Shown: piece by piece, positions 1-64,000 of the stretch | Layout of the letters: each line of letters starts with the position of its first letter | Numbering within the stretch: the first letter of the stretch is position 1 | DNA from: Bacteroides sp. 214 | GTDB taxonomy: Bacteria; Bacteroidota; Bacteroidia; Bacteroidales; Bacteroidaceae | DNA length: 64,000 bases | Reading direction: 5' to 3' | Assembly: GCF_010501015.1 (NCBI RefSeq) | Contig: NZ_QVML01000002.1 | Span: 62,001 to 126,000 of the forward strand | Notes under the pieces: model-generated | The model's input: only the letters and a program-made list of their open reading frames with translations | What the model was told of the DNA's origin: nothing | Database searches by the model: none | Made by a program: the position numbers and the translations under genes

Positions 1-36
1 TAAAAGCGGAGTCTTTTTTATAGAAATATATCTTAT

Positions 37-639
37 TTACTTAGCTGTATATCTGGTATTCAGGCCGTCAGCAATTTCTTTTGTGATGTTGTATGTAGGA
101 TCGCCATACAGTAGGTTGTCGAAACCTGTGTTGGTAATAATCATACTATATCCTTTTGTTTTGTTGTACTCTTTCAAGAATGAGTTGATAGAGTCGCGAA
201 GAATCACACTGTTCTTAGCATTTTCGTTTTGAAGTTCGGTTCTCAAACGATTTTGCAATGCTTGCAAGTCTTCCTGCTTTTTCATGATGCGGTTGTACTC
301 TTGTTGCATTCTTTCTTGAGAAGCAAATGCACCATTGTCGTGTTTGCGTTGAAACTCTTGTTGTTCCTTTTCCAATTCACGTCCTTTTTGATTCAGGGTA
401 GCTACAACATTTTCCTCTTTCTTCATCATCTCTTCAGTTACATCGTTCCAGAAGTGGTAGTTCAGTAGCAGTGTGTCGAGGTCGACAAAAGCAATTCGCA
501 TATCGGATGTTGCTACTGCTCCATTGCCCGAAACTGTTGCTGCTGTTGCCGGGTTTTCTGCTTTACCTGCACATTGAGCAAACATAAAAATGGTCATTAC
601 TGCCGCAACCACGTTCATGATGTAGTTTTTTCTCTTCAT
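37..639 (-). CDS. OmpH/Skp-family periplasmic chaperone-like lipoprotein
   Basis: 200 residues. A signal peptide ends in a lipobox-like stretch (FMFAQC, Cys23), so this is probably a membrane-anchored lipoprotein facing the periplasm. From about residue 48 (RIAFVDLDTLL) the protein follows the Skp/OmpH pattern: a short beta strand, a long charged coiled coil rich in Glu, Gln and Lys (about 65-150), then a closing beta region with the LLYGDPTYNIT segment. Family members hold unfolded outer-membrane proteins during transit; that role is inferred. It follows the small membrane-protein gene at 667-900 by 27 bp and is probably co-transcribed from the promoter near 921. The lipoprotein form differs from soluble Skp. 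Confidence 0.8.
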   Translation of the reverse strand: MKRKNYIMNVVAAVMTIFMFAQCAGKAENPATAATVSGNGAVATSDMRIAFVDLDTLLLNYHFWNDVTEEMMKKEENVVATLNQKGRELEKEQQEFQRKHDNGAFASQERMQQEYNRIMKKQEDLQALQNRLRTELQNENAKNSVILRDSINSFLKEYNKTKGYSMIITNTGFDNLLYGDPTYNITKEIADGLNTRYTAK

Positions 640-666
640 AATGTTTACAATATAATTTTTAATTAA

Positions 667-900
667 TTAGTTCAAACTGTTCTTTACGGTTTCTTCCATA
701 TCTTTGAAAGACCACTGGTTGCGTTTGCGTGCTTCGCGGTCTTGCGACTGAACGCATCCAATACCTTTCTCTCTCATTGCTTTGCTGCCGCTGATGTGCG
801 TGTTGGGAAACTTACCTTCTTTCGAAAAAAGAATCTTCACCCCGAGGAATACGAGGCAAATAGCAACAATTAACACACTTATCAGTATCGTATTAAGCAT
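667..900 (-). CDS. small single-pass membrane protein, conserved type
   Basis: 77 residues. The N-terminus is one hydrophobic helix (residues 1-24, ending in GVKILF), followed by a basic cytosolic tail with KFPNTHISGS, a CVQSQDREARKR stretch and WSFKDMEETV. I recognise it only as the kind of small Bacteroidales membrane protein annotated hypothetical; no function can be stated. It lies 27 bp upstream of the OmpH-like gene on the same strand and has a TATATTTG box just upstream of its start, which supports it as the first gene of a two-gene unit. Confidence 0.7.
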   Translation of the reverse strand: MLNTILISVLIVAICLVFLGVKILFSKEGKFPNTHISGSKAMREKGIGCVQSQDREARKRNQWSFKDMEETVKNSLN

Positions 901-920
901 TTCTTCTAACTTTGTGGGTG

Positions 921-928
921 CAAATATA
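921..928 (-). promoter_or_regulatory. -7 promoter box for the 900-37 unit
   Basis: The minus strand reads TATATTTG, an exact match to the Bacteroides -7 consensus TAnnTTTG, 20 bp upstream of the ATG at 900. No clear TTTG is found at the -33 distance. Confidence 0.5.
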
Positions 929-1058
929 TGCTTTTATAGGAACTCATCATCCTTTTTTACTATAAAAAAAAGGAAACGCTATTTGATAGTGCCTTCAAAT
1001 TAACCATATTTAGTAAATATTCTATATAGAAGCGTGTTATTTGCCTCACTAAAACAAA

Positions 1059-2525
1059 ATGATTATGAATAAAGCAACCTTAGAACCGGCGAGTGTGTTT
1101 CATTATTTTAAGGAAATATGCAACGTTCCCCGTCCTTCCAAACACGAAGAGAAAATTATCGCTTACCTGAAAACATTTGCTGCTGAACATCAGTTGGAGA
1201 TAAAAGTAGACAAGGTAGGCAATGTCCTGATAAAAAAGCCCGCGACTCCGGGTTATGAAAACCGAAAGACTGTGATTTTGCAGTCGCACGTAGATATGGT
1301 GTGCGAGAAGAACAGTGATGTAACTCACGATTTCTTAAAGGATCCTATCGAAATAGTGATAGACGGAGAGTGGATGAAAGCCAACGGAACCACTCTTGGA
1401 GCCGATAATGGTATTGGTGTGGCTACTCAACTAGCGTTGCTTGCTGCTAACGATTTGCAACATGGCCCCATTGAATGTCTCTTTACGATAGACGAAGAAA
1501 CTGGCTTGACAGGTGCATTTGCACTGGAACAGGGTTTTATGGAAGGTGATATTCTGTTAAATCTAGACTCTGAAGATGAAGGAGAAATCTTTATTGGGTG
1601 TGCCGGAGGAATGGACTCGGTAGGAAAATTTAACTATACGAATGTAGCTGTTCCTGAAGGATACTTTTTCTTCAAAGTTGGAGTATCGGGCTTGAAAGGC
1701 GGACATTCGGGTGGCGATATACATTTAGGACGTGGTAACGCGAATAAAATATTAAATCGTTTCTTGAGCTATACCGCAAAGAAATATGATTTTTATTTGT
1801 GTGAAATAGATGGTGGTAATCTGCGTAATGCTATCCCAAGAGAAGCGTATGCGCTGTGCGCTGTGCCTTTCGGTGCAAAAGAGTCTGTTCGGGTGGATTT
1901 GAATATCTTCACGGCTGATATGGAAAATGAAATAGGCGCGATAGAACCGGATTTGAAATTGACACTCGAATCGGAAACCCCACGTGCCACAGCCATCAAT
2001 CAGGATACGGTAAAACGTTTGCTGAAAACACTTTATGCAATTCCACACGGAGTGCAAGCGATGAGTAGCGATATCCCCGGACTGGTGGAAACTTCCACCA
2101 ATTTGGCCTCTGTTAAAATGCAAGAAGATCATATTATTAAAATAGAAACCAGCCAACGAAGTTCTATCCTTTCTGCCCGTAACGATATTGCCGACACTGT
2201 ACGTGCCGCGATGGAATTGGGAGGTGCCGAAGTGTCGTTTGGTGATGGATACCCCGGTTGGAAACCTAATCCGGATTCGGAAATACTCAAAGTGGCCGAA
2301 GCGTCCTATCTTCGTTTGTTTGGCACGAAGGCAAAAGTTATGGCTATTCATGCCGGTCTGGAATGTGGCCTATTCCTGGATAAGTATCCACATTTGGATA
2401 TGATCTCTTTTGGTCCTACTCTACGTGATGTGCACTCGCCAGACGAACGTATGGAGATTGCTACTGTAGCCAAATTCTGGAAACATCTGTTGGATATCTT
2501 GTTGAATATTCCAGAGAAAAAATAA
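1059..2525 (+). CDS. pepD: aminoacyl-histidine dipeptidase (peptidase D, M20 family)
   Basis: 488 residues, the usual PepD length. It should hydrolyse Xaa-His and other dipeptides in the cytosol with two metal ions. Visible M20C motifs: QSHVDMV (His77, Asp79), GADNGIG (Asp116), the catalytic Glu pair in TIDEETGL (146-147), NLDSEDEG (Asp170) and the C-terminal HAGLECG. A dimerisation lid lies between about 190 and 390. The start could be Met1 or Met3 (1065); either leaves the domain intact. A strong hairpin terminator follows at 2555-2586, so it is probably transcribed alone. Confidence 0.93.
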   Translation: MIMNKATLEPASVFHYFKEICNVPRPSKHEEKIIAYLKTFAAEHQLEIKVDKVGNVLIKKPATPGYENRKTVILQSHVDMVCEKNSDVTHDFLKDPIEIVIDGEWMKANGTTLGADNGIGVATQLALLAANDLQHGPIECLFTIDEETGLTGAFALEQGFMEGDILLNLDSEDEGEIFIGCAGGMDSVGKFNYTNVAVPEGYFFFKVGVSGLKGGHSGGDIHLGRGNANKILNRFLSYTAKKYDFYLCEIDGGNLRNAIPREAYALCAVPFGAKESVRVDLNIFTADMENEIGAIEPDLKLTLESETPRATAINQDTVKRLLKTLYAIPHGVQAMSSDIPGLVETSTNLASVKMQEDHIIKIETSQRSSILSARNDIADTVRAAMELGGAEVSFGDGYPGWKPNPDSEILKVAEASYLRLFGTKAKVMAIHAGLECGLFLDKYPHLDMISFGPTLRDVHSPDERMEIATVAKFWKHLLDILLNIPEKK

Positions 2526-2554
2526 TAATCAACGTGTTTTTACGTTTAGATAAG

Positions 2555-2586
2555 CGCGGAGTAGAAAAGTTTCTGCTCTGCGTTTA
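2555..2586 (+). terminator. intrinsic terminator after pepD
   Basis: A 13-bp stem (arms 2555-2567 and 2570-2582, two G-T wobbles) with a very short loop is followed by TTTATT. It lies between pepD and the next ATG at 2597, so the next coding region must start after it rather than at the earlier in-frame ATG at 2534. Confidence 0.7.
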
Positions 2587-2596
2587 TTGTATACGC

Positions 2597-4009
2597 ATGA
2601 AAAGAATATTTCTATATATACTATCTCTGTTCGTTGTACTCATTTCCTTTCAGGCATGTGATGACGACTCTATTTCTTCAAATCCTAACCATATGTTGTC
2701 GTTTTCTAACGATACACTGCGACTTGATACGATATTTACTAATATCAGAACATCCACTTATTTGCTGAAGGTGTATAACAAAAATAAGCAATCTGTTGTG
2801 GTTTCTTCGTTGGTATTGGCGGATGCTGCTAACTCAGGCTTTCGCATGAATGTGGATGGTATAAAAGGTAATTCCTTTTCGGATATTGAGATAAAGAGTA
2901 AAGATAGTCTCTATATATTCGTGGAGGCTACTCCGGAAGCTACTGAAGTTAACCATCCGTTTTTGATGAAAGACTCTATTGTGTTTATAACCAATACGGT
3001 TCGACAGGATGTTAAGCTGCTAGCTTACGCACAGAATGTGTATCCGTTTCGTGGTAAAGTAATAGAACGTGATACCACACTGACGGCTACTCGCCCTCTG
3101 CTGATTTACGACAGCCTATGTGTTGCCGAGAATGTTACATTAACGCTTCAGCCCGGCACTCAACTCTATTTTCATGATAAAGCAATCCTAAAAGTACGCG
3201 GTAGGATAAAAGCCGAAGGAACCATTGAAGCACCTGTGGTTTTGCGTGGCGACCGCACGGACAGGCTCTTTTCAAGTCTTCCGTACGACCGCCTGCCGGG
3301 ACAGTGGGAGGGGGTTGTTTTTTATCCCCTCAGTATGAATAACCATATTGAATATATGGAGCTTCGAGGGACTGTTAATGCCATTCGTTGCGAAGCTTCG
3401 GATGTGGAGCAAATCAAGCTGACAATCCTTAACTCGCGGATAACGCAAAGTTCCCGACAAGGGTTGGATATGACGATGTGTAAAGCTATCGTAGCCAACA
3501 CGGAGATTTCCAATGCAGGAGGTGATGTGGTGAGTTTGCTTGGTGGCGATTACGAATTTACACACTGCACACTTGCCAATTACTTTTCTTGGAATACGCG
3601 TAAAGGTGTAGCTCTTGCTATCAGTAATACACAAGCTAAGGAAAACTATCCGCTGTCGATGGCATCGTTTCGCAATTGTGTTATAGCTGGTTCTATGTCG
3701 GATGAACTGATGTGGAACCGCTCTTCGGACGAATCGGTTCCTTTTAATTATTACTTTTCTCATTGTCTCATAAACTCTCCCGAAGATAGCGGATCAACTA
3801 TTACTGAGGTTGTGTGGAAACGCGATGACCACTTTATGGAATTGGACAGGGCGATACAATTCTACGATTTTCGTTTAGGAGAAGGTTCGGCAGCTATTAA
3901 TATCGGATCGCTCATTGATGCTGCAAACTATCCTACGGATAGAAATGGCGAATCTCGCATTAGTGACGAGGCACCGGATGCCGGTTGCTGCGAATGGCAA
4001 GGGATGTAA
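2597..4009 (+). CDS. secreted lipoprotein with right-handed beta-helix-like region
   Basis: 470 residues from the ATG at 2597. The frame is open from 2534, but the first 21 codons overlap the pepD terminator hairpin and the signal peptide begins at MKRIFLY. The lipobox is LISFQAC (Cys21) followed by an Asp-rich tether, typical of surface or outer-membrane lipoproteins in this phylum. An N-terminal beta domain (about 30-175) precedes a region (about 180-400) with repeated V-x-x-x-x-I and N-x-x-I-x-x-A patterns like a parallel beta-helix, then a PDAGCCEW-type end near the C-terminus. Function unknown. Its stop overlaps the next start (TAATG), indicating translational coupling. Confidence 0.8.
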   Translation: MKRIFLYILSLFVVLISFQACDDDSISSNPNHMLSFSNDTLRLDTIFTNIRTSTYLLKVYNKNKQSVVVSSLVLADAANSGFRMNVDGIKGNSFSDIEIKSKDSLYIFVEATPEATEVNHPFLMKDSIVFITNTVRQDVKLLAYAQNVYPFRGKVIERDTTLTATRPLLIYDSLCVAENVTLTLQPGTQLYFHDKAILKVRGRIKAEGTIEAPVVLRGDRTDRLFSSLPYDRLPGQWEGVVFYPLSMNNHIEYMELRGTVNAIRCEASDVEQIKLTILNSRITQSSRQGLDMTMCKAIVANTEISNAGGDVVSLLGGDYEFTHCTLANYFSWNTRKGVALAISNTQAKENYPLSMASFRNCVIAGSMSDELMWNRSSDESVPFNYYFSHCLINSPEDSGSTITEVVWKRDDHFMELDRAIQFYDFRLGEGSAAINIGSLIDAANYPTDRNGESRISDEAPDAGCCEWQGM

Positions 4010-5034
4010 TGGCTAAATACCTTACCTTTTATTTGCTTTTCCTTTTTCTTTTTTCCCCGGTTAGTGGGCAGGAATTGGAGTCATTCAAAGTTGTTTTTTG
4101 GAATGTGGAGAATTTATTTGATGTGGAGAAAGATTCGCTCAAAGATGATAGTGAGTTTCTTCCCACTTCAATTCGGCGTTGGCATTATGGGCGTTACAAA
4201 GAGAAACTGGCGAATGTTGCGCGTACAATAGTTGCTATTGGTGAGTGGCAACCACCTGCATTAGTTGGTTTATGCGAAGTAGAGAATGCCAACGTCATGA
4301 ATCATCTTACCAAGTATGCTTCGCTTAGTGAATTAGGATATCGCTATATAATGACTGACTCGCCTGATCGTAGGGGAATTGATGTTGCGCTACTTTATCA
4401 ACGGGAGCGGTTCAAACTAATTGGTAGCCAATCTATACGAGTAGCTGTAAACAAGCCAACGCGTGATATTCTCCATGCAACCGGGTTGTTGGCTACGGGC
4501 GATACTGTAGATGTTTTTGTGGGGCATTTTTCATCTCGTTCCGGTGGAGAAAAAGAGACCGAACCATTACGCCTGGAAGCAGCAAGAACCATGCGAAGTG
4601 CGATTGACAGCCTGTTTACTATTCGTGTTTATCCGAAAATTATCGTCATGGGCGATTTTAACGATTATCCTACCAATAAGTCTGTTGCTACAATACTACA
4701 AACTCATACCCCAACAGACTCCATTATTGATAATGCTTTGTATCATGTTTTGGCACGCAAAGCCACAGACAAGAACTACGGGTCGCACAAATATCAGGGT
4801 AAATGGGGCTTGCTTGACCATCTCATTGTTTCGGGTGCATTGCTAAGACAAACGAACGCTGTTTATACTACAGAAGAGAAAGCAGGAGTTATTCGTTTCC
4901 CGTTTTTACTGACTCCTGATACCAAGTACGGCGGTGACCAACCGCTTCGTACCTATTATGGAATGAAATACCAAGGTGGTTTTAGCGACCACTTGCCGGT
5001 AATGATGGAGCTTGTTATGAAGGTGGAGTATTGA
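4009..5034 (+). CDS. secreted endonuclease/exonuclease/phosphatase-family protein
   Basis: 341 residues from the ATG at 4009, which overlaps the previous stop by one base (TAATG). Earlier in-frame ATGs at 3985 and 3994 would add 8 or 5 residues ahead of a clean signal peptide ending in SPVSGQ, so 4009 is preferred. The EEP fold is evident: FWNVENLFD (metal Asn32/Glu34), GLCEVEN, GDFNDYP and the terminal SDHLPVMM catalytic Asp-His pair. It could act on nucleic acid or on a phosphodiester; the sequence does not decide. Its stop directly abuts the stop of the convergent GH92 gene. Confidence 0.85.
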   Translation: MAKYLTFYLLFLFLFSPVSGQELESFKVVFWNVENLFDVEKDSLKDDSEFLPTSIRRWHYGRYKEKLANVARTIVAIGEWQPPALVGLCEVENANVMNHLTKYASLSELGYRYIMTDSPDRRGIDVALLYQRERFKLIGSQSIRVAVNKPTRDILHATGLLATGDTVDVFVGHFSSRSGGEKETEPLRLEAARTMRSAIDSLFTIRVYPKIIVMGDFNDYPTNKSVATILQTHTPTDSIIDNALYHVLARKATDKNYGSHKYQGKWGLLDHLIVSGALLRQTNAVYTTEEKAGVIRFPFLLTPDTKYGGDQPLRTYYGMKYQGGFSDHLPVMMELVMKVEY

Positions 5035-7227
5035 TTAAGGTCTATCTTCTTCTGCTATGCCAAACGTCGTAGATGGTTCGCTTCCCATGTAAAACTCCAA
5101 TTTGCCACCCGATACTATATCTTCGTGTATAATATACGACTTTGTATATGATTTGCCGTTTAACTTCACCCGTTGAATATATTTATTCTTGTCACTATTG
5201 TTGTGTGCAATAATAGTAAATGTTTTATCGTTTCCTACCTTCACTGTAATCTCGTCGAAGAGCGGACTGCCAAACACATATACTCCACCAGCAGGAGCTA
5301 CCTGATACAACCCCCACGATGATAAAATATACCATGCCGACATTTGTCCCACATCTTCGTTTCCGCAAAGTCCGTCGGGAGTGTCGTCGTATAATTCGGT
5401 AAGAATTTGACGTGCTTTCTCGGCACTCTTCCATTGCTGACCCACAAACGGATACATATATATAATGTGGTGACTGGGCTCGTTGCCATGTGCATATTGT
5501 CCTATTAATCCTGAGATGTCTGGTGATGCGTGTTCACCAAGATCACCTGTGATAGTAAATAATGAATCGAGTTTAGTGATAAATGCTTCTTCACTGCCAA
5601 ATAAACCGATCAATCCGTGTACATCGTGTGGCACTAACCAAGTGTATTGCCACGCGTTCCCTTCTGTATAATCGTTGGTTCTGTGTGCGGCATGAAACGG
5701 GTTGAACGGCTCGCTAAATGTTTTTTCGGCAGATAAGGCACGCATAAAGTTGGTATTCTTATCAAAATAGTAAGTGTAACTCTTACTTCGCTCCATAAAG
5801 TAGGTGTAGTCTTCTTCTTTATTCAAAAGTTTAGCAATCTGTGCCACACACCAATCTGCCAAGGCATATTCCAATCCTTTCGCTACTGTTTCGTGAGTTG
5901 GCTCTTTATCGAAAGGTATATAACCATATTCTTTAAGTGATCCCAGCGAGCGTTCTTCGAGCATTGCAGAAGTTTTCATAGCGTGGTAGGCTGCTTCTTT
6001 ATTTTCTACAAAGCCCTTCAATACTAAGTCGGCAAGAACAGGAATACCCGGATTACCTACCATGCAATTGGTTTCGTTGCCCATCAGATGCCATACAGGG
6101 AGTTTGCCCTGCTGTTCAAAGATATGTAATATTGTTTGCGCATAATCTTTCTGAACTTCAGGATGAATAATTGTAGCTAAAGGATGTGCTGCTCTGTATG
6201 TGTCCCAAAGTGAGAACGTGGTGTAATTAACGAAGTCTGCGCCTCTATATACCACTCCGTCTGCTCCGCGATAATCACCGTTCACATCGCAAAAGATAGA
6301 AGGGGCAATGAGTGAATGATAGAGTGCAGTATAGTATATATTCTTGTATTTCGTTTGTTTTGTTTTGGCAACAGCTTTGTTTAATTCTTCGTTCCATATT
6401 TGGTTGGCTTGTGCGTAAACTTCTTCAAAATTCCACCCCGGAATCTCTGTTTCGCGATTTAATTGAGCATTGGCAGTGCTGACGGGAGATAATCCAACCT
6501 TTACTACCACACACTCTTCTTCTTGTGTCATATCAAAGAATACTTCCGTAAATTCACAACTGGATGATGTGATAAACTTGGTAATAGGTTGTGAAAAGAT
6601 AGCGTTGAAATATACTTCCTGATGCTCTGCCCAACCGCGCGATTTGCGGTAGCCGGAGATAACGGTATCGTTCTCTTGAATAATATATGCCTCGGTCATG
6701 TTATCCCAACCAATGCCACGTTTTAAATCAACCACAATACGGGCTTGGTCGGTTGGCGGAAAGAAATAGCGGTGCATGCCTACGCGAGCTGTAGCGGTTA
6801 GTTCCACAGCAATATCAGCTTCGGGCATCCATACGGAGTAATAGCCCGGCTTGGCTATTTCGAATTTACGTTCAAAGGAGTATGCCCTTCGGCCGTCGGT
6901 GGCGGGCATGAAGGTTATGTCGCCCAAGTCTCCGATGCCTGTTCCACTAAGGTGCAGGTGGCTAAACCCTACGATAATTGAATCACTATAATGATATCCC
7001 GAACACCAATCCCACCCACGGGTGTTTTGTGTAGGTCCCAATTGCACAAAACCTCGAGGTACATTAGCTCCAAGGAATACATGTCCATGTCCACCTGTTC
7101 CAATATGCGGTTTAACGTATTGCGTCAAGTTGTAGAACTCGGTTTTATTCGTGTTGCATGCTATAAAGCATATTGTGGTAAGCATGAACAAAAAGAGATA
7201 ACCGTAGTGTTTCGCTTGGATTTTCAT
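5035..7227 (-). CDS. GH92 family alpha-mannosidase lipoprotein
   Basis: 730 residues. The signal peptide ends in a lipobox (CFIAC, Cys24). The GH92 N-terminal beta-sandwich shows PHIGTGGHGHVFLGA and GWDWCSGYHYSD, and the (alpha/alpha)6 catalytic domain carries FSLWDTYRAAHPL, HLMGNETNCMVG, THETVAKGLEYALADW, EGNAWQYTW, GNEPSHH and CGNEDVGQMSAWY. Family members are Ca-dependent exo-alpha-mannosidases that trim host or fungal N-glycans; the linkage specificity cannot be read here. It follows dnaX by 30 bp, an unusual partner that suggests chance readthrough rather than shared function. Confidence 0.92.
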   Translation of the reverse strand: MKIQAKHYGYLFLFMLTTICFIACNTNKTEFYNLTQYVKPHIGTGGHGHVFLGANVPRGFVQLGPTQNTRGWDWCSGYHYSDSIIVGFSHLHLSGTGIGDLGDITFMPATDGRRAYSFERKFEIAKPGYYSVWMPEADIAVELTATARVGMHRYFFPPTDQARIVVDLKRGIGWDNMTEAYIIQENDTVISGYRKSRGWAEHQEVYFNAIFSQPITKFITSSSCEFTEVFFDMTQEEECVVVKVGLSPVSTANAQLNRETEIPGWNFEEVYAQANQIWNEELNKAVAKTKQTKYKNIYYTALYHSLIAPSIFCDVNGDYRGADGVVYRGADFVNYTTFSLWDTYRAAHPLATIIHPEVQKDYAQTILHIFEQQGKLPVWHLMGNETNCMVGNPGIPVLADLVLKGFVENKEAAYHAMKTSAMLEERSLGSLKEYGYIPFDKEPTHETVAKGLEYALADWCVAQIAKLLNKEEDYTYFMERSKSYTYYFDKNTNFMRALSAEKTFSEPFNPFHAAHRTNDYTEGNAWQYTWLVPHDVHGLIGLFGSEEAFITKLDSLFTITGDLGEHASPDISGLIGQYAHGNEPSHHIIYMYPFVGQQWKSAEKARQILTELYDDTPDGLCGNEDVGQMSAWYILSSWGLYQVAPAGGVYVFGSPLFDEITVKVGNDKTFTIIAHNNSDKNKYIQRVKLNGKSYTKSYIIHEDIVSGGKLEFYMGSEPSTTFGIAEEDRP

Positions 7228-7257
7228 GACTCGTTCGTTTGGAAAGTATGGTGATAA

Positions 7258-9033
7258 TTAATAAAGCTCTAAACCGAATTCATTTTTCAGGTCAATCAAC
7301 GCATCGTTGATTATAGCCATTTGCTGGAATCTTTCTCCGCGAGATAAGACTTTCTTTTTATCTTCGGTTGTACTGATGCGAAAATATAATGTAATCTGTT
7401 TGTTCCTCAGATGTTTGCGTAGATAGCTCTCGATAGCAGGCTTCAATGGTACAAACAAGTTCTTAACAAAATCATTCTCTAATACGAACTCAAAAGAAAC
7501 ATCATCAATCAATTTGATATGTGCGTGTTTCATGCGATCTGCAAGTGCTTTGTCATCTTGTGGTAGTTCGGAGGCAAAGGCTTGCCAATGGAGATTCAAA
7601 TTTACTTCATCAATAGGATAATCTTTTTCAGGTTCAGATGGTATGACTGCTTGTGTAGTCTGCATTATTTGTTCCGGAGCAGTATTCTTCTTTGCCTGAC
7701 GAATACTTATCTGCGAAGCACTGATAACCGGTATCTTCTTTTCCGTTGTGGTTTTAGTGCTCTTCAAGATATCCGGCATTTTGTGTGCCGGTTGTGGCGT
7801 GGCTGTTACTGATTGAGGTTTTTCAGTTGCTACCGGTTGCTGTGTACTTGCTGTAGCCTGTGGCTGCTGAGCTGCTGCAGGCTTGAAAATTGGTTTTATA
7901 AGTTCAGTAGGGCGACGCCCATGAGATACATCTTCGCCCTCAGCGGTAAGCTGTGCTACCTGTATGAGGGTCAGTTCAACCAATAACCGCTTGTTCTTGC
8001 TGGTGCGGTAGTTCATGTCGCAATCATTGCACAATTTTATGGCTTTGTAAATGAACGGTAGCGGACATTTCTGTGCTTGCACTTGATAGCGATCGCGTAT
8101 GCTGGCTCCAACTTCGAGCAGTGGTAATGTTACAGGATCTTTGCTTACCAACAGATCGCGGAAGTGCGACGACAAACCGGTAACAAAATGGCTTCCTTCA
8201 AATCCATTATTCAATACATCATTGAAAAGCAGCATTGACTCCATAACGTTGTTCTCCAATAAGAAGTCTGTCAGGCGGAAGTAATATTCATAATCCAACA
8301 CATTGAGGTTCTCAATGGCGCTTTGGTAAGTTATCTTCCCACCGGTAAAACTCACTACTTGGTCAAAGATGGATAGTGCGTCACGCATTCCACCATCCGC
8401 TTTGAGTGCAATGACATTCAAAGCCTCGGGTTCGGCAGTGACACTTTCTTTTTGTGCTACGTACATCAGGTGGCTAACCGTGTCTTCTACGCTGATGCGA
8501 TTAAAATCGTATATCTGACAGCGAGAAAGAATAGTTGGGATTATTTTATGCTTCTCTGTTGTAGCCAGAATAAAAATGGCATGATGCGGTGGCTCCTCAA
8601 GTGTCTTAAGGAAGGCATTAAATGCAGAAGCTGACAGCATGTGCACCTCATCAATAATATAAACTTTGTATTTGCCAATTTGCGGTGGTATGCGTACTTG
8701 GTCTACCAGTTGACGAATGTCATCCACAGAGTTGTTGGATGCGGCATCCAGTTCGTGTATGTTGTATGAGCGCTGCTCGTTGAAAGCCACACACGATTCG
8801 CATGTGTTACACGCTTCGCCGTCTGCGGTAGGGGTCATACAGTTAATGGTTTTCGCAAAGATGCGTGCACAAGTTGTTTTACCCACTCCACGTGGCCCAC
8901 AAAAGAGGTATGCGTGTGCTAACTTATGTGTGGCGATTGCATTTTTTAGCGTGGTAGTTAGCGCTTTTTGCCCTACTACCGACTCAAAAGTAGAAGGACG
9001 GTATTTTCGGGCGGATACGATATAGTTTTCCAT
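7258..9033 (-). CDS. dnaX: DNA polymerase III subunit gamma/tau
   Basis: 591 residues from MENYIVSARKYRP (ATG at 9033). The frame is open to 9093, but a TAnnTTTG box at 9067-9074 places transcription start after that ATG. The clamp-loader ATPase has Walker A GPRGVGKT (46-53), a zinc module with Cys65, 75, 78 and 81, Walker B YIIDEVH (125-131) and sensor motif SRC (170-172). The tau-like C-terminus holds a Gln/Ala/Pro/Thr-rich linker (about 385-490) and an end domain that would bind the polymerase. I saw no obvious slippery heptamer making a short gamma form. Confidence 0.95.
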   Translation of the reverse strand: MENYIVSARKYRPSTFESVVGQKALTTTLKNAIATHKLAHAYLFCGPRGVGKTTCARIFAKTINCMTPTADGEACNTCESCVAFNEQRSYNIHELDAASNNSVDDIRQLVDQVRIPPQIGKYKVYIIDEVHMLSASAFNAFLKTLEEPPHHAIFILATTEKHKIIPTILSRCQIYDFNRISVEDTVSHLMYVAQKESVTAEPEALNVIALKADGGMRDALSIFDQVVSFTGGKITYQSAIENLNVLDYEYYFRLTDFLLENNVMESMLLFNDVLNNGFEGSHFVTGLSSHFRDLLVSKDPVTLPLLEVGASIRDRYQVQAQKCPLPFIYKAIKLCNDCDMNYRTSKNKRLLVELTLIQVAQLTAEGEDVSHGRRPTELIKPIFKPAAAQQPQATASTQQPVATEKPQSVTATPQPAHKMPDILKSTKTTTEKKIPVISASQISIRQAKKNTAPEQIMQTTQAVIPSEPEKDYPIDEVNLNLHWQAFASELPQDDKALADRMKHAHIKLIDDVSFEFVLENDFVKNLFVPLKPAIESYLRKHLRNKQITLYFRISTTEDKKKVLSRGERFQQMAIINDALIDLKNEFGLELY

Positions 9034-9066
9034 AATAATTGGATAATGCTTATTGTGAGTTTCATG

Positions 9067-9074
9067 CAAACTTA
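9067..9074 (-). promoter_or_regulatory. -7 promoter box for dnaX
   Basis: The minus strand reads TAAGTTTG, an exact TAnnTTTG match 33 bp upstream of the dnaX ATG at 9033. The -33 region has no good TTTG. Confidence 0.5.
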
Positions 9075-9143
9075 CGGAAAAAATAGGTAACATGGATTGA
9101 AAATAATATAAAACATTACTTCCATTCTTTGTCCTAAAAATGC

Positions 9144-9151
9144 TATCTTTG
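9144..9151 (+). promoter_or_regulatory. -7 promoter box for the FtsB/DivIC-like gene
   Basis: TATCTTTG matches the Bacteroides -7 consensus 27 bp before the ATG at 9179. The -33 element is weak. Confidence 0.5.
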
Positions 9152-9178
9152 GCGAATTGTTATTAAACTTCGTTGTGT

Positions 9179-9475
9179 ATGAGCAAATTGACCTCTTTAT
9201 GGAGCATTGTGCGGAAGCACAAATACCTGATTACCGTTGTGGGTTTTCTGGTGCTCATTGTTTTTATTGATGAAAACAGTCTTGTACGTCGCGCTAAGTA
9301 TGAAGTGCAAATAAGGGAAATGAGACAAGAAATAGAGAAGTACAAAGCTGCTTACGAGGAAAGCACCGAGCGACTAAATGAGTTGATGACTAATCCAGAG
9401 GCAATAGAGCGCATTGCCCGAGAAAAATACCTGATGAAAAAGCCCAACGAAGATATATTTGTAACCCCACGCTGA
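9179..9475 (+). CDS. FtsB/DivIC-like septum formation initiator
   Basis: 98 residues from ATG 9179; a TTG at 9173 would add two residues and is not needed. Layout fits the family: a short cytosolic N-terminus, one transmembrane helix (about 17-31, YLITVVGFLVLIVF), then a coiled coil (about 37-75) and the PEAIERIAREKYLMKKPNED segment near the C-terminus that is the FtsB/DivIC signature. It should sit in the divisome with FtsL- and FtsQ-like partners in the periplasm. The stop overlaps the start of the next gene by one base, so the two are probably translationally coupled. Confidence 0.88.
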   Translation: MSKLTSLWSIVRKHKYLITVVGFLVLIVFIDENSLVRRAKYEVQIREMRQEIEKYKAAYEESTERLNELMTNPEAIERIAREKYLMKKPNEDIFVTPR

Positions 9476-9819
9476 TGAAGAAACTAGCCCCGTCCTTTTA
9501 CGTTATTGGTGGAATCATGCTCCTTGTAGGTGCAGCTACCTACATTACCGAATGGTTCTACTCATCATATATATACCTTATAGGTGCCACTTTGTTTGCG
9601 TTGGCACAAGTCAATATGGGTTATCAAGGGAAGAATAAAAACCTGAAAAGGCTCTATGGACAGCAACTACTCGGTGCGCTATTTCTAGTCGCAGCCGGAG
9701 TATTTATGTTCTTTGGTAAACAAAATGAATGGATATTGATGCTTACTATTGGTGGAGTTTTTCAGTTATATACTGCTTTTCGTATTCCTGCTGTTGAGAA
9801 GAAAGACAAAGAAACATAA
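9475..9819 (+). CDS. four-helix inner-membrane protein of unknown function
   Basis: 114 residues with about four hydrophobic segments (roughly 8-24, 27-42, 62-80 and 85-102) and a short charged tail. No catalytic motif is visible. The TGATG junction with the FtsB/DivIC-like gene upstream indicates one operon, and similar proteins accompany the divIC homologue in Bacteroidales, but a role in division is only inference. I do not recognise a named family. Confidence 0.75.
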   Translation: MKKLAPSFYVIGGIMLLVGAATYITEWFYSSYIYLIGATLFALAQVNMGYQGKNKNLKRLYGQQLLGALFLVAAGVFMFFGKQNEWILMLTIGGVFQLYTAFRIPAVEKKDKET

Positions 9820-9836
9820 CACAATTACATTTAGCC

Positions 9837-11987
9837 ATGAATAAAACACTTACACTTGTCCTTACTTTTTTTCTTTTGACATCTTGTTTTGTCGCTAATG
9901 ATAACCCTATTGACCGTGAAGCTCTTGTACGTCGGCACAATGTGCATGTTACTTCGGTAGATACTGACGCTGCTTTGAGTGTTGGGAATGGTGATTTTGC
10001 TTTTACCGTAGGAGCTACCGGCTTGCAATGCTTAGCCGACCTTTACCACGAAAAAGGTATCCCCACCGAAACAATGGCTACATGGGCATGGCACTCCTTT
10101 CCTAATGTCAATAACTATACACTGGAGCAGACATACAAAGGGTATGATTTTCATGGCAAGCAAATAGATTTTGCCGCTCACGAAAAAACACCCGAAGGTC
10201 AGTATTTTAGAATTAATCCTCATCCAGCAGCACTAGGACAACTTTCTTTGTTATATAAAGGTAAAGAAATAACTCCCGAACAGCTAACAAGCATTGACCA
10301 AAAATTAGATCTCTGGACTGGTATTATTACAAGTCATTACCTGCTGGACGGAACCCCGGTTGACGTAGTAACTCTTGCACATAGTGATAGAAGTATGGTT
10401 GCTGTTGATGTGCACTCTCCCCTTATTCGTAACAGTGAACTGGAGGTGCGCTTACGTTTTCCGTATGCATATAATGCTAGTACAAAAAATAAACCTGCAT
10501 TGATTTGGGATAATCCCCAAGCGCATACTACGACTATGACAAAAGAATCGGATAACGAAGTGTCGCTTTCCCGTCAGGTAGATGATTTTCAATATGTCAC
10601 ATCGGTTGCTTGGGAGGGAGCTTCGAACTTTATGCAGGCGGAAGAACATGATTTTCGCTTACAAACAGCTAATAATAGTGACAGGATAACGCTTGTTTGT
10701 GAGTTTGTACATAACCCCACAAACGAATCGAAGAAGATAAATAGTTGCAACTTTGCCGAAGCACGTAGTTCCAGTATCAATGCCTGGAAGCATTATTGGA
10801 CTACAGGAGGTGCTATTGATCTTTCGCAGAGTACCGATTCTCGCGCACATGAGTTAGAACGTCGTATTGTGCAATCGCAATATGTGTTGAAGATAAATTA
10901 TGCCGGTAGCTTCCCTCCTTCAGAATGCGGATTGGTTACTCCTACATGGTATGGTAAGCATAACTCCGAAGTTTATTTCATCCATGCGGCTCATTTTTAT
11001 CAATTTGGGCGAACAGAATTATTGGAAAAATCATTGAACTATTATCGTCAGTTATTGCCAATAGCTATCGAGAGTGCTGCAAGTAAAGGATGGGAGGGAG
11101 CGCGCTGGCCAAAGATGTTTGGCGAGGGTGGCAGAGAAACTCCGGGAAGTATTAATCCTTTCATTATCTGGAATTTTCCTAATCCTATTTATTTATGCGA
11201 GTTAGTATATCGTGCTAACCCTACTCCCGAAACACTTGCTAAATACAAAGATGTTGTGTTAGAATCGGGTAAATTCCTCGCTTCGTATGCTACGTATGAT
11301 GCGAAAAACGATCGGTATATGCTTGGACCTCCACTTAAAGCATCATCGGAAAGTTCGTTGGAAAGCGAAACATGGAATCCTACTTTTGAACTTGCATTGT
11401 GGTATTATGGATTGCAAACGGCACAAGAGTGGCGTATTCGCTTAGGTATGCAACCAGACTCCAAGTGGGCGGAAGTATTGAATAAATTATCTAAACCCAC
11501 CATTGTGCAAGGTAAATATGTAGAAATAGAAACTGAGGCACATATTTATGATGATGCAAACAAAGGTATGCCTACTTCTATGATATATGCATTGGGGTAT
11601 GTACCACCTACTCCTTTGATTGATAAGGAAGTGATGCGCGAAACTTTTCATGAATTGCTGCGACGTAGTCGTAATGGCTTTGGAAGGTGGGTAAGTTGGT
11701 CTATGGGACAAGGAGCCAATACCGCTGTGCGCTTAGGCGAATACGAAACTGCAATTAATATTGTTACGAACGATGTTCCCGCTGCCCAGTTCTTGCCGCA
11801 AGGGTACTCTAAACGACCAAAAGAGCCGGATGGTTGTCCGGCTTATATGCCAATTAATGGGTCCTTCCTTAATGCAATAGGACTGATGGCAGGTGGTTGG
11901 GATGGCGCCCCGGATGTAGTAGCACCGGGATTTCCCAAAGATGGAACATGGGTCGTAAAAGTAGAAGGAATGAACGCAATGCCCTAA
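9837..11987 (+). CDS. glycosidase-like lipoprotein, probable (alpha/alpha)6 fold
   Basis: 716 residues, with a lipobox near FLLTSC (Cys17). An N-terminal beta domain (SVGNGDFAFTVGATG, about 40-55, then QYFRINPHPAALGQL) leads to a helical C-terminal half with regularly spaced aromatic and Pro motifs (PTWYGKHNSEVYFIHAAHF, EGARWPKMFG, WNPTFELALWYYGL, FGRWVSWSMGQGANTAV), resembling six-hairpin glycosidases of the GH65/GH95/GH15 type. I cannot assign a CAZy family or substrate. It is 17 bp after the membrane-protein gene and may be transcribed with it. Confidence 0.65.
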   Translation: MNKTLTLVLTFFLLTSCFVANDNPIDREALVRRHNVHVTSVDTDAALSVGNGDFAFTVGATGLQCLADLYHEKGIPTETMATWAWHSFPNVNNYTLEQTYKGYDFHGKQIDFAAHEKTPEGQYFRINPHPAALGQLSLLYKGKEITPEQLTSIDQKLDLWTGIITSHYLLDGTPVDVVTLAHSDRSMVAVDVHSPLIRNSELEVRLRFPYAYNASTKNKPALIWDNPQAHTTTMTKESDNEVSLSRQVDDFQYVTSVAWEGASNFMQAEEHDFRLQTANNSDRITLVCEFVHNPTNESKKINSCNFAEARSSSINAWKHYWTTGGAIDLSQSTDSRAHELERRIVQSQYVLKINYAGSFPPSECGLVTPTWYGKHNSEVYFIHAAHFYQFGRTELLEKSLNYYRQLLPIAIESAASKGWEGARWPKMFGEGGRETPGSINPFIIWNFPNPIYLCELVYRANPTPETLAKYKDVVLESGKFLASYATYDAKNDRYMLGPPLKASSESSLESETWNPTFELALWYYGLQTAQEWRIRLGMQPDSKWAEVLNKLSKPTIVQGKYVEIETEAHIYDDANKGMPTSMIYALGYVPPTPLIDKEVMRETFHELLRRSRNGFGRWVSWSMGQGANTAVRLGEYETAINIVTNDVPAAQFLPQGYSKRPKEPDGCPAYMPINGSFLNAIGLMAGGWDGAPDVVAPGFPKDGTWVVKVEGMNAMP

Positions 11988-11998
11988 GAAATTGGGGC
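11981..11998. terminator. weak hairpin between convergent genes
   Basis: A 7-bp stem (GCCCTAA paired with TTGGGGC, one wobble) closes on a GAAA tetraloop and overlaps the stop codon of the glycosidase-like gene. The T-tract is poor, so activity is uncertain. Confidence 0.35.
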
Positions 11999-12004
11999 TT
12001 GCAG

Positions 12005-12808
12005 TTAGTTCTTTAATCCCTCATATCCTTTAAGAATAACCCTCGTAGACCCTACTTTTAGCTTAGAGTCTATTCGTACAGGTATGCGGTTCGCGTCATT
12101 GGTGAGGTAAATCTTCATAGCCTCTTCTTTGTTGCTGAAGGCGTCATCGTCCATCATTAGGCTTAGTTTGATACAGTAATATTCGCGATCATCATTGGCT
12201 TTGACGGTTTCTATACCTTGATAGATGACTTCCATCGTTTTGAGTCGGCGACCCACCAATCCAGAAACGGTAGCTTTATCTCCTTTCTTCATCTTGCTAT
12301 AATCCAACGTGCGTGCGTAATATATAATGCTTACCATATCATACGTACATCTGTTGGCAACGTGTGTGGTGTCGTAGCGCAACTTTCCATTTCCTGTGCT
12401 GATGTTTCGGGCAATAACCTTTCCGTCTTTATAGGTAAAGGTGGCTCGTTCGGTATAATATTTATCGCTTTGATGGTCGTCTTTGGAATAGGCAAGGGGC
12501 ACTACCGAAGGAGTTAAGTATGACTGTAAAGTATCCGATAAGGTATGAATACTTTTTGCTACGCCCGTAAGATTCGCAGCAAGTGTGGCTTTGTACACTG
12601 GTGTACCTTGGTAGTTCTCGTTAACTACGGATAGTGTAGAACTTCCTGCCTTTATATATAGTAAGCCATATTTGTAGTACAGGTTATAGGTAAGGTTCTC
12701 ACCTGCTTTGAAGTAGGTGTTCTTTACTTCGCACTGAGATTGCGCGTTGGCGATTGAACCAACGGCAATCAACAGCAGAAGTATAAAATAGTATTTCAAG
12801 ATTTTCAT
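12005..12808 (-). CDS. DUF3108 family secreted protein
   Basis: 267 residues from MKILKYYF (ATG 12808); the frame is open seven codons further but the signal peptide begins here and is cleaved near ANAQ. The mature protein is an all-beta domain with FKAGENLTYNLYYKYG, KAGSSTLSV and the central DTLQSYLTPS/YSKDDHQSDKYYTERATF blocks that mark DUF3108, a periplasmic or outer-membrane-associated family with no assigned activity. It lies immediately downstream of nagB on the same strand. Confidence 0.8.
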   Translation of the reverse strand: MKILKYYFILLLLIAVGSIANAQSQCEVKNTYFKAGENLTYNLYYKYGLLYIKAGSSTLSVVNENYQGTPVYKATLAANLTGVAKSIHTLSDTLQSYLTPSVVPLAYSKDDHQSDKYYTERATFTYKDGKVIARNISTGNGKLRYDTTHVANRCTYDMVSIIYYARTLDYSKMKKGDKATVSGLVGRRLKTMEVIYQGIETVKANDDREYYCIKLSLMMDDDAFSNKEEAMKIYLTNDANRIPVRIDSKLKVGSTRVILKGYEGLKN

Positions 12809-12832
12809 CCGGATATTTTTGTTATGCACAGG

Positions 12833-13645
12833 TTATTTCAGCAAGCTTTCAGGGTCGAGATTACTTGCTTCAATGTCTTTGAAATAACGATATGTGCCTA
12901 CTTTAAGTTCATACGTTGCCACATCATCGCACACGATGATGCCTTTTTCGTGCATTTGCAGAGCACTGATAGTCCACATTTGACTGATTGGCTCTTCAAC
13001 CGCATGACGTAGCGCGCGTGCTTTGCTATGTCCATTCACAATGATAAGCACTTCTTTCGCCGACAATACGGTAGCTACACCTACGGTAAGTGCGGTTTTG
13101 GGTACTTTGTTCACATCATTATCGAAGAAGCGAGAGTTAGCGATAATAGTATCTGTAGTTAATGTTTTTACACGTGTGCGCGAAGCCAATGATGATCCCG
13201 GCTCATTAAAAGCAATGTGTCCATCGGGACCAATGCCTCCTAGAAACAAGTCAATACCACCATAAGATGCGATGCGTTCTTCGTAAGCGGCACATTCGGC
13301 TTCGAGATCGGCGGCATTTCCATTGAGAATATTTGCATTTTCCTTTATGATATCCACATGGCTGAAGAAATTATTCCACATAAAGGAATAGTAACTTTCG
13401 GAGTGATCTTGTGGCAAACCCACATACTCGTCCATGTTGAATGTTACCACATGTTTGAAGGATACAATACCTTTTTTATTTAGATCAATCAGTGCTTTGT
13501 ACATTCCCAGCGGTGAAGAACCGGTTGGAAGGCCCAATACAAAAGGATTGTCGGCAGTTGGTTTTGCTTTGTTAATTGCAGCGGCAACATAGTTGGCTGC
13601 CCATAGGGAAATGGTTTGGTAATCAGGTTGAATAATTAAACGCAT
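12833..13645 (-). CDS. nagB: glucosamine-6-phosphate deaminase
   Basis: 270 residues, close to the 266 of E. coli NagB. It converts glucosamine-6-phosphate to fructose-6-phosphate plus ammonia. The catalytic residues sit at the same numbers as in E. coli: Asp72 (FNMDEYVG), Asp141, His143 and Glu148 ([12 protein letters not shown]). The sugar-phosphate loop [12 protein letters not shown] (38-49) and the lid with SRTRVKTLT are also present. It ends 24 bp before the DUF3108 gene. Confidence 0.95.
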
Positions 13646-13726
13646 ATTGTTCTATTTTTGAGTTATTATCATTATTGCTTAGGCAGGGCAAATGTAGGGA
13701 AATTAATCGTAAATCATTATCTACAC

Positions 13727-14902
13727 TCAGCAGTTAATTGCTTTTGCCATCTTTCTTGCCAATTCTTTGCATGCCTCTGCATCCATCATTGCTTGCTTCA
13801 TTTCTACAGGTTCGCCCACAACGTTGAACTTGCTCTTTTCTGCAAACTCGCCCATTCGTTTTACGGCCATGCCTGCCCATGTGAACGAACCAAAGTAGCC
13901 GAAGTGTCTGTTCTTTACCTCGCGCATTAATATCTTGCTGAGCAACGAATCTATTTCAGGAAAGATTTGCCCGTTGTATGTAGGTGAGCCAACAATAAGT
14001 CCGTTATACTTAAATATGTCTGTTAATATATCCGAAGCATTGCTCTTGGATATATTGTGCATTACAATGTTTATTATTCCTTGTTTGCTAAGCTCTTCGG
14101 CAATGGTTTCTGCCATTTGCTCGGTGTGTCCGTACATGCTTCCGTAAACTAAGACTACACCCTTTTCGGCTTCGTACCTGCTTAGTTTGTCATAAATACT
14201 AATAACACGTTGAGCATGTTTTACCCATACAGGACCATGTGTTGAGCAAATTGCATGAACTTTTAGCCCTGCAAGCTTTTGCAATGCTTTTTGCACAGGC
14301 GATCCGTACTTTCCTACTATGTTGGAGTAATAGCGTACCATTTCATTCCAGTAAATATCTGTATTGATTTCTGTGTCTATGTAGCCGCCATTGAGTGCGC
14401 CAAAACATCCGAAAGCATCGCCCGAGAAGAGGATACCGTCTTCGGGAATGTAGGTCATCATGGTTTCGGGCCAGTGTACCATAGGGGTGGTATGAAAGGA
14501 TAACGTCCGTTTCCCTATTGGCAGGGTGTCGCCATCATTCACTAGAAGCGTGTTTTCGCTAACTCCGTAGTAGCCTTCTATCATGTTCAGTGTGAGTTTG
14601 TTGCCCACAATGGTGATGTCGGGGTAATACTTCTTGATGAGTGCGATAGATCCCGAATGATCTGGTTCCATATGGTTAATAACCAGATAGTCGATTGGTC
14701 TTTCGCCAATGTGTTGTTTTATTTTTCGGATATATACATCGAAATAATGCGGATCTACGGTATCTATAAGTGTAACAATGTCTTCGGTAATAAGATACGA
14801 GTTGTAGGACACGCCATAGGGGAGTGGCCACATATTTTCGAAGAGATGTTTTTGGCGGTCGTTTACGCCTACGTAATGGATGAAATTAGTCTTAGCTTCC
14901 AT
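13727..14902 (-). CDS. FprA-type flavodiiron protein
   Basis: 391 residues. The N-terminal metallo-beta-lactamase-like domain carries the diiron ligands His77, Glu79, Asp81 (NHMEPDHSGS), His143 (MVHWPET), Asp162 (SGDAFG) and His222 (STHGPVW). From about residue 249 a flavodoxin domain binds FMN (VYGSMYGHTEQMA; GSPTYNGQ). There is no C-terminal rubredoxin domain, so an external electron donor is expected. The family reduces O2 or NO to protect anaerobes; which substrate applies here is not readable. Confidence 0.93.
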   Translation of the reverse strand: MEAKTNFIHYVGVNDRQKHLFENMWPLPYGVSYNSYLITEDIVTLIDTVDPHYFDVYIRKIKQHIGERPIDYLVINHMEPDHSGSIALIKKYYPDITIVGNKLTLNMIEGYYGVSENTLLVNDGDTLPIGKRTLSFHTTPMVHWPETMMTYIPEDGILFSGDAFGCFGALNGGYIDTEINTDIYWNEMVRYYSNIVGKYGSPVQKALQKLAGLKVHAICSTHGPVWVKHAQRVISIYDKLSRYEAEKGVVLVYGSMYGHTEQMAETIAEELSKQGIINIVMHNISKSNASDILTDIFKYNGLIVGSPTYNGQIFPEIDSLLSKILMREVKNRHFGYFGSFTWAGMAVKRMGEFAEKSKFNVVGEPVEMKQAMMDAEACKELARKMAKAINC

Positions 14903-14927
14903 AATTATACTGTTTTTGAATGCAGTA

Positions 14928-14935
14928 CAAAAATA
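14928..14935 (-). promoter_or_regulatory. -7 promoter box for the flavodiiron gene
   Basis: The minus strand reads TATTTTTG, matching TAnnTTTG 25 bp upstream of the ATG at 14902. Confidence 0.45.
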
Positions 14936-14967
14936 GGAAAAATAGAGTTACTATTTACTATTACTAA

Positions 14968-16827
14968 TCAAATATATACCATAATAGTCTCCCGCAGTTT
15001 TGATGCAGAGAATGGATAAGAGATAGTTTCGTTGCATCCGCTACCCTTTGCCCACTGCTCTTCGAGGTAGTAGTTGGCAGATGTAATACCTATTATAGGC
15101 ACTACATTCGACATAGAGCGTATGCGCTTCATTATCTCAGGTCCTTTCATGTCGTCTATTAGTATATCAATGAGTATGAGGTCGGGGCGCTCTTGTATGA
15201 ATGAGTTTACAGCGGTGCTGCCATTCTTTGCCCAAATGAGTTCATGCTTTTCTTTAAGAATATCTTGTATATTAAGAAAACGAGCCTCCGATTCTTCTAC
15301 TACGAGTATTTTCTTTCCTTTACCCAAGGCTGTGTGTTCCAAGCTCCTAGTAAGGATCGTGGCTTCGTCGGCATAAGCAATGGTAAAGGAGAATGTGCTT
15401 CCCTTGCCTACTTCTGAGTCAACTACAATCTCACCTCCAAGATGTTTCACAAGGTTATCGGCGATGGATAAGCCTAGCCCTGTACCTTGTGAGAAACTAT
15501 TTACTTTCTCAAAACGAGTAAAAATGGATTTGAGCTTATCTTGAGGAATGCCGCGTCCGGTATCACTTACAAAGAAGCGAAGCCCTTCTTTAGTCTCTTC
15601 CGCCCCTAATGTAATTGTGCCTTTTGTGGTGTTTTTTACAGCATTGGAGAGGAAGTTGAAGAGCACTTGTTTAACGCGATTGGGGTCGGTGAGAAGTGTT
15701 TTTTCCTTGTCCGGATAAACAACTTTAAGTTCTATATGCTTACCTACTTTGTTTCGATAGGTGTTTGCTACATCTCCAATAAGGCTATGTATATTTGCTT
15801 GAGACAGATGTATCTCATATCTACCCGATTCAATGAGCGACAAGTCCAGGATGTCGTTTACCAATTGCAATAGCAATCCGTTGTTGGTATGAATAATTTC
15901 AAGGTATTCGTCGCGACGTGCAGGATCTTCTTCTGCAGCAATGATTTCTGTGAAGCCGATGATGGCATTGAGTGGTGTACGTATTTCGTGGCTCATGTTG
16001 GCAATGAAGGAGGTCTTCATGCGGTCGCCCTCTTCGGCAAGTAGGCGTGCTTCAAGCAGATTTTGCATACGCTTGATGCGGTCGCTAATGTCGCTAAAGA
16101 GTACAAAAACCCGTCTATTTTCAATGGGGGTAATGTTGGCTCTGTAGTAATAAGTTGTTCCGATGAGTTCTACTGGGTATTCAATGCTTTTTACTTCACC
16201 ACTATCCAGACTTTGCTTTATGTTGTTCCTAAGCAATTCGCAAACTTCGGGTGTGTAGATGATGTTTGCGTTTTGCCCAATAAGTTCTTGAGGGTCGTGG
16301 AAAAGGTTTAATCCTTCAGGTAGAATTATATCAAGAAGTGTAAGTTCTTCATCGAACACAAATACGAAGTCCTGCATGCTACGCATGAGGTTTCTGTAGT
16401 TGGAAACTTCTTTTTCTAAGCGGATATGCTCTTCTTGTTCTTCTTGTATATTGCGTAGTGCGGAAACAACTTTCAACGGTTTCCCGTTTTTACCGGTTCC
16501 GTAGCTATAGAGGTTGTTTTCTACCCACAAACTATCGCCTGTGGTATTTATTAAGCGATATTTAATGCTGGCGGTTTCTCCCTCGGCAGCAATCACTTTA
16601 TTAAAAGCTGCAACTGCGCCGGGTAAGTCCTTGGGATGTATCATAGCATTAAATTCTTCCAGAGTAGTGTATGTGTTATTCCACGTACTTATTCCAATAA
16701 TTTGTGATACATTATTTATAAAGTTGATTTTTTCGGTGGTTAGGTCGTATTCTAAAATTCCATATTTATATGCTGTAAATATGGCTGCAAACGGTACGTT
16801 TGCCTTGTTTTCTACCGAATTTGTCAT
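14968..16827 (-). CDS. hybrid histidine kinase with PAS domains and degenerate receiver
   Basis: 619 residues, no membrane segment, so probably cytosolic. Two PAS-like domains (about 14-130 and 145-250) precede HisKA with the phospho-acceptor His280 (NMSHEIRTPLNAIIGF), an HATPase domain (N-box NFLSNAVKN near 391, G boxes DTGRGIP and GTGLGLSI) and a receiver (about 505-619). The receiver keeps Asp554 and an acidic pair (EE, 511-512) but has Tyr604 where the conserved Lys of the KP motif should be, so its phosphorylation chemistry may be altered. No partner regulator is adjacent. The signal is unknown. Confidence 0.88.
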   Translation of the reverse strand: MTNSVENKANVPFAAIFTAYKYGILEYDLTTEKINFINNVSQIIGISTWNNTYTTLEEFNAMIHPKDLPGAVAAFNKVIAAEGETASIKYRLINTTGDSLWVENNLYSYGTGKNGKPLKVVSALRNIQEEQEEHIRLEKEVSNYRNLMRSMQDFVFVFDEELTLLDIILPEGLNLFHDPQELIGQNANIIYTPEVCELLRNNIKQSLDSGEVKSIEYPVELIGTTYYYRANITPIENRRVFVLFSDISDRIKRMQNLLEARLLAEEGDRMKTSFIANMSHEIRTPLNAIIGFTEIIAAEEDPARRDEYLEIIHTNNGLLLQLVNDILDLSLIESGRYEIHLSQANIHSLIGDVANTYRNKVGKHIELKVVYPDKEKTLLTDPNRVKQVLFNFLSNAVKNTTKGTITLGAEETKEGLRFFVSDTGRGIPQDKLKSIFTRFEKVNSFSQGTGLGLSIADNLVKHLGGEIVVDSEVGKGSTFSFTIAYADEATILTRSLEHTALGKGKKILVVEESEARFLNIQDILKEKHELIWAKNGSTAVNSFIQERPDLILIDILIDDMKGPEIMKRIRSMSNVVPIIGITSANYYLEEQWAKGSGCNETISYPFSASKLRETIMVYI

Positions 16828-16852
16828 AACTATTCTCTTTGTGATTCAAGCG

Positions 16853-16860
16853 CAAATATA
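16853..16860 (-). promoter_or_regulatory. -7 promoter box for the hybrid kinase
   Basis: The minus strand reads TATATTTG, an exact TAnnTTTG match 25 bp upstream of the ATG at 16827. Confidence 0.45.
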
Positions 16861-16915
16861 CAAAATATTTCTAAAACAATAAGAATTTGCAACTTTTTCC
16901 CTATAATTCTCAACT

Positions 16916-17863
16916 TTATTTGTTCGAATCACCTTGATGCGCACCGATTTCTTTCATCTTTTTTTTCACTCTGGCAGCAAATTCGTGGTTCTTTATGCCC
17001 CAATCAGGTGCTATGAGTAGCTCTTTGGGCGATTGTGATACAAAACGTTCCACCACAATATCGGAACGTAACCTGCGAATGTACGCAACCACTACATCTA
17101 TATAATCATCGATGTTGAAAAGTTGAAAATCTTGTTCATCTCTTCTATATTCTAACTCCATGTGTGTTCCGCGTATAATTTGCAACTGGTGTAGCTTTAA
17201 AGTATTGATGGGTAGTTTCGAAAGAATACTCGCTTGGGCAATGATTTCTTCTTTACTTTCTCCGGGAAGTCCTAAGATGACGTGCCCACCTGTAAGAATA
17301 CCACGTGATGCGGTACGATTAATCGCATCTTTAACATCGGCAAAGGTGTGCCCACGATTAATGCGTTTAAGTGTTTTTTCCAAACAACTCTCTATACCAT
17401 ATTCTATCAGGATGAAGTGTTTGTTGTTGAGTGTTTCAAAATAGTCAAGTAAACTGTCGGGCATACAGTCTGGTCGTGTACCGATAACCAGTCCTACTAC
17501 ATCTTTTACAGCGAGTGCTTCTTGATATTTTTGTTTGAGTGTTTCCAACTCATCGTAGGTGTTGGTGTAGGCTTGGAAATAGGCAAGGTACTTCATTTCG
17601 GGGTATTTGTGCGCAAAGAACTCTTTACCCTCTTCGAGTTGTTGGGTTATACTTTTCTCTGTGCGGCAATAATCGGGGTTGAATGTTTGATTATTGCAAT
17701 ATGTGCACCCTCCTAAACCTTTATTGCCGTCACGATTGGGACAGGTGAAGCCGGCGTTTATAGATATTTTTTGTACTTTATAAGTGAAATGCTCCTTCAT
17801 GAAAGAGGCAAATTCATTATACAACGGCGTAGAAGAATTCTTTATATATGTTGGCGTACGCAT
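16916..17863 (-). CDS. radical SAM protein, TIGR01212/YhcC family
   Basis: 315 residues. The N-terminal FeS motif has the YhcC-type spacing: CPNRDGNKGLGGCTYC, with a wide first gap and CxxC at the end, preceded by YKVQKISINAGFT. Downstream are GTRPDCMPD, EYGIESCLEKTLKRINRGHT and GHVILGLPGE, standard for the TIM-barrel core. The reaction is not established for this family; tRNA or other modification is speculation. The start codon is only four bases from the promoter box at 17868-17875, so the mRNA may be leaderless. Confidence 0.88.
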   Translation of the reverse strand: MRTPTYIKNSSTPLYNEFASFMKEHFTYKVQKISINAGFTCPNRDGNKGLGGCTYCNNQTFNPDYCRTEKSITQQLEEGKEFFAHKYPEMKYLAYFQAYTNTYDELETLKQKYQEALAVKDVVGLVIGTRPDCMPDSLLDYFETLNNKHFILIEYGIESCLEKTLKRINRGHTFADVKDAINRTASRGILTGGHVILGLPGESKEEIIAQASILSKLPINTLKLHQLQIIRGTHMELEYRRDEQDFQLFNIDDYIDVVVAYIRRLRSDIVVERFVSQSPKELLIAPDWGIKNHEFAARVKKKMKEIGAHQGDSNK

Positions 17864-17867
17864 AGTG

Positions 17868-17875
17868 CAAAGGTA
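17868..17875 (-). promoter_or_regulatory. -7 promoter box for the radical SAM gene
   Basis: The minus strand reads TACCTTTG, an exact TAnnTTTG match ending four bases before the ATG at 17863, which leaves little or no 5' leader. Confidence 0.5.
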
Positions 17876-17923
17876 GTATATTTTCCTTTATCAACTTTGA
17901 ATGCACCATGTTTTATGCTGAAT

Positions 17924-18033
17924 GCCATAAGCATTCAGTACAAATACTATAAGCATCTGAGGCGAATGCCATAAGCAAACGGGGCGAATGCTATAAGCAA
18001 ACGAGACGAATGCTATAAGCATTTGAAATAAGA
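17924..18033 (+). repeat. five-unit 22-bp tandem array, GCCATAAGC word
   Basis: The word GCCATAAGC or a close variant (ACTATAAGC, GCTATAAGC) starts at 17924, 17946, 17968, 17990 and 18012, exactly 22 bp apart. Most units also end in GAAT. The inter-word bases are only partly conserved. The array begins 61 bp upstream of the radical SAM start and is followed by a second 22-bp array. No coding sequence uses it. Confidence 0.9.
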
Positions 18034-18052
18034 GTTATAGGTAATGTTTTTT

Positions 18053-18127
18053 TTGACTGTTTTTTGCTTCACTTCTGACTGTTTTTCACCTCGTTTCTGA
18101 CTGATTTCTTAATACAAAAGCAGTCAG
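18053..18127 (+). repeat. 22-bp array, TGACTG word with inverted last unit
   Basis: TGACTG starts at 18054, 18076 and 18098 (22 bp apart), in the context TTCTGACTG for the last two. A fourth copy in inverted orientation (CAGTCAGAAAA) starts at 18121. The array directly follows the GCCATAAGC array. Confidence 0.8.
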
Positions 18128-18135
18128 AAAATTAT

Positions 18136-18231
18136 GTGAATACCCTGTGAAGGATAAAAGAGGGGGTCTTCACACGTAACTCACTAAATACCATTTGATT
18201 ACAGCGATATGTGAATGTGAAGACCTTTTTT
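18136..18231 (-). repeat. TTCAC composite element, copy 1
   Basis: This segment holds five GTGAA/TTCAC half-sites starting at 18136, 18147, 18169, 18211 and 18217 and a 10-bp inverted repeat (18165-18174 with 18216-18225). Positions 18197-18225 match 31696-31724 on the opposite strand at 25 of 29 bases. The half-site orientation pattern and spacing are the same as in copy 2. It lies in the gap between the HxlR stop and the radical SAM start. Confidence 0.8.
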
Positions 18232-18274
18232 GTAAAAGTCTATTTGGAGTGTATAGTAACCTATTGGGCGGATA

Positions 18275-18646
18275 TTATGTTTTGTAATAGTTGCTTCTGT
18301 TTTCCATAATTGTATTCATGTTATTTTCTGCCCAATCTACCAATGCTTGCAGGTGAGGGAAAAGACATTCTCCTAATTCTGTTAACTCATACTCAACTCT
18401 TGGTGGAACTTCGGCATAAATTTCGCGCCTCACAATTCCGTCAGCTTCCATCGAACGTAAGGTTACGGTTAGCATCCGTTGTGAAACATCTCCTATGGTG
18501 CGTTGTATTTCATTAAACCTCAGTTTGCCGTTGACTTTCAATGTTGTCAAAATAAGGATAGACCATTTGTCGCCCAAAGGGGCAATTACATCGCGAACCG
18601 GACAATAACCACTGGTTTCAAATTTCTTCAAACTTTTTTCCTCCAT
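18275..18646 (-). CDS. HxlR-family winged-helix transcriptional regulator
   Basis: 123 residues. The family core is clear: CPVRDVIAPLGDKWSILIL, then LRFNEIQRTIGDVSQRMLTVTLRSMEADGIVRRE (recognition helix and wing) and VEYELTELGECLFP. Cys15 sits at the N-terminal position used as a redox sensor in relatives such as HypR and YodB, so thiol or electrophile sensing is possible but unproven. It is divergent from the cupin gene at 18799, and inverted repeats in the shared intergenic region fit autoregulation and control of that gene. Confidence 0.92.
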   Translation of the reverse strand: MEEKSLKKFETSGYCPVRDVIAPLGDKWSILILTTLKVNGKLRFNEIQRTIGDVSQRMLTVTLRSMEADGIVRREIYAEVPPRVEYELTELGECLFPHLQALVDWAENNMNTIMENRSNYYKT

Positions 18647-18679
18647 AACTCTCTCTCTTTCAATAATAGTTACACCAAA

Positions 18680-18692
18680 GTAAGTATCTTAC
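18680..18692. promoter_or_regulatory. candidate HxlR operator, dyad 1
   Basis: GTAAGTATCTTAC is a perfect 5-3-5 inverted repeat, 34 bp upstream of the hxlR-like start and about 38 bp before the cupin -7 box. HxlR-type dimers bind short dyads, so this is a plausible operator. Confidence 0.45.
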
Positions 18693-18729
18693 CGTTATGT
18701 GCCTTCTTGTTTTATTAAAACGGTCGCCC

Positions 18730-18737
18730 TACCTTTG
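18730..18737 (+). promoter_or_regulatory. -7 promoter box for the cupin gene
   Basis: TACCTTTG is an exact -7 match. A TTCTTG-like sequence lies 20 bp upstream at the -33 position. Confidence 0.55.
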
Positions 18738-18755
18738 CTGTACAAAAGTAATAAA

Positions 18756-18770
18756 GTTACGAAAAGTAAC
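18756..18770. promoter_or_regulatory. candidate HxlR operator, dyad 2
   Basis: GTTAC-GAAAA-GTAAC is a perfect 5-bp inverted repeat with a 5-bp spacer, between the cupin -7 box and its ATG. Binding here would block transcription from the cupin promoter. Confidence 0.35.
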
Positions 18771-18798
18771 AATCGTTGATAATTAAAACTTTAATAAC

Positions 18799-19221
18799 AT
18801 GAACAACGTAAAAAAAGTAGCAGAGAATGAGAATTTCACAGCTGTGGATTTAGGTAAGCTGTCACTCTTACCCGAAACCGCTAATGGGAAAGCGTTTTTG
18901 AAAGAGATTACAAAAGCAACCGGTACGGAGATTTCTCTAAGTGTCTTGCCTGCCCGGACAGATCTTCCAATTTTTCATTCCCATAAGCAGAATGAGGAAA
19001 CTTATATTATTCTGAGTGGAAAAGGTAAATTTCAGGTTGATGATCAATGCTTTGATATTTCGGAAGGAAGCATAGTACGTGTAGCTCCTACCGGAGTTCG
19101 TGGTATGACCAATACTTCTGATGAACAGATGGTTTACATTGTTATTCAATCAAAAGAGAAGTCGTTGGAACAATATTCAATGGAAGATGGTGTTTTGCTA
19201 GAGGTAACTCCACTTTGGTAG
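18799..19221 (+). CDS. small single-domain cupin protein
   Basis: 140 residues. The cupin motif 1 region is HSHKQNEETYIILSGKGKF (His56, His58, Glu62 approximately) and motif 2 is near SEGSIVRVAPTG, where the usual His is not obvious, so metal binding may be incomplete. No catalytic function can be assigned. It is divergent from an HxlR regulator with dyads in between, which makes it the likely target, and it is followed by a strong bidirectional terminator. Confidence 0.85.
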   Translation: MNNVKKVAENENFTAVDLGKLSLLPETANGKAFLKEITKATGTEISLSVLPARTDLPIFHSHKQNEETYIILSGKGKFQVDDQCFDISEGSIVRVAPTGVRGMTNTSDEQMVYIVIQSKEKSLEQYSMEDGVLLEVTPLW

Positions 19222-19225
19222 AAAG

Positions 19226-19270
19226 AGAGCGTACACGTATCTGGTTGTGGGATACGTGTACGCTCTTTTA
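19226..19270. terminator. bidirectional terminator between convergent genes
   Basis: A perfect 16-bp stem (19226-19241 with 19251-19266) and 9-base loop is followed by TTTT on the plus strand. The opposite strand also ends in a T-rich tract. It separates the cupin gene from the convergent pectin-lyase-fold gene. Confidence 0.85.
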
Positions 19271-19272
19271 AC

Positions 19273-21819
19273 TTATTTCCACTCTACGGTCATATCTTTT
19301 ATTACACTTGCACCTCCCCATACTGTTCCGGTATGCTGGAAACCAAATCCACCGAAGGTGTTAGGGGTGAATTCTGTTTCCATATACACTTCTTTTACAA
19401 GTCCTTCGCGTTCGGGAGTGATGTTCTCCGGAAGTTGTTTGGCTGTTGCGATAAGTTTATTTCCGCGTGCCTCCAGTGTGATGCGGCAGTCGGGTTTATA
19501 ACAAGTCGTACTGACGGGTTCGCTAATAGCTTGTGCTTTGCCATTTTCATAACGTACAAACACCATGTCAATTGCATTGCCGTACTTGGTGGTGCGTACT
19601 AATCTTAATGCGTAGCCATTTAGTGTTTCGGTGTCAAACTTGATGAATACATCCATGTATTGCGCTGTTGCACTGGAAAATCCCTGTCCTGCCGTCTTAG
19701 CTGGTACTGCGGTAAATTCCATTTTCATATTGCCAAAACTATTGCCAACAGGAGTGTAGCGTAGTCTTGCTCCTTTTGTATTTTGTACAAAGCCAAGGGC
19801 ATGCGCTGCTCCATTTACACCATATCCATAGTACCAAGGATCTATCTCGGTGTTAGCTTCCCACGGGAATTCGTTCGTGTCTTCGGGAGCGAAGGCGTCG
19901 AGAGTAAAATATCCGGGACGAACGAAAGGTTGTGTTCGTGAAGAGATGCTCTTGAAATCAAGCTTCATGGGATTGACAATCCGTGTCTCTTTGGTTTGTA
20001 TGGCTCTTCGGGTTATCAATCTGGTAACTTCTCCTACTTCCGAACGTAAGTCTTTGGGTTCGATAGTTGCCAGAATGTAAGAACCTACATCGCCCGGTGT
20101 AAGTATATACTCGCGCTTAGGTTCATTCATGCGCGAAACGGCCACTTCAATGGCGTTGTTGCCCAATTTGTCTGAACAGCGATACCATGTAATAAGTGAT
20201 TGATCGGGATACTTGGTGTCGAGGGCATAGTTTATGCTTAGTTTACTATCACCTTCGATGAGCTTTGGCTGACGTTTAAATACTGGCGCAGCCAGCACTT
20301 CGGGCAATATATAAAAGGCTGCCGCAGCTTCCAGTCCTGATGTTGAAGTTGCGAAAACTAAGATTTTCTGTAACGAGTCGCTTTGGTTGGTAGGAAATAG
20401 CGTGCAAGTTCTTTTATCGGTCGAAGATAAACGGGCGTAAGATTGGTGCTCTTGTGCAATGCTCCAGGTGATATCCTCGCTAACAGGTACTTCGATGTTG
20501 CCAAAACGTTTCATGACTGTATGCAAGGCAAGTGAAGACTTTCCGGTTTCTAATGTATCTTGACTGGTAGATATACGTAGTTGCATAGGTATGTCGGTGT
20601 AGCGTTTTCCCTCCTGTAACTCTGCTACAAGAGTTGCTTCTTTAAGGTTCATAGGATCCCAATCGTCGTTTCCTTGTAATAGACCGTAAAGATTGTACTG
20701 CAATTTTCCGTTTTGCTTGAAGTAATAGGCATCCATCAGCGGTTTTCCGGTCATGACTACGGTGTTCAGCGGATTGTGTCCTTTACCAATGATAAAGGGT
20801 TTATCGTTGAGGGTGACGTTGTGTTGGTAGTTGCGACATTCGTCTGCAGGGAAGTCACGCCAACCCCAGTAGGTTGTTCCGTTGTCGCTCAAACGAGAAT
20901 CAAGTACTGCTACCTGGTCTCCTCCTTTGGTAAAGAATTGTTCGTTACTATTGCTTACGCAACGTATGTCGCAGTTCATAAATATAGCTCCTGTATAGAT
21001 GGTACTTCCAAAGGGTTTGGAGGAATAAAAATCGAATGTGCAGTCGAGGTGTATTGCTGTCTTGCACAAAGCGTCATCCGTTTGTTCAAAATGGCAATTA
21101 ACAAATAATACGCGCTTGCCACTTCCGTAAAAAGGCATGGTGTTGAGACGGCTGATGAAATGGCAGTTCTTGGCAAATACCCGGTCGCTATTACATAGTA
21201 TCAGTTGTGCTTGTACGATAGCTTCGCCACGTTTTTTGCGATTAAACTCGGGTTTGAGTGGATATTCCAAGTCTATATTACAATAGTTGGCAAAGGTTAT
21301 ATTCTCGGTAGTAATGTCATCGCCTGTTATCTTGAAGAGTGTGAAGTTTCCTTTAGCCCCCATGGTTTGTCCGCGGTTCGCAGCAATAATTACGTGTTCG
21401 GGGTTACTAGATAGTCCGTGAAACTTCAGGTGGTTACACTTCAGGATGATGCCGTAAGGAAGACCCTCACCTTCTTGTGCTACACGGATAGCCGGATCGT
21501 CGGGGTCGTCAATCCAATATACATAGGGTGCTATGTGCAGCGTCATAGGAGCTTCTTTGGTGCCATCGGAAATTTGCGCCACAGCATCGTTTATACTATT
21601 AAATACATAGGGTAAGTTTGCCACAATGTGGTCGGGTAGCTGTCCGTCGATAAAGAAAGAGTGTGCTCCCAAATCAATACGCTCTCCTTGATAAATAATG
21701 TGGTCAAGATTAAACTCAATAGGATTTTCGGCGTTCAGTGGGGTATACACGAACGGAGTACTTGCCGATAGGCTAAGTGCAAGACACAAAAGTGTGCAGA
21801 AAAGTGTTCTTCGTTTCAT
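19273..21819 (-). CDS. secreted pectin-lyase-fold protein, pectinesterase-like
   Basis: 848 residues with a cleavable signal peptide (ends near LSASTP). Residues about 55-380 read as a right-handed beta-helix related to pectin methylesterases: SINDAVAQISDGTKEAPMT, HLKFHGLSS, ITTENITFANYCN, VQAQLILCNSDRVFAKNCHF, VLFVNCHFEQTDDALC and FMNCDIRC. The esterase hallmark DFIFG is not present; the nearest segment is CTFDFYSSKPFG, so activity on pectin is doubtful. The middle holds Ig-like repeats, and the end (about 640-848) resembles a laminin-G/DUF1080-like beta-sandwich that may bind sugar. Substrate unknown. Confidence 0.7.
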   Translation of the reverse strand: MKRRTLFCTLLCLALSLSASTPFVYTPLNAENPIEFNLDHIIYQGERIDLGAHSFFIDGQLPDHIVANLPYVFNSINDAVAQISDGTKEAPMTLHIAPYVYWIDDPDDPAIRVAQEGEGLPYGIILKCNHLKFHGLSSNPEHVIIAANRGQTMGAKGNFTLFKITGDDITTENITFANYCNIDLEYPLKPEFNRKKRGEAIVQAQLILCNSDRVFAKNCHFISRLNTMPFYGSGKRVLFVNCHFEQTDDALCKTAIHLDCTFDFYSSKPFGSTIYTGAIFMNCDIRCVSNSNEQFFTKGGDQVAVLDSRLSDNGTTYWGWRDFPADECRNYQHNVTLNDKPFIIGKGHNPLNTVVMTGKPLMDAYYFKQNGKLQYNLYGLLQGNDDWDPMNLKEATLVAELQEGKRYTDIPMQLRISTSQDTLETGKSSLALHTVMKRFGNIEVPVSEDITWSIAQEHQSYARLSSTDKRTCTLFPTNQSDSLQKILVFATSTSGLEAAAAFYILPEVLAAPVFKRQPKLIEGDSKLSINYALDTKYPDQSLITWYRCSDKLGNNAIEVAVSRMNEPKREYILTPGDVGSYILATIEPKDLRSEVGEVTRLITRRAIQTKETRIVNPMKLDFKSISSRTQPFVRPGYFTLDAFAPEDTNEFPWEANTEIDPWYYGYGVNGAAHALGFVQNTKGARLRYTPVGNSFGNMKMEFTAVPAKTAGQGFSSATAQYMDVFIKFDTETLNGYALRLVRTTKYGNAIDMVFVRYENGKAQAISEPVSTTCYKPDCRITLEARGNKLIATAKQLPENITPEREGLVKEVYMETEFTPNTFGGFGFQHTGTVWGGASVIKDMTVEWK

Positions 21820-21846
21820 GATGTTTGTGTTATTTTGAATACAGTT

Positions 21847-22734
21847 TTATTTCTTGTGCAATATAATAAGGAGTACGGCTCCCAACACCAACACAATTCC
21901 TAATATGGCATGTGCGCTGAGTGTTTCCTGAAAAACGATTACCCCGACAATCAGTGCTGTAACTGGTTCCATAGCACCCAACACCGAAGTCAGCGTAGAA
22001 CCAATCCGCTTGATGGCTTGTACCAATGAGAGGTTGGATACTACTGTGGGTATCAATGCCAAAAGTAGTAAACTTTGTGTGGATTCCCAACTTTCAATAG
22101 GATGTAATCCGCCTCGGAATTGAAGAATGATAAAAAGAAAACCTCCGCCAATAAGAAAAACATAGAACGTAAGCCGTAGTCCGCTAAGGTGTTTAATATT
22201 AAGTATACTGACTGTAACCAGATACAGAGCATATCCTACCGCTGAAATAAGAACAATGATAATACCTATTATTGAAGTGGTACCTGTACCATCATACGAA
22301 AGAAAGAAGACTCCTGTAACGGCAAGCAGTACAGCGATAATGCGTCTTGCTGATTTCTTTTCCTTAAAGAATAACATCATCATTAGCGTAGTGAAGACCG
22401 GGTACATAAAGTGCAATGTAGTGGCTACACCGCTACCCATGTATAGATATCCCCACATGAGAAACAGAGAACTGATGTCGTAAAATATAGCCAGTACCAC
22501 CAATGACCAAAAATCTTTTAATGTGATTCGGAATGATTGTTTGGTTATCATCAATACAACTGCTAAAGCAACGCAGGCAAATAGAAACCTGTAAAACAAA
22601 ACAGAGTCAAACCCCATGCCTTGCTTCAATAGTGGAACAGCAAAAAACGGTATTAATCCGAAGCTTGCCGAAGAAAGTACTCCATAGCAGAACCCCTTAA
22701 AGGTTTCGGATTGTGTTTTCATTCGTCCAGCCAC
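21847..22734 (-). CDS. EamA/DMT-family membrane transporter
   Basis: 295 residues with ten hydrophobic helices in two EamA repeats. Each half ends in the family pattern (FMYPVFTTLMMMLFFKEKKSARRIIAVLLAVTGVFFL-type in the first; LGAMEPVTALIVGVIVFQETL in the second). Exported or imported substrate cannot be predicted. Its start overlaps the end of the Sua5/YciO-like gene by 16 bp, so the two are co-transcribed. Confidence 0.88.
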   Translation of the reverse strand: MAGRMKTQSETFKGFCYGVLSSASFGLIPFFAVPLLKQGMGFDSVLFYRFLFACVALAVVLMITKQSFRITLKDFWSLVVLAIFYDISSLFLMWGYLYMGSGVATTLHFMYPVFTTLMMMLFFKEKKSARRIIAVLLAVTGVFFLSYDGTGTTSIIGIIIVLISAVGYALYLVTVSILNIKHLSGLRLTFYVFLIGGGFLFIILQFRGGLHPIESWESTQSLLLLALIPTVVSNLSLVQAIKRIGSTLTSVLGAMEPVTALIVGVIVFQETLSAHAILGIVLVLGAVLLIILHKK

Positions 22735-23327
22735 CCCTTTCCTTGTCGTGTAACTACGGGTGAATCGCCAAGACAGTCCACAATTGTTGATTCTTCACTG
22801 TCGCCTTCGCCTCCATCAATAATGAGATCTACAATCTCGCTAAACTTATCATTTATAAGTTCGGGATGTGTAACATACCCTTCGTCTTCATCTTCATCAT
22901 GGTGTAGGGTAGAGGTCATGATGGGAGCTTCCAGCAATTCAATGAGTTGGAGGAGGATATTGTTGTCGGGAATACGTATGCCTACTTCCCTGCGGTTTTT
23001 GTAGATTTTTGGTAAGTTATTTCCGGTATTCAGAATAAAGGTGAAGGGACCGGGCAAGTTCTTTTTTAATAACTTAAAGGTGTTGTTGTTCATCTTTGCA
23101 TACTCGCTTACCATGCTTAGATCTTTACAGATGATGGATAAATTGTTCTTGCGTGGGTCTATACCTTTAAGGCGGCAAATACGTTCTACAGCCCGTTCTT
23201 TTAATCCATGACACCCCATGGCGTAACGAGTATCAGTGGGGTAGATGATTACGCCACCGTCATTGAGAATGTCGATCACCTGCTGAAGATCGCGGGGGTT
23301 AGTGTTTCGTTCGTAGAGTTTTAACAT
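22719..23327 (-). CDS. Sua5/YciO/YrdC-family protein
   Basis: 202 residues. The YrdC fold is shown by GGVIIYPTDTRYAMGC, LKGIDPRKNNLSIIC, LPGPFTFIL and REVGIRIPD. Members bind threonine, bicarbonate and ATP to form threonylcarbamoyl-AMP for the t6A37 tRNA modification; the short form and acidic DEDEDEGY insert point to the YciO branch, whose activity is less certain. A second copy of the pathway enzyme may exist elsewhere in the genome. Confidence 0.85.
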   Translation of the reverse strand: MLKLYERNTNPRDLQQVIDILNDGGVIIYPTDTRYAMGCHGLKERAVERICRLKGIDPRKNNLSIICKDLSMVSEYAKMNNNTFKLLKKNLPGPFTFILNTGNNLPKIYKNRREVGIRIPDNNILLQLIELLEAPIMTSTLHHDEDEDEGYVTHPELINDKFSEIVDLIIDGGEGDSEESTIVDCLGDSPVVTRQGKGWLDE

Positions 23328-23354
23328 AGTATAGAGTATTGAGAATTAAACATG

Positions 23355-23394
23355 ATAGGCACGACGGCTTTGTTTTCTTGCCGGTCGTGCCTAT
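23355..23394 (-). terminator. stem-loop upstream of the AsmA stop / downstream of its 3' end region
   Basis: An 11-bp perfect stem (23355-23365 with 23384-23394) lies between the AsmA stop (23405) and the Sua5-like start (23327). On the minus strand it is followed by a weak TTTAATT tract, so it is a probable but not strong terminator for the AsmA gene. Confidence 0.5.
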
Positions 23395-23404
23395 GCTCTG
23401 TTTC

Positions 23405-25897
23405 CTATTTCTTTATTTTATCAAGCAGTCCTTTTATGGCATCCTTTGTTTTGCTGCCTTTATCGGTATCTGTTGCTGTAGAGTCTGTTGCAGTGGAATC
23501 ATTCTTGTTGCTACCCAGAACTTTGTCGAGTAGGGATTCGGCAACATTTGTTACAGCTTGTTTACCCATACTTGCCAAGTCTACACCTACCTTAGGAGAT
23601 GACATCTCTCCGGTGATCTTCAGGTCGAATGTAGTGAGCGAAGCAACCTTTCCTGCAGAGGCGGGAAGTTGTATCTTACCACTATAGTCTACGGTTTGAT
23701 CCAGTCCGGTACTACCCGAAAGGTTCATTACGTAGTCTTTGAACTTGATGTCGAATGGGTCGGTATATAATCTTCCTTCTTTAATTTCGAAGTCCAGATT
23801 CATGTCTTTTACAGAAATGTTCTTGAGCTCTTCCTTGCCTACCGCGTCTGCAATTTTGTCAATTACGTCCACACCGCTTAAATTGAGGTCTTTAGTGGAG
23901 AGGTTACCATTTCCTTGCATAGTATTCAGTACGGGGCTCATCTGCTTATCCAGTAATGTTTGTACTGTCATGCTACCCGAATAGGTTCCTTTTAGTCCCT
24001 CAAAGATAGGCGCCATTTGTTTTACCATATCCAGTTCTTTGTAGGTCTGTGCAAAACTTAGATCAGTCATTTTGAATGAAGCATCTACTTCGGGTTTCTC
24101 AATGTCGGCAGTAGAGTAATGTCCGTTCATTACGATGTTGCCACCCATGGTGTTCATAGAGAGACCTTTCATGTTAGCAATACCATTATTAACCTTCAAG
24201 TCTCCTTTTATATTGTCAATATTCATTGCACCAAACACTACCTTCTTCATATTGACCGTCATGTCAAAGTCAACGTTTTTAGGAATCTCGATGAGGTTCA
24301 TCGGTACAGTGTCTGTAGTGGTTGTGGTTTCTTCGCCACTCATAAAGTCGTTGAGGTTGAATAAGTTGGAGCTGATATTAAGTTTCCCCTTTATTACGTT
24401 GTCTTTCAACGCGAATCCCATGTAGTTCTCAAAGTAACAGTCGGCAGTGATGTCGTTCTGACCAATATTTACTGTGGTTTCGCTTAATTGAAGACGTTTC
24501 GGTGTGAAGGTAAAGATTGATTGATGTATGTCTACATCTGGAATGTCTTTCATCTTTAACTTCATGTCGGTTAGCTTGATATTTCCTGAGGCAGTAAGGC
24601 GGTCATATTGTTCATTTTCTATATATGACATACGCCCTGCCATAGCAAAGTCCGCGTTTACAATACCATTTAATTCCATCTCTTCAAGTGGATACACATC
24701 TTTAATCTTTCCAAGATCAAGCACACCGTTTGTATTTACATTGAAAGCAGCATCACTGATAGGTGTTTTTACCTCTGCCGTCATGCTAAATGGATTGTTT
24801 GCCAATCGGAACTTGAATGGATTAACCTCTACTATGGTTAAGTCAGCACTACCTCCCGGATTGCTTGCTTTGGCACTGATATTGATTTGATCTACTCCCG
24901 CAGGTAATGTAGGATATTGGAACATGGCATTCTTTACCTCGATAGATGCATTGAATTGTGGTACTGTATCGCCCTGTAAAATACCTTTAGCGTGTGCTGA
25001 TAAAGTAGCTGTTCCTTCAGTCTTCAGATCCTTGAACTCTTTGGAGTAGATGGCAGGAACCAACGATAAGATTTCTTTGAATCCTACTTCACTGGTGTTC
25101 AGTGTAAGATCCATATCCATTGCCGGGTCTATCATAGCTATCCATCCGTCTATACCTGCTTTGATGGCATTAAGGCGTAGCTCATTTTTAGCTAGGGTAA
25201 ATTTCATATTCTTCAGGTCGGCATCTACGTTCATCTTAGCATAGAAGTTCACTCCGTTAAGGAATGGTACACCACCCATTTTATAATAAAGAGCAGGTGT
25301 TTCTGCTTCAAGCTTTAAGACTGTTTGGTCGCTACCAAGATCACCCGAGCAGGTTGCACCTAGTTTTTTAATTTCGGCATACATGTTTCCTTGACGGTCA
25401 TCGTAGATAATGTTCACATTGTCTAGAATCAGCTTATTAAGCTTAACAGAGAAAGAAGCCGAATCTTCGGTAGTCTCTTTTGTCGTTTCTTCGCTATCAC
25501 TGGGTTTCATGATGTCCCAGTTAGCCTTTCCGTCTGCCAATACGATAGCTTTAGCGTAAGTATTTACAATGGCTATTTTACTAACTTCGTAGCCGCTGTT
25601 ACCAAGGAGTGACATCAAATTAACGGTAGCTGTAAGCTCGCCAGCGTGTACCAGTGTGTCGTTTTCAAACTCGTTAATACCTTTCAGCCAGAAATCCTCA
25701 ATCGTAATAGATGCTTTGGGGAAATTTTTGAAAAGGCTGATGCTTAGTTTGTCAAAGTCGAATTGTGCATTAAGCATTTTGTTACCTTCACTTTTAACAA
25801 GCCCTTCAATCTTTCCTCTGAAAGCGAAAGGTAACACAATCATCAATACCAGTATTACTGCTACTATGATTCCTGCAATCTTTAGTCCTTTTTTCAT
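23405..25897 (-). CDS. AsmA-family inner-membrane/periplasmic protein
   Basis: 830 residues. One N-terminal membrane helix (about 7-25) is followed by a long periplasmic part of repeated beta segments with the AsmA hallmarks: FDKLSISLFKNFPKASITIEDFWLKG near the N-terminus and, near the C-terminus, KDLNLSGVDVIDKIADAVG, YSGKIQLPASAG and LKITGEMSSPKVGVDL. The extreme C-terminus is a Lys/Asp/Ser/Thr-rich tail. AsmA proteins are thought to form lipid-carrying bridges or to affect outer-membrane assembly; that role is inferred. Separated by 41 bp from the upstream helicase gene. Confidence 0.88.
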   Translation of the reverse strand: MKKGLKIAGIIVAVILVLMIVLPFAFRGKIEGLVKSEGNKMLNAQFDFDKLSISLFKNFPKASITIEDFWLKGINEFENDTLVHAGELTATVNLMSLLGNSGYEVSKIAIVNTYAKAIVLADGKANWDIMKPSDSEETTKETTEDSASFSVKLNKLILDNVNIIYDDRQGNMYAEIKKLGATCSGDLGSDQTVLKLEAETPALYYKMGGVPFLNGVNFYAKMNVDADLKNMKFTLAKNELRLNAIKAGIDGWIAMIDPAMDMDLTLNTSEVGFKEILSLVPAIYSKEFKDLKTEGTATLSAHAKGILQGDTVPQFNASIEVKNAMFQYPTLPAGVDQINISAKASNPGGSADLTIVEVNPFKFRLANNPFSMTAEVKTPISDAAFNVNTNGVLDLGKIKDVYPLEEMELNGIVNADFAMAGRMSYIENEQYDRLTASGNIKLTDMKLKMKDIPDVDIHQSIFTFTPKRLQLSETTVNIGQNDITADCYFENYMGFALKDNVIKGKLNISSNLFNLNDFMSGEETTTTTDTVPMNLIEIPKNVDFDMTVNMKKVVFGAMNIDNIKGDLKVNNGIANMKGLSMNTMGGNIVMNGHYSTADIEKPEVDASFKMTDLSFAQTYKELDMVKQMAPIFEGLKGTYSGSMTVQTLLDKQMSPVLNTMQGNGNLSTKDLNLSGVDVIDKIADAVGKEELKNISVKDMNLDFEIKEGRLYTDPFDIKFKDYVMNLSGSTGLDQTVDYSGKIQLPASAGKVASLTTFDLKITGEMSSPKVGVDLASMGKQAVTNVAESLLDKVLGSNKNDSTATDSTATDTDKGSKTKDAIKGLLDKIKK

Positions 25898-25938
25898 AAT
25901 TCTTATTTGGGTTTATTTAATATATTGAACATGTTGTT

Positions 25939-27939
25939 TTACGCTTTTTTCTTTCGTAATTCTTCTGCAATGCGCCACTGTATAGCAGCACGGTCTTCTT
26001 GTCCTGCTCGTAACAAGGCATCTCCAAAGAGTTCGTGTGCCTTGGCATGCTCAGTTTTGAAGGTGGTTGCCTTGTCAAGGTCTGCAATGGCTCCTTCCAC
26101 ATCGTCTATTTTAAGACGTAGCTTGCCTCGGTTGTATACAGGCTTGAAATCGGCCGGACGCAATTTTACCGCTGTGCTGAGGCAGTATTCAGCTTCGTTG
26201 TACTCTCCTTTATTATAGAGGGTAATGCCTTTGCGAATCCAAGCATCTGCCATTTCGGGATATAGCTCGATTGCTTTGTCGTAATTGGCAATGGCTGCTC
26301 GTGCGTCGTGAGCTTGTGTAATAGAATCGTTTCCCAGTTGGTAATATTCCTGTGCAAAACGTTCGAGGCTCTTTCGCTGTATGGCAAGCTGCTCTTTCAA
26401 ACTATTATTTTCAACACGCAAATGGTTGATAATGTTCAACTTCCGACGGATAAATCGTTGAATAGCCGGTTTTTCAATATCATAACGCGCATGTATGGCA
26501 ACAAAGAAGTGCTTCAAGAAGGTCTCGAATTCGCCTTTATCGAATGCTTGTGTAGCTTTGCGGTACTCAATATCTGCTTGCGCTTGCTTCATTGCTTTAT
26601 CAATAGCTTGCTGATTATTAAAACGCTGTGCAAAGTGTACTATCTCCGGGCGAACAAATACATCGCTACGGCTTATTTGTTTTTTAAGTTGAATACCTTC
26701 TAATGTAGTGCAACGACTGAGTGCTACATATGCTTGTCCGCCAGCAAATACTCCTCCTGTAAAGTCTACAATAACATGGTGGAAGGTAAGTCCTTGGCTT
26801 TTGTGGATTGTTATCGCCCAAGCCAGACGTATGGGGTACTGTATATACACACCCAATTCTTCTTCCTCTATTTCCTTTTTCTTCTCATTATAGCGGTAGC
26901 GAATGTTGCGCCATGAGTCTTTGTTTACATCAAACTCCTGCCCCTCGTCGGTTATCACATAGATAGTACCTCCCTCGCTGATACCACTTACCACCCCGAT
27001 AGTACCGTTTACCCACCTGCGCTCGTAATCGTTTTTTATAAAAATAATCTGAGCACCGGGTTTCAGTACAAGCTCTTTGGGAGTAGGTAGGCTGCTTTCA
27101 GGAAAGTCTCCATTGATTTCTCCCTCAAAGGTAATTGGCTCTCCGGGTAGTTCGGCAAGCTTTTTATCATTGATAAAATCCACATTATCGCGACGTGTGG
27201 CGAGGGTGATATACATATCTTCTTCGCTCTGTTCTATCTTGGAACCATAGCGTGTGTTGAGTAGTTGCAAGTCGGCTGCTTCTACAGTACTGTTGCGTAT
27301 GCGATCCAGTACATTGACGAAAACTCGATCTGTTTGCCGATATACTTTAGTAAGCTCAATGGAAACCAACTCCATTTCATTGAATACCCGTGCCGAAAAG
27401 AAATATGGAGTGGGGTAGAAACGGTTGATGATCTCTCGTTCATCATTCTTGATAACAGGCTCCAATTGAAAAATATCGCCTACGAGCAACAGTTGCTTCC
27501 CTCCAAACGGTTGACGCATGTTATGTGAATAGACCCGCAAAATTTTGTCAATGGCATCTATTGTATCTGCTCGTACCATAGAAATCTCATCGATGATAAC
27601 GAGTTCTGTCTTTTCGAGTAGTTTGCGGTGTTGTTTGTTGTACTTGAAAAATTCGTGTATGCGGTTCTTTTGTAGACTCAGGTTGGGGTCGTCGGGTAGT
27701 AATGGATGAAACGGAAGCTTAAAAAAGCTGTGCATTGTGCTACCACCTGCGTTGATGGCGGCAATACCTGTAGGCGCCAGTACTACGAACTTTTTCTTGG
27801 TATGCTCGCATAAATATTTCAAGAAAGTAGACTTTCCCGTCCCTGCTTTCCCCGTGAGGAAGAGTGACTGGCTGGTGTACTGTATGAGGTTCAGTGCATT
27901 CTGAAACTCTTTGTTATTAGTGTCTACTGTAAACTTCAC
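25939..27939 (-). CDS. Pif1/RecD-like SF1B helicase with C-terminal TPRs
   Basis: 666 residues. The helicase part (about 1-450) has Walker A GKAGTGKST (30-38), motif Ia-like APTGIAA, Walker B VIIDEISMV, motif III QLLLVGDIFQLEPV and the late motif WAITIHKSQGLTFHHVIVD with VALSRCTTLEG, which is the Pif1 type. From about 540 there are two or three TPR repeats (DKAIELYPEMADAWIRKG; AVKLRPADFKPVYNRG). Helicase plus TPR suggests loading by a protein partner. It should unwind 5'-3'. Confidence 0.88.
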   Translation of the reverse strand: MKFTVDTNNKEFQNALNLIQYTSQSLFLTGKAGTGKSTFLKYLCEHTKKKFVVLAPTGIAAINAGGSTMHSFFKLPFHPLLPDDPNLSLQKNRIHEFFKYNKQHRKLLEKTELVIIDEISMVRADTIDAIDKILRVYSHNMRQPFGGKQLLLVGDIFQLEPVIKNDEREIINRFYPTPYFFSARVFNEMELVSIELTKVYRQTDRVFVNVLDRIRNSTVEAADLQLLNTRYGSKIEQSEEDMYITLATRRDNVDFINDKKLAELPGEPITFEGEINGDFPESSLPTPKELVLKPGAQIIFIKNDYERRWVNGTIGVVSGISEGGTIYVITDEGQEFDVNKDSWRNIRYRYNEKKKEIEEEELGVYIQYPIRLAWAITIHKSQGLTFHHVIVDFTGGVFAGGQAYVALSRCTTLEGIQLKKQISRSDVFVRPEIVHFAQRFNNQQAIDKAMKQAQADIEYRKATQAFDKGEFETFLKHFFVAIHARYDIEKPAIQRFIRRKLNIINHLRVENNSLKEQLAIQRKSLERFAQEYYQLGNDSITQAHDARAAIANYDKAIELYPEMADAWIRKGITLYNKGEYNEAEYCLSTAVKLRPADFKPVYNRGKLRLKIDDVEGAIADLDKATTFKTEHAKAHELFGDALLRAGQEDRAAIQWRIAEELRKKKA

Positions 27940-27972
27940 GCGCGTGTTTTGCTTATTCCCTACAAACGTAGT

Positions 27973-28006
27973 AAAAAAAATGATACGGTAAACGACTTCC
28001 GTTTAC
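27973..28006 (-). terminator. terminator after the DUF486 gene
   Basis: A 7-bp perfect stem (27988-27994 with 28000-28006, 5-base loop) is followed on the minus strand by a short spacer and eight T residues (27973-27980). Confidence 0.6.
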
Positions 28007-28027
28007 TTAAGTATATAGCGGAGGTGT

Positions 28028-28396
28028 CTACTTCAGAAAGACGAAGTACACAGCCAATATAAGGCAGACAAAAGCCGCAAGATGGTTCCACTGCAACGTT
28101 TCTCCCTTAAAGGCTATGGTAGAAAACAGCGTGAACACAATCAGTGTGATTACTTCTTGAATAACTTTTAGCTGCATGAGTGTAAATGGGCCACCATTTC
28201 CACTGAAGCCTATGCGATTGGCTGGTACCTGAAAGGAATATTCAAACAAGGCTATAAACCATGAAAACAAGATTATTCCATAAAGTGGCCAACTGCTCGA
28301 AATCTTCATTTCGTGCAATTTCAAGTGTCCATACCATGCAAAAGTCATGAAGACATTGGACATAATGAGCAGCAAAATGGTATAAAAAGCCTTCAT
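28028..28396 (-). CDS. DUF486 small membrane protein (DMT superfamily)
   Basis: 122 residues, four predicted helices. The family pattern is plain: NVFMTFAWYGHLK, SWFIALFEYSFQVPANRIG and FTLMQLKVIQEVITL, with a C-terminal helix FVCLILAVYFVFLK. DUF486 proteins are half-length drug/metabolite-transporter relatives with no known substrate. It starts 8 bp after the HAD phosphatase gene and is probably co-transcribed with it. Confidence 0.9.
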   Translation of the reverse strand: MKAFYTILLLIMSNVFMTFAWYGHLKLHEMKISSSWPLYGIILFSWFIALFEYSFQVPANRIGFSGNGGPFTLMQLKVIQEVITLIVFTLFSTIAFKGETLQWNHLAAFVCLILAVYFVFLK

Positions 28397-28404
28397 GTAG
28401 TGTG

Positions 28405-29175
28405 TTAGAGGACTTCGAAGTGTTGTAGTGCTTTCATGATTCCGTCATTGTCTACACTAGGAGCTACGTAGTCGGCGATGCGTTTTACATCTTCTCCGGC
28501 ATTTCCCATAGCTACGCCAATAGCGGCATGCTTAAGCATAGGAATATCGTTTCCGCCATCCCCGAAAGCCATAGTGTCTTTTAAATCAATTTCAAAGTGG
28601 CGCAATATTTCGTCCATGCCACGGTCTTTTCCGTTGTCTTTGGCTACAATGTCAGTAAACGAAGGATGCCAACGACCTGATGTACAGTGTGGTAATAAAG
28701 GCATAAACTCGCTTTCTTGTGAAGGCGTGATGAATGGAGATACTTGAAATACCTCTTTGCCAAGTATCTCATCGGGACTTATTGTTGCGATGGGTGAAAT
28801 GTTGAGTGTTTCGCAAAATTCGTCGGTAACCCAGCTTTGGTTACATAGAGCAATTCTTTTCTCTTGCACAAACACGCACGAGAGTTGTTGTTTTTTTACT
28901 CTGTTTACCAATACCTCTATATCTTCGTTGGGGATGCTGTTCTTGTAAATAACTTCATTGCCGGCATAACAATATGCACCGTTCATGGTGATAAACCCAT
29001 CGAAAGTTAGTTTACCTAAATTATTTATGATTGTTTTAGAGCGTCCTGTGGAGATAAAAACCTTTATGTCTTTTTCTCTTAACGCATTGATTGCCTCAAT
29101 AGTAGATGTGGGAATAGTATGAGTCTTGAAGCTAACTAACGTCCCGTCTATATCAAAAAATATAGCTTTTATCAT
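28405..29175 (-). CDS. Cof-type HAD-IIB sugar-phosphate phosphatase
   Basis: 256 residues from MIKAIFFDIDG (ATG 29175). Nine further codons are open upstream, but the promoter box at 29200-29207 lies within them. HAD motifs: FFDIDGTLV (Asp8, Asp10), ISTGRS, and AFGDGGNDIPML with a preceding Lys in KDNGKDRGMDEIL. The IIB cap is between about 85 and 190. Substrates in this family are diverse phosphorylated sugars or cofactors; none can be chosen here. Confidence 0.9.
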   Translation of the reverse strand: MIKAIFFDIDGTLVSFKTHTIPTSTIEAINALREKDIKVFISTGRSKTIINNLGKLTFDGFITMNGAYCYAGNEVIYKNSIPNEDIEVLVNRVKKQQLSCVFVQEKRIALCNQSWVTDEFCETLNISPIATISPDEILGKEVFQVSPFITPSQESEFMPLLPHCTSGRWHPSFTDIVAKDNGKDRGMDEILRHFEIDLKDTMAFGDGGNDIPMLKHAAIGVAMGNAGEDVKRIADYVAPSVDNDGIMKALQHFEVL

Positions 29176-29199
29176 TTGTTTTCTTTTGATTTTGCCCAG

Positions 29200-29207
29200 C
29201 AAAGGTA
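29200..29207 (-). promoter_or_regulatory. -7 promoter box for the HAD gene
   Basis: The minus strand reads TACCTTTG, an exact -7 match 24 bp upstream of the ATG at 29175. Confidence 0.5.
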
Positions 29208-29227
29208 CACAATTCTTTTTTTAATGC

Positions 29228-29235
29228 TACTTTTG
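29228..29235 (+). promoter_or_regulatory. -7 promoter box for the PatB-like gene
   Basis: TACTTTTG is an exact -7 match. It faces away from the HAD box with only 20 bp between them, and it rules out the long reading frame that begins at 29176. Confidence 0.5.
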
Positions 29236-29256
29236 CTAATGCAATTTATATTAAAA

Positions 29257-30432
29257 ATGGCTATGAGGTACAATTTCGACGAAGTGATAGACCGTAGCGG
29301 TACAGATGCTGAAAAGGTAGAGGGTGTAAAAATATTCTGGAATCGCACAGACTTGCTGCCTATGTGGGTGGCGGATATGGATTTTCGTACAGCTCCTTTT
29401 ATTGTTGAAGCTCTTCGTGAGCGACTTGATCATGAAATATTAGGCTATACTTTTCGGTCGGACGCGTGGTACGACTCCATTATTGAGTGGCTAAAACAAC
29501 GTTTCGAATGGAATGTTACGCGCGAAATGCTGAACTTCTCACCGGGAGTAGTACCTGGTTTTACTATGGCTATTCAGCAATTTACGCAACCCGGCGATAA
29601 AATAATGGTGCAAACGCCGGTTTATCATCCGTTTTTCTTATCGGCCGAGCGAAATCATCGCGAGGTAGTGTACAATCCACTGAAACTAGTAGATGGTCGT
29701 TACGAAATGGATATGCCTCTTTTTGAAGCACAGATAAAAGATTGTAAGATGCTTATTCTATGCAATCCGCAAAATCCTAGTGGCAGGGTGTGGACTAAGG
29801 ATGAGTTGCAAGCGATAGCTAAGATATGCTATGAGAGTAATGTTCTTGTGGTATCCGATGAAATACATGCCGACCTTACTTTCCCGCAATATCGCCATTA
29901 TCCGTTTGCTACCGTCTCTGAGGAAGCGCGTATAAACTCCATAACGCTGATGTCGCCAAGCAAAGCATTCAATATGCCGGGGCTCTCAACTTCATATGCT
30001 GTTATTCCTAATGAAGAACTTTGCAAGCGTTATGCCGAGCAGGTTGCTATCAATAGTGTAGGCGAAGGTCATCTGTTTGCCTTTCTTTCTGTGGCAGCCG
30101 CGTATAGTCAGGGCACAGATTGGTTGCATCAAGTGCTGGCTTATGTACAAGAAAATATAGACTATATGGATAGCTTTCTTAAAGTGCACGTACCAAAGAT
30201 TAAAGTTATTCGTCCGCAAGCTTCCTATTTGGTCTTTTTGGATTGCAGGGAGCTTGGATTATCACAAGAAAATCTGCTTCGCTTTTTTGAAGACGGTGCA
30301 CACTTGGCTTTGAACAATGGTGCAATGTTCGGAGCGAATGGCGAAGGCTTTATGCGAATAAATGTAGGTTGTCCGCGTGTTACGTTAGAACAAGCTATGA
30401 AGCAACTACGAGATGCTTTTCTTACTCTCTGA
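29257..30432 (+). CDS. PatB/MalY-type PLP-dependent C-S lyase or aminotransferase
   Basis: 392 residues from ATG 29257 (a second ATG, 29263, is equally possible). The open frame runs back to 29176 but crosses the promoter. Fold-type I aminotransferase features: WVADMDF near the N-terminus (typical of MalY/PatB), SPGVVPGF, YHPFF, NPQNPSGRVWTK, VSDEIHADL and the PLP lysine in SPSKAFNMPGLSTSY; C-terminal MRINVGCPR with the substrate Arg. Cystathionine beta-lyase activity is the usual annotation; not proven. Its last 11 bp overlap the end of the convergent gene. Confidence 0.9.
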   Translation: MAMRYNFDEVIDRSGTDAEKVEGVKIFWNRTDLLPMWVADMDFRTAPFIVEALRERLDHEILGYTFRSDAWYDSIIEWLKQRFEWNVTREMLNFSPGVVPGFTMAIQQFTQPGDKIMVQTPVYHPFFLSAERNHREVVYNPLKLVDGRYEMDMPLFEAQIKDCKMLILCNPQNPSGRVWTKDELQAIAKICYESNVLVVSDEIHADLTFPQYRHYPFATVSEEARINSITLMSPSKAFNMPGLSTSYAVIPNEELCKRYAEQVAINSVGEGHLFAFLSVAAAYSQGTDWLHQVLAYVQENIDYMDSFLKVHVPKIKVIRPQASYLVFLDCRELGLSQENLLRFFEDGAHLALNNGAMFGANGEGFMRINVGCPRVTLEQAMKQLRDAFLTL

Positions 30433-31336
30433 TTAGCGGCAGGGTAGAGCAACGCAATAAACCACCCATTTTGGAGATCTCGTAATAGGGAACTCGTTCT
30501 ACGGTCATTCCCCAAACTTCCTCCATGTGTGTGTTTAAGCGGACGAAGTTCTTTTCGGATACCACAACCTCGGGTGAAATAGAAAAAACGTTGCTATTCA
30601 TAAGATACATCTCCTCGCGGGTAAGCTCGAAAATATTCTCTTTGCCAAAAATATCTAAGAGAAGCTTATAGTCTTTCTTGTTTGCAAAACCATCTTTGTA
30701 GATAATTGCCTTGTTGCTGTTTACGGGCATGAAAGTACAATCCAGATGTAATATGCCCGCTCGTGGATCGGTGTCGTTCTTTTTTAACTCCAAAGGAATA
30801 AATGTCTTTTCGGGGAAAAGTTCCTTTAAGAAATTGAGCGCATAGAGATTTGTTCGAGCGGATTTGAGATTGGAGTAATCCTCGCCCAAATAGATACCTA
30901 AAAAAACAATATCATTGTATAATACCACATCCCCACCTTCTACATGTGCCTTTTCGGGTAAGTTGTATATCTTGTTGTAGGCTATTTGGTCGTACACTAT
31001 TTGATAGGCTTCTTTCTCGTCGTCACGATCGGGTATGATGTTGGAGTTGATAATCTTATCGTCAATCACGAATGCTACATCCCGTGCAAATACCTGGTTG
31101 CAATTCTCTATCGTCCAAGGTCGGAATACCTGTACGCCATGCTTCAGCAGTACTTTTTCGAAGATGGACATCTCTTTGCAGATTTCTTCTTCCTTGGGGT
31201 ATGTATTCAATGATACGGTTTCGTAGGACTTGGCATCGTATGTTTCGGTTAAGGTAGGTACTTTGCCTATACTTCCGGGCTGTCCTAGTACAACAGCCTT
31301 TAGCTTTGCGGTTTCGTTTTTTATATGTAGTTCCAT
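30422..31336 (-). CDS. amidinotransferase/arginine-deiminase-fold protein
   Basis: 304 residues. The guanidino-group-modifying fold is shown by KAVVLGQPGS at the N-terminus, FARDVAFVIDD, HVEGGDVV (catalytic Asp/Glu block), LHLDCTFMPV (catalytic His) and the nucleophile Cys296 in LLRCSTLPL near the C-terminus. Candidates are dimethylarginine dimethylaminohydrolase, a deiminase or an amidinotransferase; the motifs do not decide. The 3' end overlaps the PatB-like gene by 11 bp. Confidence 0.82.
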   Translation of the reverse strand: MELHIKNETAKLKAVVLGQPGSIGKVPTLTETYDAKSYETVSLNTYPKEEEICKEMSIFEKVLLKHGVQVFRPWTIENCNQVFARDVAFVIDDKIINSNIIPDRDDEKEAYQIVYDQIAYNKIYNLPEKAHVEGGDVVLYNDIVFLGIYLGEDYSNLKSARTNLYALNFLKELFPEKTFIPLELKKNDTDPRAGILHLDCTFMPVNSNKAIIYKDGFANKKDYKLLLDIFGKENIFELTREEMYLMNSNVFSISPEVVVSEKNFVRLNTHMEEVWGMTVERVPYYEISKMGGLLRCSTLPLIRE

Positions 31337-31361
31337 AAAGTTATTGATAGTATTTCGTATG

Positions 31362-31369
31362 CAAAGTTA
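31362..31369 (-). promoter_or_regulatory. -7 promoter box for the amidinotransferase-fold gene
   Basis: The minus strand reads TAACTTTG, an exact -7 match 25 bp upstream of the ATG at 31336. Confidence 0.45.
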
Positions 31370-31456
31370 CATAAAAATACGATTTGTATTCAAAATAATA
31401 CGAAAAAGTTTTCCCTATTCTTGCATTGCTTAAATCAACTTGAATATGAAAAATCT

Positions 31457-31566
31457 GCTTATGGCTCTTGCACTGTTTGCTTATGGCAAACTGGTCATCT
31501 GCCATAGGCAAACGCTTTGTCTGCTTATGGCTGATGGGATGTGTGCTTATGGCAAATTTTCTCAGT
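31457..31566 (-). repeat. five-unit 22-bp tandem array, GCTTATGGC word
   Basis: GCTTATGGC starts at 31457, 31479, 31523 and 31545, with a variant (GCCATAGGC) at 31501: exactly 22 bp apart. The word is the reverse complement of the GCCATAAGC word at 17924, and the variant unit (GCCATAGGCAAACG) is nearly identical to unit 3 there. Same copy number, same period, 13.5 kb away. Confidence 0.9.
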
Positions 31567-31634
31567 GTTTTTTGATCTGTTTCTCAGTGATTTATTTCAA
31601 AAAAGCAGTGAGAAATGAAGTAGAAAACAGTGAG
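31561..31634 (+). repeat. 22-bp array, CTCAGTG word with inverted half
   Basis: CTCAGTG starts at 31561 and 31583 (22 bp), then the inverted-type word CAGTGAGAAA starts at 31606 and 31628 (22 bp). It directly follows the GCTTATGGC array, in the same order as the pair near 18 kb. Confidence 0.8.
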
Positions 31635-31695
31635 AAATAAATTTTGCTAACGGGTAAGTAGCATTTATTGTCTCTAAATATGCTTTTATGAAATT

Positions 31696-31787
31696 GGCCT
31701 TCACCTTCACATATTGCTGTAATGCGCTAATGGTGAGTTTGTTATGTGTGAAGACCCCTGTCTTTAGGTCTTCACAAGGTCTTCACG
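31696..31787 (+). repeat. TTCAC composite element, copy 2
   Basis: TTCAC/GTGAA half-sites start at 31700, 31706, 31748, 31771 and 31782. A perfect 10-bp hairpin is formed by 31747-31756 and 31767-31776 with a 10-base loop, and a third GGTCTTCAC copy starts at 31778. Positions 31696-31724 match copy 1 at 25 of 29 bases on the opposite strand. Confidence 0.8.
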
Positions 31788-31838
31788 TGTATTTTTGCTC
31801 CCATAATAAATGTTAATTATAGAATGTTTCGCTTGTTG

Positions 31839-31883
31839 TTTTGATATTTATTAATATGTTTGTGATATCAAAATAATATCAAA
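31839..31883. promoter_or_regulatory. candidate operator around the SPFH-operon promoter
   Basis: TTTTGATAT (31839-31847) and ATATCAAAA (31865-31873) form a perfect 9-bp inverted repeat around the -7 box, and a third half-site AATATCAAA follows at 31875-31883. The right arm sits in the self-palindrome TGATATCA. The operon encodes an Arc-like DNA-binding protein, a natural candidate ligand. Confidence 0.5.
31855..31862 (+). promoter_or_regulatory. -7 promoter box of the SPFH operon
   Basis: TATGTTTG is an exact -7 match with CTTG 19 bp upstream (31832-31835), 29 bp before the start of the SPFH gene. Confidence 0.55.
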
Positions 31884-31891
31884 TAAATAGT

Positions 31892-32842
31892 ATGATTATG
31901 GAAACGAAAGAATTGAATTTCAAAGGATTTAAGATGAACGGGTTTCTTATGTTGTTTCTTCAATTGCTGGTAATGCCAGTAATACTGATTTTACTAACAA
32001 TAATACTTCCTGTTGCTGCTGTGTTTGCGTTGGATATAATAGCTGTTGTTTTTGGGATGATAATGTTTGCCGGCTATTTTTCGCAAGAACCTAACGAGGC
32101 GCGTGTGATGGTTTTCTTTGGGAAATACAAAGGAACATGCAAGGATACAGGCTTCTTCTGGGTAAATCCGTTTATGAACAAGAAGAAACTTTCAATGCGT
32201 GCCCGTAATCTTGATGTGAACCCTATTAAAGTGAATGATAAAATTGGTAACCCCGTATTAATAGGTTTGGTGTTGGTATGGCGACTGAAAGATACCTATA
32301 AAGCTATGTTCGAAATAGATTCGCAAACAATGGCGGCAGGTAATAATCCTCAAACAGGCGGACAGTCGGTGGCAGGACGAATGACGGCTTTCGAGAATTT
32401 TGTGATGGTACAGAGTGACGCTGCGCTTCGTCAGGTAGCAGGGCAATATGCTTATGATGATAACGAAGCTTTAAGCAATGAACTTACGCTGCGCTCGGGT
32501 GGAGAAGAGGTGAACGACCAACTGGAGCGTCAGTTGAACGAACGCTTAGATATGGCAGGTATGGAAGTTGTTGAAGCGCGTATTAATTATTTGGCGTATG
32601 CTCCCGAAATTGCAGCAGTGATGTTGCGCCGTCAACAAGCGTCGGCAATTATCATGGCTCGCGAGAAGATTGTAGAAGGGGCTGTCTCAATGGTGAAAAT
32701 GGCATTGACCAAACTTGCTGAAGAAGAAATAGTAGAGTTGGACGATGAGAAAAAAGCTGCAATGGTAAGTAATCTGCTTGTGGTGCTTTGTGCCGATGAA
32801 GCTGCGCAACCTGTGGTAAATACCGGAACATTACACCACTAA
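31892..32842 (+). CDS. SPFH/band-7 domain membrane protein
   Basis: 316 residues; the start could be Met1 or Met3. Two close hydrophobic helices (about 15-60) anchor it. The SPFH domain follows (EARVMVFFGKYKGTCKDTGFFWVNPF, KVNDKIGNPVLIGLVLVWRLKDTYKAMFEI) and continues to the helical part with ERLDMAGMEVVEARINYLAYAPEIAAVMLRRQQASAII. The family makes large membrane-bound oligomeric rings that organise lipids or proteases. It is first in a four-gene operon with a hydrolase, an Arc-like regulator and a membrane protein. Confidence 0.9.
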   Translation: MIMETKELNFKGFKMNGFLMLFLQLLVMPVILILLTIILPVAAVFALDIIAVVFGMIMFAGYFSQEPNEARVMVFFGKYKGTCKDTGFFWVNPFMNKKKLSMRARNLDVNPIKVNDKIGNPVLIGLVLVWRLKDTYKAMFEIDSQTMAAGNNPQTGGQSVAGRMTAFENFVMVQSDAALRQVAGQYAYDDNEALSNELTLRSGGEEVNDQLERQLNERLDMAGMEVVEARINYLAYAPEIAAVMLRRQQASAIIMAREKIVEGAVSMVKMALTKLAEEEIVELDDEKKAAMVSNLLVVLCADEAAQPVVNTGTLHH

Positions 32843-32852
32843 GAATCTATTT

Positions 32853-34169
32853 ATGAATAAAAGAATAACAATATGTCTGTTTGCTGTACTCTCTTTAGTG
32901 GGAGTACATGCGCAGGATAATGTTTTGGCTGAAGAAATCTTTGAGTTTGTGAAAACTGCGCAAGGAGATAGTGTATATGCTCGTATGAACGCTGAGATAC
33001 AGAAACAAATTTCTGCACAAGACTTTAGCGGAATATTTAGACAGATGGAGAGGCAATGTGGTAAATATCAATCGCATAGCGATTGGCAAGCTGATTCCAT
33101 AGGCAAGAACCTTATTTACTATACTGATGTAAAGTTTGCGAATTATGAACTGCGTCTTCTTACCTCATTTGATAATAAAGGAAAGGCAACAACCCTTAAT
33201 TTTATCCCTAAACCCGCAGACATAGAGGTGTCTCCGGTAGAATTTGATGATAGTAAAATGACGGAAGAGGATTTTGTGGTAACGTCAGGGGAGTTCAAAT
33301 TGCCCGGTACACTGACCTTACCCAAGCAAGTAGAGAACCCTCCTGTGGTTATTCTTGTGCATGGGTCTGGCCCGAATGATCGAGATGAGACAATTGTTGT
33401 GAATAAACCCTTTCGCGATTTGGCATGGGGATTATCCACTCAAGGCATAGCCGTGGTTCGTTACGATAAGCGTACTTTAGTGTATAAAGCAAAGAGTGCT
33501 CCCGACGGTAAGATAAACTACGACAACGAAACCGTAGATGACGCACTCGCGGCTGTACAGAACATCCGTGCCGACAAGCGATTTGAGAAGAGCGAAGTCT
33601 ATATCATCGGACATAGTCTGGGTGCTATGCTTGCTCCCCGCATTGCCGAGAGAGATACGACTCTATCGGGCATTGTGATGATTGCAGCTCCCGCACGTCC
33701 TTTTGAAGATATGCTACCTGAGCAAATGGAATACCTGGCATCCTTTAGTGGAGTTACCGAAAAAACGAAGCAAGAAATAGAGCAAGTAAAGAGACAGGCA
33801 GCCAACGTAAAGAAGCTGGGAACAGACGAATACGATGCTTCAATACCTTTTCCGTTAAACATACCTCAAAGCTATTGGGAGCTTTCTAATACTTATAATC
33901 AAGTGGATGTAGCGAAGAAGCTAACGCTACCCGTATTAATTCTTCAGGGCGAGCGAGATTATCAAGTAACTATGCAAGATTTTGGCTTGTGGAGAATGGG
34001 CTTGTTGCGCCACCGTAACGTGCTGTTCAAATCCTATCCAAAGTTGAACCATTTGATGATGGAAGGAAGCGGCAAGTCTGTTCCTATTGAATATACTAAG
34101 AAGAATACTATTCCTGCTTATGTATTGAACGATATTGCAGGATGGGTGATGAGTAAGAAAATAGAATAA
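32853..34169 (+). CDS. secreted alpha/beta hydrolase with N-terminal DUF3887-like domain
   Basis: 438 residues, signal peptide ending near VHAQ. An N-terminal helical/beta domain (about 25-125, resembling DUF3887) precedes the hydrolase core: oxyanion loop LVHGSGPNDRDE, nucleophile GHSLGAM, LQGERDYQV (acid) and YPKLNHLMM (His). Probably an esterase or acyl-peptide hydrolase in the periplasm; substrate unknown. It starts 10 bp after the SPFH gene. Confidence 0.9.
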   Translation: MNKRITICLFAVLSLVGVHAQDNVLAEEIFEFVKTAQGDSVYARMNAEIQKQISAQDFSGIFRQMERQCGKYQSHSDWQADSIGKNLIYYTDVKFANYELRLLTSFDNKGKATTLNFIPKPADIEVSPVEFDDSKMTEEDFVVTSGEFKLPGTLTLPKQVENPPVVILVHGSGPNDRDETIVVNKPFRDLAWGLSTQGIAVVRYDKRTLVYKAKSAPDGKINYDNETVDDALAAVQNIRADKRFEKSEVYIIGHSLGAMLAPRIAERDTTLSGIVMIAAPARPFEDMLPEQMEYLASFSGVTEKTKQEIEQVKRQAANVKKLGTDEYDASIPFPLNIPQSYWELSNTYNQVDVAKKLTLPVLILQGERDYQVTMQDFGLWRMGLLRHRNVLFKSYPKLNHLMMEGSGKSVPIEYTKKNTIPAYVLNDIAGWVMSKKIE

Positions 34170-34176
34170 TAGAGAG

Positions 34177-34383
34177 ATGGCAAAAAAAGAATCTTCGACC
34201 AAAAGCTTTGTATTACGTGTAGATGCGGAAGTAATGGAAGCCATAGAAAAATGGGCAGCCGATGAGTTTCGTAGTACTAACGGACAGCTTCAATGGATTA
34301 TTTCCGAAGCGTTGCGAAAGAATGGTAGGATGAAGAGCAGTAAGACAAAACAAGTAAAAGAACAATCAAACGACAAATTATGA
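34177..34383 (+). CDS. Arc/MetJ-like small DNA-binding protein
   Basis: 68 residues. The centre reads KSFVLRVDAEVMEAIEKWA then EFRSTNGQLQWIISEALRK, a beta strand followed by two helices as in the ribbon-helix-helix fold, with basic ends. It overlaps the next gene by four bases (ATGA) and starts 7 bp after the hydrolase. Likely regulator of its own operon through the dyad near 31839-31883; not part of an obvious toxin-antitoxin pair, since no toxin-like partner is present. Confidence 0.82.
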   Translation: MAKKESSTKSFVLRVDAEVMEAIEKWAADEFRSTNGQLQWIISEALRKNGRMKSSKTKQVKEQSNDKL

Positions 34384-34847
34384 TAAATTTAGGACGATTT
34401 ACGGGTAGTGAGTTGAAAAATTACAGATTGCAACCCATGCTACTCGATTGGGTATTGATGGGTATTGCTTTTTTGCTGCTTATCGTTTTCTGGGGTGTTG
34501 CGTTACTTCATCTTCAAGAGTTTAATACGAGCGATAATATCTCTATGGGCATAGGGGTAACTGTTGTTACCATACTACTGTTGGGTAGCTCGTTTATTTC
34601 CGCACGATGGTTTAATTTCCCCGTGCGCATTACAGAGCAGAACATCCGCATACAATACCTGCTTGCTACTCGCTTGATGCGAATTGTTGCTATCTTTATA
34701 AACATGACATTTCTTAGCTTACTGCTAAAAAATCTGGAAATACTAAAAGGAGCGGCAGCAACTGTTGTTACAGATGTTGTAATGGTGTTGCTGTTTGTGC
34801 CGCTTCTTATTTATTTTGTATTGGCATTTATGAGGAGGGGAGGATAG
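34380..34847 (+). CDS. membrane protein of unknown function, fourth gene of the SPFH operon
   Basis: 155 residues with two N-terminal helices (about 21-42 and 53-73) and two C-terminal ones (about 98-118, 126-148). The central loop NFPVRITEQNIRIQYLLATR resembles a PH-like strand pattern but no family is recognised with confidence. The ATGA overlap couples it to the Arc-like gene. It ends 15 bp before the end of the convergent glycosylase-like gene. Confidence 0.75.
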   Translation: MINLGRFTGSELKNYRLQPMLLDWVLMGIAFLLLIVFWGVALLHLQEFNTSDNISMGIGVTVVTILLLGSSFISARWFNFPVRITEQNIRIQYLLATRLMRIVAIFINMTFLSLLLKNLEILKGAAATVVTDVVMVLLFVPLLIYFVLAFMRRGG

Positions 34848-34862
34848 TGTATTTTGTCAATG

Positions 34863-35936
34863 TCAATGTTTGTATTGCGTACTATAAAACTTCTCATATT
34901 CCTTAATTGCCTGCTTGAACCAAGGTTGCACCTTTTTGGGTGTTGTTTCGAAGAAAGATAGCTCCGCAGTAATCGTTTTCTTCTGTTTTGCTCGTTTCCA
35001 AGAACCAATAATTTCACCATTCAAGTGAATGGTAGGACTGAATATTCCATTTATAGTAAGCACCTTGCGATAGTATTTTTCGGATATTATTTCCGCGCGT
35101 TCTTTATAGCTTACTACATACTCATCGAAAGCGGGGAGGAGTAGAGCGCTACGCTCTTCACTTGGTGGTGATTGTAAGTCGCTACGCATCCAGTAGATGT
35201 TCCCGTTCATCTCTTCGGATATAAAAAGATGTTTTACAGCTTCCAGACCTTTTTTGGCTTCAGTCATAGAAAGCCCCGACCACCATGCGTAGTCGGCAAG
35301 TGTAGCCGGACCATGGCTCTTGAAGAATCGTTTCGCGAGTTCTGCCAATGCTTCTTCTGTACTGAACTGTACATTTTTGTCGGCTCGATGATGTAGTAAG
35401 GCATAAGTTTGTTTGTTTCCACGCACTTCACCACTGCAAATAATACCATCCAATTCGGCAAGCGAAGCAATATACGCTACCTTATGTGGGTCGTTAATAG
35501 GAATCCCTTCGGCTATTAAATGCTCTCCAATCTCCTGCCGGGTGAGGTGCCCGTGTTTTTCCAATATCTTTGGCAGGCGCTCACAACCCTGTAAAATCTC
35601 TTTTATATCGTAATTTAATGTACGCGCATACCCATGAAAGGCTTGCTTAATGCGTGGCGAAGTAAGTTCCAACATCCAATGTATGTCGTTAGCATCTACA
35701 AAGTGCCATGTAGGGCGAAGTATGTGTGTGCGTATAATTTCACCACGATTTATAGCGGCTTCAACCATTTCGTTTGTATTTCCCGGAAGCCTTACACCTA
35801 CACCCCACTTTGCCATCTCGTAGTTTTGAGATTGCATGGCTCCCATCCACGATACGATTTCGCGGGGAGTAGCAAAATTATTACCAGCCAGCAGTTGATT
35901 GTGCAACCGTATACGCAGTAGTTCGGGTGTTTTCAT
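34863..35936 (-). CDS. winged-helix AlkZ/YcaQ-like DNA glycosylase family protein
   Basis: 357 residues from MKTPELLRIR (ATG 35936); the upstream 15 codons lack support. Family features: LLRIRLHNQLL, IVSWMGAMQSQNYEMAKWGVGVRLPG with the QSQ-type motif, RTHILRPTWHFV, then winged-helix modules with LTRQEIGEHL and TLADYAWWSGLSMTEAKKGLE, and IHLNGEIIGSWKR near the C-terminus. Members (HTH_42, AlkZ/AlkX) repair interstrand crosslinks in some species; here this is inferred from family alone. Confidence 0.85.
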   Translation of the reverse strand: MKTPELLRIRLHNQLLAGNNFATPREIVSWMGAMQSQNYEMAKWGVGVRLPGNTNEMVEAAINRGEIIRTHILRPTWHFVDANDIHWMLELTSPRIKQAFHGYARTLNYDIKEILQGCERLPKILEKHGHLTRQEIGEHLIAEGIPINDPHKVAYIASLAELDGIICSGEVRGNKQTYALLHHRADKNVQFSTEEALAELAKRFFKSHGPATLADYAWWSGLSMTEAKKGLEAVKHLFISEEMNGNIYWMRSDLQSPPSEERSALLLPAFDEYVVSYKERAEIISEKYYRKVLTINGIFSPTIHLNGEIIGSWKRAKQKKTITAELSFFETTPKKVQPWFKQAIKEYEKFYSTQYKH

Positions 35937-36009
35937 AGTATATGTATTGATGTGTTGAGTACGATACAAAGATATATACAAAAGTAATAAAGATGGCTAG
36001 ATACCCCCT

Positions 36010-36040
36010 TTTGTTTTATTAACTAAATAAATTAGTTTTG
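36010..36040 (+). promoter_or_regulatory. promoter of the blaI-like/M56 operon
   Basis: TTTG (36010-36013), a 19-bp spacer and TAGTTTTG (36033-36040) form a consensus Bacteroides promoter. The -7 box overlaps the end of the first BlaI-type dyad. Confidence 0.75.
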
Positions 36041-36058
36041 TAACTAAAAGTATTAGTT
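36021..36058. promoter_or_regulatory. paired BlaI-type operators
   Basis: Two 17-bp dyads, AACTAA-5-TTAGTT, lie at 36021-36037 and 36042-36058, with centres 21 bp apart (two helical turns). The first covers the -7 box, the second covers the start of the transcript. This is the arrangement of BlaI/MecI repressor sites and the adjacent gene encodes such a repressor. Confidence 0.75.
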
Positions 36059-36068
36059 TATTTGTGCT

Positions 36069-36434
36069 ATGAAATATTTAACAGCTAAAGAAGAGGAACT
36101 TATGGGTTACTTTTGGAAAGAAGGGGCTCTGTTCGTAAAGGAGATTCTGGCTTTCTATGAAGAGCCAAAACCACACTTTAATACACTCTCTACTATTGTA
36201 AGAGGTTTGGAAGAAAAAGGATTTCTGGCACACCATACCTATGGAAATACCTATCAGTACTATGCGGTAGTCAGCGAAAATGATTTTCGCAACATTACTT
36301 TGAAGAGCGTGGTAAGCAAATATTTTAATAACTCGTACCTCAGTGCGGTGTCATCACTGGTGAAGGAAGAGGAAATTTCGCTCGACGAACTCAGGAAACT
36401 GATTGACGAGGTGGAGGGTGCGCACAAAAAATAA
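36069..36434 (+). CDS. BlaI/MecI/CopY-family repressor
   Basis: 121 residues. The winged-helix N-terminus carries LTAKEEELMGYFWKEGALFVKEIL and FNTLSTIVRGLEEKGFLAHH, with TYGNTYQYYAVVSENDFRN as the wing; the C-terminal helices dimerise. Repressors of this family are cut or released when a partner membrane peptidase senses a signal. The next gene, 6 bp downstream, encodes such a peptidase, and two matching dyads overlie the promoter. Confidence 0.93.
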   Translation: MKYLTAKEEELMGYFWKEGALFVKEILAFYEEPKPHFNTLSTIVRGLEEKGFLAHHTYGNTYQYYAVVSENDFRNITLKSVVSKYFNNSYLSAVSSLVKEEEISLDELRKLIDEVEGAHKK

Positions 36435-36440
36435 GGAGTT

Positions 36441-38042
36441 ATGGGAATATTCTTTGTTTACATACTAAAAGCTTCGGTATGTTTGGCGCTCTTTTATCTT
36501 TTTTATCGGGTGTTGCTAAGTAAAGAAACTTTTCATAAGTTCAACCGTGTGGCGGTATTAGGTATCTTAATGCTCGCTATGCTTGTTCCCTTTTGTGAAA
36601 TAACCATCAAAACTCCCACCGAAATAACGGAAGCCATGATGTCATTGGAGCATTACCTTTTGTTGGCTGCATTGCTCGACAATGCCGGAACTGGCGAAGT
36701 TGCCACGCCCACTATAACATGGGTTCAAGTATTACTGTTGGTTTATCTCTCTGGGGTACTCTTTTTTTGGGTACGATACATTTATTTGCATATTCGTTTA
36801 ACTGTGTTGCTTCGCAAAATGAAACGACAACAATTAGCCGATGGCGCTTGGTTACTTACCCATAGTGATGAAAAACTGGCTCCATTTAGTTGGATGAAAT
36901 ACATTGTGATAGCAGACAGGGATGTGGAAGAAAATGGAAGAGAAATTATTGCGCACGAACTGGCGCATATTGCATATCGACACTCGTGGGACTTATTGTT
37001 GGCTGATATCTGTATTGTTTTTCAATGGTTCAATCCGGCAGCGTGGTTACTTAAGCAAGAATTACAGAGTATTCACGAATATCAGGCAGACGAGAGTGTT
37101 ATTAATCAAGGCATCGATGCAAAAAAATATCAATTATTATTAATCAAAAAAGCTGTTGGCACAAGGCTCTACTCTATGGCCAACAGCTTTAATCAAAGTA
37201 AACTTAAAAAGCGTATTACAATGATGTTAAAAGAAAAATCAAATCCGTGGGCACGCCTGAAGTACCTGTACGTACTTCCGTTGGCAGCAATAGCTATGTC
37301 AGCATTTGCCCGTCCCGAGATTTCAAAAGAATTAAATGAAATCTCAGCGACCAAAGTTAATAATTTGGTAACAATTGCCGAAACAATTGTGCAAGAAAAA
37401 GAACCTGTAAAGGCAGGCACGTACACTGTTTGCATTGATTCGTCTCAACTCTTTTTACAGATGGATGATGCAAGAGTAGTGGGAGATACAGTAGTTGTGT
37501 CCAATTCGGACATAAAGATTGTGGGTAGAAAGGGAAAGGCTTCAATTCCTCCAAGCAAGCAACCATTACTTATAGTAGATGGAAAAGAAGCAAGTTTTAG
37601 TTTACTTTCGGCTATTAATGAAACTTCTATAGAGTCGATGGATGTATATAAAGGTGAAGCTGCAATAGCGAAATATGGCGAGAGCGCTAAGAATGGCGTG
37701 GTGGTTATAACCCTGAAGAGTTCTGAAGAAATAAAAAAATCAAAAGTAACCGTGACAACTGGAAAGGGTATGGTACTTAATGGTAAAGTGAAACTAAACG
37801 GAACCCTTGTTGACCTTGCTGCCGATGGCAATAAACCTATTTATGTCATAGACGGACAAGAGGCAACGTCCGAAACAATGCAGGCTGTTAATTTGAATAG
37901 TATAAAAAGCATGCAAATATTGAAGGATGCTTCGGCTACCGAGAAATATGGCGAGAAAGCTAAGAATGGGGTTATCATAATAAAATTGCATGAAGAAGCA
38001 ACTAACTCCGATGATATTGATGTAAATGTTTCAGTTGAATAA
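36441..38042 (+). CDS. BlaR1-like M56 metallopeptidase with two TonB-plug-like repeats
   Basis: 533 residues. Membrane helices at about 5-23, 36-54, 93-113 and 275-290 flank a cytosolic zinc peptidase domain with HELAH (172-176) and the third-ligand block HEYQAD (212-217). After the last helix there is no penicillin-binding domain; instead two similar segments (about 375-427 and 466-516), each of the form IVDGKEA...MDVYKG...KYGESAKNGVVVITL, resemble the plug domain of TonB receptors. These would lie outside the inner membrane. It should cleave or signal to the BlaI-like repressor encoded upstream; the inducer is unknown. Confidence 0.9.
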   Translation: MGIFFVYILKASVCLALFYLFYRVLLSKETFHKFNRVAVLGILMLAMLVPFCEITIKTPTEITEAMMSLEHYLLLAALLDNAGTGEVATPTITWVQVLLLVYLSGVLFFWVRYIYLHIRLTVLLRKMKRQQLADGAWLLTHSDEKLAPFSWMKYIVIADRDVEENGREIIAHELAHIAYRHSWDLLLADICIVFQWFNPAAWLLKQELQSIHEYQADESVINQGIDAKKYQLLLIKKAVGTRLYSMANSFNQSKLKKRITMMLKEKSNPWARLKYLYVLPLAAIAMSAFARPEISKELNEISATKVNNLVTIAETIVQEKEPVKAGTYTVCIDSSQLFLQMDDARVVGDTVVVSNSDIKIVGRKGKASIPPSKQPLLIVDGKEASFSLLSAINETSIESMDVYKGEAAIAKYGESAKNGVVVITLKSSEEIKKSKVTVTTGKGMVLNGKVKLNGTLVDLAADGNKPIYVIDGQEATSETMQAVNLNSIKSMQILKDASATEKYGEKAKNGVIIIKLHEEATNSDDIDVNVSVE

Positions 38043-38113
38043 GAAACAATCTCTGTTTTTAAGCTTAGACAGATAAAAAGAGGGCGACCAATCGGAAAAC
38101 AGAAGAAAATAAC

Positions 38114-38121
38114 TACATTTG
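38114..38121 (+). promoter_or_regulatory. -7 promoter box for the Ntn-hydrolase gene
   Basis: TACATTTG is an exact -7 match 33 bp before the ATG at 38155; it lies across the earlier in-frame ATG at 38119, which is therefore unlikely to be used. Confidence 0.5.
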
Positions 38122-38154
38122 CTCTTACAAATAATTAAGCAACCCCTACTGCTT

Positions 38155-39393
38155 ATGAAAAAGAAGCATTTATCTCTTCTGCTTACACTGGCGTTAGCAT
38201 GCTCTATCGATTTTGCTTTCGGGTGTAGTTCCGCAGTCATTTCCGGGAAGATAACTCCGGATGGTCGCCCTTTACTTTGGAAACATCGCGACACAGATTT
38301 TCCTCAAAACAGCGTAAAACACTTTAGTGGAAAGAAGTACAACTTCATAGGTATCGTGAATAGCGTTGCCGACAATCCCAACGAGGTGTGGATAGGAACC
38401 AATTCCAAAGGGTTCTCTATTATGAATACGCAATCTTACAACTTGGTTGAGATAAAGCCCGGCGAGGAGCGGGGTGAAGCCAATGGTCGTGTGATGTGCT
38501 TGGCACTCGAAGTGTGTGCTACGGTAGCAGATTTCCGGATCTTCCTTGACACCATTGCTAAACCTAGCCTTATTGAAGCCAACTTTGGAGTGATTGATGC
38601 ACAAGGTGGTGCTTCTATGTTCGAAGTAGATTATTATAATTACATCGAGTATGATGCCAATAATCCAAAAGATGCTCCTTTTGGTTACATTGCCCGCACC
38701 AATTTTTCCTTTGCAGGAAAGATAAATGATGGTGGAGGTTATGTGCGCTACATGGAAGTAGAAAGCAAGCTTATGCCCGCTGCTACTACCAGAGAGCTAA
38801 CTCCCGCATGGATATTTAATGAACTGTCGCGTTCGTTTCGTCATCAACTACTAGGTGTTGATTTACGTAATGGCGACTTTAATCGTCCCAAAACCAATGG
38901 TTGGTTTATAGACAATGACTTTATCCCTCGCAAAAGTACGGCAAGTTCGGTCGTTATTCAAGGAGTTAAAAAGGGGGAAAATCCTGACCTTACCATTATG
39001 TGGACTATACTAGGATACCCACCCGTTAGTGTTGCATTGCCTGTATGGATGAAGGGTGCAGAGAAACAACTTCCCACATTGCTTGTTCGGAACGGGGAAA
39101 CTAAGGTGGCACCGCTTTGCGATAAGGTAGTAACTTTAGCGGGGCGTGTGTTCTCTTATGCGCAAGGAATGGGGAGCAATCGATACTTCAACTGGGAACT
39201 TCTTCACAACCCTGCCGGGACGGGCATGATGCAGAAGCTAGCTCCAGTAGAAGAGAAGGTTTTTAGCTTTACAGTGCCTCAAATAGAAGAATGGTATAAA
39301 GCGGGAAAGCTGGATTTAATGCAAGTTTCACAACTTTATCAAGATTTAGATGTTTATATAGCCGAGAGCTACAATGAACTGTTTGGCCTGTAG
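38155..39393 (+). CDS. secreted Ntn hydrolase, C45/choloylglycine-hydrolase-like
   Basis: 412 residues from ATG 38155. The signal peptide (MKKKHLSLLL...AFG) ends exactly before Cys24 (CSSAVISG), so cleavage would expose the N-terminal nucleophile of the cholylglycine-hydrolase/C45 superfamily. Other blocks fit: LLWKHRDTDF, FIGIVNS, EVWIGTNSKGFSIMNTQSYN and NFGVIDAQGGASMFEVDYYNY. It probably splits linear amide bonds in the periplasm; it may act on peptides or bile-type conjugates, which the sequence does not show. Confidence 0.82.
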   Translation: MKKKHLSLLLTLALACSIDFAFGCSSAVISGKITPDGRPLLWKHRDTDFPQNSVKHFSGKKYNFIGIVNSVADNPNEVWIGTNSKGFSIMNTQSYNLVEIKPGEERGEANGRVMCLALEVCATVADFRIFLDTIAKPSLIEANFGVIDAQGGASMFEVDYYNYIEYDANNPKDAPFGYIARTNFSFAGKINDGGGYVRYMEVESKLMPAATTRELTPAWIFNELSRSFRHQLLGVDLRNGDFNRPKTNGWFIDNDFIPRKSTASSVVIQGVKKGENPDLTIMWTILGYPPVSVALPVWMKGAEKQLPTLLVRNGETKVAPLCDKVVTLAGRVFSYAQGMGSNRYFNWELLHNPAGTGMMQKLAPVEEKVFSFTVPQIEEWYKAGKLDLMQVSQLYQDLDVYIAESYNELFGL

Positions 39394-39438
39394 CAAAGTA
39401 ACAATGAATTTTATTCCTAATTAATAATAGTATATCGT

Positions 39439-40515
39439 ATGAAAATTAAATTTTTAGCATTGTGCGCAACAGCTTTTGTGTTTGCCTCATGTACTCAACC
39501 CACCGCCTCTTACACGGTGAAGGGTGTGTTGCCGGATTCTACTTTCGATGGAAAAACAATGTACATGCTTCGTTATGACGATCAAAAGCAAATCGACAGT
39601 ACAGTAGTAGTAGGCAATAGTTTTGCTTTTGAAGGAAAAATAGACACTGCAGCTTATTGCCGCGTTTCTGCCGGTAGACAGTATTATGCCAACCTTGTTC
39701 TTGAAAATGGAATCTTTGAGGTTGATTTTGAAGCGCATAATGCTTCTTCTACTATGCCAATGAATATGGCTATGAACGAGCTTAGAGCTAAAGAAGATGC
39801 TCTGGTGCAAGATTTAAGAGCTAAAATGAAAGAGTTTGAAACGGCTACTGAAAACCAAGAAGAAGTTCAAAAACTTTCTTCCGACTATTACGAAAATGAA
39901 TTTATGCCGTTAATAGAAGAGCTATATACCACAACTTTCTTAGCAAATACCAATAATCCAGTTGGTGTTGTTACTTTACAAACTATCATGGATAGATTCG
40001 ATGGAAAGAGTGACGAGTATTTTGCTAAAGCCGGACCTATGGTTACTTCTTCTAATGCTATTCAAAAATTGATTAAACGTAAAGAAGCTTTGGCAAACAC
40101 TGCCGAAGGTAAAATGTTTACTGACTTCACTATCGAACAAGAGCCGGGCAATACAGTTAAACTGTCCGACTATGTAGGAAAAGGTAAATATGTATTAGTT
40201 GATTTTTGGGCAAGCTGGTGTGGTCCTTGTATCCGCGAGATTCCTTTTATAAAGGAAGCCTACAATACATATGCAAAGAAAGGCTTGGATGTAATAAGCC
40301 TTGCTGTGTGGGATAAGGTAGAAGATACAAAGAAAGCAATTAAACAGCACGATTTGCCATGGACTCAAATTATTAACGGAGGATCAATTCCTACCGATTT
40401 GTATGGAGTTAATGGTATTCCTCACATCATTCTTTTTGGTCCTGATGGAACTATCATAGCCCGCGACTTACGCGGCGAAGGTATTAAAGCCAAGATTGCT
40501 GAATATATAAAATAA
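39439..40515 (+). CDS. TlpA-like thiol-disulfide oxidoreductase with DUF4369 N-terminus
   Basis: 358 residues. A lipobox (VFASC, Cys18) anchors it in the periplasm or outer membrane. The N-terminal part (about 20-110) matches the DUF4369 beta-domain (YTVKGVLPDSTFDGKTMYMLRY), a helical linker follows, and the C-terminal thioredoxin-like domain has WASWCGPC (Cys261, Cys264) and the cis-Pro loop GIPHIILFGPDG. Typical redox lipoprotein in this phylum. It ends just before the bidirectional terminator at 40542. Confidence 0.9.
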   Translation: MKIKFLALCATAFVFASCTQPTASYTVKGVLPDSTFDGKTMYMLRYDDQKQIDSTVVVGNSFAFEGKIDTAAYCRVSAGRQYYANLVLENGIFEVDFEAHNASSTMPMNMAMNELRAKEDALVQDLRAKMKEFETATENQEEVQKLSSDYYENEFMPLIEELYTTTFLANTNNPVGVVTLQTIMDRFDGKSDEYFAKAGPMVTSSNAIQKLIKRKEALANTAEGKMFTDFTIEQEPGNTVKLSDYVGKGKYVLVDFWASWCGPCIREIPFIKEAYNTYAKKGLDVISLAVWDKVEDTKKAIKQHDLPWTQIINGGSIPTDLYGVNGIPHIILFGPDGTIIARDLRGEGIKAKIAEYIK

Positions 40516-40541
40516 TCGCGCAAACTGGTCACATTCATAAG

Positions 40542-40584
40542 CTCCGCACTCAAATATTATAACTGTTTGGGTGTGGAGTTTATA
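40542..40584. terminator. bidirectional terminator overlapping the miaA 3' end
   Basis: A 13-bp stem (40542-40554 with 40566-40578, two wobbles) separates the TlpA-like gene from convergent miaA and continues into the last miaA codons. A TTTATAG tract follows on the plus strand. Confidence 0.65.
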
Positions 40585-41474
40585 GTATATATGTAGTTGA
40601 TTATTTCCTCTTCTGCCTCCGGATGGAACCATTTAATTTCCTCGTCTCTCTTAAACCACGTCATCTGTTTGCGCGAATATATGCGCGAATTTTGCTTTAT
40701 CTTCTCTATAGCAAATGACAACTCCCATTCTCCTTCGAGGTACTTGAAGAGTTCTTTATAGCCCACTGTGTTTAGTGAATTGAGATGACGATAAGAAAAT
40801 ACACTACGCGCTTCTTCTAATAATCCCTCTTTCATCATGATATCTACACGTTGGTTAATGCGATGATATAATTCTTCTCGGTCGCGGGTTAAACCTATTT
40901 TAATGATATTAAAAGGGCGTTGTTTTTTCTGCTTAGTACGGAAGGATGTATATGTTTTCCCTGTCATATAGCAAATCTCCAATGCGTGTATCACACGTTT
41001 ATGATTCTTCAGGTCTACCGTATTATAGTATTCGGGGTCGAGTAGTTTGAGTTCGGCACAAAGTTGTTCCAACCCCTCTTCCTTGAAGCGCTGGAGAAGT
41101 ACTTCGCGTGTTTCAGCATCTACGGTGGGAATGTCATCTATTCCGTTACAGATAGCATCTACGTACATCATAGATCCACCTGTGAGAACAACTATATCCT
41201 TCTGCTCAAAGAGTTCTTCCAGCAATTTTATAGCATCAGCTTCGTATTGAGCGGCACTGTAGTAGTCGGTTAGTCCTAACGTGCCAATAAAGTAATGGGG
41301 CAATGCTGCTAATTGTTCTTGAGTGGGGGCGGCTGTTCCTATTTTGAGATCGGCATAGAGCTGCCGCGAATCAGCGGAAACAATAACGGTGTCGAAAGAC
41401 TGTGCCAAGCGTATGCTCAGGTCAGTCTTCCCGACACCGGTAGGTCCTATAAGTACGAGTAGGTTTTTCGTCAT
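40557..41474 (-). CDS. miaA: tRNA dimethylallyltransferase
   Basis: 305 residues. It transfers dimethylallyl to A37 of tRNAs reading U-starting codons. Motifs: P-loop [11 protein letters not shown] (10-20), [32 protein letters not shown], the [15 protein letters not shown] block and [11 protein letters not shown], and [17 protein letters not shown] near the C-terminus. Its start abuts the stop of the pRiA4b-like gene. Bacteroidales often carry a second miaA copy elsewhere. Confidence 0.93.
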
Positions 41475-42023
41475 CTAAAACGATTCGCCTGTTCCTTTAC
41501 CATCATTTTCTATATCGAAACCGTCCATATCGAAGTCATCCAAGTCGAAGTCTTGGTCGCCATAGAAGTTTTCGTCCAAATCAAGATTACCGCTTAATGC
41601 GCTTTGCTCTTCGAAGTCTACTAATTGCTTGGGTGGCTCTCCGTGACTTTTGGTGCAAGTTGCTTTCTTTATCTCTTTGCCGGTAATAATCTCTGTTAAC
41701 TCTAAGAAGAAACAACGTTCTGTGAGATAGTCGAATACATAAAGCAGCTTTTGCTTTTCGTCTTCGATAAGTTCGCTGAGTGGTGTTTCGCGCATGACCC
41801 AACTATCCAGCTCCGGGTTGTCATCCATTTCCTCTAAGGTAACTTCTTGTTCTTTTTCCCAGTCTTCATCGCACAAGAAAAAAGAAGTCATTTGGTCATC
41901 TGTATAGTTCGCCGACTTCAGGATAGCTTCGTGCAAATCGAAGAAAGTTGCTTCCGGGTCGATCTGTATTTCTCGGAGAAAGTCGTCTACTTCATCCGAT
42001 ATGATTGTGAATTTGTATATCAT
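41475..42023 (-). CDS. pRiA4b ORF-3-like/IS1096 passenger-type protein
   Basis: 182 residues from MIYKFTIISDEVDDFLREI (ATG 42023). The frame stays open to 42275, but that part runs through a repeat array. The family signature is F..I..... DFLREI......TFFDLHEAILKSANY, LCDEDWEKEQEV and LIYVFDYL-type strands, with a long acidic tail (FYGDQDFDLDDFDMDGFD). Function unknown. It is transcribed directly ahead of miaA and has its own promoter, not that of the lpx operon. Confidence 0.8.
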   Translation of the reverse strand: MIYKFTIISDEVDDFLREIQIDPEATFFDLHEAILKSANYTDDQMTSFFLCDEDWEKEQEVTLEEMDDNPELDSWVMRETPLSELIEDEKQKLLYVFDYLTERCFFLELTEIITGKEIKKATCTKSHGEPPKQLVDFEEQSALSGNLDLDENFYGDQDFDLDDFDMDGFDIENDGKGTGESF

Positions 42024-42047
42024 AGTCTGTTGTATTAAATAACGCTG

Positions 42048-42078
42048 TAAAAGTAGTAAAAAAGAGAAAGATAGCAAA
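42048..42078 (-). promoter_or_regulatory. promoter of the pRiA4b-like/miaA unit
   Basis: On the minus strand TTTG (42075-42078), 19 bp and TACTTTTA (42048-42055, one mismatch) precede the ATG at 42023 by 24 bp. Confidence 0.5.
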
Positions 42079-42192
42079 TAGTCTCTTATTAATACCATGA
42101 AAAGAAACAAGAAAGCGGCTATTTCATAATGAAGATGACCACATCTCAGAAACACGGAACAAAGCGTCAGTCCTTTTTGAAACTGTAAGTTG

Positions 42193-42274
42193 TGCCAACG
42201 CGTTGGCACTGTCGTGCCACCGTTGATGCACAGTACTGCCAATGCGTTGGCACAATTTTGCAAATGCACTGGCA
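42193..42274. repeat. four-unit 22-bp array of a 16-bp palindrome
   Basis: TGCCAACGCGTTGGCA (a perfect palindrome) starts at 42193; variants start at 42215 (TGCCACCGTTGATGCA), 42237 (TGCCAATGCGTTGGCA) and 42259 (TGCAAATGCACTGGCA), each exactly 22 bp apart. The 6-bp gaps between words are not conserved. It lies between the lpx terminator and the promoter of the pRiA4b-like gene. Confidence 0.92.
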
Positions 42275-42313
42275 AAAAGTGTGTTGTGACTTATACTAAA
42301 AGGTTTTAATTTG

Positions 42314-42345
42314 AAAAAAGCCATCTCATCATTGCGAGACAGCTT
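42314..42345 (-). terminator. terminator of the lpx operon
   Basis: On the minus strand a 10-bp stem (42336-42345 with 42318-42327, two wobbles, 8-base loop) is followed by TTTTTT (42314-42319), 31 bp after the lpxA stop. Confidence 0.75.
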
Positions 42346-42375
42346 CTTCCTTATTACCTTTTATTGTATGTGTTT

Positions 42376-43143
42376 TTATTTCAGAATTCCTCTTTCCGAG
42401 TTGCGCACAAAATCCACAATGTAGTCCACTTCGGGGCATTTTTCTACTTCTGCTTCAATTTTCGCCAAGGCATCTGTGTTGTTCAGCCCGCTTTGATAGA
42501 TAAGGCGATAGGCATTGTGTATCTTTTCGATGGTTTCGTTGCTGAATCCGTTACGACGAAGTCCTATTATATTAATACCGCAATATGCAATAGGCTCACG
42601 ACCTGCTATAATATAGGGAGGGATGTCTTTACTTGAGCGACTTCCACCTTGCACCATTACATAACCACCGATGCGACAGAATTGGTGAAGTAAAACACTT
42701 CCGCTGAGGATAGCATTGTTGTCGATAATAACTTCGCCTGCCATTTTTGTTGCATTACCAATGATGCAGTTGTTGCCAACAATGGTGTCGTGTGCTACGT
42801 GTACACCTTCCATGAGCAAGTTGTTATTGCCAACAACGGTTTTTCCTTTGGCAGCTGTTCCGCGATTAATGGTTACATATTCGCGTATGGTGTTATTGTT
42901 GCCTACTTCAGCAGTAGTTTCTTCACCACGAAACTTCAAGTCTTGCGGAACTGCGCCTATTACTGCACCCGGGAAAATTGTATTGTTGTTGCCTATGCGA
43001 CTTCCATAGAGAATGGTGGCACTGGACATTATTTTGTTATTGTCACCTATGACAACATTCTTATCAATAAATACAAAGGGAGCAATTTCTACATTTTCGC
43101 CGATAATTGCTTCGGGGTGTATTGATGCTAAAGGACTTATCAT
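42376..43143 (-). CDS. lpxA: UDP-N-acetylglucosamine acyltransferase
   Basis: 255 residues. First step of lipid A synthesis, adding a 3-hydroxyacyl chain from ACP to UDP-GlcNAc. A left-handed beta-helix of hexapeptide repeats (IGENVEIAPFVFID, VGNNNTIREYVTINRGT, VGNNNLLMEGVHVAHDTIVG) covers the first 190 residues, with the catalytic His in VHVAHDTI; a helical tail follows (GLRRNGFSNETIEKI). Last gene of the lpx cluster, 9 bp after lpxC/fabZ. Confidence 0.95.
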   Translation of the reverse strand: MISPLASIHPEAIIGENVEIAPFVFIDKNVVIGDNNKIMSSATILYGSRIGNNNTIFPGAVIGAVPQDLKFRGEETTAEVGNNNTIREYVTINRGTAAKGKTVVGNNNLLMEGVHVAHDTIVGNNCIIGNATKMAGEVIIDNNAILSGSVLLHQFCRIGGYVMVQGGSRSSKDIPPYIIAGREPIAYCGINIIGLRRNGFSNETIEKIHNAYRLIYQSGLNNTDALAKIEAEVEKCPEVDYIVDFVRNSERGILK

Positions 43144-43152
43144 ATAGAGTTG

Positions 43153-44538
43153 TTATTTGTTTTTAATTATTTGAGCCATGAACTCTGCTTCGCATACCAC
43201 CTTTTCGCCAACAAAAGCATAACCTTTCATGGTCGAAATGCCACGGCGTATAGGTGCTAACAGCTCTACACGGAAAATTAGTGTATCTCCCGGAATTACT
43301 TTTTGACGGAACTTTACTCCATCTATTTTCATAAAATAGGTAGAGTAGCGGCTTGGCTCTTCCAATGAGTTAAGCACTAACAAACCACCAACTTGTGCCA
43401 TAGCTTCTACTTGAAGTACCCCTGGCATAACCGGCTCTTCGGGGAAGTGCCCTACAAAGAAAGGTTCATTAGAAGTAATATTCTTTATACCAACGATGTA
43501 GTTGGCACCTATTTCTATCACTTTGTCTACCAATTGGAACGGATAGCGGTGTGGCAGTAATTCGCGAATGCGATTTACATCCATGATTGGTTCTTCGTTA
43601 CAATTGTAAACAGGAGCTTGTACTTCGTGCAGACGGATTTCTTTCCGCATCTGACGCGCAAATTTGTTATTTATGGTATGTCCCGGACGTGTAGCTATAA
43701 TTCTACCCTTGATAGGTTTGCCAATCAAAGCCAAGTCACCGATTACGTCAAGTAGCTTATGACGCGCACATTCGTTAGCCCATACCAATGGTTTGTGGTT
43801 TATGTATCCAATCTTGTCGGCATCCATGTGGGGGACACCCATTACGTCTGCCAGTTTATCATACTGCTCTTGCTCCATTTTACGCTCATAGATAACGATT
43901 GCGTTGTCTAAGTCACCTCCTTTAATGAGTCCGGCAGAAAGCAGCGGTTCTATCTCGCGTACAAAAACAAAGGTGCGACTATCGGCAACTTCATCTTTGA
44001 AATCTTTCATGTCTTCGAGCGTAGCATATTGATTGGGGATGATCATTGAATCATAAGATACCAATACATTCAGACTGAAGTTGTCGTCGGGTAGAACAGT
44101 TATGCACGAACCAGTTTTTTCGTCGCGGAACTCTATCTTTGATTTGATGATATAGAAGTCTTTCAAGGCATTTTGTTCTACTATGCCTACTTGTTCTATC
44201 TGCTCTACATAGTATTTGGCACTACCATCCAAGATGGGGAACTCAGGACCGTTTACTTCCACGAGGCAGTTATCAATACCTAGTGCATACAGCGCTGCCA
44301 TGCCATGCTCTATAGTGCTAACTCTTGCACCTCCTTTTTCGAGTACTGTGCCGCGGGTGGTGTCTACCACATTGTCGGCAACTGCGTCTATGATTGGTTT
44401 GTTTTCTAAATCAATACGTTGAATTTTGTAGCCATGATTCTCGGGGGCTGGTTTGAAGGTTACTGTCAATTCAAGACCAGTATGCAATCCTTTTCCACTT
44501 AGTGAGAAGCTACCTTGCAGCGTTTTTTGTTTTAGCAT
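43153..44538 (-). CDS. bifunctional LpxC deacetylase / FabZ dehydratase fusion
   Basis: 461 residues. The first 300 are UDP-3-O-acyl-GlcNAc deacetylase (LpxC): LSGKGLHTG, STIEHGMAALYALGIDNC with a zinc His, HKLLDVIGDLALIG and RPGHTINN. From about 310 a 3-hydroxyacyl-ACP dehydratase (FabZ) follows: LLPHRYPFQLVDKV (catalytic His) and GHFPEEPVMPGVLQVEAMAQ (catalytic Glu). The fusion joins lipid A and fatty-acid synthesis and is a hallmark of Bacteroidota. Confidence 0.96.
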   Translation of the reverse strand: MLKQKTLQGSFSLSGKGLHTGLELTVTFKPAPENHGYKIQRIDLENKPIIDAVADNVVDTTRGTVLEKGGARVSTIEHGMAALYALGIDNCLVEVNGPEFPILDGSAKYYVEQIEQVGIVEQNALKDFYIIKSKIEFRDEKTGSCITVLPDDNFSLNVLVSYDSMIIPNQYATLEDMKDFKDEVADSRTFVFVREIEPLLSAGLIKGGDLDNAIVIYERKMEQEQYDKLADVMGVPHMDADKIGYINHKPLVWANECARHKLLDVIGDLALIGKPIKGRIIATRPGHTINNKFARQMRKEIRLHEVQAPVYNCNEEPIMDVNRIRELLPHRYPFQLVDKVIEIGANYIVGIKNITSNEPFFVGHFPEEPVMPGVLQVEAMAQVGGLLVLNSLEEPSRYSTYFMKIDGVKFRQKVIPGDTLIFRVELLAPIRRGISTMKGYAFVGEKVVCEAEFMAQIIKNK

Positions 44539-44546
44539 CTTTATCT

Positions 44547-45587
44547 CTACTTTTTTATTAGTTTCTTTAGTTCTTCTATTTCTTTGCGCAGAGCGTTTAC
44601 TTCGCTGTACATATCGGGTAGCTTTTTATAAACTACATATGATTTAGCGAATTGCTTTGCATCATATGCAGGTGATCCCAGAAAGGAAGAACCAGTATTA
44701 ACGTTGTTCATCACACCTGATTGTGCAGCAAAGTTTACCTTGTCACCTATATTCAGATGACCAGCTAAACCTACCTGTCCACCAAACATACACCATTCTC
44801 CTACTTTGGTCGAACCGGCAATACCCACTTGCGCTGCCATTACTGTGTGCGAACCTATTTCGTTATTGTGTGCAATTTGTATCAGGTTATCTAATTTGGC
44901 ACCACTATGAATGATTGTAGCGCCCATTGTTGCTCTATCTACACAGGTATTTGCACCTATATCTACTTTGTCTTCAAGAATAACGATGCCAATCTGTGGA
45001 ATCTTTGTGTAGCCTTCGGCTGTAGGTGCAAAACCAAAACCATCTGCTCCAATAACGGCTCCAGAGTGAATGGTACACTCATTGCCGATACGGCAATCAT
45101 GATAAATGCTTGCGTTAGGATATACAGTACAACTCTTGCCCATCTTCACACCATCACCAATGTATGTGTGCGGATAGATAAGTGTGTCGTTGCCTACTTC
45201 TACATTTTCTCCTATATATGCAAATGGACCTATATAAACGTTTTCGCCAAGTTTGGCAGTGGGGGCTACATAAGCCAATGGGTCTACTCCTTGTTTCTTG
45301 GGCTTACTTGCTTCATAGAGTGTAAGCAGTTTTGCCAAGCTCTCATATGCATTATCTACCTTGATAAGTGTGGCTTGTACTTCGTGTTCAGGAGTAAAAT
45401 CTTTGTTTACCAACACAATGCTCGACTGTGTGGTATATATATAAGGTGTATATTTCGGATTTGATAAGAAAGAAATTGCTCCGGGCATTCCTTCTTCTAT
45501 CTTAGCAAAAGTAGTAACGGTTGCATTTTCGTTTCCTATTATCTCCCCCTGGATAAAAGTTGCGATTTGCTTTGCCGAAAATTCCAT
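44547..45587 (-). CDS. lpxD: UDP-3-O-acylglucosamine N-acyltransferase
   Basis: 346 residues. Adds the second acyl chain in lipid A synthesis. The N-terminal uridine-binding domain (about 1-105, [33 protein letters not shown]) leads into the hexapeptide beta-helix (about 110-300) with the catalytic His in [14 protein letters not shown], and a C-terminal helix rich in Lys and Glu. It starts 132 bp after the HD gene and has its own promoter candidate. Confidence 0.95.
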
Positions 45588-45643
45588 AATTATATTTGTT
45601 TTAAGTGATTAACTTTATTAATTCCCTTGCCGGAAAAGTTACT

Positions 45644-45675
45644 CAATCTTATTGCTTCTTCTATTAAAACGCAAA
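45644..45675 (-). promoter_or_regulatory. candidate lpxD promoter
   Basis: On the minus strand TTTG (45672-45675), 20 bp and TAAGATTG (45644-45651, one mismatch) lie 57 bp upstream of the lpxD start. Confidence 0.45.
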
Positions 45676-45719
45676 TAACGGACTTTTTTTTTATATATTA
45701 GCCTACCTTGCCGTATATT

Positions 45720-46958
45720 TTAGTTCTTTTCAGTAAGTCGAAGATAACAAATGTAGTACTTCTTTACCTTTTTTGAGAGTAAGGATATATTTAACATGTC
45801 CGATGCCTCAGCTATGTTTTTTACTGTTCCGTCATGATAAATGATATCTATACTGTCTTCTGCAGGGTCGTACATATTTTTTTCGTTGCTGGGTGTAAGC
45901 ACAAAGTGGCAGGTTGCTTCTGATTTTGAGATACCAACCTGCTTGCTGATGCGTTCAGCCAACTTTTCTTTCCGCTCTTCATCAATGGGTTCGGTCGATA
46001 TTTCTATCTTAAACATCTTGCGGTTAATAATGCCTTGGCTCAATGTCGATAGTGTTTTATCGGGATGGGAGCACCAGACTTTAACTGAAGTCCATATGTC
46101 ATTATCGTCCAATAATGTGTAATTTTTCAAACATTCTGGATTTCTTAGGAATTTAGTTTTGTTTATTTTATTGTACAAAAAGAAGTGAAATGCCGGCGAA
46201 GCAAATAATTCAATTCCTTCTTCTGCTAAACTCTTTGCGCGACGAAGTGCCGAGATGAGCATTTGTTGGTAAGAAACCGAGGTCTTGTGCAAATAAACCT
46301 GCCAATACATCAATCTGCGTGCAGTGAGGAAATTCTCAATTGAATAGATTCCTTTTGATTCTACCACAAGTTGGTCGTCCTTTACATCGAGCATTTTGAT
46401 GATACGCGCTGAACCGATATTTCCTTCGGATACACCAGTATAGAAACTGTCACGACGTAGGTAATCGAGTCTATCCATATCCAACTGTCCACTAACTAAC
46501 TGATGCAGGAACTTCTTCGGATAGTTATCCGTAAAGATGCGAATAGCCAAATCCAACCTACCATTCAACTCTTGGTTGATTTGCTCCATGATCATTAGAG
46601 ATATTTCTTCGTGGCGTATGCCGTCAATTAAGATGTCCTCAAGTACGTGAGAAAGAGCACTGTGCCCCACATCGTGCAATAAAATAGCTATTTGTACAGC
46701 TTCTGCTTCTGCGCTGGTAATCTCATTTCCTTTAGCACGTAAGTGTGTAATGGCTTCGCTAACTAAATAGAATGCTCCTAATGAATGTTGAAAGCGTGTG
46801 TGTTGTGCTCCCGGGTAAACAACAGAAGTAATCCCCATCTGTTTGATGCGTGTTAATCGCTCAAACAACGGATGTTGAACAATGGTGTAGATTACGCCTT
46901 CGGGTATGTTGATAAAACCAAATACCGGGTCATTTATTATTTTTCCTTTACCGGGCAT
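45720..46958 (-). CDS. HD-domain phosphohydrolase (dGTPase/SAMHD1-like)
   Basis: 412 residues. The HD metal site is complete: RFQHSLGAF (His), LLHDVGHSALSHVLED (HD pair) and GQLDMDRLDYLRRD (distal Asp). The C-terminal half is helical with a final beta part (about 290-412). It most resembles the SAMHD1-like branch that hydrolyses dNTPs, but substrate is not proven. It starts 9 bp after pyrF. Confidence 0.88.
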   Translation of the reverse strand: MPGKGKIINDPVFGFINIPEGVIYTIVQHPLFERLTRIKQMGITSVVYPGAQHTRFQHSLGAFYLVSEAITHLRAKGNEITSAEAEAVQIAILLHDVGHSALSHVLEDILIDGIRHEEISLMIMEQINQELNGRLDLAIRIFTDNYPKKFLHQLVSGQLDMDRLDYLRRDSFYTGVSEGNIGSARIIKMLDVKDDQLVVESKGIYSIENFLTARRLMYWQVYLHKTSVSYQQMLISALRRAKSLAEEGIELFASPAFHFFLYNKINKTKFLRNPECLKNYTLLDDNDIWTSVKVWCSHPDKTLSTLSQGIINRKMFKIEISTEPIDEERKEKLAERISKQVGISKSEATCHFVLTPSNEKNMYDPAEDSIDIIYHDGTVKNIAEASDMLNISLLSKKVKKYYICYLRLTEKN

Positions 46959-46967
46959 TCTTGTTAT

Positions 46968-47789
46968 TTACAGAGTCTTGAGCTGTACTGCCATTTCTGT
47001 TTGTACTTCTTTGGCAGCAACACGTGCGGCTTCGGCAAATTTTTCAGTTTTATCGGCGTAGATGATAGCACGTGATGAGTTAACCAACAATCCACACATG
47101 TTGTTCATTCCGTACTTACATACTTCTTCCAGTGAACCGCCTTGTGCACCTACACCGGGAACCAATAAGAAATGGTTGGGTGCCAGCTTGCGAATATCTT
47201 CAAACATCTTACCTTGTGTAGCGCCTACCACATACATCATCTGTTCGTCAGTAGCCCACGCTTGCGAGGTCTTTAATACTTTTTCGAATAAGCGTTCGCC
47301 ATTTGCATCTTCCATTAACTGAAAATCGTGCGAACCTTTATTGGAGGTTAATGCTAATAGAATAACCCACTTCTCCGGATATAATAGGAAAGGTTTTACG
47401 CTATCTTCTCCCATGTAGGGTGCCACCGTAACAGAGTCGATATTGAGCTCGTCGAAAAATGAACGGGCATACATCTCGCTGGTGTTGCCAATGTCTCCAC
47501 GTTTTGCGTCGGCAATGATGAATTGGTCGGGATAGTTCTGTTTGATGTAATTGATGGTTTTCTCAAAAGCAACCCACCCTTTCACACCGTTGCTTTCATA
47601 AAAGGCAAGATTGGGCTTATAAGCTACGCATAAGTCTGCGGTAGCATCAATGATGGCTTTGTTGAATGCAAATATAGGGTCTTCTTCACCTAGTAGGTGT
47701 TGTGGAATCTTTTTAATATCTGTATCAAGACCTACGCAAAGAAATGATTGTTTACGTAGGATATTCTCAAAAAGTTGTTTCTTATTCAT
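46968..47789 (-). CDS. pyrF: orotidine 5'-phosphate decarboxylase (class 2)
   Basis: 273 residues, the length of the longer class 2 type. Final step in UMP synthesis. Motifs: [13 protein letters not shown], the [18 protein letters not shown] catalytic Lys/Asp block, [15 protein letters not shown] and [14 protein letters not shown] in the phosphate-binding end. It follows prfA by four bases. Confidence 0.94.
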
Positions 47790-47793
47790 GGTT

Positions 47794-48882
47794 TTATAAT
47801 TCTGTTTCTTTCATTCGTTCCGCATTCTCAGCAATAATCAGCTTGTCTATCAAATCTTGAATGTTACCTTCTACAAAGTCGGCAAGGTTATATACTGTGT
47901 AATTAATGCGGTGGTCGGTGATGCGACCTTGGGGGTAGTTGTATGTGCGGATTTTTGCCGAACGGTCTCCGGTAGATACCATAGTCTTTCTTTTGGAGGA
48001 GATAGCCGACAAATGTTCTTGCATCGCCATGTCGTACAAACGGGTGCGAAGCATTTGCATGGCCATTTCTCTGTTCTTAAGCTGCGAACGTGTTACTTGA
48101 CATTGAATTTGTATGCCCGATGGCTTGTGGTACAGTTGTACTTTTGTTTCTACCTTGTTTACATTTTGTCCTCCCGCACCGCTGGAACGAGCTGTTTGGA
48201 ATTCTATATCTGCCGGATTGATTTCCACGTCTACCTCTTCGGCTTCGGGAAGCACTGCCACCGATGCTGCCGAGGTATGTACACGCCCTTGTGTTTCGGT
48301 GGCAGGTACGCGTTGTACGCGGTGCACTCCACTTTCATACTTTAGGGTTCCATATACATTATCGCCGGTAACGTTGAGGATTATTTCTTTGAAACCACCT
48401 GCGGTTCCTTCGTTGCTGCTTACCACTTCCATTTGCCAGCCTTTGGTTTCAATGTACTTGGCATACATCCGAAACAAGTCGCCTGCGAAGATAGCTGCTT
48501 CATCACCTCCGGTTCCTCCGCGTATTTCCATAACGGCGTTCTTGGAGTCTTCAGGATCGGCAGGGACGAGTAACATTTTGATATGTTCCTCTAACTCAGG
48601 TATGTGTTTTTCGCTACTTTCGAGCTCTTCGCGTGCCATTTCACGCATTTCCTGGTCTTGTTCGTTACCAAGAATTTCTTTGGCTTCTTCAATGTTGGCA
48701 AGGGTTTGTATGTATTCCTTGCGGGCTTTCATCAAGTCGTCCAGCTCTTTATACTCTTTGGTTAATTTTACGTAGCGTTTTTGATCAGCTATAACAGAGG
48801 GGTCGGTAATGAGTGTCGAAACTTCTTCAAAACGGCTAACCAATCCTTCCAGCTTATCTAATATGTTGTTGTTATCTGCCAT
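47794..48882 (-). CDS. prfA: peptide chain release factor 1
   Basis: 362 residues. The tripeptide reading UAG/UAA is PAT in [12 protein letters not shown], and the peptidyl-transfer GGQ is in [17 protein letters not shown]-terminal coiled coil (about 5-105) and a typical C-terminal [20 protein letters not shown] segment are present. Between purM and pyrF in the same operon. Confidence 0.96.
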
Positions 48883-48902
48883 TATTTCTTCTTAATCTTT
48901 GT

Positions 48903-50069
48903 TTAGTAGATGAATTCGCCGAATTCGCTTTTTATAATAAGCTCTTTGCGGTTGCTTTCCTCTACTCTTCCCACAATCTGCGCATCAATATTGAATGATT
49001 TAGAAATGTTTATTACTTCTTCTGCATGTTCGGGTGCAAGATAAACTTCCAGCCTATGTCCCATATTGAATACTTTGTACATCTCTGCCCAATCTGTGTT
49101 ACTTTGCTCCTGAATGGTTTTGAAGAGTGGTGGGACGGGGAAAAGATTGTCTTTAACAATGCGAACTTCATCCACAAAGTGAAGAATTTTGGTTTGTGCA
49201 CCTCCCGAGCAGTGTATCATGCCGTGTATTTCTCCGCGAAGTGCATCGAGTAACTTCTTAACAACTGGTGCATAGGTGCGGGTAGGGGAGAGTACAAGTT
49301 TTCCTGCATCCAATGGAGAACCTTCTACCGCATCGGTCAGTTTCAAACCACCTGAGTAAGAAAGTTCTGCCGGAACGGCTGCATCGTAACTTTCGGGATA
49401 TTTCTCTGCGAGGTATTTAGCAAATACATCGTGGCGTGCCGAAGTTAGTCCGTTACTACCCATACCACCGTTATATTCTTTTTCGTAGGTAGCTTGTCCG
49501 TAAGAGGCAAGTCCCACAATAACATCTCCCGGGCGAATATTGGCATTGTCAATCACTTCGCTACGTTTCATTCTACAAGTCACGGTGCTATCTACAATGA
49601 TGGTACGCACTAAGTCGCCCACATCTGCAGTTTCGCCACCTGTGGCATATACACCTACGCCCATTTCGCGCAGCTCGGCAAGCAGTTCGTCGGTGCCGTT
49701 AATAATTGCGGAGATTACTTCGCCGGGAATAAGTAATTTATTTCGCCCAATGGTTGATGATACAAGAATGTTATCTACCGCACCCACACAAAGCAGGTCG
49801 TCGATGTTCATGATGAGTGCATCTTGAGCGATGCCTTTCCATACGGAAATGTCGCCTGTTTCTTTCCAGTATAGGTAAGCTAACGACGACTTTGTTCCCG
49901 CGCCATCAGCATGCATAATGTTGCAGTATTCGGGGTCTCCACCCAGTATGTCGGGTATGATTTTGCAGAATGCTTTTGGGAAAATACCTTTATCTATGTT
50001 CTTGATAGCGTTATGAACGTCTTCTTTAGAAGCCGATACGCCTCGCATCATATAGCGTTGGTTGCTCAT
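48903..50069 (-). CDS. purM: phosphoribosylformylglycinamidine cyclo-ligase (AIR synthase)
   Basis: 388 residues, somewhat longer than E. coli PurM (345). Converts FGAM to AIR with ATP. AIRS/PurM blocks: DGAGTKSSLAYLYWKETG, INDI-like MNIDDLLCVGA, GTDELLAELREMGVGVYATGGETADVGD and GLASYGQATYE. The C-terminus contains HCSGGAQTKILHF and MGHRLEVYL. First gene of the block, with a consensus promoter. Confidence 0.88.
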   Translation of the reverse strand: MSNQRYMMRGVSASKEDVHNAIKNIDKGIFPKAFCKIIPDILGGDPEYCNIMHADGAGTKSSLAYLYWKETGDISVWKGIAQDALIMNIDDLLCVGAVDNILVSSTIGRNKLLIPGEVISAIINGTDELLAELREMGVGVYATGGETADVGDLVRTIIVDSTVTCRMKRSEVIDNANIRPGDVIVGLASYGQATYEKEYNGGMGSNGLTSARHDVFAKYLAEKYPESYDAAVPAELSYSGGLKLTDAVEGSPLDAGKLVLSPTRTYAPVVKKLLDALRGEIHGMIHCSGGAQTKILHFVDEVRIVKDNLFPVPPLFKTIQEQSNTDWAEMYKVFNMGHRLEVYLAPEHAEEVINISKSFNIDAQIVGRVEESNRKELIIKSEFGEFIY

Positions 50070-50098
50070 AAATGGTTTGATTTATTTTCAATTTGCTG

Positions 50099-50129
50099 CA
50101 AAATTACATTTTTTTTAGCAGGACTCAAA
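50099..50129 (-). promoter_or_regulatory. purM promoter
   Basis: On the minus strand TTTG (50126-50129), a 19-bp spacer and TAATTTTG (50099-50106) form an exact Bacteroides promoter 29 bp upstream of the purM start. Confidence 0.75.
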
Positions 50130-50313
50130 GCGAAGTTATAAATAAGAGTAAAGACTACTTGTTCTTTCTTTTTTGTCAAGAGTAAGTTTATGGATTATTA
50201 ACGAAGCCAGAACCTTTTTCATTCAGAAAGCATTACTTTTTGCTACTTTACTTGAAGAAGATATTTTTGCAGTGTGTTTTAGATGGAAACAGACTCTAAT
50301 CTTATCACGTTTG

Positions 50314-50379
50314 CACTTTGTTTTTGTTCGGAACTGACTTTGTTTTTTTAGCAAAACACCTTGTTTGCAGCTGTTTGAG
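50314..50379 (+). repeat. three-unit 22-bp array, ACTTTGTTTTT word
   Basis: CTTTGTTTTT starts at 50316 and 50338, and the variant CTTGTTTG starts at 50360, each 22 bp apart; a weak unit (ACTCTAATC) lies 22 bp earlier at 50293. The array is upstream of the purM promoter and near the lemA terminator. The T-rich word makes it less certain than the other arrays. Confidence 0.65.
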
Positions 50380-50391
50380 GTGGATAGTCAT

Positions 50392-50425
50392 AAAAAAAGC
50401 AGAAAAGCCGGTGACTTCTCTGCTT
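50392..50425 (-). terminator. terminator of the phoH-to-lemA unit
   Basis: On the minus strand an 11-bp stem with one mismatch (50415-50425 with 50397-50407, 7-base loop) is followed by seven T (50392-50398), 92 bp after the lemA stop. Confidence 0.8.
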
Positions 50426-50516
50426 GGAATGGATTAGCTGAAAACTAATTCATGATTTCTTCTACGAAGATACGAAAAAACAAACCTGTTTGCAAGTGTT
50501 TCGGAGTAAATCTTCT

Positions 50517-51098
50517 TTAAAACTCTACAGTTGGCGCGTGTTCTGTTCCTTCAGCTGCTTCAAAGTATGGACGTTTTTCAAACCCGAAGAGACCTGCCAT
50601 AATGTTCTTTGGGAATTTACGAATAGCAGTGTTGTAGTTACGTGCAGTTTCGTTGAAAGAATTGCGGGCTACATTAATGCGATTTTCTGTTCCTTCGAGC
50701 TGTGCCTGAAGCTCCAAGAAGTTTTGATTTGCTTTCAGATCGGGGTATGCTTCCGACACAGCAAGTAGTCTTCCTAGTGCCGCACCTATTTCGCCTTGTG
50801 CTTTTTGGTAGTTGGCAATCGCTTCGGGAGTTAAGTTGCTGGGGTCAATGGTTACCTGAGTTGCTTTAGAACGGGCTTCCATAATACCTTCTAAGGTTGA
50901 TTGTTCGTGTGTGGCATATCCCTTCACGGTATTTACTAAGTTAGGGATAAGGTCGGCACGACGCTGATATTGATTCTCTACCTGCGACCATTGCGTACTT
51001 ACATTTTCTTCCATACTTACCATACCGTTGTAGGAACTTGCTCCCCAAATACCCAATACGATTACGATAACAATAAGAATAATCACTGATTTTTTCAT
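50517..51098 (-). CDS. LemA family protein
   Basis: 193 residues. N-terminal membrane helix (about 5-22), then the LemA helical bundle with VSTQWSQVENQYQRRADLIPNLVNTVKGYA and AYPDLKANQNFLELQAQLEGTENRINVARNSFNETARNYN, ending in FPKNIMAGLFGF. LemA proteins are often beside TPM-domain genes, as here (40 bp). Function unsettled. Confidence 0.93.
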   Translation of the reverse strand: MKKSVIILIVIVIVLGIWGASSYNGMVSMEENVSTQWSQVENQYQRRADLIPNLVNTVKGYATHEQSTLEGIMEARSKATQVTIDPSNLTPEAIANYQKAQGEIGAALGRLLAVSEAYPDLKANQNFLELQAQLEGTENRINVARNSFNETARNYNTAIRKFPKNIMAGLFGFEKRPYFEAAEGTEHAPTVEF

Positions 51099-51138
51099 GT
51101 TTGTTGTATTTTTAATTGATAAAACGAATTATGTTATT

Positions 51139-52053
51139 TTAGAATCTGGAACCTGCTCCACCACCGCCTCCACGTCCTCCGCCAAAGCTACCTCCACCAA
51201 AACTTCTGCCTCCACCGCGACTTCCACCAAGTCCTCCGCCAATGATGGGACCAAAGCCACCGCCACTGCCATGATTGCTGTTGTTGCTGTGTTGTACTTT
51301 CCGTACCACTTTATGGCCACAGTTTTGACAGGTAAAGGTAAGCTCTTCTGTTCGTACGCCCTTTACCACCGATAAAATTTTACTATTGGTGCGTTGCAAT
51401 GTGTGTTTTTTACAGTTCGGACACTTTTTTTTATGACGCTCTACGAGAAAAGAAAGGGTTATTACAACTATCATTCCAATGAAGAAGAGCATTGTGATTA
51501 ATAGTATTTCTGTGTCTTCCGAAGTCCATTCGTCCTCATCGTTCTCCATCGAACCATCCAAACGTTTGTACACAGCCTCTATACCAGCGATCATACCGTT
51601 GCTCCAATCGCCGTTTTTCAGGTAGGGAATCATCTCTTGGGTTTGTATGCGTTTGCATATAGCATCGGGTAAATCTCCTTCCAATCCGTATCCGGTATAG
51701 AACTGAACACAGCGTTGATCGGTCACAAGTAAAATTACCAGTCCGTTATCTTTTCCTTGCTTACCTACACCCCAATCGTTGAGTAGGCGATGCGAGAATT
51801 CAAAACAATCCTCGGAACCGATCGAGGGGAGTACAGCAACAACTGTTTCGATACCTGTTTCTTGTTCCAATTGATAAAGTATATCGTCCATTTGAGTACG
51901 TGCCTCATTAGAAATGATGTTCTCCGGGTCGCACACATAGCGTCTTGCGTCTTGCAAGTGTACCTTAGGGATATTGTTCGTAGTATACACTTTCTGCGCA
52001 GTGACACTCAGTGATATGGCAAACAAAAGTAAGATGGTATATAGCTGTCTCAT
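51139..52053 (-). CDS. TPM-domain membrane protein with zinc ribbon and Gly-rich tail
   Basis: 304 residues. Signal peptide (about 1-20), TPM domain (about 35-165, with AVLPSIGSEDCFEFSHRLLNDWGVG and GKDNGLVILLVTDQRCVQFYTGYGLEG), one helix (about 184-203), then CPNCKKH...CQNCGHK (Cys211, 214, 242, 245), which looks like a zinc ribbon, and a Gly/Arg/Ser-rich end (about 263-302). TPM proteins of this YgcG type have proposed but unproven phosphatase or membrane roles. Its start overlaps the hydrolase stop by four bases. Confidence 0.9.
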   Translation of the reverse strand: MRQLYTILLLFAISLSVTAQKVYTTNNIPKVHLQDARRYVCDPENIISNEARTQMDDILYQLEQETGIETVVAVLPSIGSEDCFEFSHRLLNDWGVGKQGKDNGLVILLVTDQRCVQFYTGYGLEGDLPDAICKRIQTQEMIPYLKNGDWSNGMIAGIEAVYKRLDGSMENDEDEWTSEDTEILLITMLFFIGMIVVITLSFLVERHKKKCPNCKKHTLQRTNSKILSVVKGVRTEELTFTCQNCGHKVVRKVQHSNNSNHGSGGGFGPIIGGGLGGSRGGGRSFGGGSFGGGRGGGGGAGSRF

Positions 52054-53018
52054 TGTTTATCTGGGTATTCTTTTCTGTTGTACTTTTCCAAAAAGTCTCT
52101 TACGCGCTCAGTGTATTCTTCCGGATACATTTGGTAAGATTTTGCATGTGGCGCATTGGGAACAATCCAAAGTTTATTATTACCGGACTTAATCTCATAA
52201 AGTTTATGAACCATCCAGCAGGGCACATAGTCATCGGCTTCTCCGTGAATGAAGAACATAGGTAGCACACAGTTGGTTAATTGATTCAGTGCCGAGGCTT
52301 CTTTAAAACTCCAGCCATATTTGTTTTGGCAAATCTCATCTGCTATATATAATAAAGGAAAGGCAGGTAGGTGAAACTGTTCACTCAGCTCCTTACCGAA
52401 CTGATCCCATACGCTGGTATAACCACAGTCTTCAACAAAACAATTCACATAGGTAGAAAGTTCTTCTCCTGCCACCATCATTGTTGTTGCCGCTCCCATA
52501 GAGATGCCATGAACTACCATATCTGTATCTCCTCCGAAGATACTATCGGCAACATGCATCCATTGCATTACGTCGTAGCGATCTTTCCATCCCATCTGAA
52601 TAGCTTCACCTTCGCTCAATCCATGATTCTGTAAGTCGGGCAAAAGAATGTTATAACCGAGTTTGCTATTAAACATATAGCCAATGTGTAGCATGCGAAT
52701 GGCATTATCTTGGTATCCGTGTACTATGACAGCGGTTTTATTTGTGGGTTGTGCAGCAGCTACATAGAAGGCATGTAATCTCTTCCCTTCTTCGTTGGTA
52801 ATATAGAGCTCTTTGTAGACGGTATCAGTACGCAGACTATCGAGCCAAGACGTTATCCACGGATAGGAATTGGACATATAGGTATAGGATGCCTCAACGT
52901 CTTTTCCTCTATGATTGGGTGTCAGCGCATAATCAACAAGGAAGAATCCTCCTCCCACCGATCCCAAAAGAACAACTAAGAGAGTAATGAGCAAACCATA
53001 TATTACCTTCTTTTTCAT
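52050..53018 (-). CDS. membrane-anchored alpha/beta hydrolase
   Basis: 322 residues. One N-terminal helix (about 6-28) then the hydrolase core: VIVHGYQDNAIRM, nucleophile GISMGAATTM, FIHGEADDYVP (acid) and PNAPHAKSY (His). BAAT/S9-like. Likely acts on an ester or peptide in the periplasm. In the same unit as aroE and TPM. Confidence 0.88.
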   Translation of the reverse strand: MKKKVIYGLLITLLVVLLGSVGGGFFLVDYALTPNHRGKDVEASYTYMSNSYPWITSWLDSLRTDTVYKELYITNEEGKRLHAFYVAAAQPTNKTAVIVHGYQDNAIRMLHIGYMFNSKLGYNILLPDLQNHGLSEGEAIQMGWKDRYDVMQWMHVADSIFGGDTDMVVHGISMGAATTMMVAGEELSTYVNCFVEDCGYTSVWDQFGKELSEQFHLPAFPLLYIADEICQNKYGWSFKEASALNQLTNCVLPMFFIHGEADDYVPCWMVHKLYEIKSGNNKLWIVPNAPHAKSYQMYPEEYTERVRDFLEKYNRKEYPDKQ

Positions 53019-53029
53019 AAGGATGATTG

Positions 53030-53776
53030 CTATTCGGGCTTATTCCAAATATCCCAAGCAGCGAAAGCTTGCAACAGTAGCATTTCCAATCCATTCTTGG
53101 TGGTAGCTCCTTTAGCTTCTCCCTTTTTCATGAAAAGGGTAATATTGGGATTGTATATCAAGTCGTATAATAAATGGTTGGGTGTGAGTAGATCGTACGG
53201 AATGTTTGGGCAAGTATCCACATCGGGGTACATACCTAAGGGTGTACAATTAACAATAACGGTGTATTCTTTCATTATTTCGGGTGTAAGCTCACTATAA
53301 GTAATAACTCCTTTATCGGCCGTACGTGAAACATACACACCTTCTACACCCAATTTCTTTAGTCCATGAAACACAGATTTGGCTGCTCCGCCTGTTCCTA
53401 ATATCAAAGCCTTTTTGTGGTGTGGATTCAACAGAGGTTCAATGGATTGCATGAAACCAATGATGTCAGAATTGTATCCCACCAGCTTTACTTTTCCTTT
53501 AGTGCGGATAATCTTGATGACATTAACTGCACCGATGGCTGCAGTGTCTTTATCCAACTCTGTAAGGTAAGGTATTACTTGCTCCTTATAAGGAATAGTA
53601 ACATTCAATCCGCATAGGTTAGGATTCTCTACCACAATTCGTGTAAACTCGGAGATACGAGGTATTTCAAAGTTAATGTATTGCGCATCTATTTTTTCTG
53701 CGCGAAACTTTTCATTGAAATAACCAATGGAGAAAGAGTGTCGTAAGGGGTAGCCAATTAAACCATACTTTTTCAT
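53030..53776 (-). CDS. aroE: shikimate dehydrogenase
   Basis: 248 residues from MKKYGLIGYPLRHSFS (ATG 53776). The open frame to 53824 overlaps ubiE/menG and lacks any start signal. NADP-dependent step of aromatic amino acid synthesis. Motifs: GYPLRHSFS (substrate Ser), NVTIPYKEQVI (catalytic Lys), GAVNVIK, the NADP loop LGTGGAAKSVF and NCTPLGMYP. A short variant lacking some C-terminal residues, normal for this phylum. Confidence 0.93.
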   Translation of the reverse strand: MKKYGLIGYPLRHSFSIGYFNEKFRAEKIDAQYINFEIPRISEFTRIVVENPNLCGLNVTIPYKEQVIPYLTELDKDTAAIGAVNVIKIIRTKGKVKLVGYNSDIIGFMQSIEPLLNPHHKKALILGTGGAAKSVFHGLKKLGVEGVYVSRTADKGVITYSELTPEIMKEYTVIVNCTPLGMYPDVDTCPNIPYDLLTPNHLLYDLIYNPNITLFMKKGEAKGATTKNGLEMLLLQAFAAWDIWNKPE

Positions 53777-53789
53777 AAAGCTATATTCA

Positions 53790-54527
53790 TTATTTAGTTG
53801 CTGTATAAAGCGTGCATATTCCAAATGTAAGGCGTTTGAAACTCACTTCGGCAAAACCTGCTCTACCAATAACTTCTTGCATAACCTCGCCTTGCGGAAA
53901 TGCTTTAATCGTATTGGGAAGGTATGTATAGGCGCTTTTATCTTTAGAAATAAGCCACCCTACTGCAGGAATTACCACACTCGAATAAATGGAAAAGAGT
54001 TGTTTCATAGGAAATTTATCAGGAACGGTAAGTTCTAAGATAACTAGATGTCCGCCTCTTTTCAGTACGCGATACATCTCACTCAATCCTTTATCTAATT
54101 TGTCGAAGTTACGAATGCCGAATGCAACTGTTACGGCATCAAAGCTTTCGTCATTAAAAGAAAGTGCTGTGCTATCTTCATGTGCAAAAGAAACACGTCC
54201 GGATAGCCCTTCTTTTTCTACTTTTTCTTTGCCCACTTGCATCATTCCATCGGAAATGTCGGTACCAATCACTTCTACCGGATTAAGTTTACGACAAGCT
54301 AGGATAGCAAAATCGCCGGTTCCTGTCGCAATATCCAATATCCTTTGAGGTTGAAAGGGCTTTAGAAACGCTATTGCGTGGCGTCTCCAGCTGCGATCAA
54401 TCCCCAAGGAAAGAGTGTGATTAAGGCGGTCGTAAACAGAGGCAATGTTATCAAACATCTGCGCTACTTGTTCCGTCTTCTTTCCGTTATCACCATATGG
54501 TTTGATGTTTTCTTGAGCGTAATTCAT
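53790..54527 (-). CDS. menG: demethylmenaquinone methyltransferase
   Basis: 245 residues. SAM-dependent C-methylation that completes menaquinone (UbiE/MenG family). Motif I is [13 protein letters not shown]; family blocks [40 protein letters not shown] and [29 protein letters not shown] are present. An anaerobe would need only the MenG role. The stop of purC is one base from its start. Confidence 0.92.
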
Positions 54528-55475
54528 TTATTTTGTTTTCAAGAAATCGTTGATGTTTTTCTCGATGCGCGAAAGAATGTCTTCACTATTGGCTTTTACA
54601 AATTTTTCGCCTACAATATGCTCGTACAGTTCAATGTATCTTTCGGAAACAGATTCTACATAAGCTTCGGTCATTTCGGGTACTTGCTGACCAGCTTTAC
54701 CCATGAAGCCATTGTCCATCAGCCATTGGCGCACAAATTCTTTGGAGAGCTGTTTTTGTGCTTCACCCTTAGCAAACTTCTCTTCGTAACCGTCGGCATA
54801 AAAATAACGCGAAGAGTCGGGGGTATGTATTTCATCTATAAGGTATATCTTACCATCCTTCTTACCGAATTCGTATTTGGTATCCACCAAAATAAGCCCT
54901 TTATCGGCAGCCATCTCTGTACCGCGTTGGAATAGAGCGTAGGTGTATTGCTCCATTTGTTCGTAATCTTCCTTGCTAACGATGCCTTGTTTGAGAATTT
55001 CTTCTTTGGAAATATTTTCATCGTGTCCTTCGTCGGCTTTGGTTGTTGGTGTAATGATAGGTGTAGGGAACTTTTGGTTCTCTTTCATCCCGTCAGGCAA
55101 AATTACGCCACACAGATTACGGTTGCCTGCTTGATACTCTCTCCATGCGCTTCCGGTAAGGTATCCGCGAATAATCATTTCAATACGGAAGCCTTCGCAA
55201 CGTACACCGACGGTTACCATGGGGTCGGGGCTCGCAATCTTCCAGTTTGGAACGATGTCTGCGGTAGCATCTAAGAACTTGGCGGCAATTTGGTTTAATA
55301 CTTGTCCTTTGTATGGGATGCCTTTGGGTAATACTACATCAAAAGCAGATATACGATCGCTTGCTACCATAACGAGCAAGTCCTCTCCAATACTATATAC
55401 ATCACGAACTTTACCGTGATATACATTCTTCTGACCGGGGAAATTGAAGTCTGTTCTTACTAATGCTTTACTCAT
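54528..55475 (-). CDS. purC: phosphoribosylaminoimidazole-succinocarboxamide synthase
   Basis: 315 residues, longer than E. coli (237), typical of the longer bacterial type. SAICAR synthesis in purine formation. Motifs: [52 protein letters not shown] and [13 protein letters not shown]. The next start (menG) is immediately adjacent. Confidence 0.95.
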
Positions 55476-55476
55476 A

Positions 55477-56493
55477 TTATAATGTTTTAAGTATTTGGGT
55501 GGATTGATTTTTTAGAGTTTCTTGTTCAGCTTTGCGCTGCTCACGCTCGGCTTTTATTTCTTTGTCAAACTTTTCGTAGGCATCTACAATGCGTTCTACT
55601 AGTTTGTGGCGCACAATATCTTTCTTGTTTAGCTCGATAAAAGCAATGCCTTTTACATGTTTCAGTATACGGATAGACTGTACTAAGCCCGATGTCTGCG
55701 AGGGTGGGAGGTCTATCTGTGTTATGTCTCCCGTTACAATCATCTTGGTATTTATACCCATGCGGGTAAGGAACATCTTGATTTGCTGGGAAGTGGTATT
55801 TTGTGCTTCGTCGAGAATAACCACCGCATCATTCAGTGTCCTTCCACGCATAAAGGCGAGCGGAGCAATCTGAATTACATTTTGCTCCATGTACTCTTTC
55901 AGCTTAGCTGCGGGAATCATATCCTGCAGTGCATCATACAGTGGTTGCAAGTACGGGTCTATCTTTTCTTTCATATCGCCAGGTAGGAAGCCAAGCTTCT
56001 CGCCAGCTTCTACTGCGGGGCGGCTGAGGATGATTTTTTTGATTTCTTTGTTTTTCAATGCACGCACAGCAAGGGCTATTGCCGTATAAGTCTTTCCCGA
56101 ACCGGCAGGACCTACAGCAAAGATCATGTCGTTCTTCGCAAAGCCTTCTACCAGCTTTTTCTGATTTTCACTACGAGGAATAATGGGTTTTCCTGTTGTG
56201 CTGAATACAATTACATCGCCCGATTTTTCGGCTTGTGGGGCATTTCCTTTGATGATGTCAACAATGACATCTTCTTTAAGCGAATTGTATTCGTGGCAAT
56301 GTTTCTCTAACTTTACGATGTGCTCCTCAAAAGCAGTCATTTCTTTTTCATCCCCAAGCACTTTAATAACGTTACCGCGCGCTACAATACGCAGCTTTGG
56401 GTACAAAGCTTTAATGAGTTGCAAGTTCGTATTGTTGATTCCATAAAAAACAACAGGATCTATTTCCTCAAGTACAATTAGCCTTTCTATCAT
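55477..56493 (-). CDS. PhoH-family ATPase
   Basis: 338 residues from [10 protein letters not shown] (ATG 56493); the earlier ATG at 56514 would add seven residues and cannot be excluded. Walker [14 protein letters not shown], then [22 protein letters not shown], Walker [15 protein letters not shown] and GDITQIDLP are all typical of PhoH/PhoL. Suspected RNA helicase-like role in stress; not proven. First gene of a seven-gene unit ending at the 50392 terminator. Confidence 0.92.
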
Positions 56494-56603
56494 GCAAATC
56501 TGTTTTTTAGTCACTTTTGGGGTCTAAAAAAACCAAAAGTTGTGCAAATTTAATCAAACGTTCTAATTCTTATCTCATATCCGACAATTAATTTGCACTG
56601 TAC

Positions 56604-56634
56604 TTTTACAAAAAGAACAAAAAAAATACCTTTG
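56604..56634 (+). promoter_or_regulatory. promoter of the DUF5715 gene
   Basis: TTTT (56604-56607), 19 bp and TACCTTTG (56627-56634) lie 31 bp before the ATG at 56666. Confidence 0.6.
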
Positions 56635-56665
56635 TGCGGAATTTAAGAAGAAAGACAACATAAAG

Positions 56666-57322
56666 ATGAATCTATCCAAAATAGAGCTATTTCTCGCATT
56701 TTTTATTATTTGTATGTTTTGTAGTTGTGGCGACGCTCCTATGAAGATGAATGAGCCACGTAATATTCGTGGTGTAGTTAGTTATGCCCGTACCTTTGGC
56801 GATAAAAATGATTTGCATTTAACTGCAGCTCGCAGTATTGGTGTTGCTGCTGTTGCTTCGCGCGATAAAGCCGAACAAATGAAGAAGAAGCTTACTTGTA
56901 TTGGTGAAAGCAAGTTCTACTCTGTAGATTCTCTTACACATTCTATTCCTTTTTTGGTGCCGCGTGCTAGTTTGTTGCTCGATAAAATAGGTAAAAATTT
57001 TCTAGACTCCCTTACCTGTAAAGGGCTCAATCCCAATAAAATCATTGTGACATCTGTTCTGCGCACCCACGATGATGTGAAAAAGTTGCGTAAGACCAAC
57101 ATCAATGCTACGATGACTTCGGCTCACAGCTATGGAACTACGTTCGATATCAGCTGGAAACGGTTCTTAAAACTAGAAGAAAAAGGCAAACCCATGGAAG
57201 ATGTAAAAACGGAAACCTTGAAACTTGTTCTGGCAGAAGTGCTTCGTGATGTACGTAAAGAGGGGCTTTGTTATATTAAATATGAGTTAAAGCAGGGCTG
57301 TTTTCATATTACGGCACGGTAG
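56666..57322 (+). CDS. DUF5715 lipoprotein, VanY/M15-like peptidase fold
   Basis: 218 residues. The lipobox ends at Cys21 (CMFCSC). The core fits a D,D-carboxypeptidase-like fold: TSVLRTHDDVKKLR, SAHSYGTTFDISW with candidate zinc ligands His154 and Asp161, and CFHITAR (His214) at the end. This matches the SxHxxGxAxD type signature of M15 peptidases (here GTTFD). It may cut peptidoglycan peptides; activity not proven. Confidence 0.8.
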   Translation: MNLSKIELFLAFFIICMFCSCGDAPMKMNEPRNIRGVVSYARTFGDKNDLHLTAARSIGVAAVASRDKAEQMKKKLTCIGESKFYSVDSLTHSIPFLVPRASLLLDKIGKNFLDSLTCKGLNPNKIIVTSVLRTHDDVKKLRKTNINATMTSAHSYGTTFDISWKRFLKLEEKGKPMEDVKTETLKLVLAEVLRDVRKEGLCYIKYELKQGCFHITAR

Positions 57323-57353
57323 ACAAATCTAATATTGAAATAAACAGGCGATA

Positions 57354-60134
57354 TTACAAAGGTAGCGTCCACCAGAATGTACTTCCTTTATCAAGTTCTG
57401 ATTCAACCCCCATTTTACCTCCCAAACTCTTTACAATACGTTTGCTCAACGAAAGCCCTAAACCGGTTCCTTGTATAAAGGTGTCGAGCTTTTCAAATCG
57501 ACGGAAGATGAATTTGATATTCTCGGGTGAGATGCCGCAGCCTGTGTCTCGCACATAAAAATAGTGTTCGTCGGGTCTTCTTTCGTAGCCAATAGTGATG
57601 CTACCTGTCTCTGTAAATTTAATAGCATTGGAAAGCAGGTTGAACACCACTGTAAAGAAGTGTTTCCGGTCGATAAGGATAATTTCATCGGGGTTCTCTA
57701 TCTCTATTATAGTGGCAATATTTTTACCATAAAGATTGTTACGGATAAAACGTTCGCTCTCCTCACCATATTGTTTGATTGCAATCTCTTGCGGATGGTT
57801 CTCAATATTGCCCGAGTCGATAACCGAAAGTTCTATGATATTATCTATTAGCATAGTAAGCAATTTGTTGTTTTGCTTAATAAGCGAGATAAATTCAGCA
57901 TTCTCCTCATCGTTAATCTCTAGCGAAATAATTTCGGAGAATCCTACAATGGCATTGAGTGGTGTCCTTATTTCGTGATTGATATTCTGAATAAATTTTT
58001 CGGTATCTACGATGGCTTGTTCTGCTTGTAGCTTGGCTTGTTTAAGGCGTTCTTCATTCTTTTTTTGCTCATCGATGTTCATGTTAAGCCCAATCATGTA
58101 TTTTTTGCTATTCCGCCAAAGGGAATAAATATATTGGTTTACCCAGTGTTGGTTGCCCTCTTCATCGATGATGTGTATTTCTTTGTGTGCTTTTTGTCGT
58201 TCGCCTTTTTGTATCTCTTTAATGCTTTTGAATAGAAACTCTTGGTCTTCGGAAAGCACTTTATTATATGTGGGTTCTGTTTTTCCTTCTTCCCATTCAT
58301 CTAAGTTTATAAGATATGAGGGTGTGGTATTAGCAATTTTTGTTGCAATGTCGTAGTAGCTTATTCCTACTTTAGAGGATTCGGAAACAAACTGGGACAA
58401 CCTTTCGTAGTGCTCTTTTGCACTCTTCTCTCGCAAAACAGGTGACATGCTGATAGCAATGGCAATATAACAAGCCGAGTCGTGTACCTTTTCTTTTAGG
58501 GGGAAAAGAATTAACTGAAAAATGCGATCTTCTTCTTTTAAGTCATTGCGTTGTATGGTGAGGTTTAATTCTTTTTGTTCTCGCAATGATTTTTTTGCAT
58601 CTTCCGGCAGGTGTGGCGATTCAAAAAAGTTGGAACTGAACACACTGTTCCATTCTATGTTTTTAGTATGTCGCTTGCCTTTAGCAATACAGTAAAGACA
58701 ATTACCTTTTTCGTCGTAAAGTGCAAAATCGATAATAGAGTGGCTGTATATTGTTTGCAGTTTACTGTGCAACCGTTTATATCGCCTGGCTTCTTCCTCT
58801 TTCTTTTTATGAAATCGAAAAGTAAAGAAAATGTAAATACCAAATGCTATCAAAACACAGGTAGCCAAGAAAAAACCACTGATCTCTTTCTCGTACTTTC
58901 TGAAAAAGGGAGGCGGAATGTTGAAATATTGTATGTTATTCAATTTATTAGCGTTCGCGCTTAGCTTGTAGCGTTTGACTAACTCTTTGTTAAGCATATA
59001 TTTTTCACCTTCAGCAAGTTCAAATGGGATGTCATTGGCTGCTTCTCCCCGCAAGACTCTTTCAACAAGTGTCACGGTTTTAGTACAATATTCTTCGTTG
59101 TTTTCGTAGCAGCCTCCTGTCCAGTAAGAGTTAATGCTGTTGTGCGAACGCAGCGAGAAGAGTGGGACAGAAGAATGTTTGCGGAACTGCGATGACAGAT
59201 ATAGATCGGAGCGGTGGTTGCTAAGCCCAGCTATCTCCCACGAATAAGTAATGTACACCTCGTTTTCGGCTTGGAGTAATATTTCATCATAGATTGAATC
59301 GGTATTCCATGTGTTGTTAAACATTGAGGATACCTTTATGTCGGGTAGCTGCTGCTTAACTCTTTCACGGAATGACCGTTCGGCATAGGCGGCTCCATAG
59401 TAGTAGGAATCAACCCATGTTAGCTTTTTTAGTTTAGGCATCAAGCTATGGATGAAATTTAGATTTTTATCGATAGGAAGTGATGTCTTTACACCGGTAA
59501 TCTGATAGTTAGCAATCGTTTTAATCCCTTGTTTTTGTTGTTCGTCTTGGTCGGCAAACATATTTATAGGTTGGCTGCTAGTGATATACTCTCTCGCTCG
59601 GCGTTCTTCAATGGGAATAAGCTCACTGAAATCAATTTTATCTTCGGGATTCCAATCTCCTTTTATAATAGAGTCGTTTACTGCACAAAGCACAAGAGGG
59701 ATTTCTTTCCAATCGCCCAACTCCTGTTGCAGGTTTTGATAAGCAAGTAACCCTTCGTCGCCAACGATGACGATAACGTGTGGGCGTCTGTCCGTCTGCA
59801 ACATACTATTTACTGTGTAGTTGGCACTGACTTGCTGGGTTTCCTCTTTGGAAAAACTCCACAATATAGGCCGGAGCGCCATGTTGAGTACTCCTCTGAG
59901 TGGAGCTGTATTGGCGTACAATTGTTCTAAATGTACATCTAATTCGGGGTGTTTGTGTTGTAACAGTTCTTTTATCTCCGATGAAATCGCATTGCTCCAA
60001 TAAACCTCTTCGCTGTAAGAGTTTATAACAAGAACTCTCTTCCCGTTGAACTCGGCAGGCTGTGCGGGAGTGTTGCCTGTTATTGAAACAGTCAGCAGCA
60101 TAATGCAAAAGAGGATGAGTAGTAGTCGTTTCAT
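57354..60134 (-). CDS. membrane sensor histidine kinase with periplasmic binding-protein-like domain
   Basis: 926 residues from MKRLLLILFC (ATG 60134). Signal sequence, then a periplasmic domain (about 30-400) resembling type I binding proteins of the PF04392 kind (RVLVINSYSEEVYWSNAISSEI, IVIVGDEGLLAY), a transmembrane helix (about 418-440), PAS-like modules (about 465-565 and 575-690), HisKA with phospho-acceptor His720 (NINHEIRTPLNAIVGF) and HATPase with NLLSNAIKF, DTGCGI and GTGLGLSLS. There is no receiver. It starts 4 bp after its paralogue upstream and probably works with it. Confidence 0.88.
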   Translation of the reverse strand: MKRLLLILFCIMLLTVSITGNTPAQPAEFNGKRVLVINSYSEEVYWSNAISSEIKELLQHKHPELDVHLEQLYANTAPLRGVLNMALRPILWSFSKEETQQVSANYTVNSMLQTDRRPHVIVIVGDEGLLAYQNLQQELGDWKEIPLVLCAVNDSIIKGDWNPEDKIDFSELIPIEERRAREYITSSQPINMFADQDEQQKQGIKTIANYQITGVKTSLPIDKNLNFIHSLMPKLKKLTWVDSYYYGAAYAERSFRERVKQQLPDIKVSSMFNNTWNTDSIYDEILLQAENEVYITYSWEIAGLSNHRSDLYLSSQFRKHSSVPLFSLRSHNSINSYWTGGCYENNEEYCTKTVTLVERVLRGEAANDIPFELAEGEKYMLNKELVKRYKLSANANKLNNIQYFNIPPPFFRKYEKEISGFFLATCVLIAFGIYIFFTFRFHKKKEEEARRYKRLHSKLQTIYSHSIIDFALYDEKGNCLYCIAKGKRHTKNIEWNSVFSSNFFESPHLPEDAKKSLREQKELNLTIQRNDLKEEDRIFQLILFPLKEKVHDSACYIAIAISMSPVLREKSAKEHYERLSQFVSESSKVGISYYDIATKIANTTPSYLINLDEWEEGKTEPTYNKVLSEDQEFLFKSIKEIQKGERQKAHKEIHIIDEEGNQHWVNQYIYSLWRNSKKYMIGLNMNIDEQKKNEERLKQAKLQAEQAIVDTEKFIQNINHEIRTPLNAIVGFSEIISLEINDEENAEFISLIKQNNKLLTMLIDNIIELSVIDSGNIENHPQEIAIKQYGEESERFIRNNLYGKNIATIIEIENPDEIILIDRKHFFTVVFNLLSNAIKFTETGSITIGYERRPDEHYFYVRDTGCGISPENIKFIFRRFEKLDTFIQGTGLGLSLSKRIVKSLGGKMGVESELDKGSTFWWTLPL

Positions 60135-60138
60135 AGTA

Positions 60139-62301
60139 CTATTTGCTTGCCGATTCTTCTTTAGATGATTCAATAATTTGCGAGATATATGCTAAGAGTT
60201 TCTCATTATTCTCTTGTAGCGAGGAGAGTAACTCCATACGCTCTTCCTGATCCTGCACTTCGAATATTTTTGTAGAAAGTTGTACGATTTCATTGGTGTG
60301 AAAGCGTATTTCAGTACTTGCTTTAGCAATGAAGGCATTCTTCATTTTATCCGATTCCTGTGCCTTTTGCAATGCAATGAAAAGTTCGCGTTCATTTTCC
60401 TTTTGTTCGTCAATGTTGGTGGTGACCTCTGTTATAATAATGCGGTTCTTTTCCGGGTTATACTCCGTTAATTTTATTCGCACTCTTATCCAATGCGTCT
60501 TTCCATTAACAATAATGCGGAGATTACCTTCATACATTTCTTTCTCTTTAGCTTTCGCTTTTTGCAAAAACTCTTCAATTTCTTTTTGGTCATCCTTCAA
60601 TACGTTGATAAAGGAATTGAAAATAGGTGTTCCCGGAATTACTCCCAGGTTATAATACCAGGCGTCGGTACCTAACCCTTCGCCTGTAAGCAGGTTGTAT
60701 TCAACCACCCCAATGGAGGAAGCCTCCATGGCGAAATTAAATATTTCGTGAATGGTTTCTTTCTCTTCCCTTGCTTCCCATATCTGCGTGTTGTCAATGA
60801 TAAACATCAGGGTGTTATCTTGCCCTGTTTCTTCATCTTGTATGGGGCTGAAGATTGTACGCAAGTAGTGTTGCCCGCATTTGATGATTTTATCGACATG
60901 ATGATGTCTTTTGACGTTTTTCTTGACAATACGGTCGAAGTATGGCGTGGTAAAGAGGTTGAATGCGGTATCTCCCTTACGACTCATAGAAAAGAGGAAA
61001 TGATTGGCGTTTGTGTTGCATTGTAGCAAATCGCCACGATCATTAAGTAAAGCAATGCCTATGGGGGTGTTTTCGTAAATTACCTGATACTCTTTATATA
61101 GTTCTTTGTATCTTTCGAGAGACTTGAGTATGTGCTGCGTATGGGCGTGTTTCCTCTTTCTGTACAAATAAAAAAACAAAGCGATAGAGAGAAGAGACAG
61201 TATCACCGCTATGTTTTTGAAGTACTTGACAAAGTGGCTTGGGGGAATGTTGGTGTAGACTACATTTTGCATCTTTTCTGCTTGTTGCTGTACTCCGAAA
61301 TAGTCGATAGCTTCTTTATTTAATTCGGTAGTTTTAACTGCCTTTTGCGATATTGTGTTTGCCATTTCAGGACTATAAGAACTCAATAGTGCTGCATTGG
61401 CAGTTACAGCAGCCAGATTCTCTATACGGGTGTAGCTTCCACCAACTATATATTTACACTTAGGTTGTTGGTCGGTAAGTGTGAATACCGGTATTTGCAA
61501 CTCCCAGTTTTGCGGAATTATATATGACCGAGTGAGTATGACCGAGTGTTCGGGTTGTTGTAGGGAAGCTTCTTTTATTTCCTCGTTGCTCATATTCTTG
61601 CCATCCAGTACTGTTAGAGCTATTTCAGGATGGTGCTGAAGAATCTTTCGGAGCATATAAAGCGTATAGTTGTCTTGATAGCTTTTTTTATTGATATAGA
61701 CTAAATTGCTTGTTTGTGGAAAGAAACCGTTTATTAATTCTAAAGTAGTTTGCTCGTCTCCCGATTCGTGAATAAACATAGCGGGGAAATCTCCTTTAGT
61801 GTTGACGGTAGGTGTCAGTGATTTGTCGGTAATTTGTTGATTGCTCAAATAAGCAGGGTAGTTTGCAATAATCTCAGGGCGCACACCGCAAACTGTTACA
61901 GGTATCTTTTTCCATACCTCACTGAAGGTCATTAAACGATAAATCATCCATGCCTCTTCACCAATAATAGCAATACTTGTTGGTGTTAAAATATTTGTTT
62001 GGGCTTGATTGATAAGTATAAATGTGCGTTGCAAACTGAATCTTCCCGAAAGAATTGTACCGTTATATGTTAAATCGGCATATTCAATGCGGGTGAATAC
62101 GCTGGAATCCCGTTTGGCGATTTCTGCCTGTATTCCTTTGGCAATAGCAGTACTCCAGTCATCAGCATAGCAAGAAGAGCTGATTATTAAAATATAATCA
62201 GAAAACGTTTCGGCTTTGTTTCCCCTTACTGTAGAAGAAAATGAAGTTAATACAATTGATAGTAAAATGAATACTAATCGAATATATATTCTCGGAATCA
62301 T
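60139..62301 (-). CDS. kinase-dead paralogue of the adjacent sensor (truncated HisKA, no ATPase)
   Basis: 720 residues from MIPRIYIRLV (ATG 62301). Same order as its neighbour: signal anchor, periplasmic binding-protein-like domain (about 35-345), a membrane helix (about 363-381), two PAS modules (about 405-510 and 520-635), then a HisKA-like coiled coil. At the phospho-His position it has Thr663 (KASTEIRFHTNEIVQ instead of MSHEIRTPLNAIVG), and it ends at SASK with no ATPase domain. The two genes are 4 bp apart on one transcript. It is an inactive sensor by sequence; a heterodimer with the active kinase is inference. Confidence 0.85.
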   Translation of the reverse strand: MIPRIYIRLVFILLSIVLTSFSSTVRGNKAETFSDYILIISSSCYADDWSTAIAKGIQAEIAKRDSSVFTRIEYADLTYNGTILSGRFSLQRTFILINQAQTNILTPTSIAIIGEEAWMIYRLMTFSEVWKKIPVTVCGVRPEIIANYPAYLSNQQITDKSLTPTVNTKGDFPAMFIHESGDEQTTLELINGFFPQTSNLVYINKKSYQDNYTLYMLRKILQHHPEIALTVLDGKNMSNEEIKEASLQQPEHSVILTRSYIIPQNWELQIPVFTLTDQQPKCKYIVGGSYTRIENLAAVTANAALLSSYSPEMANTISQKAVKTTELNKEAIDYFGVQQQAEKMQNVVYTNIPPSHFVKYFKNIAVILSLLSIALFFYLYRKRKHAHTQHILKSLERYKELYKEYQVIYENTPIGIALLNDRGDLLQCNTNANHFLFSMSRKGDTAFNLFTTPYFDRIVKKNVKRHHHVDKIIKCGQHYLRTIFSPIQDEETGQDNTLMFIIDNTQIWEAREEKETIHEIFNFAMEASSIGVVEYNLLTGEGLGTDAWYYNLGVIPGTPIFNSFINVLKDDQKEIEEFLQKAKAKEKEMYEGNLRIIVNGKTHWIRVRIKLTEYNPEKNRIIITEVTTNIDEQKENERELFIALQKAQESDKMKNAFIAKASTEIRFHTNEIVQLSTKIFEVQDQEERMELLSSLQENNEKLLAYISQIIESSKEESASK

Positions 62302-62307
62302 CTTGTG

Positions 62308-62315
62308 CAAAGATA
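62308..62315 (-). promoter_or_regulatory. -7 promoter box of the sensor pair
   Basis: The minus strand reads TATCTTTG, an exact -7 match six bases before the ATG at 62301, leaving at most a very short leader. Confidence 0.5.
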
Positions 62316-62623
62316 TAGTTACATTACGAAAAAAATAACAATTAACTAATTTTATTTGCGTTATTAAACGTTTTAGAGGATTTCTTAGAACTCTTCCATG
62401 AAGACTTACCCTTAAAATAGCTTGAGGTAGCAATGCTGAAAAAAGTATAAATATCACACAAATCTCCTTGTGGATGGGTTGTAGAATGTTAATTCGGATT
62501 TGGAAATGTCGCATAAAAAAGCTATCTTTAGTATAGCAAAGATATACAGATAGTATATACATGTAGAGGCGGGAAACAATGGGGTTTTTCGCCTCTCTTT
62601 TTTTACAAAACAGTCTAAAAACG

Positions 62624-62697
62624 GTTAACACTTTTACTCGTCGTGTTAAACACCGACACCTGCCGTGTTAACCACTACCGTTATTAGCGTTAACCAC
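62624..62697 (+). repeat. four-unit ~22-bp array, GTTAACCAC word
   Basis: The core starts at 62624 (GTTAACAC), 62645 (GTTAAACAC), 62667 (GTTAACCAC) and 62689 (GTTAACCAC): 21, 22 and 22 bp apart. Two units share CGTGTTAA. GTTAAC is itself palindromic. The array lies between the divergent sensor pair and sigma factor. Confidence 0.85.
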
Positions 62698-63106
62698 AAA
62701 GTTTAAAATACTGCATCGGGAAATAGAATTCTTCGCACTGTCATTTTTGCGATATAACCAAAGCAAATGCTACCTTTTTTACGGAAACTTAAAAGTTAAT
62801 ACTCCATAAATAAATCAGACTTTGATAGACTGTTGGATAGTTATATTATTATACATATAAATCAATAATAACGGGCTGTTTGAGCTGCAAAAAAGAGAGG
62901 AAACAGACAAAAAGAGTGCTAAAGAAAAAATGAAAGCATCTTATAGTAATTATTCTGTGGAAATTCAAAACAGCTTCTTAATGTTTAGCTGTTTTTGGTA
63001 GAATCAAAAATAATTTTAATATTTGCAGTCTGAAATAAGTTTAACTCACTAAAAGCAAATGCCTATTGATATACCATTACTCTAAATCAATACTATAATT
63101 AGAGAA
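62698..63106. other. noncoding remainder of the 805-bp sensor/sigma intergenic gap
   Basis: Apart from the GTTAAC array, two promoter boxes and AT-rich stretches, I see no gene, hairpin terminator or known RNA in this gap. Two short similar words (CAAAAAAGAG at 62888 and CAAAAAGAG at 62908) lie 20 bp apart, which is too weak to count as a repeat array. A small RNA or long leader cannot be excluded. Confidence 0.5.
62994..63025 (+). promoter_or_regulatory. candidate promoter of the ECF sigma gene
   Basis: TTTG (62994-62997), 20 bp and AATATTTG (63018-63025, one mismatch) lie 81 bp before the ATG. Confidence 0.5.
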
Positions 63107-63700
63107 ATGATGGAAATATGTACAAGTATGACTGACGAAGCGTTGGTAGTACTTTATGCAAAAGGGGAAAATAAGGCATTTGATATACTCCTTAATCGTC
63201 ATAAAAATAAATTGTATTCCTACATCTATTATTTAGTGCAGGATGCAGACCTTGCAGAAGATATCTTTCAAGAGACCTTCATGAAGGCTATTGTAACTAT
63301 TCGAAAAGGGAAATACAATGAAAATGGAAAGTTTCCCGCATGGATTAGCCGCATCGCTCACAATATGATAATCGATCACTTCAGACAAGAGAAAAACAAC
63401 AATGTAGTTACGGGAGATATTTCGGATATGGGACTGTTGAACTCTATTGTGTTTGCCGAGAAAGCGATTGAGCATAGCATTATCAATGATCAAATATTAG
63501 GAGATGTGCGTAAACTCATCGATTATTTGCCCGATGAACAACGTGAGGTGGTATGGATGCGCTTTTATCAAGATTTAAGTTTTAAGGAAATAGCCGAAGC
63601 AACAGGTGTAAGCATTAATACTTCTTTAGGGCGTATGCGTTATGCTATCATTAACCTCCGCAGAATGGCCGAAAAGAGTGGGGTTGTGTTAATGGATTAA
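63107..63700 (+). CDS. ECF-type RNA polymerase sigma factor
   Basis: 197 residues; Met1 or Met2 may be used. Region 2 shows LLNRHKNKLYSYIYYLVQDADLAEDIFQETFMKAI and FPAWISRIAHNMIIDHFRQEK; region 4 shows YLPDEQREVVWMRFYQDLSFKEIAEATGVSINTSLGRMRYAIINLR. No anti-sigma gene is adjacent in the window, so control may be by another route. A small protein follows. Confidence 0.93.
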   Translation: MMEICTSMTDEALVVLYAKGENKAFDILLNRHKNKLYSYIYYLVQDADLAEDIFQETFMKAIVTIRKGKYNENGKFPAWISRIAHNMIIDHFRQEKNNNVVTGDISDMGLLNSIVFAEKAIEHSIINDQILGDVRKLIDYLPDEQREVVWMRFYQDLSFKEIAEATGVSINTSLGRMRYAIINLRRMAEKSGVVLMD

Positions 63701-63791
63701 CAGGCAGTATTATTGATGTTAATAAAACACAAAAGCGAATAGCTGGAAGAGGGTAGCCTATACTAAAAAACATAAACATTCGTTTATAAGG

Positions 63792-63799
63792 TATATTTG
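63792..63799 (+). promoter_or_regulatory. -7 promoter box of the small protein gene
   Basis: TATATTTG, an exact -7 match 11 bp before the ATG at 63811. Confidence 0.4.
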
Positions 63800-63810
63800 A
63801 TAAAATAAGT

Positions 63811-63993
63811 ATGCCTATGAAAAAAAGAACTACTACTTCTCTATCCACAAATATCTCTGGTAAAGCAACAGAAAAGCATAAGTTTCCTATGGCTCCAAGT
63901 GAGCGAACTATATTGCTTTTGAAACTTTTTGCGCGGAACTATCATGTGGAATCCGAACTTCCTGCAGGAATGCAAGGAGTTGTGCTGAGTTAA
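63811..63993 (+). CDS. small protein downstream of the sigma factor
   Basis: 60 residues from ATG 63811 (63817 is a second start). A basic Thr/Ser-rich N-terminus precedes APSERTILLLKLFARNY and ESELPAGMQGVVLS, the pattern (PSE-x-T, hydrophobic helix, FAR-x-Y, LP-x-G) of small proteins I recall near sigma genes in Bacteroidales. A link to the sigma factor is inferred from position only. It has its own promoter box, which favours a real gene. Confidence 0.6.
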   Translation: MPMKKRTTTSLSTNISGKATEKHKFPMAPSERTILLLKLFARNYHVESELPAGMQGVVLS

Positions 63994-64000
63994 TAAAAAG

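Follow-up and report, generated by a model that had tools for sequence, protein, structure and literature searches.

The window, by which the whole 64-kb stretch of DNA under analysis is meant, contains two copies of an element of about 121 bp in its conserved unit, termed M1, whose features are listed in Table 1. Each copy is an array of five TTCAC words, or iterons, and the spacings between the words, read directly from the DNA, are 6, 42, 22, and 11 bp in copy 1 and 6, 42, 23, and 11 bp in copy 2. The preliminary description had given 25 of 29 bases as identical between the copies and five half-sites with a shared orientation and spacings of 6, 42, 22-23, and 11 bp, and direct reading bears out both statements. 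Next to each copy lie arrays of two further types, M2 and M3. M2 is found after many M1 copies of the same genome, while M3 was recognised by eye only, and a pattern search for M3 arrays gave no matches.

Table 1. Iteron arrays in the window and their component words
Feature	Position	Strand	Remarks
M1 copy 1	18129..18249	-	orphan iteron array, P4/VapE-type origin-like
Copy 1, iterons 1 and 2	18211..18221	-	TTCAC cores 18217-18221 and 18211-18215; 6 bp apart
Copy 1, central inverted iteron	18169..18173	+	sequence reading
Copy 1, final two iterons	18136..18151	-	18147-18151 and 18136-18140; 11 bp apart
M2-type array adjoining copy 1	18049..18130		words CTGACTG/CAGTCAGAA
M3-type array past M2 at copy 1	17925..18030		words GCCATAAGCA / TGCTTATGGC, by eye
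M1 copy 2	31672..31793	+	orphan iteron array
Copy 2, iterons 1 and 2	31700..31710	+	TTCAC 31700-31704 and 31706-31710; sequence reading
Copy 2, central inverted iteron	31748..31752	-	sequence reading
Copy 2, final two iterons	31771..31786	+	31771-31775 and 31782-31786; sequence reading
M2-type array upstream of copy 2	31562..31645		words CAGTGAGAAAT
M3-type array, opposite side of copy 2	31455..31560		words TGCTTATGGC, by eye

No helicase gene was found beside either copy, a point against the origin reading given below, and because the cognate initiator helicase gene is absent there, the two copies are referred to here as orphan, origin-like arrays.

The M1 family in the genome

The geometry of the arrays was searched for with a finder that contains no fixed word and asks for two direct words of 6-7 bp, an inverted word after about 42 bp, and, after about 22 bp more, another pair of direct words separated by about 11 bp. 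In the window it matched copies 1 and 2 only, and a looser version matched the same two. A pattern search of the 3.39-Mb genome returned 73 copies, while the reversed pattern returned none. Since the word-free finder gives exactly the two copies and the pattern search gives 73 against zero, the likeness of the M1 copies is far above chance. A lack of further copies anywhere would have spoken against the preliminary description; there are 73 in this genome, and relatives elsewhere.

The exact ++-++ arrangement at 6, 42, 22 or 23, and 11 bp is present in 53 of the 73 copies, both window copies included. An AT-rich melting region is expected between the iteron groups of an origin; the AT content of the spacer between the groups is 61% (70 copies), against 59% for the window. 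When the finder was applied to 335 kb of loci from this genome, 54 of the 55 arrays were of the TTCAC type. The remaining one lies directly 3' of vapE in a mobilizable element that also encodes a DnaG-like primase and NikA-like protein; no DUF3874 match was found in this vapE, which is counted against the origin reading given below. At another locus (L073), an intact helicase gene of 408 aa and an HU-like gene stand between two inward-facing arrays of the TTCAC family, in the order ori-HU-VapE-ori.

The nearest-neighbour distance among 71 sites of the genome is never below 13.4 kb, where 12.9 gaps shorter than 13 kb are expected, and such gaps turned up in every one of 20,000 simulations. With solo M2 arrays added there are still no gaps below 9.5 kb (16.8 expected), and the spacing floor is therefore a property of the composite, beyond M1 alone. 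A floor of this kind was not to be expected in a chromosome and needs explanation.

Arrays beside VapE/Rep helicase genes

In other genomes and in phage contigs, arrays of this geometry occur next to helicase genes. Under the strict word-free search, 30 arrays lie within 900 bp of VapE (227 kb) and none farther out (395 kb), with none in shuffled sequences. The relaxed finder detected an array in 31 of 80 genomic loci (41 arrays near the gene, one far from it; none in either of two shuffle controls). Among 80 phage loci, 24 have an array in the near region of 220 kb, the 29 matches there representing 24 arrays of which five were read on both strands. Each lies 5-181 bp 3' of the helicase stop, and the far region of these loci (456 kb) has none (shuffles, 1 and 0). 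The finder gave no array at 49 of the 80 genomic and 56 of the 80 phage loci, some of which are on cut contigs while others are degenerate or differ in architecture; these loci are likewise counted against the origin reading. The array-bearing loci belong to Bacteroidaceae and Prevotella genomes and to phage contigs, and their words differ between elements. A simple rule that names no word would predict, from sequence alone, the origins of about one third of VapE/Rep-type replicons with very few false matches.

In relatives, as at L073, a helicase gene stands between two inward-facing arrays, and most M1 arrays of other species come in inverted pairs. In the eight loci where the finder detected both arrays, the distance from the helicase gene is 67-215 bp for the array ahead of it and 0-50 bp for the one behind it, too little for an integrase, a primase, or a packaging gene to fit in. 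One genome (G032) has kept its TTCAC arrays though a VapE next to one of these is split into two frames, and this, too, is counted against the origin reading. No match to M1 at the DNA level was found among plasmid or phage records. A looser TTCAC pattern matched ten viral contigs, with the full geometry in none of the ten. VapE relatives are encoded in 294 of the 50,697 named phage records, with 34% identity for the one ranked best.

The helicase matches the PDB profile 7pds (E 1.9e-27), and its structural model aligns with 7pds, PriRep1 with dsDNA, at Z 23.9. For the model of the C-terminal part, Foldseek placed the P4 origin-binding domain (1ka8) third, at E 0.10 and no better than other winged helices, and 1ka8 is absent among the 50 VIA matches listed for this model. 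A library of defence systems gave, for four proteins, one weak match to AriA only (E 7e-4). In 27 loci of other genomes, the distance between words is correlated with that between helicase C-termini when the core is controlled for (partial Mantel r 0.33, p 0.0005), and not with the core given the C-terminus (r 0.003, p 0.50). The iteron word thus appears to track the C-terminal part of the initiator, as a correlation only. This ties DUF3874, an unknown domain, to putative origin recognition.

Interpretation and competing explanations

Because of its origin-like geometry, the arrays beside VapE/Rep genes, the fit to the phage P4 origin (see below), the tracking of the word with the C-terminus, and the L073 unit, the TTCAC element is very probably an iteron replication origin of the P4/SaPI-Rep type, left behind in the chromosome with no initiator gene of its own. 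DUF3874, the winged-helix domain at the C-terminus of the helicase, is predicted to bind the iteron words, and the spacer flanked by the two iteron groups would be the place where helicase hexamers are loaded. Such elements may act as minimal ori-rep-ori replicons. The M1 copies of this genome have spread in part inside MITEs, in which some of the sister copies lie and which have inverted ends of 20 bp and target duplications of 8 bp. Most likely, the window copies now provide binding sites to a cognate Rep helicase expressed from another place in the genome, and travel as its passengers. Satellite-type origins would then be scattered in tens of copies across a bacterial chromosome, and if the orphans bind Rep, local over-replication or decoy action is possible.

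The preliminary description had proposed either a structured RNA or a multi-protein site. The latter proposal is favoured by the anatomy, which is that of an iteron array for a hexameric replication initiator, while the former found no support. A hairpin or cis-regulatory RNA might be suggested by the folding of single copies (z -3.07 for copy 1 and -1.29 for copy 2) and by some copies that directly follow the stop of a gene read the same way, but the upstream gene is co-oriented in only 41 of the 73 copies, about even. Moreover, in the pairing GGTCTTCAC/GTGAAGACC the T-A pair is broken in 9 of 42 copies (six C-A, two T-C, and one C-C), and none of the 42 has a compensated C-G, with one T-G wobble. 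This absence of compensation argues against RNA. The covariation term of RNAalifold is only -0.34 kcal/mol, and at gathering thresholds Rfam has no hit in the window. Considering also that the same geometry recurs at the P4 origin and after helicase genes in phage contigs, an RNA is very improbable.

It is somewhat unlikely that M1 is inert cargo of a MITE, taken up a single time by a transposon whose ends read ACCCGTTGGCGGAATTAATT and then multiplied passively. Near 19 of the 73 copies an inverted end can be recognised on one side or both (≤ 4 edits; a count without shuffle control), the end pattern has 25 matches in the genome against one for the reversed control, and target duplications accompany four of the five composites with both ends (8/8, 8/8 with a one-base shift, 7/8, and 7/8). 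Neutral cargo, however, should decay evenly, whereas in 42 aligned copies, chosen by similarity, the word columns are 99.6% conserved against 82% for the other inner columns (p 3 × 10-10, Mann-Whitney test), and the inverted pairs of other species also speak against it. Neither window copy has inverted ends nearby, and a simple MITE enclosing them was rejected. As for the mover, the IS982 family, which the MITE ends presumably resemble, is not supported, as PF13612 was not found in this genome. Mobilisation as a REP-like element by a RAYT/Y1 transposase is extremely improbable: this genome has two Y1_Tnp genes, but among four genomes searched the array-carrying G032 and G027 have no Y1_Tnp match. 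Precise insertion of a pair was likewise rejected. G101 has a stretch of 0.9 kb beside tRNA-Asp that is absent from G135 and G027; it exceeds the pair, and the insertion boundary is therefore inexact. Among orthologous pairs of G032 and G115, one has kept its ends around interiors of 500 and 449 bp without any likeness.

The orphan arrays might instead be of benefit to the host, being selected as decoys that titrate an incoming satellite or phage Rep helicase or as spacing marks that organise the chromosome. This is unlikely, although selection on the words is suggested by four ends at orthologous sites of G032 and G115, where 0 of 120 word letters are changed against 83 of 368 others (p 8 × 10-12); for the right-hand words, not required by the search, the figure is 0 of 60 (p 1.5 × 10-6). 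The lack of close neighbours among the 71 sites points the same way. Against it, the floor persists with solo M2 arrays added, one word is gone from a fifth orthologous end (the right end of L118 compared with L095), where TTCAC has become TTCAT, 2 of the 73 copies are down to the first two words, and the exact pattern of this genome (G000) occurs on no viral contig of IMG/VR.

Returning to the origin reading, it may tentatively be extended, with doubt prevailing, to a Bacteroidaceae class of minimal ori-rep-ori elements, each with one P4/SaPI-like self-loading helicase gene set between two inward-facing origins, a word specific to the element, and, as far as the short units examined show, no integrase, together with 73 selected orphan origins at least 10-13 kb apart that would serve as an anti-satellite decoy layer or as sites for a domesticated Rep helicase.

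Comparison with known systems

In the parts of the open-access literature covered by the search, no account of ori-rep-ori units or orphan origins in Bacteroidota was found. BrickBuilt and other MITEs of P. gingivalis are intergenic elements of Bacteroidales with inverted ends and arrays of repeats of about 22-23 bp, in which M2 and M3 are alike; their inverted ends and repeats differ from those here, and no comparable iteron array is described in the sections consulted (PMC4596501). With the SaPI/PICI elements there is a likeness in the helicase, which here is a relative of SaPI PriRep1 (7pds). According to the portions of the sources consulted, their iterons form two sets and the origin lies directly downstream of rep (PMC7581432, PMC6092414). 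The elements here differ in the tight bracketing of the gene at the eight loci, in a spacer that is hardly AT-rich, and in that the arrays are mostly orphaned, SaPI being compared by description and not by sequence.

There is also a likeness to phage P4, whose alpha protein binds the ori and crr repeats. In the whole P4 genome (11.6 kb) the finder gives a single match, which is the annotated origin. The type 1 repeats of this origin read ++-+++ at spacings of 10, 43, 22, 11, and 10 bp, against 6, 42, 22-23, and 11 bp in M1, and their word, TGTTCACC, includes TTCAC, the word of M1. P4 crr (+) and ori (-) face inward and bracket alpha, as the Bacteroidaceae pairs bracket vapE; crr reads ++--+, unlike M1, and is missed by the finder. 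Profile comparison of VapE with P4 alpha (hhalign) found no detectable likeness (probability 3.4%), and the common geometry could thus be convergence. The phage genome of P4 carries a single ori and a doubled crr, whereas here 73 copies are found in the chromosome, nearly all without an adjoining initiator gene.

Number, build and conservation of the M1 arrays

The two TTCAC copies of the preliminary description are present as described, both by direct reading and with the geometry finder, a word-free search for two direct words, about 42 bp, one inverted word, about 22 bp, and two direct words about 11 bp apart. They belong to a family of iteron arrays with a unit length of about 121 bp (M1), and the idea that there are no further copies anywhere is contradicted by the own genome (3,394,147 bases, 75 contigs). 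At least 40 copies were found there by BLAST, at least 59 by a covariance model, and 73 by a pattern against 0 for the reversed-pattern control; the pattern needs both left-hand words, so that copies without those are uncounted. An nhmmer search of the fetched loci and the window likewise gave 73 copies. M1 occurs on 24 contigs.

Exactly five words in the orientations ++-++ are seen in 53 of the 73 copies, with spacings of 6, 42, 22, 11 in 47 and 6, 42, 23, 11 in six; the others have a sixth word (10), four words (8) or the first two words only (2). By ORF calling, M1 lies between longer frames (overlap ≤ 38 bp). A short frame (79–103 aa) crosses it in 4/73 copies, and the upstream gene is co-directional with it in 41/73.

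In an alignment of 42 M1 copies (A1), picked by similarity and hence biased toward intact copies, identity is 99.6% in the 25 word columns and 82% in the 61 other inner columns (p = 3 × 10-10); all five words are kept in 38 copies and four in 4. The hairpin pairing proposed earlier finds no compensation in any of these 42 copies. Between the relatives G032 and G115, word letters changed at 0/120 positions and other letters at 83/368 (p = 8 × 10-12) at four orthologous ends, two non-orthologous end pairings (word changes 3/31 and 0/30) being excluded. The right-hand words there, which the search pattern does not demand, changed at 0/60 (p = 1.5 × 10-6). At the fifth orthologous end compared, of six in all (L118 right versus L095 right), one word is lost. 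The same two genomes share an orthologous array pair (L097 and L253) with unrelated interiors (500 versus 449 bp) and flanks about 90% alike.

Dispersal and spacing

After many M1 copies come arrays of 22-bp repeats, M2 (CAGTCAGAA...) and M3 (GTCAGCCATAG...), the latter also reading CCATAGG/CCTATGG, with its core in both orientations. M2/M3 accompany M1 at L025, L049 and many other loci. The M2 pattern has 112 matches in the own genome; among the 57 sites listed, 38 are within 1.2 kb of an M1 and 19 are without M1. Intergenic TTCTCAACANGGTGAG units stand where M2 would be at L014, L021 and L042, and intergenic TATCTCTTCACANNTGTGA units occur at L031, L064 and L071, all of which end near a contig end.

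Inverted ends (ACCCGTTGGCGGAATTAATT) surround part of the M1 copies, at least one end being found at 19/73 (≤ 4 edits). Four of the five composites with both ends have an 8-bp target duplication (8/8; 8/8 shifted by one base; 7/8; 7/8); in the swapped-flank control, the best match averages 4.45 and never exceeds 7. Therefore, part of the M1 copies in this genome spread as MITE cargo; no transposase for the composite was found.

Features of the M1 family and their positions
Feature	Position
M1 copies of the window	18129-18249 (-) and 31672-31793 (+)
M2 + M3 beside the window M1 copies	17925-18130 and 31455-31645
Unit with HU-HIG gene + 408-aa VapE/DUF3874 gene between two M1 arrays	L073 2140-4334 (G000:C44:76.3-78.5 kb)
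Composite MITE, ends ACCCGTTGGCGGAATTAATT + 8-bp target duplications	L025, L020, L084, L085

With two inverted pairs collapsed, the own genome has 71 M1 sites and no gap below 13.4 kb, where uniform placement at unchanged numbers per contig predicts 12.9 gaps below 13 kb; such gaps appeared in every one of 20,000 simulations. The two window copies, 13.5 kb apart, are at this floor. When solo M2 sites are added (18 of the 19 among those listed, from the first 100 of 112 M2 places; one on an M1-less contig was left out), the smallest gap is 9.8 kb, with 16.8 gaps below 9.5 kb expected. The spacing of M1, alone or with the listed solo M2, is far from random. Eight copies lie within 700 bp of a contig end versus 2.3 expected, and draft contig ends could hide some close pairs, hardly enough to explain the floor. 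Target immunity is a possible source of the floor, and so is selection.

Arrays beside helicase genes

Across 158 genomes of the genus, R1 has matches in 9, the own included. At 24 loci from the other eight, tallied by hand, there is an inward-facing inverted pair at 17, an array with a partial second array at 2 (L125, L127) and a single array at 5. Each species has its own words (GCCTTCAC; GTCTTCAC/CTCTTCAC; CACTTCAC), spaced mostly 7–8, 42–45, 19–26, 10–11 and 8–10 bp apart. In G101 and G006 the pair encloses one 393-aa gene for a VapE-like (SaPI-Rep-type) helicase with a C-terminal DUF3874 domain; the pair found after tRNA-Asp in G101 is absent from G135 and G027. The HU-HIG/VapE unit of L073 is likely the autonomous element of the M1 family in the own genome. 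None of the other array pairs contains an intact helicase gene; a SymE-like ORF lies inside one of them.

A scan of VapE loci for any clustered 6-mer revealed the same order with different words, and the geometry finder was then fixed. On the 64-kb window it returns the two M1 copies and nothing else. At 80 VapE loci from GTDB genomes, five of which overlap relatives already used (L166, G006; L192, G150; L179 and L223, G027; L190, G101), the strict finder gave 30 arrays less than 900 bp from vapE and 0 in the remaining 395 kb. The relaxed finder gave an array at 31/80 (both sides at 8; 41 near, 1 far) and none at 49/80. These arrays point inward, except for abutting upstream pairs (L182, L223, L245) and one relaxed match (L180). 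At L205 and L168, the second array is closely followed by a DUF6078 gene; an ORF of similar size follows vapE at L188, L203, L210 and L220.

Among 80 distant VapE-like loci (23–33% identity) on IMG/VR phage contigs, which include several near-duplicates, 24 are positive and 56 have no array by the finder. With five arrays read on both strands, the 29 matches amount to 24 arrays; among the 15 7-mers reported are shifted readings of a single word. Every array lies 5–181 bp past the helicase stop codon, in mixed orientation, with 0 in 456 kb elsewhere and 1 and 0 in shuffles.

Of 55 arrays found by the relaxed finder at own-genome loci (335 kb), 54 have TTCAC-type words. The remaining one (CTTACTA) is directly 3' of vapE in a mobilizable element that also encodes a DnaG-like primase and a NikA-like protein, and whose VapE has no DUF3874 match; it is a second, independent array-vapE link in this genome. 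Near-palindromic arrays (++ ... --; CCTACAC, CTTACAAC) flank other VapE genes at L156 and L165 (G006, G027) and are a variant of the geometry.

Putative initiator and comparison with known origins

The VapE profile has one strong relative in the PDB, 7pds ('similar to D. nodosus vapE', E = 1.9 × 10-27). The AlphaFold2 model of the L166 helicase (mean pLDDT 89) matches this structure, PriRep1 with dsDNA, with a Foldseek E of 6 × 10-18 (Z 23.9, rmsd 8.6 over 375 residues). Its C-terminal 85 residues are modelled (pLDDT 83) as helix-strand-helix-helix-strand-strand, the predicted order being that of a winged helix. Fold matches are mostly winged helices with middling scores (best Z 7.4), and the P4 origin-binding domain (1ka8) is a weak match at Foldseek rank 3 (E = 0.10). 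Divergence is greatest in the C-terminal part, at a mean distance of 0.63 against 0.29 in the core, and iteron word distance tracks the C-terminal distance beyond that of the core (27 loci, mutually related, so that the p-value is approximate).

Since iteron-origin geometry and word-initiator matching are both found and an initiator gene adjacent to the window copies is not, these may be called orphan, origin-like arrays.

According to PMC7581432, the C-terminal domain of SaPI Rep recognizes the iterons, and the origin comes directly after the gene. PMC6092414 describes an AT-rich region flanked by two iteron sets; this AT-rich trait is not clear in M1, whose spacer is 61% AT versus 59% for the window. 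VapE has no detectable profile similarity to alpha, the P4 replication protein. The finder, its limits fixed before P4 was retrieved, reports one site in the P4 genome, the annotated origin, and misses crr (++--+; 9, 43, 18, 14). The 'ori type 1 repeats' annotated in the P4 record read, in ori and on the minus strand, ++-+++ with spacings 10, 43, 22, 11, 10 and the word TGTTCACC. With crr (+) directly after alpha and ori (-) on its other side, the P4 arrays face inward around the gene. Judged from its sequence, the M1 element would work like a P4/SaPI-Rep iteron origin.
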